Positions 1 through 41,590 of a stretch of DNA of 41,590 bases are shown one piece after another. Source of the DNA: Caldilineaceae bacterium. GTDB lineage: Bacteria; Chloroflexota; Anaerolineae; Caldilineales; Caldilineaceae. The notes under the pieces are model-generated. The model worked only from the letters and a program-made list of their open reading frames with translations. It did no database searches and had not been told where the DNA came from. Numbering within the stretch: the first letter of the stretch is position 1; each line of letters begins with the position of its first letter. The DNA lies in assembly GCA_022824685.1 (NCBI GenBank), contig JAJDZJ010000058.1, positions 1 through 41,590 of the forward strand, read 5' to 3'. Made by a program: the position numbers and the translations under genes.

Positions 1-70
1 TTTCGACGCCTGACGGCCGGTGCCGCGGCAACTTCTGCTCGCGATCCAGCAACCTGAAGCCGATTTCCAC
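1..70 (-). CDS. 5' end of an IS transposase-like ORF (runs off the window)
   Basis: A GTG codon at 70-68, directly after an in-frame TAA, opens a reading frame that leaves the window on the left. It starts V-E-I-G-F-R-L-L and contains K-L-P-R-H-R-P-S. The opposite window end has a homologous frame (V-E-I-T-L-R-L-L ... K-T-P-R-I-R-P-S). The two copies differ in DNA but keep E-I..R-L-L..K..P-R..R-P-S, which is the pattern expected of a coding region under selection. With the adjoining conserved 76-bp element this is read as the start of a transposase gene. The IS family cannot be named from 23 residues. Confidence 0.5.
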   Translation of the reverse strand, partial: MEIGFRLLDREQKLPRHRPSGVE

Positions 71-138
71 TTATTCGCGCTTTGTTCTAGCCATGATTTC
101 AACGGAATCGGCCTACAAAATTAGATGCGATTGCCCTG
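63..138 (-). repeat. IS terminal region, left copy
   Basis: 76 bp matching the reverse complement of 41455-41530 with 8 mismatches (68/76). The inner boundary is CAGGGCAATCGCATC on the minus strand; the other side runs straight into the putative transposase start. Similarity stops sharply at position 138, where the dioxygenase remnant begins, so 138/139 is probably the element-host junction. Only one end of the element is visible, so no target duplication can be checked. Confidence 0.7.
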
Positions 139-435
139 CGAGGCTGTTCTCCGGTTTGACGCCAAAGGGAGAATAGCGCATCCACGTCGGCACGAAACAG
201 AGGATGAGCAGACGCCGATTTTCGCCGTCAGCCCGCGTGGGCAGGGCCCGGCGCCAAAGATTGCTGTGCATGATGATGCACGTCCCCGCCGCGCCACGCG
301 TAGCCGCGCCAACGCCTCCCCAAGGAAGAGCGCCTCCCGGAGCAAGTACCCCTGCTCCGCCAGTTGCTCGACCTCCTGCGGCGGCGCCAGCACTTCGAAA
401 CTGCGCTCCTTGTCTTCACTGGCCACATTGGTCAT
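139..435 (-). pseudogene. Phytanoyl-CoA dioxygenase (PhyH) family remnant, internally deleted
   Basis: The minus strand from ATG 435-433 encodes M-T-N-V-A-S-E-D-K and then V-E-Q-L-A-E-Q-G-Y-L-L-R-E-A-L...A-L-A-R-L-R, which is the usual N-terminal helix and strand of PhyH-type Fe(II)/2-oxoglutarate dioxygenases. Within about 40 bases the frame changes and a second segment from about 271 reads H-S-N-L-W-R-R-A-L-P-T-R...R-R-L-L-I-L-C-F-V-P-T-W-M-R, typical of the family's C-terminal part (HSNLWHRA and a following beta strand). Roughly 150-200 residues between the two, including the first His-x-Asp iron ligands, are missing. The 3' end runs into the IS terminus at 138. The gene cannot be functional. 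The PhyH assignment rests on these two motifs only. Confidence 0.6.
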
Positions 436-512
436 AATCTCACATGTGACCGTGTGGCAGGGAAACTCCTCATACGTTCGCGGCTTTCCAGCCCAATGCC
501 GGCGCAGACTCT

Positions 513-530
513 GAACCGGCCTCTGGGTTC
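513..530. promoter_or_regulatory. Inverted repeat upstream of the sugar-acid operon
   Basis: GAACC (513-517) and GGTTC (526-530) are separated by 8 bases, about 105 bp before the first gene of the operon. It could be an operator or nothing; the arms are short and no second copy was seen. Confidence 0.2.
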
Positions 531-634
531 TAGCTAGTCTACGGCAGTTCCCGCCTCCCGCGCAAAGGCCCGCGCCGGACACTGCTTGCGGCACTGGCGG
601 CGCAACACAGTCCCAGTTCGGAGAAACTCGACCA

Positions 635-1642
635 ATGACCAAACAAAAGGTAGTTCTGAATCCATATCCCCGTCCCCTGGATATGGTCATGTCCACCCAG
701 GATGCCGAACGGCTCCACGACCTGGTCGACGTAGTCTGGGGTAAGGACGAAAACATCCCCGAGTCTGAGTTCGCCCGCGCCTGCGGCGATGCCTACGCCA
801 TCATAACCTCCTCCTGGCAGCGCAGACCTCTGGACGAAATGCCCAACCTGCGGGCAATCATGGAAACCGGCGGCCGCCATCCCAGCCCCTCGGACTTGGA
901 CTACAAGACCTGCTTTGCACGCGGCATCCGCGTCCTCAGTTGCGCCCCCGCCTACGGCCCCATGGTTGCCGAAATGGCGCTCGGCATGGCCATCGCCGCC
1001 GCCCGCGGCATCGTCAGCGCCCATCGCGACTTCGCCGCCGGCGAGGAGCTCTACCTCTACCCCAGCAACAGCGCCGCCTTTACACTCTACGACCAGCCCG
1101 TCGGCTTTATCGGCTTCGGCGGCCTGGCGCAATCACTCAAGCCGCTTCTGGCCCCCTTCCGCTGCCCGATTCAGGTCTACGATCCCTGGCTGCCCGCCAG
1201 CTTCATAGAGGAGCGCGGCTGCGCCCCGGTCAGCCTCCGGGAGTTGCTCTCAACAGCACGCGTCATCTTCGTCCTGGCCATTCCCTCCAACGAGAACAGA
1301 GCCATGCTCGACCGCGAGCTGCTCTCGCTGATCGGGTCCGATGCCGTCCTCGTCCTCATCAGCCGCTCCCACCTGGTCGACTTCGACGCCCTCACCGACC
1401 TGCTGCACCAGGGCCGCTTCCGCGCCGCCATCGACGTCTTCCCGCAGGAGCCCCTGGCCGCCGACCATCCCATCCGAACCGCCCCCAACACGATTCTCTC
1501 CGCCCATCGCGCCGGCTCCGTCTGGCAGGACATGCACAACATCGGACGCATGGTCGTCGACGACCTGGAAACAATGCTGGCCGGCCTGCCGCCGACCAGG
1601 ATGCAGACCGCCCAACCTGAAATCGTCTACCGTCTGCCGTAG
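635..1642 (+). CDS. D-isomer-specific 2-hydroxyacid dehydrogenase family protein
   Basis: 335 residues, the usual length for this family of cytoplasmic NAD(P)-dependent enzymes that interconvert 2-hydroxy and 2-keto acids. The nucleotide-binding turn G-F-I-G-F-G-G-L-A is at 157-165. The three catalytic positions are present: Arg244 in I-S-R-S-H-L-V-D, Glu272 in D-V-F-P-Q-E-P-L, and His291 in S-A-H-R-A-G. The R-S replaces the usual R-G, a mild variation. The N-terminal substrate domain starts with an atypical V-V-L-N-P-Y-P-R. A GGAG lies about 12 bases before ATG 635. It is the first gene of a plus-strand operon with a mannonate dehydratase-like gene, so a sugar-acid-derived substrate is likely, but the exact substrate cannot be read from sequence. 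Confidence 0.85.
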   Translation: MTKQKVVLNPYPRPLDMVMSTQDAERLHDLVDVVWGKDENIPESEFARACGDAYAIITSSWQRRPLDEMPNLRAIMETGGRHPSPSDLDYKTCFARGIRVLSCAPAYGPMVAEMALGMAIAAARGIVSAHRDFAAGEELYLYPSNSAAFTLYDQPVGFIGFGGLAQSLKPLLAPFRCPIQVYDPWLPASFIEERGCAPVSLRELLSTARVIFVLAIPSNENRAMLDRELLSLIGSDAVLVLISRSHLVDFDALTDLLHQGRFRAAIDVFPQEPLAADHPIRTAPNTILSAHRAGSVWQDMHNIGRMVVDDLETMLAGLPPTRMQTAQPEIVYRLP

Positions 1643-1753
1643 CAGCCAAAATGAACTGCCTACTCAGCCCGCCGCCATGTGCCGGTAAACTGTGTAGCCT
1701 CCCTCGAATGTCCGCTTTCACATCGTTCACCCTATACGAACCCGGAGCCGAAC

Positions 1754-2767
1754 ATGAGAATCTGCGTTTACGCTACCCTGCCCGACAAGGACAACTTCCT
1801 CGGCTTTCTCAAACAGTACGACATCCTCGACGTCGCCCTCAGTTCCAACTCCCATCCCGAACACCGCACACGCTTCTCACCCGACGCGGCCGTCAAACCA
1901 GGCGCCTTCTGGGACTTCCAAACCCTGTTGTGGGCGCGCACCCAGTGCGAAGAAGCCGGCCTCAACCTCGTCTCCATCGAGAATCCCCTGCCGAACTGGT
2001 GCTATGAAAAGATCGTCATGGGCCAGGAAGGCCGCGACCAGCAGATCGAAAATGTCGCCGAGACCATCCGTAACATGGGCCGCGCCGGTGTACCTGTCTA
2101 CGGCTACCACTGGATGGTCAATCAGCCGGGCGTCACCCGCAACTCCTGGCGCACATCGCTCACCACGCCCGGTCGCGGCAACGCCCAGGTAAGCCGTTTT
2201 GAACTGGAGTTGGCCGATCGCGGCCCCCTCTTCCGTGAACGTGAGTACAGTCACGAGGAGATGTGGAGCAACTACGAATACTTCATCAAGGCGATCGTCC
2301 CCGTGGCAGAGGAAGCCGGCGTCAGACTGGCTCTCCATCCCGATGACCCGCCCGTCGAAAAGCTGGGCGGTATGCCGCGCCTGTTCTGCAATCCACAGGG
2401 CTTTCAGCGCGCCATGGACATCGCCGACAGCCCGGCAAGCGGCCTCAACTTCTGCCTCGGCAACTGGACCGCCATGAACGTCGACATCCACGCGGCCATC
2501 CGCCACTTTGGCGGCCGCGGGCAGATCGTCTACGGGCACGTTCAGGGCGTACAGGGCGCCGCGCCTGATTTCCGCGAGTGTTTCCTCGAAGAGGCCGACT
2601 GCGACTTTCTGGAGGTATTCAGGACTTTCAGGGAAGTTGGCTTCGACGGCGCCCTCATCCCAGGCCATTTCCCCCATACGATCTATGACGACGTGAGCCC
2701 GCATCAAGGGCTGCTCTACTCGGCCGGTTACATCAAAGGGCTTCTCAAGTCACTCGAAGCAGAATAA
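1754..2767 (+). CDS. Mannonate dehydratase-like protein (UxuA family TIM barrel)
   Basis: 337 residues from ATG 1754, chosen because GGAG lies 7 bases upstream and the protein then begins directly with the first barrel strand (M-R-I-C-V-Y-A); an earlier in-frame ATG at 1679 would add 25 residues without similarity. Family landmarks are L-H-P-D-D-P-P (194-200, with metal-ligand candidate His195), L-N-F-C-L-G-N (231-237, equivalent to the Cys-x-Gly segment), and G-H-V (261-263). UxuA converts D-mannonate to 2-keto-3-deoxygluconate using a divalent metal. The Asn in C-L-G-N where UxuA usually has Ser suggests a divergent subgroup, so the substrate may be another aldonate. It sits 111 bases after the dehydrogenase gene. 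Confidence 0.8.
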   Translation: MRICVYATLPDKDNFLGFLKQYDILDVALSSNSHPEHRTRFSPDAAVKPGAFWDFQTLLWARTQCEEAGLNLVSIENPLPNWCYEKIVMGQEGRDQQIENVAETIRNMGRAGVPVYGYHWMVNQPGVTRNSWRTSLTTPGRGNAQVSRFELELADRGPLFREREYSHEEMWSNYEYFIKAIVPVAEEAGVRLALHPDDPPVEKLGGMPRLFCNPQGFQRAMDIADSPASGLNFCLGNWTAMNVDIHAAIRHFGGRGQIVYGHVQGVQGAAPDFRECFLEEADCDFLEVFRTFREVGFDGALIPGHFPHTIYDDVSPHQGLLYSAGYIKGLLKSLEAE

Positions 2768-2827
2768 TCGTAGCAATTTAGGATCCGCCGAAAATCCGTA
2801 CAACAACATTGAGGGAGAAACGGACCA

Positions 2828-3508
2828 ATGTATCTGATTCTGATCGGCTGCGAATATGCTGGCACCACAACGCTGGCCAACGCCATCAACGAGTGGACCA
2901 AAGAGTCCCTGGGCGCCGAGTTCAAACTGATTCACGACCATAACAAACTGCCCGATACAAAGCCGCACGGCCCGGCGCTCACGCCCGAAGATATCGCCGC
3001 ATTCCAACAGCTCAGCCCCCGCCTCACCGAGGTGATCCAGCGCCATAATCTCTACTACCACACGCCGTGGGCGTCGGGCTCCGAAGATAACTTCATGGGG
3101 ATCGGCCTCTACTTTGACGAGTTGGTCTACGCGCCCAAGTACTACGGCTACGGCGGCCGCGGCCAGGACGGCGACCGGGGGGTGATCTCCCGTATGCTCG
3201 AACAGCGGATCCTCCAGTTCAGGCCCGATGCCGTCCTGATTCTCGTAGAAGCCGCGCCCGATGTGATCCGCAAGCGCATGGCCGAAAGCCCGCACCCTTA
3301 CCCTGTCGTGCCCGAAGAAGATGTCGAGCATATCATCCAGCGCTTCCAGGAAGAGTTCGACAACTCGCTGATCCGGCAGAAGTTCACCCTCGACACATCA
3401 ACGGCAACTGTAGCGGAATCCGTAGAGCAGTTCGCCGCCAGAATTCAGCCCTATCTGACCGCAGGTGACCTCTTGCGGCAGGCCCTCCAACGGGGAAAGG
3501 CGGGCTGA
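2828..3508 (+). CDS. Hypothetical P-loop-NTPase-like protein with variant Walker A
   Basis: 226 residues, not assigned to a named family. It opens like a small nucleotide or sugar kinase: a hydrophobic strand M-Y-L-I-L-I-G followed by G7-C-E-Y-A-G12-T-T-T, which matches the Walker A layout GxxxxGK[ST] except that the lysine is Thr13. A later strand A-V-L-I-L-V-E-A-A-P-D-V-I-R-K-R-M resembles the segment before the LID region in nucleoside kinases (hydrophobic strand, then Arg-rich helix). The middle holds a Tyr/Gly-rich stretch (K-Y-Y-G-Y-G-G-R-G-Q-D-G). No signal peptide or membrane segment is seen. GGGAG lies ahead of ATG 2828, and the gene is 60 bases after the UxuA-like gene and 4 bases before the amidohydrolase start, so it is part of that operon. 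A kinase or a nonfunctional P-loop role are both possible. Confidence 0.65.
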   Translation: MYLILIGCEYAGTTTLANAINEWTKESLGAEFKLIHDHNKLPDTKPHGPALTPEDIAAFQQLSPRLTEVIQRHNLYYHTPWASGSEDNFMGIGLYFDELVYAPKYYGYGGRGQDGDRGVISRMLEQRILQFRPDAVLILVEAAPDVIRKRMAESPHPYPVVPEEDVEHIIQRFQEEFDNSLIRQKFTLDTSTATVAESVEQFAARIQPYLTAGDLLRQALQRGKAG

Positions 3509-3512
3509 TCCA

Positions 3513-4922
3513 GTGAACAAGCGCCCGTGCGACATTCTCATCCACAACGGTCAGGTCATCACGATGGACGTGGCGCGTTCCGTATACAGTCCCGGAGCCG
3601 TGGCCGTCAAAGGAACGCGCATTCTGGATGTTGGTCCCGATGCCGAACTGCGGCAACGCTACCACGCGGCGGAAACGCTGGACGCCGAAGGAGCCGTCAT
3701 CCATCCCGGTTTCATCGACACCCACAATCATATTGTGCATACCACCAGCCGCGGCGTCTTCGACAACATCTTCGATATCGACGCGCTGCCTGTAAAGTTC
3801 GCCGACCTCAAAGCCGGCGTAACCCCGGAAGATGAAGCCGCGGCAACCGCCATGGCCGCTGTCGAAATGTTGCGCTGCGGCTTCACCATGTTCATCGAGC
3901 CGGGTTCTCTTTTCGATACCCGCGCCGCCGCCGAAGCAGTCGAACGGGTGGGTATGCGAGCGCTCTTCGCAGCCCCCTACCTCTGGGACCGCCGCGAAAC
4001 CTTCGACGCCATGCCCGCGCTCGAGAGCGACAGCCTCATGGCCCGCGTGCCCATCGACCGCGACCGGGCCATCAGCCAGCTGGACGCCGAGCTGCATCGC
4101 AACCAGGACCCCGAAGCGCTCGTGCGCGGGTACGTCGCCATCTATGGCGTAGGCACCGCCTCGCCCGAACTCATGCAAGCCGCCCATGCCTGCGCCCGCG
4201 AAAACGGCGTGCCTCTGCAACTGCACGCCAGCTACGCGCCAGGAGAGGGTGAAATCTACCGCGCCGTCAACGGCGTCAGCCAGCTGGTCCACCTGCGCGA
4301 ACTGGGCGTCCTCGACGAGAATACCGTCGTTGTCCATGCCAATCTGCTGGACGACGAAGAGGAAGTCGCGGTTGAGCAATCAGGCTGCCAGATCGTCTGG
4401 TGCCCGATCACCTACTTTTCCCTCGGCATCGTGCGCAGCGCCAGCTTCAGGATGACACAGCGCCACCGCCGCGGCGTCCGTGTCTCGCTTGGCGTAGACG
4501 GCGCCTTCGACTGCACGCCGGCCGAGCTCATGCTTGCCGCCCACCTCGCCGCACGCGCCGGCGACGCTCCCCTGCCCCCCGCCGCCCTGCTCGAAATGCA
4601 GACCGTAAACGGCGCCGCCGCGGCTGGCCTGGAATCCGAGTTCGGCAGTCTCGAGCCGGGCAAGCGCGCCGATGTCGTCCTGCGCTCCCCCCACGCTGCC
4701 GGAACCTATCCCGCCGTCAACCCCGTCCATCTTCTGGCGCTGACAATGGGGTCCGGCAGCGTCGACACAGTTCTGGTCAACGGCGAAACTGTCCTGCGCA
4801 AAGGCCACTCTACCCGCGTCGACGAGCTGGAAATCAGCCGGGCCGTCACCGCCTCGGTCGCCGCCCGGGCCGAGCGGCTAGGAATCAGTCCGGAGCCCGG
4901 AGGGACAGTCTTGGAACGATAG
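3513..4922 (+). CDS. Metal-dependent amidohydrolase (cytosine deaminase/TrzA-like subgroup)
   Basis: 469 residues from GTG 3513. The start is placed 4 bases after the previous stop, with a purine-rich GGGGAAAGG upstream; an ATG at 3465 would instead overlap the previous gene by 44 bases. The N-terminal beta sandwich begins C-D-I-L-I-H-N-G-Q-V-I-T-M-D. The metal site is complete for this subtype: H-x-H in I-D-T-H-N-H (His71, His73), a histidine in L-Q-L-H-A-S-Y, another in V-V-H-A-N-L-L, and an aspartate in L-G-V-D-G-A. The C-terminal L-E-P-G-K-R-A-D-V-V-L is characteristic of the superfamily. These enzymes hydrolyse C-N or C-Cl bonds of ring compounds or deaminate purine-like substrates; the substrate here is unknown. 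Last gene of the 635-4922 operon. Confidence 0.8.
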   Translation: MNKRPCDILIHNGQVITMDVARSVYSPGAVAVKGTRILDVGPDAELRQRYHAAETLDAEGAVIHPGFIDTHNHIVHTTSRGVFDNIFDIDALPVKFADLKAGVTPEDEAAATAMAAVEMLRCGFTMFIEPGSLFDTRAAAEAVERVGMRALFAAPYLWDRRETFDAMPALESDSLMARVPIDRDRAISQLDAELHRNQDPEALVRGYVAIYGVGTASPELMQAAHACARENGVPLQLHASYAPGEGEIYRAVNGVSQLVHLRELGVLDENTVVVHANLLDDEEEVAVEQSGCQIVWCPITYFSLGIVRSASFRMTQRHRRGVRVSLGVDGAFDCTPAELMLAAHLAARAGDAPLPPAALLEMQTVNGAAAAGLESEFGSLEPGKRADVVLRSPHAAGTYPAVNPVHLLALTMGSGSVDTVLVNGETVLRKGHSTRVDELEISRAVTASVAARAERLGISPEPGGTVLER

Positions 4923-5571
4923 CGTTTAGGGTTCCCTCCGGGTGAAAAGAGGAAATCGACAGCGGCTATCGGCAAGAGCCGTAGCGCGGCGTTTCGTTCG
5001 TACCAAGAGTGAGATGAGAAGAGGCTGCTCAGGATATGGGGACGAGTTGTCGACGTAGCAATTCATCCCAATGGAAGATGAGGAGTGAGTGGCGAGGGGG
5101 TGCGATCCCGGTCCTCTTGAGCCTTCCCCCTCATCGGTAGAGATTTGAGGTACAGCCACGGATCGCCGGTGACGGCGTAGACGGAGGAGACCGGGTTCTG
5201 GTTATGCATCACATATATATGTATATGTAGATTCATTTAGTCGACGCAGTATTGGCACAGGAGATTACAGAGGGCGCCCCCTTGTGGGCGCTCTTTGTCA
5301 TGTTTGGCTGCAGGAAGCGGGGAAGCGCGAATGCCGCGGGTTGCACGGCGGCGTCGGAGGGGCCTGGGCGGCTGCGCGCTTTTTCGCCTTTCCGTCGAGC
5401 GGCAGTTCTTGGGGGGCAGGTCACCTTCCTGGCCTAAGGGTCCAGGAGGCCATGAAGTGAGATAGCGGTATATGAAACTGCGGTGCGCCATCTGAGCGGA
5501 AGATGGGAAGCAGGCCGTTCGTTGAATCGGCGTCATCAGTTCACCGCGGCTGAACTATCTTTCAACGTATC
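4923..5571. other. Intergenic region without a recognisable gene
   Basis: About 650 bases. Open frames here are short and show no family motif. Visible structures are a pair of complementary runs GAGGGGG/CCCCCTC (about 5094-5132), an AT-only palindrome ACATATATATGT at 5211-5222 that stands out in GC-rich surroundings, and a GC-rich hairpin at 5271-5294. I see no tRNA or other known RNA in it. Confidence 0.5.
5271..5294. terminator. GC-rich hairpin, possible terminator
   Basis: AGGGCGCCC (5271-5279) pairs with GGGCGCTCT (5286-5294), 9 pairs with one G-U and a 6-base loop, followed by TTGT. It is 350 bases beyond the last gene of the plus-strand operon and facing the end of the broken membrane-protein gene. 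The T run is too short for a confident intrinsic terminator. A similar GGGGCGCCCC...TTGTGGGCGG sequence occurs near 18858, so it may be a dispersed repeat. Confidence 0.3.
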
Positions 5572-6039
5572 TCAGGACGTAGGTTTCACGCTTTGTCTGA
5601 TTTCCCCATAGTCGTTTCCAATCACTCTCGCGAGTGCGACTAAGCCTGCTATGACCACCGGAATCAGACAGGCGAGGAGGAGCCGGCCCTCACAGTGGAA
5701 CTCATTCACTTACCAGGCATCCCCCTCGCAATCGACACGAACCAGGACCAAAACTTGACTGAACAGAACTATGGTCATGGGAAGCAGCAGCAAGGTTCCG
5801 GTTCGCGCATGTGAAACCTGTCTTGAGACCAAAGGGATAGCCACCGCCAACAATGCCGGCAGCGCCAAGCCAAGGGCGAGGTAGTTTTACCTTGCGCCGG
5901 CAAGCCTGTTGTCCAGATAGGCCATGTCGTCACAGTTGATTTGCGCCAAACGCGTCCTCAGCGCGAAATGGGCCGCTGTAAGGCCTGCCATGAGTAGCAC
6001 ATTCACAGTCAACCGTTTTCGACTCTGTTTCGTGTACAT
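5572..6039 (-). pseudogene. Small multi-spanning membrane protein interrupted by two in-frame TAA codons
   Basis: Starting at ATG 6039 (M-Y-T-K-Q-S-R-K-R-L-T-V-N-V), one single reading frame reaches a TGA at 5574-5572, 156 codons in all, broken by TAA at 5889-5887 and TAA at 5712-5710. The three pieces read as one plausible protein: a first hydrophobic segment near the N-terminus, then after the first stop N-Y-L-A-L-G-L-A-L-P-A-L-L-A-V-A and L-L-L-L-P-M-T-I-V-L-F, and after the second stop L-L-L-A-C-L-I-P-V-V-I-A-G-L-V-A-L. Four hydrophobic segments in total. No family is recognised. A change of TAT/TAC to TAA would explain both stops. The conservative reading is a recently inactivated gene; other genes in the window end in TAA normally, so genome-wide recoding is excluded. 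Confidence 0.45.
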
Positions 6040-6277
6040 GGGACCCGCCGGGAATCAAAAGCGATCCGAACCGACCTCCGCTCCAGAAGGTCTGTAGGCT
6101 TGCGGCAGAAGCGGCGGCAGGCGGTCAAAGAAGAGAATGTCGCGCAAGCAGTTCCCACCAAGCTGCGGGACCGGACTCTGTCCCTCCGGCGGCGGCCATC
6201 CTCGAAGTTCTGGGCCGTCAGGCTACTAACGGCCTGGTTTATATCGTATGTGATCCCCGGGCAGCTCCGCCGACTGG

Positions 6278-6865
6278 TCAGTTCTGGCGCAGGCCGGCGG
6301 CTACGCGCGTTTCGGATTCAACTGCGGCCGGACCAGGCAGGCTGAAGTCGACGCTGTAAATGTTGTTGGCGCCGGCCTCGATCGCGGCGTCCAGCACGGC
6401 GTCGATTGAGTCCAGATCCCGAATCGTGATGAAGAGGGTGTTGCTGGCGTAGTAACGGGTCTGATTTTCATTGAGCAGGCCGTTCGGGCCCAAGCGCTCG
6501 GCGAAGATATTGAGGTGACTGATGCGGATGTCCGATTCGTCGATGTTCTGGGCGACGAGCGCGGCCCATACATCCGTCATTACGGCCTGGGCGGCTGAAG
6601 AGGCTTCCTTCACGGTTGGGCGCAGGATTTCCACCCCTATGGTGGCGGTTGCCAGATCCGGTTCGATGCCGGCAGCGCCTTTGTCCGCGGCGGTCACGGG
6701 GTGCGGGGCTGCCGCGGCTGGGGGCTCAGTGCCCGTCGACGTCAGGAAGGCTGCGTCTGCCAGCACGGACGGCGTTCCGGGAAGCAGCGCGAAGAGAGCG
6801 GTCAGGCTGAATGCCAGTATCATGCCGAGGTCAACTGCCATTCTGATTGGATTGGTGTGCGGCAT
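6278..6865 (-). CDS. SIMPL domain-containing protein (DUF541), C-terminally short
   Basis: 195 residues. Residues 1 to about 37 form a signal-peptide-like segment (I-L-A-F-S-L-T-A-L-F-A-L-L-P...S-V-L-A-D-A), so the protein is exported. From about residue 68 it follows the SIMPL family: E-P-D-L-A-T-A-T-I-G-V-E, A-L-V-A-Q-N-I-D-E-S-D-I-R-I, R-Y-Y-A-S-N-T-L-F-I-T-I-R-D-L, then A-G-A-N-N-I-Y-S-V-D-F-S-L. Family members normally continue 50-60 residues after this point; here the frame ends at G-L-R-Q-N soon after E-S-E-T-R-V-A-A, so the C-terminal helix and strand are lost, probably by a frameshift or deletion. AAGGAG lies 10 bases before ATG 6865. SIMPL proteins are linked to oxidative stress and envelope functions, with no known catalysis. 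It is divergent from the XRE gene. Confidence 0.7.
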   Translation of the reverse strand: MPHTNPIRMAVDLGMILAFSLTALFALLPGTPSVLADAAFLTSTGTEPPAAAAPHPVTAADKGAAGIEPDLATATIGVEILRPTVKEASSAAQAVMTDVWAALVAQNIDESDIRISHLNIFAERLGPNGLLNENQTRYYASNTLFITIRDLDSIDAVLDAAIEAGANNIYSVDFSLPGPAAVESETRVAAGLRQN

Positions 6866-6974
6866 TGCATGTCTCCTTGTCTTGGCCGCTACTGCCGGAT
6901 TGTGCCGGCGCGAAGGGCCCTATATACTTGTGGGGAACAGTATACGCGCCTTCAACGGGATCTGGCTCGCTCAG

Positions 6975-7012
6975 ATGTACCGATACCGGCAGGTCGAATG
7001 TACCAAAATCGG
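6975..7012. promoter_or_regulatory. Direct repeat, candidate operator in the SIMPL/XRE divergent promoter region
   Basis: ATGTACCGATACCGG (6975-6989) and ATGTACCAAAATCGG (6998-7012) match at 12 of 15 positions and start 23 bases apart, close to two helical turns. They lie in the 242-base region between the divergent SIMPL and XRE genes, about 95 bases before the XRE start, as expected of an autoregulatory binding site. A TTGACG follows at 7021-7026 but no good -10 is seen. Confidence 0.35.
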
Positions 7013-7107
7013 TATATCGCTTGACGAAAGCGCGTTTGGTGGGGGCATCAGCGGCGCGTGCGCGGTATTGTATCTGATTCGAGAGCGCCGGCAGCGAGGA
7101 GGAGGGG

Positions 7108-7995
7108 GTGGAGCACAAGGGTTTCGGCCGGATCGTGACCGCGTTGCGCAAGGAGCAGATTGACTTTGCCAGCGGGCACAGTTGGAGCCAGCATCGACTG
7201 GCCGACGAGACAGGGTTGACGTTGCGGATAGTGGGCAAGATCGAACGGGGCGAGCAGGCGCGGCTGGACGGGGAGATCCTGGAAGGGTTGGCGCAGGCCT
7301 TTCAACTCACATCGTTTGAACGCCGGGAGTTCTTTGCCATGGCCAGCGAGGTGACGGATGCAGGGCTCGTGCGCGCCGCCCTGGGGAGCGAGGAGGTGTT
7401 CAGGCAGGTCTGGGCATTGCTGGACACCCTGTGCGCGCCGGCCTTCCTCATGGACCCTTTTGCCGACATCATCGGCGTCAATCGCGCCCTGCTTGCTTTT
7501 CACGACCTGAACCTGGCGCAACTCAAGGCTGCCCGGGCAACTGCCGCCGGCGCAAACAACATCGCCTTTCTCCTGGCCCCCGATGGACGCCTGCGGCAGA
7601 TGTTGGGGCGCGGCTGGCGGCCGATCGCCCTCGCGAATGTGCAGCAATGGCGGGCCATGACCCTGCGTTACCGGCACACGCCCCGCTTCCGGCAGCTCTT
7701 CACCGCCCTGTCCGCCTATTCCGACTTTCAGAGGCTGTGGGAGGACAGCCACGGGGACGGTTACGACGATTACAGCCGTCTGCGCAGCTATTCCTACCTG
7801 CACGGCGCGCACGGTCCGGTCGCCTACGCTGTGTTTACGAACACCAGCCTCAGCGGCTATGGGGAGCTGTATCTTTCCACCTTTGTGCCGCAGGACGGCG
7901 TCACGACCGTTCTTTTCCAGGAACTGGCGGGGAAGAGGGGCGAGGCGTTGTCGCTCACGCCCTGGCCGAATTCCAGCCTGGGGTGCAGTTTTTAG
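7108..7995 (+). CDS. XRE-family transcriptional regulator with MmyB-like ligand-binding domain
   Basis: 295 residues from GTG 7108, with GAGGAGGAGG 3 bases upstream. Residues 6-70 form a Cro/CI-type helix-turn-helix (L-R-K-E-Q...[23 protein letters not shown]). Residues about 100-280 match the MmyB-type PAS-like sensor domain: [22 protein letters not shown], then [14 protein letters not shown] and a C-terminal [11 protein letters not shown]. Such proteins bind DNA as repressors or activators in response to a small, often lipid-like ligand. Divergent from the SIMPL gene and directly ahead of the decayed xylA/xylB genes, so it may once have controlled them, but that is only a positional inference. 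Confidence 0.8.
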
Positions 7996-8017
7996 TCGTC
8001 AGCTTTTAGGGCTCGTC

Positions 8018-8450
8018 GTGCCGATGGCGACGACTAACCTCTTTACGCACCCGGCCTTTCGCGACGGCGTTTTCACCAGCAACGACCCGGAGGTGCGGGC
8101 CTATGCGCTGCAGAAGACGATGGCCGCCATCGACCTGGGGGTTGAGTGCGGCGCCAGCACATACGTCTTCTGGGGCGGGCGGGAAGGCACGGAGACCGAC
8201 GCCAGCAAGAGCCCTGCGGATACCGGTAAGTGGTTCCAGGAGGCGCTCAATTTCCTGTGTGAATATGTGATGGATCAGGGGTATGAACTGCGCTTCGCGC
8301 TGGAGCCGAACGAGCCGCGCGGCGACATCAATTTGGCTACGGTCGGCCACCCTCAAGGCGCATCCTTTTGACCGCGACGAACTGGGCCGCAGCGGCAAGC
8401 CCCATAAACAGTTGGACCAACTGGTGGTTGAACTGTTGCTCGGAGTATGA
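8018..8450 (+). pseudogene. xylA: xylA remnant (xylose isomerase)
   Basis: From GTG 8018 the frame reads [17 protein letters not shown] and [16 protein letters not shown], then [11 protein letters not shown] and [14 protein letters not shown], the Streptomyces-type xylose isomerase sequence from about residue 85 of the normal protein. The first ~85 residues are missing. The metal-site loop is short by two residues (L-E-P-N-E-P instead of L-E-P-K-P-N-E-P), and the frame stops at 8371. In another frame, H-P-F-D-R-D-E-L-G (8361 on) to L-D-Q-L-V-V-E-L-L-L-G-V (stop 8450) matches the enzyme's C-terminus. About 200 residues between are deleted. Clearly nonfunctional. Confidence 0.8.
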
Positions 8451-8553
8451 ATTGCAGTCTCTTCTCCCTGGTTTTCGATAACGCCATCGTCCCTGGCAGT
8501 TCACTGAAAACGACAAACTGATTACTGAAAACTACAAAAAAGGGCGTGGGAAA

Positions 8554-8942
8554 ACGTATTTGATTGGCATCGACTCCTCAACTACGGCCACCAAGTCTCT
8601 GATCATCGACGCGGACGGCGCAATCGTCGCTATAGGCGCGGCTGAGTACACGTTCGAGACGCCCCAGCCCCTGTGGAGCGAACAGCACCCCGACCTGTGG
8701 TGGGACGGCACGTAGTTGCTGGAACTGGCGACGCGGGACTGGTCGCCGACGGTTCTGCCGTGCTCAAGATTCCACCGCAGTTTCTGCCTCCTACCCACGA
8801 AGGCACGCAGGTGATGGGTACGATCTCGGCGCAGGCGGCAGAGGCCACGGGTCTGCGCGCCCTGCTGTCGCTGCCGAATCCTTTGCGCAGCGTCGATTTT
8901 CCCATTCACCATATTCTGGAGCAACCGATTGGTGTGCAATAG
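8554..8942 (+). pseudogene. xylB: xylB remnant (xylulokinase)
   Basis: From 8554 the frame reads T-Y-L-I-G-I-D-S-S-T-T-A-T-K-S-L-I-I-D, the phosphate-1 loop of FGGY kinases, followed by P-L-W-S-E-Q-H-P-D-L-W-W-D-G-T typical of the xylulokinase N-terminus, then TAG at 8713-8715. After it come two further pieces in different frames: L-A-T-R-D-W-S-P-T-V-L and L-K-I-P-P-Q-F-L-P-P-T-H-E-G-T-Q-V with I-S-A-Q-A-A-E-A-T-G-L, both from the middle of the same kinase. The final 29 codons to TAG 8942 (L-L-S-L-P-N-P-L-R-S-V-D-F...Q-P-I-G-V-Q) are not recognised. Large deletions and at least one frameshift make this a dead gene, next to the dead xylA. Confidence 0.75.
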
Positions 8943-8975
8943 GCGGCCTATTCGTGAATGCGAAATTGTCTTCTA

Positions 8976-9112
8976 CTACGACCCAAATACGTCATCCACC
9001 TCCAACTTGAACCCCTCCAGCGAGGGCGATGTCAGTGTGTCGCCCTCTCCGAACGTGCCGATGACCTCGTATCCATCGTCACCTGGCAGCAGGATGGTGA
9101 TGGCGTACGGCG
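8976..9112 (-). pseudogene. C-terminal fragment of a Uma2-family gene
   Basis: About 45 codons on the minus strand read T-P-Y-A-I-T-I-L-L-P-G-D-D-G-Y-E-V and G-D-T-L-T-S-P-S-L-E-G-F-K-L-E-V-D-D-V-F, which is the C-terminal end of Uma2 proteins (compare T-L-T-S-P-M-L-E-G-F in the intact gene at 24724). The frame has no start and abuts the end of the ABC permease gene; the first three quarters of the gene are gone. It shows that a third Uma2 gene once existed in this window. Confidence 0.6.
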
Positions 9113-9964
9113 TCACCCCTTGACCGCGCCGCCGGTCAGGCCGGCGACGACGAAGCGCTGGCCCAGGAAATAGAGCACGACCGCGGGGATCGCCATGAGC
9201 AGAGCGCCGGCGCTCAACTCGCCCCAGCGATAAACATCCAGTTGGATGAAGCTGGCCAGCCCGATCGGCATGGTCTGGGCGTTGGCCGTCTCGGTCAGGA
9301 TGTAGGCATAGAGGAACTCGTTCCAGGCCAGGGTGAAGGCAAAGATGGCGGCGGCGGCGATGCCGGGCGACGCCAGCGGCAGGACGATCCGCACCCAGGC
9401 CCCGACGCGCGTGCAGCCATCGATCATCGCGCACTCTTCCAGTTCGACCGGAATGTTGTGGAAGTAGCCGCGCAGCATCCAGACACAGAAGGGAACCGTG
9501 AAGCTGGAGTAGACCAGCACCAGGCCCAGTCGGCTGTCTATCAGCTTGAATGCGGCCATCACAACATAGAGGGGGATAAACAGCAGCACGGGCGGCACAA
9601 GGTAGGCGAAGAACACGGCCATTCCCAGACGTTGCCGACCAGGGAATTTCAGACGCGCCAGGGCCAAGCCGGCGAAGACCGCTATTACGACCGACAGGAA
9701 GGTTGCGCCCAGCGAGACGGTCAGGCTGTTGAGCGTGAGCCTCTCAAACTGGAGAAAGGGTTGGGTGAACAGCCCCCTGTAGCTCATGAGCGTAGGCTCG
9801 GTCGTCCAGAAGAGGGGGATGCGCACCGCCAGGTCTTTGGGATGTTTGAAAGAGGCCAACGCGATCCAATAGGTTGGGAACAGGACCCAGGTGAGAATGA
9901 AGATCATCCAGAGCGCGCCGGCGATCACCTTGATGCGGCGCTCCCATTTCAGTCCAAGCGTCAT
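9113..9964 (-). CDS. Carbohydrate ABC transporter permease, MalG/UgpE type
   Basis: 283 residues with six hydrophobic segments; the first is W-M-I-F-I-L-T-W-V-L-F-P. The EAA loop that docks the ATPase is E-E-C-A-M-I-D-G-C-T-R-V-G-A-W-V-R-I-V-L-P, with the invariant D-G and the terminal L-P present. It is an inner-membrane subunit of a CUT1-type importer of sugars or oligosaccharides. Start ATG 9964 overlaps the stop of the upstream permease gene by 4 bases (ATGA), so the two are translationally coupled. No ATPase gene follows, as is common where one shared MsmK/UgpC-like ATPase serves several importers. Confidence 0.9.
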   Translation of the reverse strand: MTLGLKWERRIKVIAGALWMIFILTWVLFPTYWIALASFKHPKDLAVRIPLFWTTEPTLMSYRGLFTQPFLQFERLTLNSLTVSLGATFLSVVIAVFAGLALARLKFPGRQRLGMAVFFAYLVPPVLLFIPLYVVMAAFKLIDSRLGLVLVYSSFTVPFCVWMLRGYFHNIPVELEECAMIDGCTRVGAWVRIVLPLASPGIAAAAIFAFTLAWNEFLYAYILTETANAQTMPIGLASFIQLDVYRWGELSAGALLMAIPAVVLYFLGQRFVVAGLTGGAVKG

Positions 9965-10920
9965 GCCTCGGTCTCCTCTCTGGAAGAGATAAAGTGGTTC
10001 AACAACAACACGAGAATGACCAGAACGGGCAAGGTCAGCACGGCATAGACGGCGCCCCTGCTCAGGTTTTTGGAACCAGCCACAAAGGCATGTTGGTACG
10101 CGGCGATGGGCAGGGTGGTTGTCGCTTCACCGGGTCCGCCCTGGGTCAGCAGCCAGATGACGGTGAACTGGTTGAAGGTCCAGATGGTGGACAGGGTAAC
10201 TGCTACCATCAGAACGGGGAAGACGGCCGGCAGCGACACGTAGAGAAAGCGATGGATGATGCCGGCGCCGTCCACTTTGGCGGCGTCATAGAGATCATCG
10301 GGGATCGGCGACAGGCCGGCCAGCAGTGTGATGGCGAAAAATGGAAAGCCTTGCCAGACGCCGACGATGATCGCCGACGGCATGGCGTATTCGGCCTTTG
10401 CCAGCCACAGGATCGGCTTTTCGATTAGATGCGCCTTGATCAGAATGTAGTTGAGGACGTTGGTTGTGTCGTTGAAAAGAAAACGCCAGGTGACAACGGC
10501 CGTCAGCGGCGGCAGCGCCCAAGGCAGCAGGACGGCCGCGCGCGCCAGCCCCCGCCCAGGCCAGTTCTCATTCAGCACGAGCGCGGTCGCCATGCCAATA
10601 CAGACCTTGATGGCGACCGAGACGACCGTGAAGTAGATGGTGCGGCCCAGGGCGGGCCAGAAGTTACCCTGCGACAGGACCGTGACATAGTTCTCCAGAC
10701 CGACGAAGGGCATATCCCTGACGGCCAGGAGCTTGGTATGCAGGCTGATCCAGATGGCGTAGAGGGTCGGGTAGCCGATCAGGCCGATGATGATGGCCAG
10801 CGCGGGGATCATCAGGGCGATGCCCAGAACGGTCTCTGTGGGTAGGCGGATGCGCGACTTGGAATCAGTCATGCCCCGCGTTCCGCCGGGATCAGCGCGC
10901 TCTGCGCCCGCTTGCGTCAT
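9961..10920 (-). CDS. Carbohydrate ABC transporter permease, MalF/UgpA type
   Basis: 319 residues; an alternative ATG at 10872 would remove 16 unconserved residues. Six hydrophobic segments, beginning V-L-G-I-A-L-M-I-P-A-L-A-I-I-I-G. The EAA loop reads Y-D-A-A-K-V-D-G-A-G-I-I-H-R-F-L-Y-V-S-L-P. T-Q-G-G-P-G near residue 252 and the following T-T-L-P-I-A-A-Y are typical of the MalF partner, which forms the channel with the MalG-type protein encoded next. It lies 107 bases after the binding-protein gene, with a strong hairpin between them. The sugar transported is unknown. Confidence 0.9.
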   Translation of the reverse strand: MTQAGAERADPGGTRGMTDSKSRIRLPTETVLGIALMIPALAIIIGLIGYPTLYAIWISLHTKLLAVRDMPFVGLENYVTVLSQGNFWPALGRTIYFTVVSVAIKVCIGMATALVLNENWPGRGLARAAVLLPWALPPLTAVVTWRFLFNDTTNVLNYILIKAHLIEKPILWLAKAEYAMPSAIIVGVWQGFPFFAITLLAGLSPIPDDLYDAAKVDGAGIIHRFLYVSLPAVFPVLMVAVTLSTIWTFNQFTVIWLLTQGGPGEATTTLPIAAYQHAFVAGSKNLSRGAVYAVLTLPVLVILVLLLNHFISSREETEA

Positions 10921-10975
10921 AGCGTTGTCCTAATCGGTGGCGAGTGGTCAATAGTCGGACGAGGAGAGAGTGTAA

Positions 10976-11014
10976 AGGAGTGAGGAGGGAGAAAACCTCC
11001 CATTCCTCACTCCT
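10976..11014 (-). terminator. Intercistronic hairpin between binding-protein and permease genes
   Basis: AGGAGTGAGGA (10976-10986) pairs perfectly with TCCTCACTCCT (11004-11014), and GGGAG further in pairs with CTCCC. It lies 13 bases after the binding-protein stop. On the transcribed strand only TTTACAC follows, so termination would be partial. The likely effect is to protect the upstream mRNA from 3' decay and reduce permease expression. Confidence 0.6.
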
Positions 11015-11027
11015 CAATTCTCGCAGT

Positions 11028-12434
11028 TTACGAACTGCCCAGGAAGTCCTCTCGGGCTTGCGCTACGATATCGTGCGCCTCTTTCATCGCCTCGGCCGCT
11101 GACAGACCGTCGAGGATGACGCGTGAGGTGGCCTTGCCGGCCCAGGTACCCCACAGGCTGGTCCATGGCGCGGGCGTGGCCGGCCAGGACTCGTCGCGCA
11201 TGATGGGCACCACGTTTTCTACGACCTGCTTATTCCAACGATCTTCCGAGAAGTAGGGGTCTTCGTACGCGCCCAACAGCGCGGGGAAGAGATAGCTCTG
11301 GCCCATCTGCATCATCTTGATGTAGATGTCGGGCGACCACAGGTGGCGCAATACATCCTGGGCTTCATCCGGGAACTGGCTCTCTTTGTTGATGCCGAAG
11401 GCCTGTCCGGCTTCGGTCTGGGTCTGCGGGCCGACCTCCGGCGTGCGCTGCGGCCAGGGGGCGACGTAGGTCTTGTCCAGCAGATCCTCGATCGGCGTAT
11501 CCCCGCGCCGCACGGCCGCCAGGATACTGCCCGGGTTCATGGCCATGGCGATCTGACCGGTGAGGTAGCCCTGGTTGTTGCCGCCGCCCTCCCAGTTGAC
11601 CGCGGCCGGCGGAACGACTTCATGCACGGTGTAGAGGTCGGTGTACCATTGCAGGGCTTCGATATTTTCGGGCGAGTCCAGGGTGATGTCGCCCTCCTCG
11701 TTAAAGGCGGCGCCGCCGAAGGCCCACATCAGGGGTTGCAGGTGCATCAGGTCATCGGGCAGGCCGTAGGCGAATCCCAGACCGTACAGGTTTTCGTCGG
11801 CGTTGGTGTAGGCAAGGCCGAACGCCAGCATCTCCTCCAGGTCGCTGAAGGGCAGGGAGAAGCCGGCCTCCTCGACCAGATCCTCGCGGATGTGCATAAA
11901 GGCGGGGGCGAAGCCAATGTCGAGACAATAGCCCACGCCGTCGAGGGTGAAGTTCCGCTCAGCGGTGGGGTGCCAGCCACCAAGACCTTCGCCCACTTCA
12001 TCCCAGACCTCCTGAATCGGCAGCATGCGGCCATCGCGCATGAATGTCTGGGTCGCGATCTGCGGGGAGAAGATGTCGGGCAAGGTGCCGGCCTCGGCCG
12101 CGGCGGACAGCTTGGCGGCAAACTCCTGGAAGCTGCCGGGGATGGCCTGCACGTCGACAGCGAAGCCGATGGAGCGACCGGCGTTCTGCGCTTCCTCGTT
12201 GAGGTGCAGGTTGATGTTCGGGTTGAAGAAGCGGGTGGTCCACATCCGTAACACCTTCTGCTCCGCTGGAACTTCTACAGTGATGGTCTGAGGCGGTTGC
12301 ACAGCACAAGCGGCGGTCAGAAAACCTGCGCCGCCGGCGATGGCGGCGGTGCGCAGGAACTGCCGCCGGCTATGGCCCTTTGGCGCGTTTTGCTGATCAT
12401 CATTCATCTCAATCACGGAATCTTTCTCAGCCAT
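11028..12434 (-). CDS. ABC transporter extracellular sugar-binding lipoprotein (family 1)
   Basis: 468 residues. The N-terminus has a twin-arginine motif S-R-R-Q-F-L-R (22-28), a hydrophobic stretch and a lipobox L-T-A-A-C (Cys43), so the protein is probably exported by Tat and lipid-anchored. The mature part has family-1 binding-protein features: L-R-M-W-T-T-R-F-F near its start, A-A-E-A-G-T-L-P-D-I-F-S-P-Q, and F-N-E-E-G-D-I-T-L-D-S-P-E-N-I-E-A-L-Q-W-Y-T-D-L. AAGGAG is 9 bases before ATG 12434. It captures a carbohydrate outside the membrane for the two permeases downstream. The ligand cannot be told from sequence. Confidence 0.9.
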   Translation of the reverse strand: MAEKDSVIEMNDDQQNAPKGHSRRQFLRTAAIAGGAGFLTAACAVQPPQTITVEVPAEQKVLRMWTTRFFNPNINLHLNEEAQNAGRSIGFAVDVQAIPGSFQEFAAKLSAAAEAGTLPDIFSPQIATQTFMRDGRMLPIQEVWDEVGEGLGGWHPTAERNFTLDGVGYCLDIGFAPAFMHIREDLVEEAGFSLPFSDLEEMLAFGLAYTNADENLYGLGFAYGLPDDLMHLQPLMWAFGGAAFNEEGDITLDSPENIEALQWYTDLYTVHEVVPPAAVNWEGGGNNQGYLTGQIAMAMNPGSILAAVRRGDTPIEDLLDKTYVAPWPQRTPEVGPQTQTEAGQAFGINKESQFPDEAQDVLRHLWSPDIYIKMMQMGQSYLFPALLGAYEDPYFSEDRWNKQVVENVVPIMRDESWPATPAPWTSLWGTWAGKATSRVILDGLSAAEAMKEAHDIVAQAREDFLGSS

Positions 12435-12858
12435 TTTGCCTTCTCCTTGCGTTTGGCAGGTGTCTTACTCTGCACAGGGATGTTGATCGATTGAATGATT
12501 ACTCTGACTGTATTGCCTTCATCTACCCTCCTTTGTCTTTTTACAAAGTTGGTCTGCCTGGGGGAGAAGGCGGCGGTCAGCCCGCCCCAAGCGGAGTCTG
12601 GCCGTGCCCAGTGCGCTGCTACGCTGGCGCATTTCCCCTTGTCCACGTCGCCTATACACCTATCTTCATCGTGCGTGCATACGCAACATCGTTGTCCGAG
12701 ACTGGGCGGATTGGGGATGACGCAACCTCGATAACGCGGCCGCAATTGCGGGCCACTCGCTTGTCATTGACGTCGGATTCCAGAACAGTCTGCTTCGGCT
12801 GATGGCACGTCTTCTGTCGTAAGCAGGCGTGGAATGGAGGAAATGGCAGCGAGAGCGG
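12435..12858. other. Leader region of the sugar ABC operon and a decayed stretch
   Basis: 424 bases between the ABC operon and the isomerase gene. On the minus strand a 7-codon reading frame (M-K-A-I-Q-S-E, 12522-12499) is preceded by a strong AAAGGAGG and lies about 65 bases before the binding-protein start; it could be a leader peptide or chance. The plus strand carries a short dehydrogenase-like tail at 12730-12822, described separately. No promoter close to consensus is evident. Confidence 0.4.
12730..12822 (+). pseudogene. Possible C-terminal fragment of a short-chain dehydrogenase gene
   Basis: The plus-strand frame reads D-N-A-A-A-I-A-G-H-S-L-V-I-D-V-G-F-Q and ends at TAA 12822. This resembles the conserved C-terminal S-D-N-A-A-Y-L-N-G-H-A-L-V-I-D-G-G of SDR enzymes, as in the intact gene at 15538, with V in place of the first Gly. 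There is no upstream SDR sequence in any frame. Only some 17 residues support it. Confidence 0.3.
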
Positions 12859-13728
12859 TCAGGCGGCTTGAACTTGCTCGATGGCGGCCAGGAGATTGTC
12901 CCGGCTTTGTCGTGACCCGACCTTTAACGTCTCCAACGTGCTGTCAACTTTACGCTCGTACTCGACGGCCCAGACGCCGTCGAACGAATCGAGCAGCGTA
13001 CGGATGATCGGAGGCCAGTCGATGTCGCCCTCTCCAAATGCGCGATACTCGACACCGGAGGCCAGACGGGCAACATCTTTCCAGTGTGTATAGACCACCC
13101 TGTCCTGGATTGCGAGCAGGGCTTCGTAGGGATCTTCACCACCATAGGCATAGTTGGCCGGATCGTAAGTAACGCCCACCGATTTGTAAGGAACCATATC
13201 CAGCAGCCGTTTGAGCCGGGCGCCCGTGGCCGATGTGCCTCCGTGATTCTCAATCGCCAATGATACATTTTTCGCCTGAGCGTAGCTGCCGAGCCGGTTG
13301 AAGGCCGCGCTGAGCGTCTCGTACAGGGCGTCCGTCACCCGCTCTGCCGGCAGCACATAGTGCTTGGAGTGTGTAAAGTCATGCTCGGTGAAGACCCGGA
13401 CCACACGCGCGTCGAGCGCGTCAGCATGGTCGATCACCTTAGTCAGTTCATCGCAGCGATCTTCGGCCACATCCCCGTACAGCCCGACCACTGCCCCGCC
13501 GCCGAGAGCGGTTATCTTGACCCCGGCATTCGCCGCCATGCGCTGCACAGCGTCCAGCTCCTGGGGGGTGGCATCGACTGCGATCTTGTTGCGGGACTCC
13601 TCTTCAAGCCAGCCGCAGTCGATTTCGACCAACGTCAGTCCGATTTCACGCGAGGCCGCGAAGAACTCGGGCACGGTGTACTCGCGAAAGCCATACGATG
13701 CGTTGCCCAACGCGATGCTGGTAGACAT
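12859..13728 (-). CDS. Sugar phosphate isomerase/epimerase family protein (AP endonuclease-2-like TIM barrel)
   Basis: 289 residues, the normal length for this family. Landmarks on the barrel strands: L-V-E-I-D-C-G-W near 33-40, V-K-I-T-A-L-G-G-G, V-V-R-V-F-T-E-H-D, L-A-I-E-N-H-G-G-T (metal-ligand Glu region), V-G-V-T-Y-D-P-A-N-Y, and H-W-K-D near 214-217 with G-E-G-D-I-D-W shortly after, the typical metal-binding end. GAGGGAG precedes ATG 13728. Members isomerise or epimerise sugars and inositols, or dehydrate ketoinositols. As last gene of the minus-strand operon 17096-12859 it probably acts in the same catabolic route as the two dehydrogenases and the dioxygenase fusion. Confidence 0.85.
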   Translation of the reverse strand: MSTSIALGNASYGFREYTVPEFFAASREIGLTLVEIDCGWLEEESRNKIAVDATPQELDAVQRMAANAGVKITALGGGAVVGLYGDVAEDRCDELTKVIDHADALDARVVRVFTEHDFTHSKHYVLPAERVTDALYETLSAAFNRLGSYAQAKNVSLAIENHGGTSATGARLKRLLDMVPYKSVGVTYDPANYAYGGEDPYEALLAIQDRVVYTHWKDVARLASGVEYRAFGEGDIDWPPIIRTLLDSFDGVWAVEYERKVDSTLETLKVGSRQSRDNLLAAIEQVQAA

Positions 13729-13806
13729 CAGAACTCCCTCTTGGCATGGTTCGACGACAAAAAGCGGTTGGATGAGATAGAGGGCTGCTTTCCTCTTCAG
13801 CGGCCT

Positions 13807-15495
13807 TCAGGTACGAAGATGCTGTTGTTCGCCGGCTTGGCTCACCTGTAGATTACGCCAGCGTCCAGTGACGCCCTGGCCAAAAGTCGTCTGCTTGTAC
13901 TCCGGGTCCAGGCCAGGCAAGACGCCGCCGCGACCATCCGGAAGATCGTCCAGCAGCGTGAAGATCGCCATATTGACCGAAAAGCGAATCGGCTTGATCA
14001 CCGGCGCTGCCGGCGGGTCGACCGTCGCGACCCACTCTATCTGATGGACTAGCTCCCCGTCCACGTACCACTCGGCGCGATCGGGGCCGGGCGTCAGCAC
14101 GCTGTCATCGCCAGGATCGTAGCGGATCTCGTAGCGATGCCATGATCCCGGCTCGATTTCCAAGTCGGTCAGCACTGGATCCGCCATCGGCAGGACGGAG
14201 CCGACGCCGCCAGGCGCCGTAACGACGAACAGCTCGCGCAGCGCCATGACGCGGCGATTGGATATTTCGAAGTTGATCACCATACCGGTCGAATCGTCGA
14301 TCAGGGCGATGGCGGCGCACGCCAAACGGGGGTCGTCCGGGTCGGCTGCGAAGGGATTGCCCTCCGTTCCATGCACATCAACGGCCATGTCCACCGCCAC
14401 AGAAAGCCCGTTGCCAGTAGCAAAGCGTCGGTCGGCGGTGACAATGGCCTTGACATGGTCAAGAGGATTGTCGAATGCGATCGAAAAACGCGGGATATCA
14501 ATTTTGAATTCGGGCCGCTCACTGGTCGGAGTGGTGAGCGTTGCCGCCGGATCCAGGGCCGTGAAATCGCCCGCCTGCAAGACATGCCAGCCTGCGCCGA
14601 TTATGGGCGATCCCGTTGTCCAGTCATCGAAATCACGCCCGTCCCCGGCCAAGAGATTGGGGGGGGCGGGCAGGCTGCGCCATACATCCACCGTGCGCGG
14701 CTCGTTCGGCCAGTCCAGCGGCACGTATCTCTCCTCGTCCCAGATCTGGTCCAGTTCCGTCGTCAGTTCGATGACATTGCCGGCGGGATCGGGCACATAG
14801 ATGAAGATATTGTGGCCGGGACCGTGGCGGCTTGGCCCGTAGATGATGGGCACGTCGTTGCGCCAGAGGTGATCGCACATGCGCTTTACATCGTTCCAGT
14901 CGGCCAGGTCGTAGGCATAATGGTTCACCTTGGCGTGCCCGGCATTGAGGAGCGCGATCCCGTGATGATCCTGGTTACAGCGCAGCCAAATCACGGCATC
15001 TTCGGCAGTATCCGACACGCGAAAGCCAAGCGTATCGGTATAGAAGGCCGCCGCGCTCTTAAGTTCGATGCTTTGCAGCGTGATATGGCCGAACCTGAGT
15101 GGGCGGATTTCACGCGGCTGGAGAGGCTGATCGAGGCTCGTCATGCCTTCATAAAGCTCGACCCGGTTCCCGTCGGCGTCCAAATAGCAGAGGGCTTCGC
15201 CGTGGCCCGGCTCAGCGTACGCCCTCTCGTGCGGCTGGAAGCCGCGCTGCGCCAGGGCGCTCCGGGCGGCTTCCAGCGCATCGCCATCCGTGACTTCCAA
15301 GCCCAGATGGTGCAGCTTTCTCTCCTCGCCCGGATAGATCGCCAAGCAGTGATGTTCAGCATTACAACGCAGGAAGACCGCGCCTTCGCCGCGCTCGGAG
15401 ACTTCCAGGCCAACGATTTGTTCGTAGAAGGCGACAGTCTCCTCAACATTGGGGACGGTGATGGCGACATGGCCCATCCGCTTGATATTGATCAT
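13807..15495 (-). CDS. Fused extradiol (VOC) dioxygenase-DUF6081 protein
   Basis: 562 residues, about twice the length of a plain two-domain extradiol dioxygenase. Residues 5-115 and 133-250 are two VOC modules. The second has the type I iron ligands His137 (F-G-H-I-T-L), His192 (V-N-H-Y-A-Y-D) and Glu243 (G-N-V-I-E-L). Residues from about 280 to 555 form a second unit, D-F-D-D-W-T-T-G-S-P to L-D-P-E-Y-K-Q-T-T-F-G-Q-G-V-T-G-R-W-R-N-L, resembling the DUF6081 concanavalin-like fold. The frame is open throughout the join, so the fusion is not an assembly slip in an obvious homopolymer. Predicted chemistry is ring or C-C cleavage with iron; the role of the C-terminal unit is unknown, possibly a substrate-binding or second catalytic domain. 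The Shine-Dalgarno is weak. Confidence 0.8.
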   Translation of the reverse strand: MINIKRMGHVAITVPNVEETVAFYEQIVGLEVSERGEGAVFLRCNAEHHCLAIYPGEERKLHHLGLEVTDGDALEAARSALAQRGFQPHERAYAEPGHGEALCYLDADGNRVELYEGMTSLDQPLQPREIRPLRFGHITLQSIELKSAAAFYTDTLGFRVSDTAEDAVIWLRCNQDHHGIALLNAGHAKVNHYAYDLADWNDVKRMCDHLWRNDVPIIYGPSRHGPGHNIFIYVPDPAGNVIELTTELDQIWDEERYVPLDWPNEPRTVDVWRSLPAPPNLLAGDGRDFDDWTTGSPIIGAGWHVLQAGDFTALDPAATLTTPTSERPEFKIDIPRFSIAFDNPLDHVKAIVTADRRFATGNGLSVAVDMAVDVHGTEGNPFAADPDDPRLACAAIALIDDSTGMVINFEISNRRVMALRELFVVTAPGGVGSVLPMADPVLTDLEIEPGSWHRYEIRYDPGDDSVLTPGPDRAEWYVDGELVHQIEWVATVDPPAAPVIKPIRFSVNMAIFTLLDDLPDGRGGVLPGLDPEYKQTTFGQGVTGRWRNLQVSQAGEQQHLRT

Positions 15496-15537
15496 GAGTT
15501 GGGTGGAAGAGCGGCGGGCCGCTTCTCCGTGTTCCTC

Positions 15538-16323
15538 CTATTGGATACTGAGGCCGCCATCGATCACGAGGGCATGGCCGTTAAGATAGGCTGCGTTGTC
15601 CGAACTGAGCCACAGGACAGAGTTGGCAACCTCTTGCGGTTTGATCAGGCGCTTCATGGGCAGGCCGGAGATCAGCGTCGATGCCGCGTGATCGTCACCG
15701 CGCGTGAAGCGTTCGAACATGGAGGTGGCCACGACGGCGGGGCATACGGCGTTCACGCGAATACCAGCGTCGACAAATTCGAGCGCGACCGCCCTGGTCA
15801 GCCCGATCACGCCGTGTTTGCTCGCCACGTAGGAAGCCATATTGCTTTGACCCAGATGTCCGACGGTCGAAGATGTATTGACGATGGAGCCTCCACCTTG
15901 CTCAAGCATTGCCGGGATTTCGTGCTTCATACTCAACCACACACCCTTGAGATTGATGTCTATGACCCGGTCCCAATCCTCCTCGCTGCTGTCCAATATG
16001 GACGCATTGGCGGGTTCGACACCGGCGTTGTTGTGGGCGACATCCAACCGACCGTATTCGGCGACGGTCAAGCGAACCATGTCTTCGACATCGCTCGACT
16101 TGGACACATCGGCCTGCACAAAGAGCGCTTCGCCACCGGCATCACGGATGAGGCGCACCGTTTCAAGGCCGCCCTTGCTCTCTACGTCACACACGACAAC
16201 TTTGGCCCGTGCCTGCGCGAAGGCCAGCGCCGAAGCCCGGCCAATGCCGGAACCCGCTCCCGTAACCAGCACTACCTTATCCGCCAACGTTTCGCCTATA
16301 GACACAAAGGAAGCGTCCTCCAT
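15538..16323 (-). CDS. Short-chain dehydrogenase/reductase (SDR), copy 1
   Basis: 261 residues with the classical SDR pattern: T-G-A-G-S-G-I-G at 21-28 for NAD(P), V-C-D-V after the second strand (Asp suggests NAD), N-N-A-G-V, N-T-S-S-T-V-G with catalytic Ser, Y-V-A-S-K active-site Tyr/Lys, and a C-terminal L-V-I-D-G-G. A GTG at 16305 with GGAGG about 10 bases upstream may be the true start, removing 6 residues from the ATG 16323 form. It follows the second SDR gene by 17 bases in the same operon. Substrate unknown; a sugar, sugar acid or cyclitol is likely from context. Confidence 0.85.
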   Translation of the reverse strand: MEDASFVSIGETLADKVVLVTGAGSGIGRASALAFAQARAKVVVCDVESKGGLETVRLIRDAGGEALFVQADVSKSSDVEDMVRLTVAEYGRLDVAHNNAGVEPANASILDSSEEDWDRVIDINLKGVWLSMKHEIPAMLEQGGGSIVNTSSTVGHLGQSNMASYVASKHGVIGLTRAVALEFVDAGIRVNAVCPAVVATSMFERFTRGDDHAASTLISGLPMKRLIKPQEVANSVLWLSSDNAAYLNGHALVIDGGLSIQ

Positions 16324-16340
16324 TAGCCGATGCTCTGCGC

Positions 16341-17096
16341 CTATGCCAGAATGCCGCCATCAACGGCCATCGGGTGCCCGGTGACAAACGACGCGGCGTC
16401 GGAACAGAGCCACACGACGGCCTCGGCAATCTCCTCCGGCCTTCCCATGCGCCCGATTGGCTCCAACTCGGTAAAATTGGCAACAGCGTCTGGGTAGTCG
16501 ACCGCCTGTTGCGCAACCATCGGCGTGGAAATCAGGCCGGGACAAACAGCGTTGATGCGGATGTTGGAGCGGGCATACTCCAGCGCGGCGGAGCGCGTCA
16601 ACTGCACGACGCCGCCCTTGGTCGCGCTATATGCGGCGAGTTCGGGCGTGCCAGTCATGCCTGCATTGGAGGCCGTGTTGACGATGACACCCCCGCCCTG
16701 CCGCAGCATCTGCGGGATCTCGTACTTCATTGAAAGCCAGACACCCTTCAGATTGACCCGCATAATGCGGTCGAAATTCTCTTCCGTGCAATCGGCGGTT
16801 AGGGACATATCTCCGAGGATGCCGGCATTGTTGAAAGCGCAGTCCAACCGTCCAAACACCTCCACACAGCGGTCGATAGCCGCCTCCACCGAGTCCGCCT
16901 CACCTACATCGCAGGAGACGAAGATCGCCTCTCCGCCTGAGAGTTCGATCAGCCGCAGCGTCTCCTGGCCGCCGTCAATATCCACATCAGCGACGACTAG
17001 CTTGGCCCCGCGGCCAGCGAAGGCCAGGGCCGTAGCTCGGCCAATGCCGGAACCGCCGCCGGTCACAAAGGTAATCTTCCTGTCCAGACTGTTCAC
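16341..17096 (-). CDS. Short-chain dehydrogenase/reductase (SDR), copy 2
   Basis: 251 residues from GTG 17096, chosen because AAGGAG sits 6 bases upstream and the protein then starts just before the first strand; longer open-frame extension upstream has no similarity. Motifs: T-G-G-G-S-G-I-G (12-19), V-A-D-V-D-I-D-G-G, N-N-A-G-I-L, N-T-A-S-N-A-G, Y-S-A-T-K and a C-terminal M-A-V-D-G-G. It is clearly paralogous to the downstream SDR (shared L-K-G-V-W-L-S-M-K-Y-E-I-P). First gene of the minus-strand operon. Two related dehydrogenases in one operon suggest sequential oxidation steps on one carbon source. Confidence 0.9.
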   Translation of the reverse strand: MNSLDRKITFVTGGGSGIGRATALAFAGRGAKLVVADVDIDGGQETLRLIELSGGEAIFVSCDVGEADSVEAAIDRCVEVFGRLDCAFNNAGILGDMSLTADCTEENFDRIMRVNLKGVWLSMKYEIPQMLRQGGGVIVNTASNAGMTGTPELAAYSATKGGVVQLTRSAALEYARSNIRINAVCPGLISTPMVAQQAVDYPDAVANFTELEPIGRMGRPEEIAEAVVWLCSDAASFVTGHPMAVDGGILA

Positions 17097-17426
17097 AGCG
17101 CTCCTTCCTTTTGTGCGAGGATTCGTATTCCCATGGCATGTCCCGCCATCGTCAATCGGCGGCAGCGGCAGACGAGTCCAGGAAGCCAAGTTCCTCCAAG
17201 CGTTCAATCCATTGTTGCTGGAGAGGGCTTTCGAAGTGTAATTTGTCGCAATAGCTGTGTCAATGCGGGAAAATGGAGCGCCGCGTGCCGCGACAGCGCC
17301 TTCTGCACTGTAAAACACAATGGAGAGAGTTTGATTGCGCCTGCCGCGAGAGTATCGTGCGCGAGGCGGCAATGAGCGAACTGGGTGACATTCAAACAGT
17401 AGTTCCCCCACAAGCGAGGCGAACGG
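17097..17426. other. Intergenic region between the SDR operon and the broken MFS gene
   Basis: 330 bases holding the leader of the minus-strand SDR operon and the 5' flank of the plus-strand MFS remnant. Short open frames on both strands show no family motif. I see no clear promoter, hairpin or RNA gene. Confidence 0.45.
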
Positions 17427-18059
17427 TTGACCCTCCGTCTCCTCTATGGCTGGTGGATCGTCGCTGCCGCGGTCCTCCTGCAGTTCACCTTCCTCACCAT
17501 CAGTCAGTCTACCGTTGGCGTTTTCCTGCGCCCAGTGGTTGAGGATATGGGCTGGCAGATCTGGCAATTTACGTTGGGATCGTCGCCGGCCGTAATGGCC
17601 GGCGCCCTCTCGGGCGTCGTCGTCGGCCGGATGGTCGACCAACGCGGTCCTCGCCTGCCTGTCCTCGGCGGCGCCTTGGTTTCGGACTTCTGTCTTTTTG
17701 GCTTGGGCCGGCAGTCCAGTATGTGACTTTTCTGGGCACTTCACCTTTGCGCCGGTTTCAGCGGCTGGACGCTGTTCGGGCCGCTCGTCGTAAACACTAC
17801 AATTAACAAGTGGTTCCGACGCCGCCGGGGTTGGGCGCTCGCCATCGGCTCCACCGGTATATCACTGGGCGAGCTGATCGCCCCGTTTGCGATGACGCTC
17901 GTCGTCGATTCACTGGGCTGGCGAAATGGCTACTATGTCGAGGCAGGCAGCGCCGTCGCGTATCTGAGCGACCATAGCTATCAGCCGGGTCTGTGGGATA
18001 CCACAACTCTACTTGGCCAGCCTGATCTTACCCCCCTTGCTCTCCTTGTCCTCACCTGA
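17427..18059 (+). pseudogene. MFS transporter, N-terminal half, with in-frame TGA
   Basis: From TTG 17427 one frame runs 211 codons to TGA 18057-18059. It contains Y-G-W-W-I-V-A-A-A-V-L-L-Q-F at the start, V-V-G-R-M-V-D-Q-R-G-P-R (the loop 2-3 signature of MFS carriers), then TGA at 17724-17726, and after it S-G-W-T-L-F-G-P-L-V-V-N-T-T-I-N-K-W-F-R-R-R-R-G-W-A-L-A-I and G-I-S-L-G-E-L-I, the next MFS helices. The stop fits a TGG-to-TGA change (S-S-M-stop-L-F-W). After about codon 175 the sequence no longer resembles a transporter, so the whole C-terminal half is missing. Monocarboxylate-type MFS is the nearest match by motif. Confidence 0.65.
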
Positions 18060-18102
18060 CCTGTCAAACAATTCGGGTTGCACTCCCACGGACAAGGTGA
18101 AT

Positions 18103-18137
18103 TTGTCAAGAACCGGAAAGTGCGAGAACATGTGTTC
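18103..18137 (+). promoter_or_regulatory. Promoter with LexA-like palindrome ahead of Uma2 gene 1
   Basis: TTGTCA (18103-18108), 17 bases, then GAACATGTGTTC (18126-18137), whose first hexamer occupies the -10 position. The palindrome has the GAAC-N4-GTTC form known for LexA boxes of Gram-positive type. The same arrangement precedes the Uma2 gene at 24724, with 23 identical bases around the box. The box ends 50 bases before the ATG. Confidence 0.5.
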
Positions 18138-18187
18138 AATGGAGAGTCTGAGCCGGGCAGTGCAATTGTGGCTGGAGGGCAATTGTG

Positions 18188-18766
18188 ATGAAAACAAATT
18201 TGGGGCGCAGTATCAGTCCCGTAACGACCAAACTTACCTACGAGGATTATCTGAAGACCTCAGACGATGAACGCCTTGAACTCCTGGACGGGGTTCTAAC
18301 CTTGCCGCCTGCCCCGAACACCGCGCATCAGTCAGTTCAGACCGAGTTGGGTTGGCGGTTGGCCAGGTTCGTGAGAGGGAGGGATTTGGGACATGTCTTT
18401 TTCGCCCCGACCGATGTTGTCCTTTCCAATACCGATGTCGTGCAACCCGACCTGCTCTTCATTTCCAGAGAGAGGGCTGAATTCATCACCCCCGCCAACA
18501 TCCAGGGCGCGCCCGACCTGATCGTCGAAATCCGCTCAGACTCGACCGCCGAGCGCGATGAGACCCTCAAGCGTCAACTCTATGCCGACCATGGTGTTGA
18601 AGAGTACTGGTTGGTAAACCCTGAAGCCGCCACCACTGCCGTTCTCCGTTTAGGCGGCCAACGCTACGCTGAGACAGCTCTCTACACCGCGGGGCAGACC
18701 CTGGCCTCACCCAAGCTGCATGGGCTTTCAATCCCCCTGGACCACGTCTTTCTCGCCCACAATTGA
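18188..18766 (+). CDS. Uma2-family (PF05685) restriction-endonuclease-fold protein, copy 1
   Basis: 192 residues from ATG 18188; a GTG immediately before it could also serve, and GGAGGG is 9 bases upstream. Typical Uma2 order: L-T-Y-E-D-Y-L (16-22), E-L-L-D-G (31-35), H47, V-V-Q-P-D-L-L-F-I (84-92, Asp88), P-D-L-I-V-E-I (109-115, Glu114), L-K-R-Q-L-Y (127-132, Lys128), and V-E-E-Y-W-L-V-N-P. These residues fit the PD-(D/E)xK nuclease core. Function of the family is not established; members are abundant in cyanobacteria and Chloroflexota. It stands alone between a broken transporter and a sugar ABC operon, behind a promoter with a LexA-like palindrome. Confidence 0.85.
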   Translation: MKTNLGRSISPVTTKLTYEDYLKTSDDERLELLDGVLTLPPAPNTAHQSVQTELGWRLARFVRGRDLGHVFFAPTDVVLSNTDVVQPDLLFISRERAEFITPANIQGAPDLIVEIRSDSTAERDETLKRQLYADHGVEEYWLVNPEAATTAVLRLGGQRYAETALYTAGQTLASPKLHGLSIPLDHVFLAHN

Positions 18767-18906
18767 AATAGAACTGCCTCCCGGCCAAGCCCCACCCCTC
18801 TCCGACGACATCCCTACACCAGCCCCGCGGCGTTTACCCGCCCCATCCCTCCCCTGTAGGGGCGCCCCTTGTGGGCGGCCAAGCCCCTCCGTGTACATTA
18901 CAGTTG

Positions 18907-19022
18907 TTGCCGTTCGCCGTTGCCCTTCTCCGTGCCCCTTCGTGTCCCTCCGTGGACAAAAGGATGTTGCCGTCCGCCGTTGCCGTTCTTCGCGTCCCTT
19001 CGCGAACCTTCGCGGATCAATC
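18907..19022. repeat. Two imperfect tandem copies of a 60-bp intergenic unit
   Basis: Copies begin TTGCCGTTCGCCGTTGCC at 18907 and TTGCCGTCCGCCGTTGCC at 18967, exactly 60 bases apart. Both continue with CTTC/TTC-CGTG/GCG-CCCTTCG-like steps. C/G-rich short words (CGTCC, CCTTCG) recur inside each unit. Noncoding and probably a dispersed family in this genome. Confidence 0.55.
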
Positions 19023-19057
19023 CCCTTCCCCGCAGTTCCCCCATACGAATTACCGCA

Positions 19058-19086
19058 TTGACAACGATTTTCCGGTATGCTAGTTT
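19058..19086 (+). promoter_or_regulatory. Candidate promoter of sugar ABC operon 2
   Basis: A consensus -35 TTGACA (19058-19063), 17-base spacer, and TAGTTT (19081-19086) as a weak -10. It lies about 150 bases before the binding-protein start. Confidence 0.4.
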
Positions 19087-19238
19087 ACTCACGCCGGCCG
19101 CGTTACAACTATATATTGAATCACAAGAGTTGGTCCGCCTTTCACCGCCCCGCGGCCGTCTGTGACGAGCCAAAAAAGCGAACCGATCCGTCCAGCAGCG
19201 CTATCTCATCTATACAACCCAGTTCGAGGAGGAAAAGC

Positions 19239-20558
19239 ATGGAGATGCAAAACTCTAGTCGACGACAGTTTCTCAAAACTGCCGGTCTTGCCGGCTTCGG
19301 GCTGGCCATGGCCGCCTGCGTTCCCGCCGCGGATACCGGTATGGAAGGCGGAGCCGCCGACGAAGAACCGGTCGAGCTCTCTCTTTGGGGCTGGTGGGAC
19401 ATCCGCATGGATCTCTACCGCAGCGTAGCCGACCAGTTCGCAGAACAGAATGACCGCATCACCGTCGATGTCCAGTCCATCGCCGGCGGCTATGTGGAAA
19501 AGCTCTACTCCGCCCTCGCAGCCGGCACCGGACCCAACATGATTAAAATGCGCTCCCTTGCCTTCATGCACCAGATGCGCGAAGAGAACCTCCTGCTGGA
19601 GTTCCCCGAAGACATCTTCCCACCCAGCTGGTTCGAAGAGGCCTACCCCCTCTTTGACATCAAGACCAACGGGCGCTACGTGCTTCCCACCGGCACCACC
19701 TGTACACTCATGATGTACAACAAGCAGATGTTTGAAGAAGCCGGACTCGATCCTGAATCGCCCCCCAAGACCTGGGACGACCTGATCACCGCAGCCAAGG
19801 CGGTCACCCAGAAGGACGGAACCGGCGCCATTTCCCGGGCCGGATTTGCCGTCACCGGCGAATGGCCCGTTCTGAGCCAGATTTATCAACTGGGCGGCAA
19901 TGTCATCCAGAACAATGGCGATGAACAGATCTCCCTCATGACCAGCCCCGAAGTCCATGAGGCATTCACCCACATCGCCAACCTGGCCCTGGTCCACGAA
20001 GTCTGGGATCCCGGCTTCCCCAACTTCGACTCCATCGGCAACGGCCTCGCCGCCATGACCGAGGAACAGACCTGGGTGATCGGTGAGTATACCAATACCT
20101 ATCCCGATATGTACCCCAACATCGGCTACACGCACCCGCCAACGCCAACCGGCGAAGCCGACCCGCTCTATGGCTACAAAGACACCGTAACCTCTATCTC
20201 TGCCGTGACCGGCCACTCCGAAAACGATGGCGACACGTGGGAGTTCATGGAGTACCTGTACAAGGACGGCGGCAAAGACGCCTACTGGGCCCTCTGCGAA
20301 CTGATCTCGCTCGTGCCGGAGCGCGCAGACCTCATGTCCGACCCCAGGCTGCTGGAAACGCCCGGCCTTAGAGAGGCCTCTGAAGTCAATCCCTTTGAAC
20401 GCAACTACGCCGCCGTGCCCGAGCGCGCCGGCGCCATCCAGAACGACGTCCTGCATCTGATCGTCAGAGAGGGACGCCCCGTGGCCGAGGCTCTCGAGTA
20501 CGGCGACGCCGAGATCCAGAAGATCATCGACGAGGGCTTGGCCAAGTACTGGGTCTAG
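19239..20558 (+). CDS. ABC sugar-binding lipoprotein, paralog 1
   Basis: 439 residues from ATG 19239, preceded by an ideal GAGGAGG. Twin-arginine S-R-R-Q-F-L-K (7-13), hydrophobic stretch and lipobox M-A-A-C (Cys27) point to Tat export and lipid anchoring. Mature start L-S-L-W-G-W-W-D, then L-A-A-G-T-G-P-N-M and V-L-P-T-G-T-T-C-T-L-M-M-Y-N-K are typical of CUT1 family-1 binding proteins. The nearby gene at 23206 encodes a protein of exactly the same length with the same landmarks throughout, so one is a duplicate of the other. This copy is followed by its own permeases; a hairpin at 20603-20631 separates it from them. Confidence 0.9.
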   Translation: MEMQNSSRRQFLKTAGLAGFGLAMAACVPAADTGMEGGAADEEPVELSLWGWWDIRMDLYRSVADQFAEQNDRITVDVQSIAGGYVEKLYSALAAGTGPNMIKMRSLAFMHQMREENLLLEFPEDIFPPSWFEEAYPLFDIKTNGRYVLPTGTTCTLMMYNKQMFEEAGLDPESPPKTWDDLITAAKAVTQKDGTGAISRAGFAVTGEWPVLSQIYQLGGNVIQNNGDEQISLMTSPEVHEAFTHIANLALVHEVWDPGFPNFDSIGNGLAAMTEEQTWVIGEYTNTYPDMYPNIGYTHPPTPTGEADPLYGYKDTVTSISAVTGHSENDGDTWEFMEYLYKDGGKDAYWALCELISLVPERADLMSDPRLLETPGLREASEVNPFERNYAAVPERAGAIQNDVLHLIVREGRPVAEALEYGDAEIQKIIDEGLAKYWV

Positions 20559-20874
20559 GCCGGACAGCTGGCCTGCAGTGGCTGCTATCAGTCGAAAGTG
20601 AAACTCCCACACCTCCTGTAGGTGTGGGAGTCACTATGTCCGAAACACATCCGGTCCGCGAACCCGTGCTGCCTGGCCAGTTGGGGTCGGCCAGACGACC
20701 ACGAATTGACCAGCGATCCGCGTCGGTCCATATGCCGGTTGACTGGATCGCTTTCGGGTCTGCCGCTGGGTGTCCGCTTTCAAACCTGCTCTGCCGAAAC
20801 GCGTACTGCTGTTGCCAAACCTGTTCGCCGATCCCCGCCGAAGACACCGCAAACGCTCCGTGGGAGGCGATGTG
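20559..20874. other. Intercistronic region between binding-protein and permease genes
   Basis: 316 bases, unusually long for a gap within an ABC operon. It holds the perfect hairpin at 20603-20631 and no gene. TTGACC (about 20706) followed 17 bases later by CATATG could be a secondary promoter for the permeases; it is weak. Confidence 0.45.
20603..20631 (+). terminator. Intercistronic hairpin between binding-protein and permease genes
   Basis: ACTCCCACACCT (20603-20614) pairs perfectly with AGGTGTGGGAGT (20620-20631) around a 5-base loop CCTGT, 44 bases after the binding-protein stop. No T run follows. Same position relative to gene order as hairpins in the other two ABC operons of the window. 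Confidence 0.6.
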
Positions 20875-21792
20875 ATGATTCAAACTATCGCACAGAAATT
20901 CACAGGCAGACGGTCCACGCTGCGCGCCGCCGAGCACCGTTTCATCGTCATCGCCCTCGTCCCCACCATCATCTTCTACGCGATCGTAAAGTTCTACCCC
21001 ATATTCTTTTCCTTCTTCATCAGCATGCACGAATGGAGCCTCTTCGGAAACGTCTCCCCCTATGTCGGTTTCGACAACTACGCCCTCCTGGCCAAGGATT
21101 CGCTCTTCTACAAGGTCATGTGGAACACCATGTACCGCACCTTCGCCGGCACTTTTCTCGGCGCATTCTGTTCCCTCATCGTCGCCCTCATCCTCAATCC
21201 CATCAAGCGCGGCAGCATACTCCTGCGTCTGATCTATTTCCTGCCCGTAATGACCTCCGTCATCGCCAGCGCCACCATCTGGAAATGGATGCTGCAGACC
21301 CGTTTCGGCCTGCTTAATCAACTTCTCAGCTACGTGGGCATCCAACCGGTCGCCTGGCTGCAGTCCACCACCTGGGCCATGCCCAGCATCATCGTGATGG
21401 GCATCTGGGGAGGCATCGGCTTCACCGTCATCATCTATCTCGCCGGATTGAAAGGTATCCCCAAGGACTACTACGAAGCCGCCGAAATCGACGGCGCCAG
21501 CAGCATCCAACTGGCCCTCAAGATTACTCTGCCGCTGCTCAAACCGGTCGTCTCCTTCGTTCTCATTACCGGCGTTATCGGTGGCTTCAGCGGTGGCTTC
21601 CAGGCCATCTACATGATGACCGGCGGCGGCCCGCTCGACTCCACCAGGGTGCTTGCGCTCCACATCTACGACTACGCCTTCCAACGCATGTTCATGGGCC
21701 AGGCCTCCAGCATGTCCTTCGTCCTTTTCGCGATCGTTCTCATCCTTACTCTCGTCCAATTCAAACTGCAACGGGTCGACTGGGAACTATGA
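20875..21792 (+). CDS. Carbohydrate ABC transporter permease, MalF/UgpA type
   Basis: 305 residues from ATG 20875, with GGGAGG 8 bases upstream; the open frame extends to 20770 but that part is unlike the family. Six hydrophobic segments, first F-I-V-I-A-L-V-P-T-I-I-F-Y-A-I-V. EAA loop Y-E-A-A-E-I-D-G-A-S-S-I-Q-L-A-L-K-I-T-L-P, and M-T-G-G-G-P near residue 250. It forms the channel with the following permease; no ATPase gene is encoded nearby. Confidence 0.9.
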   Translation: MIQTIAQKFTGRRSTLRAAEHRFIVIALVPTIIFYAIVKFYPIFFSFFISMHEWSLFGNVSPYVGFDNYALLAKDSLFYKVMWNTMYRTFAGTFLGAFCSLIVALILNPIKRGSILLRLIYFLPVMTSVIASATIWKWMLQTRFGLLNQLLSYVGIQPVAWLQSTTWAMPSIIVMGIWGGIGFTVIIYLAGLKGIPKDYYEAAEIDGASSIQLALKITLPLLKPVVSFVLITGVIGGFSGGFQAIYMMTGGGPLDSTRVLALHIYDYAFQRMFMGQASSMSFVLFAIVLILTLVQFKLQRVDWEL

Positions 21793-21854
21793 CTTTCTTC
21801 ACGCCCATCGCAACCAGGCATCTTTCTTCCCCTGGCCTTTCATTGGAGTAATGC

Positions 21855-22751
21855 ATGGCTAACCAGGACTTTGTTGGTATACCTAGCCAGGTCGATACGC
21901 GGGCTCTAAACCGCGGCGCATCCGATTTCCAGCGCCTGCGCCGGGGCCTGTTGTTCAACTATCTCATCCTGGGCGCCGGCGCCATACTGATGATCGTTCC
22001 CTTCATCTGGATGATCAGCACCTCCTTCAAACCGCAGGCCGAAACCGTCTCCTTCCCGCCCCGTCTCTTCCCCATCAACCCCACAATTTCGAACTATATT
22101 GATGTCTTCGACCGCGCCAACATGGGCCGGCTCTATTGGAATACCACCTTCATCAGCGTCATAAAAACCGTCTTCAACATCTACACCAGCGCGCTCCTCG
22201 GCTACATCTTCGGCAAATTCGTCTTTCGCGGCCGCGACGTCATCTTCTACATCCTGCTCAGCACCTGGATCATCCCCTTTGAAGTCTATCTGATCCCCCT
22301 CTACCTAATGACCGTCCAGGTCGGCTTGGCCAATACCTATACCGCCCTGATCGTGCCCGAAATCTTCACCATCTATGCCATGTTCATGTTCCGCCAGTTC
22401 ATGTACACCATCCCCACCGAGCTGATCGACGCCGCGCGCATTGACGGCGCCGGCGAGTGGTACATCTTCCACCGCATCATTATTCCGCTCTCTAAGGCTG
22501 CCCTCTTCACCCTCATCGCCTTCTACTTCATGTGGAACTGGAACGATTTTCTCTGGCCTCTCGTCGTCATCGCCGACCAGGACAAATACGTCATCACCGT
22601 CGGCCTCGCCACCTTCGTCGGTGAATACTGGAGCCAGTACGGCGTCATCATGGCCGGTGCCAGCCTCGCCATCATCCCCATCCTCGCTCTCTTCATCGCC
22701 GTCCAGCGCTTCATCATCGAAGGCGTCGTCCTCACCGGCCTCAAAGGCTGA
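21855..22751 (+). CDS. Carbohydrate ABC transporter permease, MalG/UgpE type
   Basis: 298 residues. The N-terminal 30 residues are hydrophilic (M-A-N-Q-D-F-V-G-I-P), followed by six hydrophobic segments starting Y-L-I-L-G-A-G-A-I-L-M-I-V-P-F-I-W. The family segment S-T-S-F-K-P and EAA loop I-D-A-A-R-I-D-G-A-G-E-W-Y-I-F-H-R-I-I-I-P are intact; the loop ends I-P instead of L-P. It ends G-V-V-L-T-G-L-K-G, the usual C-terminus of this subunit. It is 62 bases after the partner permease; GGAG lies 8 bases before ATG 21855. Confidence 0.9.
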   Translation: MANQDFVGIPSQVDTRALNRGASDFQRLRRGLLFNYLILGAGAILMIVPFIWMISTSFKPQAETVSFPPRLFPINPTISNYIDVFDRANMGRLYWNTTFISVIKTVFNIYTSALLGYIFGKFVFRGRDVIFYILLSTWIIPFEVYLIPLYLMTVQVGLANTYTALIVPEIFTIYAMFMFRQFMYTIPTELIDAARIDGAGEWYIFHRIIIPLSKAALFTLIAFYFMWNWNDFLWPLVVIADQDKYVITVGLATFVGEYWSQYGVIMAGASLAIIPILALFIAVQRFIIEGVVLTGLKG

Positions 22752-23205
22752 AATCCCCGCCACCCACTGACCACTGACCACTAACCACTGCAGTTACGCG
22801 GTCGGGCCTTCGGCCCTCCCTTGTGCAGGGGATGGGTCCCGCAACGCCCCCCTTCAAGCTCGCGCCGCAGCGGGTGTGAGGGCAAAGTGATCTTGGCGGC
22901 CCGCAGCGGCCCCGTTTCCCCAATCCCTCGTCTTGGCCGGGTCCCATCGAGAGCCCCCAATACAAATCCTGACGGTCCACTCCGAATCCAGGCAGACCGC
23001 GCGCCACACGCACACAGAATATGGATTGCGGCCAAATTGGAAGTTAGTTCGCAGAAACAATCGGCGCGAGAATTATAATCAAGAATTCAGACACTGTTTT
23101 CTGTATCGAATTGTCTGGTCACAGTCTTTACCGACCCGGAAGGTGTACTCGGCAGTCCTCGAAGGTAGATACTTCTGTCCAACTCAAATCAAGGAGGGGT
23201 ATAGC
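22752..23205. other. Intergenic region before the duplicated binding protein
   Basis: 454 bases without a gene. It contains a heptamer tandem repeat (22764-22790), a GGGCC-TTC-GGCCC mini-hairpin near 22806, and TATAAT at 23074-23079 as a possible -10 about 125 bases before the next start, without a good -35. The open frame running through it into the binding-protein gene is not coding. Confidence 0.45.
22764..22790. repeat. Heptamer tandem repeat (CCACTRA)
   Basis: CCACTGA, CCACTGA, CCACTAA and a partial CCACTG, 13 bases after the permease stop. A related low-complexity ACTGAAAAC repeat lies at about 8490-8535 between the xylA and xylB remnants. Confidence 0.6.
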
Positions 23206-24525
23206 GTGAAAATGCAAATCCCTAGCCGGCGTCAGTTTCTGAGAGCAGCCGCCTTCGCAGGCCTCGGACTGGCCTCGGCCGCCTGCGTTCCCGTGCCGGA
23301 AGTCAGTACCGATATCGCAGCAACCAGCGAAGAACCGGTAGAGCTATCTCTATGGGGCTGGTGGGACACGCGAATGGCTCATTACCGCAGCGTAGCCGAC
23401 CAATTCGCCGACCACAATGGGGGAATTACTGTTGACGTCGACGCCACTGCCGACGGCGATCCGGAGAAAGTCCTCTCCGCCCTGGCAGCCGGCGCCGGGC
23501 CGAACATGCTCAATATGCCTGACCTCTTAACCATGCACCGTTTTCGTGAGGAGGACCTCCTGCTTGCGTTCCCGGAGGCCATCTTCCCGCGCAGCTGGTT
23601 CGAAGAGGCCTACCCCCTGTTCGATATAGAGACCAACGGACGATACGTCCTACCCACCGGTTCTACCTGTGCGCTCCTTATGTACAACAAGAGCATGTTC
23701 GAGGAAGTCGGACTCGATCCTGAGTCACCCCCCACAACCTGGAGCGACTTCACCACCGCGGCAAAGGCGCTTACCCGCAAAGACGGCAGCGGCGCCATCA
23801 CCCGCGCCGGGTTCGCTCTCACTCTTGACTGGCCCGTCCTCAACCAGATCTATCAACTGGGCGGCAACGTGATCCATAACAGCGGCGATCAACAGATCTC
23901 CCTGATGACCAGCCCCGAAGTCCATGACGCCTTCACCTACATCGCCGACCTCGCCCGCGCTCACCAGGTCTGGCATCCCAGCCTTCCCGACCACGAAGCC
24001 GTTGGCAAAGGCCGCGCGGCCATGACCGAAGAACAGAGTTGGGCGATAAATGAGTTCTCTGACACCTATCCCGATATGTACCCCAACATTGGCTACTCGC
24101 GCCCGCCAACCCCAACCGGCGGCCCCGAACCGCTCTTCGGATACAAGACCATCGTCCCTTCAATCTCTGCTCTAACCGGCCGCCCCGAAAATGAAAGCGA
24201 AACCTGGCTGTTCATGGAGTACCTGTACAAGGACGGCGGCAAGGAGGCCTACCGGGCTCTGTGCCTGCTGAGCGCGCTCGCGCCGGAACGCGCCGACCTG
24301 ATGTCCGATCCCCGGCTGATGGAAACGCCCGGTCTCAGCGCGGCCGCTGAGGTCAACCCCTGGGAGCGCAGCTACGGCGCCGCGCCCTATCGCGCCGCCG
24401 CCGTCCTCCACGACGTACTGCATCTGACTGTCAATGAGGGACGAACCGTGGCCGAGGCCCTTGAATTCGGCGAAACAGGGATTCAGACGATCATCGACGA
24501 GGGTCTGGCCAAGTACTGGGTCTGA
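23206..24525 (+). CDS. ABC sugar-binding lipoprotein, paralog 2 (orphan)
   Basis: 439 residues from GTG 23206; AAGGAGG is 8 bases upstream, and an ATG two codons later is an alternative. S-R-R-Q-F-L-R and lipobox S-A-A-C (Cys27) as in paralog 1. The mature parts keep the same blocks in the same order (L-S-L-W-G-W-W-D, W-F-E-E-A-Y-P-L-F-D, L-M-T-S-P-E-V-H, M-E-Y-L-Y-K-D-G-G-K, D-E-G-L-A-K-Y-W-V), while many ligand-facing and surface positions differ. Gene length is identical (1320 bases). It has no permeases of its own, so it probably feeds the permeases encoded at 20875-22751 with another ligand, or is drifting after duplication. The reading frame is intact. Confidence 0.85.
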   Translation: MKMQIPSRRQFLRAAAFAGLGLASAACVPVPEVSTDIAATSEEPVELSLWGWWDTRMAHYRSVADQFADHNGGITVDVDATADGDPEKVLSALAAGAGPNMLNMPDLLTMHRFREEDLLLAFPEAIFPRSWFEEAYPLFDIETNGRYVLPTGSTCALLMYNKSMFEEVGLDPESPPTTWSDFTTAAKALTRKDGSGAITRAGFALTLDWPVLNQIYQLGGNVIHNSGDQQISLMTSPEVHDAFTYIADLARAHQVWHPSLPDHEAVGKGRAAMTEEQSWAINEFSDTYPDMYPNIGYSRPPTPTGGPEPLFGYKTIVPSISALTGRPENESETWLFMEYLYKDGGKEAYRALCLLSALAPERADLMSDPRLMETPGLSAAAEVNPWERSYGAAPYRAAAVLHDVLHLTVNEGRTVAEALEFGETGIQTIIDEGLAKYWV

Positions 24526-24641
24526 GGCGGCCGCCGCCCTTGAAACGCGACTGCCCGCACTGGGCGATATTTCTGCGCTCTCGTGTAAACGAGGCAAGCG
24601 GCTGCCGGCATTCCATGAATGTGTATGCGCGCGAGACCCAT

Positions 24642-24676
24642 TTGACAAAGCCTGACAAGTGCGAGAACATGTGTTC
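24642..24676 (+). promoter_or_regulatory. Promoter with LexA-like palindrome ahead of the Uma2-AAA-DUF4276 operon
   Basis: Consensus -35 TTGACA (24642-24647), 17 bases, then GAACATGTGTTC (24665-24676) overlapping the -10. The 23 bases 24657-24679 are identical to 18118-18140 upstream of the other Uma2 gene, although the flanks differ. GAAC-N4-GTTC is the form of Gram-positive-type LexA boxes. Box to ATG distance is 47 bases. Confidence 0.5.
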
Positions 24677-24723
24677 AATTGGCCGTCCGTTCTGGTCAAT
24701 GTAGTCTTGGCAGGAGGGCAACG

Positions 24724-25305
24724 ATGATTGGACCGAGAGCGGTCTCACCCAGCAGTCCTGAGACGACCAAGCCCACATTCGAGGACTACCTGCAGACCGC
24801 CGACGATGAACGCTACGAACTGCTGGATGGAGAACTGTTCATTCCACCGGTCCCGAACATAGCCCACCAGCACGTTGCCATGAAACGAGGGACGCGGCTT
24901 GACACATTCGTTGAGGACGGGAATCTGGGAGTTGTATACTCTGCCCCAACCGACGTTGTGCTATCCCAAACCGACGTAGTCCAGCCCGACCTGATATTCA
25001 TCTCTTCAGAGCGGGCCCACATAGTTACTACTGCCAATATCCAGGGTGCGCCTGACCTGATCGTCGAAATCAGCTCCGACTCCACCGCTGGACGCGACGA
25101 AACGCTCAAGCGCCAACTCTACGCAGAATGTGGGGTACAGGAGTACTGGCTGGTCGATCCAGAGGCCAGGACCATCACCGTTATGCTGTTAGGCGAGGAT
25201 GGCTATGCGGAAACAGCTACGCATACCGATGTACAGACACTGACTTCTCCCATGCTGGAAGGATTCGCTGCCCATCTAGACGAGATACTTCTCTCCCGGC
25301 CCTGA
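24724..25305 (+). CDS. Uma2-family (PF05685) restriction-endonuclease-fold protein, copy 2
   Basis: 193 residues from ATG 24724, 6 bases after AGGAGGG. Same motif order as copy 1: T-F-E-D-Y-L, E-L-L-D-G-E-L, V-V-Q-P-D-L-I-F-I, P-D-L-I-V-E-I, L-K-R-Q-L-Y-A, V-Q-E-Y-W-L-V-D-P, and the ending T-L-T-S-P-M-L-E-G-F. The putative nuclease residues (Asp of Q-P-D, Glu of V-E-I, Lys of L-K-R) are intact. It is followed after 26 bases by an ATPase gene and then, with one-base overlap, a TOPRIM-like gene. This makes it the probable first gene of a three-gene operon controlled by the LexA-like box. Its biochemical role is unknown. Confidence 0.85.
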   Translation: MIGPRAVSPSSPETTKPTFEDYLQTADDERYELLDGELFIPPVPNIAHQHVAMKRGTRLDTFVEDGNLGVVYSAPTDVVLSQTDVVQPDLIFISSERAHIVTTANIQGAPDLIVEISSDSTAGRDETLKRQLYAECGVQEYWLVDPEARTITVMLLGEDGYAETATHTDVQTLTSPMLEGFAAHLDEILLSRP

Positions 25306-25331
25306 ACTGGAGACGTGGAGGACTATTTCAA

Positions 25332-26564
25332 ATGCCAAGCCCCATGCAGATCGAAAGCATTGCCGTCAGGAACTTTCGCTGCCTTCGCGACATCGCGCTA
25401 CATGATTTGACGCGCATGACAATAGTTGTGGGCGCAAACGGCTCCGGGAAGTCGTCGCTGGTCGATGTGTTCACTTTTCTGAAAGATGCCTTGACGCAGA
25501 ACGTGGCCGCAGCGGTGGCGCAACGCGGTGGGTATCGTGAATTGATCACCCGGGGAGAGGCGGGGCCGCTGGAGATCACCTTGCAGTTTCGCGAGAGCGG
25601 CGGACGGCTGGCGACATACCAGTTGAAAATATCTCAGGCCCAAAATCGTGCAGTCGTGGAGCACGAGGCGCTGAGTTATCGTAAAGGGCAGGGTGGCCGT
25701 TGGGGGTGGCGCTTCGTGGACAATCGCCGAGGAGAGGGCGAAGTAATCACGAACGAGTCCGAGTACGGTGTGTCCGCTACGAAAGGCGAAGACCAGAAAA
25801 AAAGGAAGTTCAAACTTGATGACCCCAGCACATTGGCTATCAAGAGCTTTGGCCAGCTTCAAGAGTTCCCGATTGTATCGGAGTTCCGCAAATTTATCGA
25901 GAATTGGCACATCTCCGACTTCCAACTTGCCGACGCGCGGCCAAGCGCAGAATTCGGTTACGCCGAGCACCTGTCCACGCGCGGCGACAACGTCGCGTTG
26001 GTGGCAAAATACCTCTATGAAAACCATCCTCGGCAGTTCAATAAAGTACTCCAGGCCATGCGCGAACGCGTCCCCGGGGTGAGTGACGTGGAAGCAAAGC
26101 CTACCGAGGACGGTAGGCTGGTTCTTCGCTTTCAAGATGGCAGCTTCCAGGATCCTTTCATCGCTCGCTATGTATCTGACGGCACTATCAAAATGTTCGC
26201 CTACCTTGTCCTGCTCTACGATCCAAATCCACACCCGCTGCTGGCGGTCGAGGAGCCGGAGAATCAACTCTATCCCGCACTGATGCGGGAGCTCGTTGAG
26301 GAGTTTCACGACTACGCTCGGCGCGGAGGCCAGGTTTTCGTGTCTACCCATTCTCCCGACTTTTTGAACGGCGCGGAATTGGACGAAATACGCTGGCTGG
26401 TCAAGGAAGACGGTTTCACCAATGTCCGCCGTGCTTCAGACAGCGAGCTGTTGCAGGCCTTGGTCCAAGAAGGCGACCTGCCCGGCGCGCTCTGGAGGCA
26501 AGGAGTATTCGACTCGCCCAGCATCCTCTGGAGGCAAGACGAACCAGAAGGACCACGACCTTAG
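25332..26564 (+). CDS. AAA-family ATPase (AAA_21/RecF-like, SMC-type head)
   Basis: 410 residues from ATG 25332, with GGAGG 10 bases upstream. It begins I-E-S-I-A-V-R-N-F-R-C-L-R-D-I, the typical start of OLD/RecF-type ATPases, then Walker A G-A-N-G-S-G-K-S-S (34-42), an ABC-like signature V-S-D-G-T (281-285), Walker B L-L-A-V-E-E-P-E (303-310) and the His switch S-T-H-S-P (338-342). All ATP-hydrolysis positions are present. There is no long coiled coil between Walker A and the signature, and no fused TOPRIM domain; the nuclease-like TOPRIM partner is encoded by the next gene, which starts inside this gene's stop codon. Such split ATPase plus TOPRIM pairs often act in DNA repair or anti-phage defence. 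Confidence 0.85.
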   Translation: MPSPMQIESIAVRNFRCLRDIALHDLTRMTIVVGANGSGKSSLVDVFTFLKDALTQNVAAAVAQRGGYRELITRGEAGPLEITLQFRESGGRLATYQLKISQAQNRAVVEHEALSYRKGQGGRWGWRFVDNRRGEGEVITNESEYGVSATKGEDQKKRKFKLDDPSTLAIKSFGQLQEFPIVSEFRKFIENWHISDFQLADARPSAEFGYAEHLSTRGDNVALVAKYLYENHPRQFNKVLQAMRERVPGVSDVEAKPTEDGRLVLRFQDGSFQDPFIARYVSDGTIKMFAYLVLLYDPNPHPLLAVEEPENQLYPALMRELVEEFHDYARRGGQVFVSTHSPDFLNGAELDEIRWLVKEDGFTNVRRASDSELLQALVQEGDLPGALWRQGVFDSPSILWRQDEPEGPRP

Positions 26565-27136
26565 TGAACCGAATCGTCTTCTTGCTGGAAGAGCCGTCCA
26601 TGCGGGAACTGCTCGATGGACTGCTTCCTCGTTTGTATCCCGAGTTGGACTTTCAGTGTCTTGTCCACGAAGGAAAGAATGATCTCGAGAGGAGCATCCC
26701 GCGCAAGCTCAAGGGTTGGAAAGAGCCAGGTGTGCGTTTTGTCGTTTTGAGAGACAACGACGGCGGGGATTGTTTACTTCTAAAGCAGCGACTTATGCAG
26801 TTGTGTAAGGCAGCGAATCGACCGGACACGATTGTAAGAATCGTGTGTCAGGAACTAGAAGCCTGGTATCTGGGTGAACCCGACGCTCTGGCAGAAGCCT
26901 TTGAAAACGAGAGACTGCGAGGAATCGGTCGCCAGGCGCGTTTTCGCGTTCCGGATGCAGTGCAGCAACCGTCCGAGGCCTTAAGGAGGCTCGTCCCTGG
27001 CTTCCGGAAAGTTAGCGGCGCGAAAGCGATTGCAGGTCTCCTTACGCGAGAAAGAAACAGTTCGAAAAGTTTCCAGGTTCTGCTTTCTGGGCTCGATCGA
27101 CTGTGCGCCGAACTCGCGGACGGCGCTTCCAAATGA
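26564..27136 (+). CDS. DUF4276 family protein (TOPRIM-like)
   Basis: 190 residues from GTG 26564, which shares one base with the ATPase stop (TAGTG), so the two are translationally coupled. Motifs fit DUF4276: first strand I-V-F-L-L-E-E-P-S-M (4-13) with Glu9/Glu10, V-V-L-R-D-N-D-G-G-D-C (60-70) with the acidic pair Asp64/Asp66, and Q-E-L-E-A-W-Y-L-G-E-P-D-A-L (96-109). The acidic strand-end residues match the metal-binding layout of TOPRIM folds, as in OLD-type nucleases. Predicted to act with the ATPase as a two-subunit nuclease or nucleic-acid sensor; the activity is inferred. Confidence 0.8.
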   Translation: MNRIVFLLEEPSMRELLDGLLPRLYPELDFQCLVHEGKNDLERSIPRKLKGWKEPGVRFVVLRDNDGGDCLLLKQRLMQLCKAANRPDTIVRIVCQELEAWYLGEPDALAEAFENERLRGIGRQARFRVPDAVQQPSEALRRLVPGFRKVSGAKAIAGLLTRERNSSKSFQVLLSGLDRLCAELADGASK

Positions 27137-27215
27137 GCCATCTGGCCATCAACATCCCCTACGCCCCAACCGGCTTGCGCCGCATCGTTTGACTTCGGGG
27201 CCACCTACGTTTTTC

Positions 27216-27284
27216 CCCTTCAACTCGACACCATCACCCGACTTCGCGCTCTCCACCGCCGCGAAAGCCGGTCGTCCGTTCCGC
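27216..27284 (-). pseudogene. C-terminal fragment of a Gfo/Idh/MocA oxidoreductase gene
   Basis: The minus strand reads R-N-G-R-P-A-F-A-A-V-E-S-A-K-S-G-D-G-V-E-L-K, almost the same as the C-terminus of the intact oxidoreductase at 33272 (M-A-F-A-A-V-E-S-A-K-S-G-E-S-V-E-L). Nothing else of the gene is recognisable nearby. It is a relic of a second copy or of a rearrangement. Confidence 0.5.
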
Positions 27285-27424
27285 TGAAGGCCAACCCCAA
27301 GTTCCAGCCGAAGAATTCCCCAGGTTTCACTGCACCGATCCCGATCCGATTCGCCCCTCATTCGTCGAGGAGCTGTCTGAAGTCTCTGCCCGCACGCCGG
27401 ACCATCTCCTATTGTGCCCGTCTT

Positions 27425-27532
27425 CACAATTTATACAATTTGCACAAAGAATTGTGCCTTCGCGCTGAAATTTGGGTTCCTGGCACGAAATCTGATCCAC
27501 AATTTGCTTTGTAAATTGTGCGATTCGCACAA
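27425..27532. promoter_or_regulatory. Cluster of TTGTGC/GCACAA palindromes ahead of the nitrate operon
   Basis: Three inverted repeats: GCACAA-N4-TTGTGC at 27442-27457; CACAATTT-N7-AAATTGTG at 27498-27520; and the perfect odd palindrome TTGTGCGATTCGCACAA at 27516-27532, which overlaps the second. Two more half-sites, CACAATTT and ACAATTTGCACAA, lie at 27425-27447. All share ACAA/TTGT cores. The cluster is 105 bases before the nitrite reductase start and is a strong candidate for the binding region of a dimeric regulator of nitrate assimilation. The regulator is not encoded here. Confidence 0.55.
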
Positions 27533-27637
27533 CATCCTTGCTCTGATTTCGGCCACATTGCCCGTTCAAACTTGAATGGCGCTGCAATATGCTTTGCCAG
27601 TGTAGCAAACCGCTTCAAGGAAATGGGAGAAAAGGTG

Positions 27638-29257
27638 ATGAATTCGCATGTTGCAGAAGGAATGATGCCCTCCCCGGCTCACACGCCGAAGACGAACGGC
27701 AGAGGCAAGGCGAACGGCAGAGGCAAGGCCAAGTTGAACAAAGTTGAGCTGCTGAAACGCAAGAAGAGTCCGCTCAGCCTCATCCATGACATCTACCGCT
27801 GGGCTGATGAGGGTTTCGATTCGATTCCACCTGAATATTACGACCTCTTCAAGTGGCACGGCTTCTTCTATCGCAAACAGACGCCGGGCTACTTCATGTT
27901 GCGAATGCGCATCTCGAACGGAGTCCTCAACTCCACTCAGCTGCGGGCTGTCGCCGAACTTTCACGCGATTTCGGACGCGGCGTGGGCGACTTCACAACT
28001 CGCCAGAATATCCAACTGCGCTGGATAACCGTTGAAAGCATGCCCCCAATCATAGAAAAATTGCAGTCGGTCGGACTCGGATCCGAGCAGACAGGGATGG
28101 ACAATTTTCGCAATGTGACCGGGTGTCCGCTCACCGGCCTGGCGCGTCATGAACTGCTTGAGACCCGGCAACTGACGACAGCAACGGCTCTATCTCTTTT
28201 GGGGCCGGAATTCGAGAACATTCCGCGCAAATTCAACATCTCGATCAACGGCTGCCGGCTGGACTGTACGCACGCGCAGAGCAACGACATAGGCCTGACG
28301 CCGGCCATTGGGCACGTTGGAAGCCGGCCCGCGCCGGGATTCAACGTCGTGGTTGGCGGACACATGGGAAGCAGGAACCCACATCTTGCCATTCCGCTTG
28401 ACATGTTTGTGCGCCCTTCACAAGTGACGGCTCTATGTCGCGCAATATTGACGGTATTCCGCGACAACGGCAGTCGAGCAGTGCGGGGCAAGGCCCGTCT
28501 GTGGTATCTAATCGACGAGTGGGGCATTGACAAGTTCCGGGACGAAGTGACGAAGGCGCTGGGTGAGCGGATGCCGGCAGCGGGGACGTGCCAACTTTAC
28601 CGTCATCCGGACCCCCTGGAGCAGGACCACGTGGGTGTCCACCCACAGATCCAGGAAGGTCTTAGTTATGTAGGCATGGTGGCGCCCACCGGCCGCGTCA
28701 CCGCAGACCAGCTGTTTGATCTTGCCGGACTGGCGGACAGATACGGCAACCGTGAAATACGTCTGACCAACGATCAAAATGTGATTATACCCAACGTACC
28801 CGATGAAAGGGTTGACGCCTTGCTGGAGGAGCCGCTGTTGGAAGCGTGGAGCCCCTCGCCCTCGGGCGTCATGCGCGGGTTGGTCACCTGCACGGGCATC
28901 GATCACTGCCACTTTGCGCTCAACGACACAAAGGGTATCTCGCTGGCCATTGCCCGCAAGCTGGAGGAGCGTCTGCCCGACCGCGACAAGGTGGTGCGAC
29001 TGAACGTATCGGGCTGCGTTCACGCCTGTGGCCGTCACCGGCTTTCGACAATAGGACTTGAGGCCACCCGGCTCCGACAGGACGGCAAAGTGATCGACGG
29101 ATTCAACATATTTGAAGGCGGGCGCCTGGGCGAAGACGCCAGACTCGGAGTCGAGGTCCACCGAAAAGCCACGATAGAGGAGACAACCGAGCTGCTGGCG
29201 GAGGCCATCGCTTCTCGCTACAAGTCAGACGAGGTCCCGTCCGCAGTTCCTGCCTAG
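27638..29257 (+). CDS. nirA: Ferredoxin-type nitrite reductase (siroheme, 4Fe-4S)
   Basis: 539 residues from ATG 27638, with GGGAGAAAAGG just upstream; an ATG at 27623 is an alternative. Two cysteine pairs bind the 4Fe-4S/siroheme centre: C-T-G-I-D-H-C (Cys418/Cys424) and C-V-H-A-C (Cys460/Cys464), the first followed by H-F-A-L-N-D-T-K, typical of nitrite rather than sulfite reductases. The ferrite-like repeats are present (F-M-L-R-M-R-I-S-N-G; R-Q-N-I-Q-L-R-W-I; R-E-I-R-L-T-N-D-Q-N). It reduces nitrite to ammonium with six electrons in the cytoplasm. The N-terminus has an 18-bp tandem duplication (27704-27739) giving G-R-G-K-A-N-G-R-G-K-A. First gene of the nitrate assimilation operon; a sulfite reductase role is less likely in this company. 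Confidence 0.88.
   Translation: MNSHVAEGMMPSPAHTPKTNGRGKANGRGKAKLNKVELLKRKKSPLSLIHDIYRWADEGFDSIPPEYYDLFKWHGFFYRKQTPGYFMLRMRISNGVLNSTQLRAVAELSRDFGRGVGDFTTRQNIQLRWITVESMPPIIEKLQSVGLGSEQTGMDNFRNVTGCPLTGLARHELLETRQLTTATALSLLGPEFENIPRKFNISINGCRLDCTHAQSNDIGLTPAIGHVGSRPAPGFNVVVGGHMGSRNPHLAIPLDMFVRPSQVTALCRAILTVFRDNGSRAVRGKARLWYLIDEWGIDKFRDEVTKALGERMPAAGTCQLYRHPDPLEQDHVGVHPQIQEGLSYVGMVAPTGRVTADQLFDLAGLADRYGNREIRLTNDQNVIIPNVPDERVDALLEEPLLEAWSPSPSGVMRGLVTCTGIDHCHFALNDTKGISLAIARKLEERLPDRDKVVRLNVSGCVHACGRHRLSTIGLEATRLRQDGKVIDGFNIFEGGRLGEDARLGVEVHRKATIEETTELLAEAIASRYKSDEVPSAVPA
27704..27739 (+). repeat. 18-bp tandem duplication inside nirA
   Basis: GAACGGCAGAGGCAAGGC occurs twice in direct succession, coding for two N-G-R-G-K-A units in the basic N-terminal extension of the nitrite reductase. 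The extension lies before the conserved domain, so copy number could vary harmlessly. Confidence 0.7.
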
Positions 29258-29295
29258 AGCTCACCTTCTGTCCAGTTATAATGGAGATTTCCCCC

Positions 29296-30645
29296 GTGGA
29301 CTTCAAGAACAAAGCCACCAAGATCGATCTGTTCAGTTTCAGAACGCCGCAGATGCGGGCATTCCACGTCACCTGGTTTGCTTTCTTTCTCTGTTTCTTT
29401 GGCTGGTTTGGCATTGTGCCGCTTATGAAGGGGGACAACGGCGTCATCGCGACGCTCGGTCTCAGCCCTGCTGAGGTAGGAAACTCTGTCATTGCGGCTG
29501 TTTCCCTGACCATCATCGCGCGACTGATTATCGGGCCTATGTGTACACGATTCGGCTCGCGTAAGGTGTACACGGGGCTGCTGCTGCTAGGTTCTTTGCC
29601 GGTCATGGGGATCGGTCTGGCGCAGACGCCTAACCAGTTCATCATTGCACGGGTCCTGATCGGCACAATCGGCGCTTCATTCGTAATAACCCAGTACCAC
29701 ACAAGTGTAATGTTCGCGCCCAATGTTGTGGGCGCGGCCAACGCAACCACGGCAGGGTGGGGCAACCTGGGCGGAGGCGTCACCCAGGCCGTGATGCCCT
29801 TACTCCTGGCTGCCGTGCTGACATTCGTGCCCGCGGCGATGGGCTGGCGGGTGGCCATGGTGGCTCCCGGGGTAGCGATGCTCTTAACCGCCGTGGCCTA
29901 CTGGTTTCTGACCCAGGATGCGCCGGACGGCAACTATTCGGACCTGCGGAGGCGCGGGGATATGCCAACAGCGGCCGATTCAAGAGGCACGTTTGCAGAG
30001 GCCATCAAGGATTCACGGGTGATTGCGCTCTTCTTCATCTATGCAGCCTGTTTCGGCATTGAACTGACCATTAATGGGACCGCTGCCCTCTACTTTTTCA
30101 ATCGTTTCGAATTGAACCTTGCGACAGCAGGCCTCGTCGCCAGCCTCTTTGGTGTGATGAATATCTTCGCCCGTTCCATGGGCGGGCTTTTCAGCGATTA
30201 CATCAACCGCAGCGGCGGCCTGAAGGGACGGACGCAGTTTCTGTTCGTATGCCTCATCCTGGAGGGAATCGCACTGGTGTTGTTTGCAAACATGGGGGCG
30301 CTGGCGCTGGCAATCCCTGCGCTGATCGTCTTCAGTCTGTTTGTGCAGATGTCGGAGGGGGCCACCTTTGCAATTGTTCCCTACATCAATAAACGCGCCA
30401 TGGGCGCGATTGCCGGCATCGTCGGGGCCGGGGGGAACTTCGGAGCAATGCTGGCAGGATTTCTGTTCCGGCGAGAGGCGGACATGTATGGCCAGTCCTA
30501 CCTGATTCTGGGCATCCTCGTAGCAGTATGCGCTTTCATGGCGCTGATGGTGCGTTTCTCTGAGAAAGAGGAGAAGGATGCCGCGGAAGAGACCGCCGCC
30601 CGGCTAGCCGATTCAAGCGAGTCGGTCTTTACAGGCGCCAACTAG
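29296..30645 (+). CDS. Nitrate/nitrite transporter, MFS NNP family (NarK/NasA type)
   Basis: 449 residues from GTG 29296, chosen because GGAGA is 7 bases upstream; ATG 29281 has no ribosome-binding site but is possible. The protein starts D-F-K-N-K-A-T-K-I-D-L-F and has twelve hydrophobic segments. The two glycine-rich NNP signatures are present: A-G-W-G-N-L-G-G-G-V-T-Q and G-I-V-G-A-G-G-N-F-G-A. The nitrate-contacting arginine region R-L-I-I-G-P follows the first third. Inner-membrane carrier that brings nitrate, or exports or imports nitrite, for the reductases encoded on either side; 38 bases after nirA. Confidence 0.88.
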   Translation: MDFKNKATKIDLFSFRTPQMRAFHVTWFAFFLCFFGWFGIVPLMKGDNGVIATLGLSPAEVGNSVIAAVSLTIIARLIIGPMCTRFGSRKVYTGLLLLGSLPVMGIGLAQTPNQFIIARVLIGTIGASFVITQYHTSVMFAPNVVGAANATTAGWGNLGGGVTQAVMPLLLAAVLTFVPAAMGWRVAMVAPGVAMLLTAVAYWFLTQDAPDGNYSDLRRRGDMPTAADSRGTFAEAIKDSRVIALFFIYAACFGIELTINGTAALYFFNRFELNLATAGLVASLFGVMNIFARSMGGLFSDYINRSGGLKGRTQFLFVCLILEGIALVLFANMGALALAIPALIVFSLFVQMSEGATFAIVPYINKRAMGAIAGIVGAGGNFGAMLAGFLFRREADMYGQSYLILGILVAVCAFMALMVRFSEKEEKDAAEETAARLADSSESVFTGAN

Positions 30646-30736
30646 CCGCCCGTTTCCGGGCTGATGCAATGCTCGCAAGCAGGCAACCGAGAGCTTCAGG
30701 TTACATAGCCGGGACGCACACGAAACAGTTCGAAAT

Positions 30737-33076
30737 ATGATGAAATCCAAAGAACCTTCGCCAGGGCGTGGAATGGAAAGCGGAAAGATCGACAACTGGC
30801 AGGACACATATTGTCCTTATTGCGGAGTCGGGTGCGGCCTCAGGGTCGGCATTCGCGATGGGAAGGTTGCCAAAGTGCGGGGCAATCCCGATCATCCCTC
30901 CTCCTTGGGCGATCTTTGCCTCAAGCCGATCCACCTGCCCGGCGCCCTGGATACACCTGACCGCATTCGCGAGCCGCTTATGCGGATGAACGGTGCTGGA
31001 AGCGATGCACACTCTGCGAAGGGTTCCCTGCGCAAAGTGACCTGGGACAAGGCGACGACCTACATCGCATCCAACCTCAAGCGCATCGTCCGGCAGCACG
31101 GGCCCGATGCGGTGGCCTTCTACGGTTCCGGCCAGTTCACGACCGAAGATTACTACGTGGCCAACAAGCTGCTTAAGGGGTTCATCGGCACCAACAACTT
31201 CGATGCCAACTCGCGGTTGTGCATGGCCTCAGCGGTTGCGGGGTATGTCTCAGCGCTCGGTTCCGACGGACCGCCCCCCGCGTACGAGGATATTGACCAC
31301 GCAGACTGTTTCCTGCTTATCGGCGCCAACATGGCCGACTGCCATCCGGTCCTGTTCAATCGCATCAAACGGAGAAAGAAGCGAGATCCCGAAAACGTAA
31401 AGGTAATCGTGGTTGATCCCAGAGAAACGCGTACAGCCGCCATCGCCGATCTTTTTCTGCCGATTCGACCCGGATCCGACGTTGTGCTTCTCAACGGGAT
31501 GATGAATGTTCTCGTTTCCCAGGGGAAGATCGATCGCGCATTCATAGCTGAACACACGAACGGCTTTGATGAGTTGATGGAGGCATGCTGTCAGGTCTCG
31601 ACCGCCGCTGCAGCCAAGGTCTGCGGCATTTCTGAAGGCGACTTGATTCAGGCCGCGCGCCTATTTGGTGAAGCACGCGGGGTGCTCTCTTTTTGGAGCA
31701 TGGGGCTGAATCAGAGTGTAAACGGCGTGGCAAAAAACCAGGCAGTCATCAATCTGCACCTGGCTACCGGTCAGATCGGGAAGGCGGGCAGCGGCCCCTT
31801 TTCCCTGACAGGGCAGCCGAACGCCATGGGCGGACGCGAGGCCGGGGGATTGTCTCACCTGTTACCGGGCTATCGCACAGTTGCGAACGCCGACCATCGC
31901 CAGCAAGTGGAAAGGGTCTGGGGGCTGCCGGAGGACTCCATTAGCGACAGACCCGGTCTGGCCGCGGTCGACATGTTTGAGGCCGCAGCCAGAGGCGAGG
32001 TCAAGGCGATGTGGATCATGTGTACCAATCCGGTCGTCTCCATGCCCAACCTTGACGCTGTCGAAAAGGCAATGGAGAAGCTCGAACTGCTCGTGGTAAC
32101 CGATGCCTATCATCCGACCGATACGACACGGTATGCTCATATTCTGCTGCCGGCGGCACAGTGGTCGGAAAGGGAAGGGGTGATGACCAATTCGGAGCGG
32201 CGCATCACGTATCTTCCCCGCATGGTGGACCCAGTCGGTCAGGCCAAGCCGGACTGGCGAATCATCGCGGACGTGGGCGCGGCCATGGGGTTTTCGCATG
32301 CCTTTCCCTATGCGTCATCAGAGGATGTCTTTGACGAATTTACACAGTTGACCAGAGGACGAGTTTGCGATTACAGCGGAGTGAGCGTACGGAGGCTCCA
32401 GGCAGAGGGTCCCCTCCAGTGGCCGATACCCGATGACGATCATCCTGGCACTGAAAGGCTGTACTCAGGGCTGCATAGCAGACAGTCCCGCCAGCCCATC
32501 GACACGATGGATGGCGACCGCAAGGTCCTGTCTGTGGAGACGGTTGGAGCCAGCAGAGAGGGGGGCGCGAAAGTTTTCGCAACTGCTGACGGCAGGGCAA
32601 CATTTCATACCCCTGAATTTGTGCCTCCGGCTGAACTGCCAAACAGGAAGTTTCCTCTGCTTCTGACAACAGGCCGCCTGCGAAATCAGTGGCATACCAT
32701 GACCCGGACCGGCAAGTCAGAGAGCCTTTTGAAGGGCGCACGAGAGCCTTTCCTCGAGATACACCCAGTTGATGCCGTGCGGCGGCAGATCGAGAACGGG
32801 GACGTAGTCGAGGTTCGCTCACGCAGAGGCAAAGTGTGGGCAACCGCGCGGGTAACGGAGAGTATCAGGGAGGGGGCCTGCTTCATGCCCTTTCACTGGG
32901 GACGCCTGGCCGGCCGGTTCAGCGCCGCCAACAATTTGACCGTGTCGGCGGTGGATCCGATTTCGAAGGAACCTGAACTCAAAGCCTGTGCGGTCGAAGT
33001 GAGGCTGCGGCCAGGATATCAGGGAATACAGACTTCAAAGCTCTATCAACGCCTGGCCAAAGTGGTAAGAGGATAG
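30737..33076 (+). CDS. Assimilatory nitrate reductase, molybdopterin catalytic subunit (NarB/NasC type)
   Basis: 779 residues. The N-terminal 4Fe-4S motif C-P-Y-C-G-V-G-C with a later cysteine in D-L-C-L-K-P gives Cys26, Cys29, Cys33 and Cys61. The molybdenum-ligand cysteine is Cys162 in R-L-C-M-A-S-A. Molybdopterin oxidoreductase features follow: D-C-F-L-L-I-G-A-N-M-A-D-C-H-P, V-V-D-P-R-E-T-R-T, S-L-T-G-Q-P-N-A-M-G-G-R-E, and the C-terminal molydopterin-dinucleotide domain T-G-R-L-R-N-Q-W-H-T-M-T-R-T-G and P-F-H-W-G. It reduces nitrate to nitrite in the cytoplasm, probably with ferredoxin. The N-terminus is soluble with no Tat motif, which fits the assimilatory type rather than periplasmic NapA. 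Third gene of the nirA operon, 91 bases after the transporter. Confidence 0.9.
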   Translation: MMKSKEPSPGRGMESGKIDNWQDTYCPYCGVGCGLRVGIRDGKVAKVRGNPDHPSSLGDLCLKPIHLPGALDTPDRIREPLMRMNGAGSDAHSAKGSLRKVTWDKATTYIASNLKRIVRQHGPDAVAFYGSGQFTTEDYYVANKLLKGFIGTNNFDANSRLCMASAVAGYVSALGSDGPPPAYEDIDHADCFLLIGANMADCHPVLFNRIKRRKKRDPENVKVIVVDPRETRTAAIADLFLPIRPGSDVVLLNGMMNVLVSQGKIDRAFIAEHTNGFDELMEACCQVSTAAAAKVCGISEGDLIQAARLFGEARGVLSFWSMGLNQSVNGVAKNQAVINLHLATGQIGKAGSGPFSLTGQPNAMGGREAGGLSHLLPGYRTVANADHRQQVERVWGLPEDSISDRPGLAAVDMFEAAARGEVKAMWIMCTNPVVSMPNLDAVEKAMEKLELLVVTDAYHPTDTTRYAHILLPAAQWSEREGVMTNSERRITYLPRMVDPVGQAKPDWRIIADVGAAMGFSHAFPYASSEDVFDEFTQLTRGRVCDYSGVSVRRLQAEGPLQWPIPDDDHPGTERLYSGLHSRQSRQPIDTMDGDRKVLSVETVGASREGGAKVFATADGRATFHTPEFVPPAELPNRKFPLLLTTGRLRNQWHTMTRTGKSESLLKGAREPFLEIHPVDAVRRQIENGDVVEVRSRRGKVWATARVTESIREGACFMPFHWGRLAGRFSAANNLTVSAVDPISKEPELKACAVEVRLRPGYQGIQTSKLYQRLAKVVRG

Positions 33077-33271
33077 CCCCGGGTTGTTCCTGTGGCACTG
33101 AACCTGCCCCCCAACTACCTTGTGCTCTCCGGCGCCGAAATTGGCCAGCCTGACCGCGATTCAACTGCACCGAGAGGGCTGATTTGATTCCTCCCTCCCA
33201 ACTCCCCTTCGCGCCCCAGGCGCCGCAACATGCTACTTTCGCCCGTGTCCAGGCGCACGGCCCCGGACTCC

Positions 33272-34327
33272 CTATCTCCTCAACTCAACACTCTCACCCG
33301 ACTTAGCGCTCTCCACCGCCGCGAACGCCATGCGCAAACTCACCAGGTGGTCGCGGCCCGAGCTCTCCGGCTCGCGGCCCCCTTCCAACGCCAGCATCAT
33401 CTCTCCCATCGAACCGGCGAATCCCTCACATTCCCATGTGCCTCCGATATCGAAAGTCTGTACCTTTTCAGGAGAGTCCTTGAACGACAGGCTTAACTTG
33501 GCCTTTCCCGGGGGATCGCTGAGCAACGCGCTCCCCCGCGTTCCATCCACGAACCACATCTGGTCATGTAAAGCGGATGCAGAAACGATGTTGTTGAAGT
33601 GCAGGGTCGTCATGACCCGCGACGAAGGATCGTACTCGAAGAGAATCGTATAGATCATCGGCGAGACCGCGTTCTGACCGGGCGCCATCGCAGTCGTCGC
33701 CTTCACCCGCCGCGGTGTGTAACCGGTAAAGTACCGACTCAGATCAATATAGTGGATACCATGATCAACGATGTTGAAGTCCTCTCGCTCAGCATACCAG
33801 CCAAAGTCCTGATAGGCCCGATAAATGTGGGTAACGGCGTAGACATGCCCCAACACGCCGCGTTCCACCAGTAGTCTGAGTGCCCGATGAGAGGGCGTCC
33901 AACGCGCCTGGTGATTGACCATCAGTGTTACCCCGGCCTCACGGCATATCCCGACAATTCGCTCGGCCTCGCCCAAGGTCGGGGCCAGTGGCTTTTGCGA
34001 AAAAATATGCTTGCCAGCCGCGGCGATCTGCTCGACCAAAGGCAGGCGCTGGTGAGCGTGTACTGCCAGGTCAACAATATCCACTTCCGGATGAGATAAC
34101 AGTTCTCCCACATCGGTTGTAACCAGTGGGCTGCCGTATATGGCTGCTGCGCTGTGTGCTTTTTCCTCTATTGTGTCGCAACAAGCGACGACCCGGTAGT
34201 CGGCCTTCTTGTAGGCAGGAATGTGGGAATCGCCTACGACAATGCCGCATCCAACGACGCCAATACCGTAGCCCAGGTCTGAAGGCAGTTCGGGCAGATA
34301 ATCGGAAGGCTGCATGTCCACGAACAT
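33272..34327 (-). CDS. Gfo/Idh/MocA family NAD(P)-dependent oxidoreductase
   Basis: 351 residues, usual family length. Nucleotide-binding start G-I-G-V-V-G-C-G-I-V (22-31) and second strand Y-R-V-V-A-C-C-D. Catalytic segment Q-K-P-L-A (E-K-P in most members, so Glu is replaced by Gln here), and D-H-G-I-H-Y-I-D near residue 187 supplies the His. AAGGAGGAG precedes ATG 34327. These enzymes oxidise or reduce sugars and cyclitols, some cleave glycosides by an NAD-dependent redox route. Last gene of the minus-strand operon, 253 bases after the frameshifted glycoside-hydrolase-like gene. The Q-K-P variant and the operon suggest action on oligosaccharide products. Confidence 0.85.
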   Translation of the reverse strand: MFVDMQPSDYLPELPSDLGYGIGVVGCGIVVGDSHIPAYKKADYRVVACCDTIEEKAHSAAAIYGSPLVTTDVGELLSHPEVDIVDLAVHAHQRLPLVEQIAAAGKHIFSQKPLAPTLGEAERIVGICREAGVTLMVNHQARWTPSHRALRLLVERGVLGHVYAVTHIYRAYQDFGWYAEREDFNIVDHGIHYIDLSRYFTGYTPRRVKATTAMAPGQNAVSPMIYTILFEYDPSSRVMTTLHFNNIVSASALHDQMWFVDGTRGSALLSDPPGKAKLSLSFKDSPEKVQTFDIGGTWECEGFAGSMGEMMLALEGGREPESSGRDHLVSLRMAFAAVESAKSGESVELRR

Positions 34328-34580
34328 GGCAAGGCTCCTCCTTCAAAGCATTTCAAGGCGAAGAATGTGATGAAATGCCGCCTCATACCGATGAACGGAA
34401 GGAAAGTGTAGGTCAGATTGTTGGGAAGTCCTGTAGCTCTCGGCCAAGTGTGAGACCGACTCGAAGGGACGACGCGCTTGCTCCCACTACATTTATTTAG
34501 AGGGTCATTGCATTTGGGAACATCGAGCCGCGCTCCCGATGCCCGCAAAAAGTGAACACGCTCGCCTGCGCCTGCGCGGC

Positions 34581-36244
34581 TTAGGCTGACCAGTAGGGTG
34601 AATATTTGTCCATGTGGTGACCGCCCAAACTGTGCAACGGGATCTGCCGGTACGCAGGCCACTCGTCAGCCGCCCACTCTTTCAACTCCTCTTCATGCCC
34701 CAGGCGCCGTATCATGCTCCACTCGTCCAGGTAGGGGTAACGGCTGTTCGTATCCCAAAAAGCCAGTCCGTCGACACCAGCTGCATAGCACTCCAACGCT
34801 CGCTGCCGGTACGCCTCCGCCGGCATCCGTCGCGGCAGAATGTCGGCGTAAACCTGGCAGTCCGTGCCGCGCGTGACCTCAACGAAGGAGGCAACATCAA
34901 CATCCATATCGCCGTGCCAGGGGTTCGGAATGATGAAATCCACCAACCCTTCCTCCGCCCACGCCGCCACATCCAGGCCATACTGTAGATTGTACGGCAG
35001 CGTGTTGATAACGTAAGCCGATACCTGAATATGTCTCCCCTGCCGCTCACCCACACGGTCCATCTCCTCGCGCAGCGCACGCATGAATGACGTCATCCAA
35101 CTCGCTCTGTAGGACAGCCAGCGAGGATCATCCTCCGGCAGCTGTCGGGGATCCTGTCCGTGCAGCTGCTGAAAACCTTCGACGATGGGCTGCTCGTAGA
35201 GGACACACGGCAGACCGCGGATAAAGGCCATGTTGACACCGTCCGCTCCTCGCTCTGCCACCTCTCGGAAAAGCGAAATCACAAAGTCCTGGACACCGGG
35301 AAAAGCATAGCTCAGACGGGCGACGGCCTGGCCATCGCGGTCCACACAGCGCCATTCAGGATGCTGGCGATAGAGGCCCTCTTCCATATCATCCGGGGGG
35401 GAAAAACCCACCCGCCTACGCGATACGTGCCATGCAGCTCGATACCCAGATCGTGGGCGTGGTCAATCACCGTCTTCAAAGGGTCAATCCCCTTTTCCTT
35501 CAGTGTACGAAAGCTCTCTGCCGCCTGGCGATCACAGTGCCGCGAAAAGTCGCTCATACCCTCCTTCACGGCAAGTTCGCCGACTTCGGAAAAGTGCTGT
35601 ACCATGCTGCCCGCGCCCATCCCCCACAGAAGCTTCTGAAAGTCGGTGTCGCGAAAGGGTTCTACCTCCTCGATGATATCTTCCTCTGTGTACAGCGCTC
35701 GTTCGCCGAAAACGCTCCAGGCGTCGTTGTAGGCGACGAGCCGTTTCGTACTGCTTCGAGCCCGGTCCCGCTGGATGGCAGCAACCTCTTCCGGAGTCAA
35801 TGGCTCCAGTTTCACATAGGCGATACCCGCCGCCCAGGGAGTGCCTGCGCTCTGCTGGCCGATTTGCAACCCCTGGTCTGTCAGATCAGCGCATTTCCAG
35901 AACACTTCGCCCATGCTTGCGAAATAATTCGTCTTCTTTATGTCCGGGTAAAGATATGTAGACGTGGTGAAACAGGGATCATCCGTCAACTTGACCCGCA
36001 CCACCCTGTCCACCCAGTTTGTCCAGAGGCCCAGGTGGATGGCATACCACCCTTCCACGTCCAGGGGAAGCGTAAGCGTGGGCGCGTTGCACTCGATACC
36101 GGCCACAACCATCCTGCCCGTTACGCCTTCCGCCTCGTATGGGATCGCCCGCCAGTGACCATGCTCAGCGATCTCTGAAATGGCCGATTCAGGTTGACAA
36201 CGGCCCATATCGGAAATGTAGATGGCCTTACGTTCTGCACACAT
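34581..36244 (-). pseudogene. Glycoside-hydrolase-like protein, copy 2, frameshifted at a C7 tract
   Basis: Two overlapping frames together match the neighbouring 561-residue protein. Frame 1 starts at ATG 36244 (GAGGAGGAGGG upstream, 22 bases after the previous stop) and covers the N-terminal beta domain (L-D-V-E-G-W-Y-A-I-H-L-G) and half the barrel, ending near Y-R-V-G-G-W-V-F-P-P. Frame 2 takes over at P-P-D-D-M-E-E-G-L-Y and runs to the stop at 34581 (V-D-G-L-A-F-W-D-T-N, compare M-D-G-M-A-I-W-D-I-N in the paralog). The switch is at seven Cs on the coding strand (35395-35401 on the plus strand); eight Cs would restore one frame. It may be inactivated, phase-variable, or a sequencing error. 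Family: TIM-barrel glycoside hydrolase-like proteins of uncertain activity. Confidence 0.7.
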
Positions 36245-36266
36245 GCGCACCCTCCTCCTCGCTCTC

Positions 36267-37952
36267 CTATCCCCCGGTGTAGATGACGAGCAGCTCCGGC
36301 GGCCACCCTGAGGGAACGTTTTTGTCAACAGTCTGCGAGAAATCCCGATCCCGTATCGTGATCAACCTGGTCCGCTCCATCTTTGGATACCGTTCCGCTT
36401 TCGGCAGATCGATCACCTCCTCGCGGTGACCCAACCGGCTCTCTATCGCCCACGTTTCGGGACGCGTTGTGTTGATGTCCCAAATGGCCATCCCGTCCAT
36501 GCCCCCGGCATAAGCATGCTTCATCGTCAGCGACTTGTCCTCTTTTGTGGACACCATGTACACCTGGCATCCGTTCTCTTTGGCCAGCCTGACCAGGTCG
36601 GAGGGAGGATTCGTGATGATGAAGTCGACCAGCTTTTCCTCCACCCAGGTGTAGGCGTCGTAGGCGAAATAGCGCATGTCCTCCCGGCCGCCCTCAAAGA
36701 TCGCCGACACCTGCATTCTGCGCCCTCGCTTTTCCCCGTGCCGGTCCGCCGTCCTCCTTACAGCCCGCACGAACTCAGTCAAAAAGCTCGCTTTGACTCT
36801 GTACAGCCGCTCGTCGTCATCGGCGACCTCGCGCGCGTCGAGCCCATACAGCCGTTTGAACTCGTCCAGCACCGGCTGCTCGTAGCCGATATACTCCGGC
36901 CCCCGCGTGAAACAGAGGTGTACCCCGTCAATGTCATATTCCATCCCCTCCTCCATCAGAGAGACCATGAAGTCCCGCACCTTCGGGAATGCATAGCTGG
37001 CCTTCATCAGCGGCGAGCCGTCTTTGGCCACAATTCGGCAATCCGGATTGTCCCGTAGAAAAGTGGTCTCTGTCGAAAAGAAGAAGTAAGGTTGAGCCTT
37101 ATCAACGATGCTCAACCGGTAATACGGGTGGAACTCCAGTCCCAGCTCATGCGCATACTCCATCGCCGCCGCGAACGGGACAATGCCCTGATCCGCCAGC
37201 GCCTTGTGGCTCTTGAGGGCGTGTACGTGCCGCAACACAGGGGACACCCCATCCTCACTCCCATAGAAACGTCCAACCTTGGAGTGATAATAGGTCAGAT
37301 CGCTCAAATTTACCCCCCACAGCACCTTTCCCACATCCGCGTGCCGAAACGGCTCGATCTGCTCCAGGAGCTCCTCTCTCGTCGCCGGACACATCTGGTG
37401 AAACAGCCCTTCGCCATCAATCATGCCAACGACCCTGCGCGTCTCTCTCTGCTCCCTGTCGCGCTGGATGGCCTCCACTTCGGTCTGCGTCAACGGCGCC
37501 AGCTTGACGTAAGCGACACACGCCAAAGTCGGAGGGTGAGCGGTATTCTGCTTGCTGAAAACCAGGTCCTGACCTGTCAGGTCGGCAAACCGGGGAAACG
37601 TCTCGACAAGCTCCGTCCTATCCCAGAAACACCCGGGAAGCGATGGGCTCTGCACATAGTGCTCAACAACGGTGTACACCTTCTCACCGGAAAGCCTGTA
37701 CTTGACCAGGCTTGTATGTTCCTGCTCCACCCCGGGCCAGAAGCCGATGCTGATCGCATGCCAGCCCTCTACGTTCAGCGGCAGGGTGATGGCCGGCGTC
37801 TCGTAGAGCGCGTGCGCAAAGGCCATGTTGCCGGCCAGGCCTTCCTCCGCCGTGTACGCCACCACCTGCCACTTGTGTCTCTCCGGCGCGGTTGACAGTG
37901 CGTCCTGTGGCAGACATTCCGACATGTCGGTCAGGTAGATGGCCTCTGCCAT
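36267..37952 (-). CDS. Glycoside-hydrolase-like TIM-barrel protein, copy 1
   Basis: 561 residues, no signal peptide seen, so probably cytoplasmic. The first ~150 residues form a beta-rich domain (A-I-T-L-P-L-N-V-E-G-W-H-A-I-S-I-G-F-W), followed by a hinge L-T-Q-T-E-V-E-A-I-Q-R-D-R-E-Q-R and a barrel with L-G-L-E-F-H-P-Y-Y-R, Y-D-I-D-G-V-H-L-C-F-T-R-G-P, L-V-D-F-I-I-T-N-P-P and M-D-G-M-A-I-W-D-I-N. This resembles glycosyl-hydrolase-like (GHL10-type) proteins. Catalytic acids cannot be assigned with certainty. GGAG precedes ATG 37952. It lies between the Dpp-type permeases and its frameshifted paralog in one minus-strand operon, so it probably cleaves an imported glycoside or oligosaccharide. 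Confidence 0.6.
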   Translation of the reverse strand: MAEAIYLTDMSECLPQDALSTAPERHKWQVVAYTAEEGLAGNMAFAHALYETPAITLPLNVEGWHAISIGFWPGVEQEHTSLVKYRLSGEKVYTVVEHYVQSPSLPGCFWDRTELVETFPRFADLTGQDLVFSKQNTAHPPTLACVAYVKLAPLTQTEVEAIQRDREQRETRRVVGMIDGEGLFHQMCPATREELLEQIEPFRHADVGKVLWGVNLSDLTYYHSKVGRFYGSEDGVSPVLRHVHALKSHKALADQGIVPFAAAMEYAHELGLEFHPYYRLSIVDKAQPYFFFSTETTFLRDNPDCRIVAKDGSPLMKASYAFPKVRDFMVSLMEEGMEYDIDGVHLCFTRGPEYIGYEQPVLDEFKRLYGLDAREVADDDERLYRVKASFLTEFVRAVRRTADRHGEKRGRRMQVSAIFEGGREDMRYFAYDAYTWVEEKLVDFIITNPPSDLVRLAKENGCQVYMVSTKEDKSLTMKHAYAGGMDGMAIWDINTTRPETWAIESRLGHREEVIDLPKAERYPKMERTRLITIRDRDFSQTVDKNVPSGWPPELLVIYTGG

Positions 37953-38097
37953 AATTGCATCTCCGTGAGGAACGGGCGTATGACGACAATTCGATGTGGC
38001 AACGAGGATGCTGTAGTGAATGAGAATCCGCGTCGCGTGAACCCTCAGCGGAGCGGCTACCGGACTCTGTGGGCGGTCGCGCCCAATTCACACTCCC

Positions 38098-39033
38098 TTA
38101 GTCCAGCATCGTGCGCGGGTCGAGAGCGTCACGCAGACCGTCGCCAATGAAATTTATGCTCAGCACGGTTATGGCGATCATCGCGCCCGGCGGCATCCAG
38201 ATCCACGGCCTTCTCTCAAGTGTCGTGAGCGACGTCGCCGCACTCAACATCTGGCCCCAACTCGGTCGCGGCGCCTGTACGCCCAGTCCCAGGAAGCTCA
38301 GCCCGGCCTCAGCCATGATAGCCCCGGCGATGCCGAATGTGGCTGCCACCACAAGCGGGCCGACCACGTTCGGCAAAATGTGGCGGAAGATGATACCGGG
38401 CTCGGTCGCGCCCAAACAGCGCGCCGCCATGACGAAATCACGCTCGCTGAGCGACAAAAACACCCCGCGCACCAAACGCGCAATACTCGGCCACCCAAGG
38501 AAGCCGAGAATGATCATGATATTGAAAATGCTGGGACCAACGACCGCGACCAGGGTCAGGATGATGAGTAAACTGGGGAAGCACATCACGATGTCGGTAA
38601 TTCGCATGATGATGAAATCTGTCACCCCGCCGCGGTAGCCGCTCACTCCCCCCAGGATCGTGCCAATCGAAATATAAATGGACGTCGCGATCAGTCCCAC
38701 CGAGAGCGAAACGCGGCCCCCGTGCAAAATGCGGGCAAGCATGTCTCGACCGGATCGGTCGGTCCCCAGGATGTGCTCTGAGCTGGGCGGCGCCCGCAGA
38801 TTTTGCAGGTCGGCCGTGTAAGGATCATTGGGGCTGCTGAGCAGGGGGGCGAAAATAGCGGCAAATGCCAGCACAATCATGATGGCAATCGATACCAGCG
38901 CCAGTTTGTGTCGGCTGAATCGGCGCCAGATAAGCTCGCGCAGACCGACGACCGCCTGCCCGCGCACCATATGTTGCAGGTCTTCACTGACGAGCGACGC
39001 CTGCCTTGCTCTACCTTTCTCTTCGCCTTCCAT
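38098..39033 (-). CDS. ABC transporter permease, DppC/OppC type
   Basis: 311 residues. A hydrophilic N-terminus with R-R-F-S-R-H-K-L-A precedes the first membrane segment, then H-I-L-G-T-D-R-S-G-R-D-M-L-A-R-I-L-H-G-G-R-V-S-L-S-V-G, the hallmark of DppC proteins. EAA loop A-A-R-C-L-G-A-T-E-P-G-I-I-F-R-H-I-L-P-N-V. Inner-membrane half of an importer for peptides, oligosaccharides or similar. AGAGGAAG lies directly ahead of ATG 39033, 68 bases after the DppB-type gene. The ATPases (DppD/DppF type) are not encoded in this window. Confidence 0.9.
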   Translation of the reverse strand: MEGEEKGRARQASLVSEDLQHMVRGQAVVGLRELIWRRFSRHKLALVSIAIMIVLAFAAIFAPLLSSPNDPYTADLQNLRAPPSSEHILGTDRSGRDMLARILHGGRVSLSVGLIATSIYISIGTILGGVSGYRGGVTDFIIMRITDIVMCFPSLLIILTLVAVVGPSIFNIMIILGFLGWPSIARLVRGVFLSLSERDFVMAARCLGATEPGIIFRHILPNVVGPLVVAATFGIAGAIMAEAGLSFLGLGVQAPRPSWGQMLSAATSLTTLERRPWIWMPPGAMIAITVLSINFIGDGLRDALDPRTMLD

Positions 39034-39101
39034 TTCTTCCTCTGTCCGGGAATGAGGACCGCCGCCGGATTCTCTACCCCCCAGGTACAGCCTGATCCGC
39101 G

Positions 39102-40061
39102 CTACTCATAGCGGATTCGCGGGTCCACAACTGTATAGACGATGTCGGCGACCAGGTTGCTGAGCAGAACCATGGTCGCAGAGACGAGACCGATTCCCAT
39201 GATCACGGGGTAATCCCGGCCCAGCGTGTGCTCAATCGCCATGCGCGCCATGCCGGGCCAGGAAAAGAGGACTTCGATGAACAGCGCGCCGCCGATCAAA
39301 CTGGGCAGACTCAAACCGACAATCGTCACCAGCGGCAGCAGCGCATTGCGCAGCACATGACCAATGCGCACAGCGCGTTCTCGCAGCCCTTTCGCCCGCG
39401 CAGTCGTTACGTAGTCCTGCCGCATCACCTCCAGGACGCTCGAGCGTGTGTAGCGCAGGTAGCCGGCGACACCTTCAATCCCCAATACGGTGGCAGGTAA
39501 CACCAGGTGATGAAGACGGTCGATGATCGGTGGGAGAGTGCTCAGTGGTTCCTTAATGCCTGAGGTCGGGAAGAGAGGTATCCTGAATGAGAACATGTAT
39601 ATCGCCAGCAAGGCAAAGAAGAAAGCCGGCACCGATATGCCAATGAACACCAATAAAGCAAATACATTGTCCAGGATCGAATACTGGTTGAAGGCGGCGT
39701 AGATACCCAGCGAAACGCCCAGAACGATACTGATAGCCAGAGCCGTCATCATCAACTGCAACGTCTGCGGCAACCGCTCCGCAATCATGGTCGCCACAGG
39801 CCTGTGCGTGACGTAGGAGTAGCCTAGGTTCCCTCGCAACACCTCCTTCAGCCAGATGAAATACCGCACCGGAATCGGCCTGTTGATGCCCAGCGCCTCT
39901 TTGAGCTTTTCAACCTCACCTGGCTCTATCCCGCTCATGGGGTCGATCATGGCCGTAACCGGATCGCCCGGGGCCAGGTTGGCGAAAGCGAACGTAACGA
40001 CTGTGATGCCCAACAATACCGGGAACGAGATCAGAATACGCCGTAAGATATAGCGTCCCAA
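39102..40061 (-). CDS. ABC transporter permease, DppB/OppB type
   Basis: 319 residues from TTG 40061, which has GAGGGAG 7 bases upstream; TTG 40082 is possible but lacks such a site. It begins L-G-R-Y-I-L-R-R-I-L-I-S-F-P-V-L-L-G-I-T, typical of DppB, followed by A-P-G-D-P and L-G-I-N-R-P-I-P-V-R-Y. EAA loop T-A-R-A-K-G-L-R-E-R-A-V-R-I-G-H-V-L-R-N-A-L-L-P. Six membrane segments. Pairs with the DppC-type permease and receives substrate from the binding protein encoded upstream; the gap to that gene carries a perfect hairpin. Confidence 0.9.
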   Translation of the reverse strand: MGRYILRRILISFPVLLGITVVTFAFANLAPGDPVTAMIDPMSGIEPGEVEKLKEALGINRPIPVRYFIWLKEVLRGNLGYSYVTHRPVATMIAERLPQTLQLMMTALAISIVLGVSLGIYAAFNQYSILDNVFALLVFIGISVPAFFFALLAIYMFSFRIPLFPTSGIKEPLSTLPPIIDRLHHLVLPATVLGIEGVAGYLRYTRSSVLEVMRQDYVTTARAKGLRERAVRIGHVLRNALLPLVTIVGLSLPSLIGGALFIEVLFSWPGMARMAIEHTLGRDYPVIMGIGLVSATMVLLSNLVADIVYTVVDPRIRYE

Positions 40062-40109
40062 GGTGTAACTCCCTCGGTTCAATCAGGGTTCGAAGGACGG
40101 TGGGAAGAG

Positions 40110-40137
40110 GGTGGGGTCGTTTTGCGCCGACCCCACC
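40110..40137 (-). terminator. Intercistronic hairpin between binding-protein and permease genes
   Basis: GGTGGGGTCG (40110-40119) pairs perfectly with CGACCCCACC (40128-40137) around an 8-base loop, 98 bases after the binding-protein stop and about 50 bases before the DppB start. No T run follows on the transcribed strand. Third instance of this arrangement in the window. Confidence 0.6.
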
Positions 40138-40234
40138 ACTCATGCTCCCCAAAAGGAGAGTTGGTCCAGCATTGAAATCCTTACGCCAAACGTGAGGCGG
40201 ACCCGATCTGCTTCAGACCGGCACGACAATGTAG

Positions 40235-41533
40235 CTACTCTTCAATGTACCACTTCTCAAGGTCGGTGACAGCGCCGATCGTAGCAGATCCTTCAGGCCC
40301 GATGAGGCTGTCCCGCCATCCCTTGACATTCTCGCTAATCAGCAACAGAGACTGTGGCGCATAGAGCGGTATCCACGGAAGCTCATCATTCCAGATGGCG
40401 GTGGCACGCGTGTACAGCGCATTGCGTTCGTCGTCGTCAACCGTAGCCAGGGCCTGGTTGTACAGGGCGTCCAGCTCCTCGTTACAGTAGCGGCTTGAGT
40501 TGTAGCCGTTGGGGTAGACGCGGTCACACCCGACAACCGTCGTGTCAGGATAGTAGGACCGTCCCCAGCCTCCAACCCAGCTGATCTCATAGTCGCCGGT
40601 CTCGTAGAAGACCTCCAGACCCCTGGCCCCATCCGTCTGTACCAGCTTGGTCTTGATGCCCACGCCTTCTATGAACTGCTGCAGAATCGGTAGCTGATCG
40701 GGCATATCCGTGCCAAACCAGACGATTTCGACGACCCGGTCAAAGTCCCAGCCCATATCCTCCAGCAAGGCCGTGGACTTTTCGGGGTTGTAGGCGTACT
40801 CCTCAATATCCAGCGTGACACCCGGAGGGGGCGCCCACTGTGACACCGGCTGCACTTTCGTCAAGTCCGCGTTGCCCCACAGCTGGGTGGCAATCTCCGC
40901 ACGGTCGATCGAGTAAAGGAACGCCTGGCGGAACCGTTTGTCCGCCAATGCCTCGTCCTGGAACGTAATGGAGAAGAAGTATGCCGGGAACTTGTCCTGG
41001 TATTCCCAATCGATGCCGGGAAGATTCGTGACCTTGTCGAACTCGTCAGCGCTCGGGTTCAGGAATCCGACCATGTTAATCTCACCCTTCTCCAGGGCGA
41101 TGATCATTACGCTGTTGTCACCGTAGAATCGAATCACGACGTTCTTGAGCAGAGGCGCGCCCTTGAAGTAATTCTCGTTGCGCTCGAAGATGGTGTGCTG
41201 ATCGGGGATATACTCCTTGAACACAAAGGGCCCGGTGCCAAATGGCAGCTCTGTGGCGAACTCCGTCTGCAGCCAGTCCTCCGGCTCAAGTCCCTCGAAC
41301 ACGTGGGCCGGTGCAATACGCATAGCGAACCGCTCGATGATCGTCACCTGCGGTTGCGTCAGCTGAAACTGAATGGTGTAATCGTCAAGGACTTGGATCC
41401 CCTCAGCAGTCTCAGTGTTGCCTTCCTGGAAGTCAATTGCCCCTACGATCGCATCAGGGCAATCGCATCTAAATCTGTAGGCCGATTCAGTTGAAATTGT
41501 GGCCAGAAGAAAGCGAGAATAAGTGGAAATCAC
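40235..41533 (-). pseudogene. Oligopeptide-type ABC solute-binding protein (SBP family 5), 5' truncated by an IS end
   Basis: The open frame starts at a GTG (41533) inside the IS terminus, and its first 26 codons are IS sequence. Host sequence begins at 41454 with D-A-I-V-G-A-I-D-F-Q-E-G and continues with family-5 binding-protein motifs: D-D-Y-T-I-Q-F-Q-L, L-P-F-G-T-G-P-F-V-F-K-E-Y, R-N-E-N-Y-F-K-G-A, K-R-F-R-Q-A-F-L-Y-S-I-D-R, and Y-N-P-E-K-S-T-A-L-L-E-D-M-G-W near the middle, to C-N-E-E-L-D-A-L-Y-N-Q-A at the end. Normal proteins have 520-560 residues including a signal peptide; the first 120-150 residues, including the export signal, are missing. An export-less product would be useless, so the whole operon downstream may lack its binding protein. 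Confidence 0.8.
41455..41530 (+). repeat. IS terminal region, right copy
   Basis: 76 bp that match the reverse complement of 63-138 with 8 mismatches. Inner end CAGGGCAATCGCATC at 41455-41469 abuts the truncated binding-protein gene; outer end runs into the start of the putative transposase. It marks the right edge of the contig. Confidence 0.7.
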
Positions 41534-41590
41534 CCTGCGCTTACTGAATATCGACGGGAAGACGCCGCGGATCAGGCCCTCAGTCGGCGA
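41523..41590 (+). CDS. 5' end of an IS transposase-like ORF (runs off the window)
   Basis: GTG at 41523, immediately after an in-frame TAA, opens V-E-I-T-L-R-L-L-N-I-D-G-K-T-P-R-I-R-P-S and leaves the window. Aligned with the left-end frame it keeps E-I..R-L-L..K..P-R..R-P-S. This is consistent with two diverged members of one IS family; the family is not identifiable from this piece. Confidence 0.5.
   Translation, partial: MEITLRLLNIDGKTPRIRPSVG

Follow-up and report, generated by a model that had tools for sequence, protein, structure and literature searches.

Gene organization of the locus

The window analysed here, 41,590 nucleotides long, is one whole contig of a Caldilineaceae genome of 5.23 Mb (G000; 243 contigs, 98.7% complete). 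Three open frames lie in tandem on its forward strand: a Uma2 gene (24724..25305), a gene for an SMC/Rad50-like ATPase (25332..26564), and a gene for a DUF4276 protein (26564..27136). The Uma2 gene, for which we coined the name UmaA, opens with ATG and its product matches PF05685 with an E-value of 8.7e-36; the ATPase matches AAA_21 (E 2e-32), and the DUF4276 protein, whose gene opens with GTG, matches the Pfam family of that name (E 9.3e-15). A gap of 26 bases separates UmaA from the ATPase, and the GTG of the DUF4276 gene overlaps the TAG of the ATPase by one base, so the coordinates and the Pfam matches confirm the three genes with 26- and −1-base spacing of the initial annotation. No NCBIfam model scored above its cut-off for any of the three proteins, and Rfam gave no match anywhere in the window.

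In front of UmaA, a TTGACA hexamer (24642..24647, forward strand), the likely −35 element, lies 17 bases 5' of the 12-mer GAACATGTGTTC (24665..24676, forward strand), an SOS/LexA-type box that covers the likely −10 element and stands 47 bases 5' of the UmaA ATG. A second copy of the box (18126..18137, forward strand) stands 5' of a second Uma2 gene (18188..18766, forward strand; PF05685 E 2.8e-35), named UmaB in this analysis. UmaB opens a stretch (18188-24525) that continues with a transporter binding protein, two permeases, and, here, a second binding protein. On the other side of the locus, a nitrite/sulfite reductase, an MFS transporter, and a molybdopterin oxidoreductase occupy 27518-33076, likely a nitrate assimilation cluster.

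An exact box shared with recA

The 5.23 Mb genome holds three copies of the exact 12-mer GAACATGTGTTC, against about 0.34 expected from base composition, and their occurrence there is not due to chance. The three copies stand before recA, on another contig, before UmaA, and before UmaB, the last being 6.5 kb upstream of UmaA. The suggestion of a LexA-type box, made at first from the window alone, is thereby borne out by an identical 12-mer in this genome's own recA promoter. In the genus, a whole-genome search returned 25 copies in 11 of the 17 genomes, and we examined all of them: 10 stand before recA, 6 before UmaA, and 9 before UmaB. Across the 46 genomes of the family there are 36 copies, including these 25, versus 5 copies of a reversed control pattern, none of them in the genus. 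The 11 copies outside the genus are spread over 8 genomes, and only one, in a member of another genus of the family (G041, L125, position 4001), precedes a clear SOS gene, uvrA; the other 10 fall within genes, at a distance from SOS genes (in one case 334 bases from ssb), or in an unclear setting. The six genomes of the genus from which the exact 12-mer is absent carry a variant box at the first recA gene (recA1), a perfect GAACN4GTTC in five of them and a site with one mismatch in G011.

GAACN4GTTC is given as a LexA motif of Bacillus and Mycobacterium in passages of PMC3323433. By itself, this degenerate form is weak evidence: the window holds two sites versus 0.54 expected, a number matched by 8 of 100 shuffles, and the source genome holds 46 sites versus 80 for the reversed pattern. 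We rejected it as a genome-wide motif for this lack of enrichment and therefore relied on the exact 12-mer and its position. Among the 15 boxed Uma2 promoters of the genus, a comparison of the sequences flanking the box found 22 of 90 columns invariant and a mean identity of 65%, too low for a recent copy alone to account for the common box; the invariance of the box itself (12/12) follows by construction, the promoters having been chosen for it. A TTTG-CAA block, likely the −35 element, is invariant in all 15.

recA and lexA in the genus

Each of the 17 genomes has two recA matches, which are G000:C84:1-363 (L009) and G000:C81:1-348 (L213) in the source genome; the identity of the boxed gene was confirmed by profile on its orthologue in G013. 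The recA1 promoter holds a perfect GAACN4GTTC in 16 of the 17 genomes, with variation in the middle four bases. At recA2 there is at most a degenerate site, GAACATCTATTC or similar, near the start, and thus a strong box is found only at recA1. A lexA gene (TIGR00498) was found in 12 of the 17 genomes of the genus and in 40 of the 46 of the family. We scanned 30 of these 40 lexA promoters, and 23 contain GAACATTCGTGC, GCACAGATGTTC, or close forms, near-copies of the GAACN4GTGC type; within the genus the count is 10 of 11. In G014, one near-copy occupies the spacer between the −35 and −10 elements, TTGACA and TATACT. In their sequences, the recA1 and lexA promoter sites look like LexA operators of the GAACN4GTTC type.

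The TIGR00498 search found no lexA in the source genome (98.7% complete), nor in G007, G009, G010, and G013 (the last 99% complete), yet the source genome and G013 keep the exact box at recA1, umaA, and umaB. The operator is shared with recA and placed over the promoter as in an SOS regulon, and a lexA of its own was not found in the source genome. Two Peptidase_S24 matches in the source genome were considered as LexA and rejected, since their translations read signal-peptidase-like on inspection. The missing matches could mean that a regulator other than LexA reads the box, or that the box is dead in the source genome since lexA has gone. We regard this as highly unlikely: without a reader, the box would be expected to drift, but it is kept exactly at three promoters of the source genome; the majority of the genus has lexA, with near-copies in its promoter as counted above; and the five assemblies without a match consist of 50 to 730 contigs each, so lexA may simply be missing from the bins.

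The Uma2 lineage of UmaA and UmaB

UmaA combines the PF05685 profile with the residues of a PD-(D/E)XK-type nuclease fold (D89, E115, and K129, all intact in the source genome), and it also matches the PADLOC candidate PDC-S03 (E 1.5e-38). Its solved relatives are 6okh (E 3.3e-37), 9y1l, and 1wdj. Judged from their sequences, UmaA and UmaB are likely DNA-cutting enzymes. In a tree of 51 Uma2 proteins, the two are sister paralogues within one clade of 20, with a clade support of 93/93, just under the mark for strong support of the tool. The exact box is present in 15 of the 20 promoters of this clade versus none of the other 31 Uma2 genes in the tree. It is likewise absent from the upstream regions of 71 non-clade Uma2 genes (21 of the source genome and 50 of the genus, among the matches listed, which number well over 100), one of which, L215 in G020, has a copy with one mismatch. 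The Fisher test of 15/20 versus 0/71 gives p = 2.8e-13, a value that ignores the kinship of the sequences. We therefore rejected the idea that the box is common to all Uma2 genes. The exact box is missing from five of the 20 clade promoters, three of which belong to Uma2 genes directly ahead of an ATPase.

The recA-type box has been kept over the two paralogues and over ten genomes. UmaB has no ATPase behind it; a sugar ABC transporter follows it in each of the 10 genomes in which it was found. Five genomes (G000, G006, G012, G013, and G014) have the order UmaB, transporter, UmaA, ATPase, DUF4276. In G010, UmaA and its box are kept, and of the ATPase-DUF4276 pair only about 13 ATPase codons are left before other sequence sets in; a deletion of the pair that spared UmaA is the simplest explanation. 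Since the second Uma2 gene, with no ATPase behind it, has the box, and since the box is kept in G010, we assign the box to a lineage of Uma2 genes that is a predicted part of the SOS regulon, with the ATPase-DUF4276 pair sitting behind it. The initial annotation had taken the box for an element of the three-gene operon itself, which does not hold, as it goes with the Uma2 lineage, including the copy without an ATPase.

The UmaA of G006 (L102, 4375-4935) keeps the box and has the pair behind it, and it has lost D89, K129, and E32; this copy evolves faster, with a dN/dS of 0.48. For the other UmaA copies in the pairs tested, dN/dS was 0.21-0.43; it was 0.14-0.22 for UmaB and 0.05-0.15 for the ATPase, which indicates that all three are kept as proteins. 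Many species of the genus carry one or two recA-boxed Uma2 genes, and because these share the control site of recA, their induction by DNA damage is likely.

Tight LexA control of a nuclease would also fit a solo toxin triggered by damage, in which LexA silences a self-harming nuclease and strong damage or infection frees it to kill or arrest the cell; Uma2, as a predicted endonuclease, is proposed as a likely solo toxin in a passage of PMC2701414. However, the source genome carries 23 Uma2 copies, 21 of which have no box, and purifying selection acts on the boxed copies tested as it does on ordinary genes. We consider a toxin role unlikely.

The ATPase-DUF4276 pair

In PADLOC, the profile that best matches the ATPase is that of HEC-01 (E 1.2e-162), and the best family of another name is AriA (E 1.3e-31). 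The adjacent, overlapping DUF4276 protein matches the HEC-01 partner profile (E 2.2e-59). The HEC group (Hma-embedded candidates) owes its name to embedding in Hma defence loci. Such embedding was not found in the window, where the neighbours are Uma2, the sugar ABC transporter, and the nitrite/sulfite reductase, and it occurs in two relatives, L062 (with HmaA and HmaC) and L064 (with HmaB and HmaC); it is not known to be required for a PADLOC call. By these profile matches, the ATPase and the DUF4276 protein represent a known candidate defence pair, PADLOC HEC-01. Several HECs, HEC-06 among them, are active against phage according to passages of PMC12988326, which do not mention HEC-01.

In an alignment of 23 ATPases, the Walker A residues G34, N36, G37, G39, and K40, the Walker B residues E307, E308, P309, and E310, and the His-switch residues T339, H340, S341, and P342 are invariant. 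In the DUF4276 alignment (n = 33), D66, E97, and E99 are invariant, and E9, E10, and D64 are at least 90% conserved. The key residues are therefore intact in all three proteins, as had been claimed, including D89, E115, and K129 of UmaA. A sequence search for solved relatives of the DUF4276 protein found none, and its structural model adopts the Toprim fold of the OLD nucleases, so that the early assignment to ATPase and Toprim pairs of the OLD, PARIS, or Gabija kind is upheld. Our search of the open-access literature found nothing on DUF4276, alone or with Uma2, nor on HEC-01 with PADLOC.

The box was also considered as a promoter element of HEC-01 and rejected, as it is absent near most ATPase or DUF4276 loci that lack Uma2. 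We found no GAACN4GTTC site near the ATPase of G008, of G018, or of any of the five relatives from outside the genus, and none at the source genome's four other DUF4276 loci. Among the 23 loci scanned, over half of which offered only about 1.5 kb of flank each, there was one such site, GAACGAGTGTTC, at L299 in G012, where the ATPase is 42% identical.

Uma2 as a genus-level partner of the pair

Orthologues of the ATPase with at least 74% identity exist in 10 of the 17 genomes of the genus, a count that excludes an ATPase fragment of 74 residues in G008 (C96), and a Uma2 gene directly precedes 8 of the 10. The box is present at five of these eight loci (G000, G006, G012, G013, and G014) and absent from three (G009, G016, and G020). 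The ATPase is frameshifted in G014; in G016 it has a stop, and the DUF4276 gene is in pieces. The two remaining loci, an orthologous pair in G008 and an ATPase at a contig end in G018, have neither Uma2 nor box. We scanned 23 further loci with ATPase or DUF4276 genes (those of five close relatives from outside the genus, G008, G018, the four other DUF4276 loci of the source genome, and 12 more distant ATPase loci) with a Uma2 HMM and found no Uma2; all 10 control loci gave a Uma2 match with this HMM. The scan did not include L066 and L067, two partial ATPase loci in which tblastn found no Uma2. In four of the five relatives outside the genus, DUF4276 stands behind the ATPase, as seen with tblastn.

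Since Uma2 adjoins the ATPase at 8 of the 10 orthologous loci of the genus and at none of those scanned outside it, a general three-gene system is unsupported; the gene content of these loci makes Uma2 a genus-level partner of the pair that is not in its defining core. The initial annotation had made conservation of Uma2 beside the pair a refuting test, which the system passes at most loci of the genus and fails at the loci scanned outside it. It had also recognised no described system in the arrangement; the ATPase-DUF4276 pair is already known as HEC-01. A dedicated three-gene defence system, with Uma2 as a working subunit beside the ATPase and the Toprim protein, would explain the frequent adjacency across a short gap (26 bases here), the three open frames, and the one-base overlap. 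Against it, ATPase orthologues stand without Uma2 in G008, G018, and all five relatives outside the genus, two of them in Hma loci; UmaA stands without the pair in G010; UmaB has the box and the clade membership with no ATPase behind; and in G006 the pair is kept behind a Uma2 with lost active-site residues. We hold such a system to be quite unlikely.

A predicted SOS-controlled Uma2 lineage

The reading we prefer, to which we assign a probability of about 0.6, is that an SOS-boxed Uma2 gene and the HEC-01 pair behind it are co-transcribed when LexA leaves the box after DNA damage. LexA bound to the box would cover the −10 region and keep the promoter silent. RecA filaments formed on damaged DNA, or on DNA that invades the cell, would then provoke the self-cleavage of LexA, and UmaA and UmaB would be made together with RecA. 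The UmaA nuclease may serve in repair, in defence, or as a solo toxin. At the UmaA locus, read-through would yield the ATPase and the Toprim protein as well, and these two would attack foreign DNA as a split nuclease of the OLD type. In this scheme, the HEC-01 pair is probably an optional passenger and would owe its SOS timing to the Uma2 box. Several observations count against the explanation: the lack of a lexA match, the five of 20 clade members without the box, the six genomes of the genus that lack the exact 12-mer, the lack of GAACN4GTTC enrichment, the single clear SOS gene (uvrA) among the 11 places of the 12-mer outside the genus, and the damaged genes in G006, G014, and G016. The broader proposal, a lineage of the widespread Uma2 family as dedicated SOS effectors with two LexA-controlled nucleases and with HEC-01 under the same alarm in several species, is put forward only tentatively.

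The role of Uma2 proteins has been the subject of guesses, and passages of PMC1274311 and PMC2701414 propose a DNA-binding protein and a solo toxin. A box shared with recA offers a specific handle on this role, as it predicts timing and names the copies to test. Our search of the open-access literature found no link between Uma2 and LexA or the SOS response, nor did the Uma2 passages of papers that name both; what is new is the prediction that a lineage of Uma2 genes belongs to the SOS regulon and that, in several species, HEC-01 answers to the same control. The locus also presents the case of a candidate defence pair that has likely come under damage control by settling behind the promoter of another gene. 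If this is true, DNA damage itself would arm an antiviral defence, the HEC-01 pair, via the SOS-boxed Uma2 promoter.

Comparison with known systems

The locus shares with HEC-01 the same adjacent ATPase and DUF4276 profile matches, but here the pair lies outside any Hma locus, and an SOS-boxed Uma2 gene stands in front of it. The Toprim fold with conserved acids, modelled for the DUF4276 protein, is common to the OLD nucleases; however, those unite ATPase and Toprim in one protein, and here they are encoded by two genes. Unlike in PARIS (AriA-AriB), there is no match to the AriB profile, and unlike in Gabija, no GajB helicase adjoins the ATPase, which is flanked by Uma2 and, after DUF4276, by the nitrite/sulfite reductase. 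With the Uma2 family (PF05685, formerly DUF820; PADLOC candidate PDC-S03), there is agreement in the family match and the nuclease-type residues. The family is multicopy here as in some cyanobacteria and in Thermus, for which passages of PMC9403480 and PMC1274311 give 15 or more copies in some cases; the particular feature here is two sister paralogues with a recA-type box. Finally, the GAACN4GTTC-type SOS regulon of Bacillus and Mycobacterium, described in passages of PMC3323433, shares with the genus the form of the operator, which here stands before recA and, as near-copies, before lexA and overlaps the promoter; the regulon proposed here differs by counting Uma2 nucleases among its predicted members.
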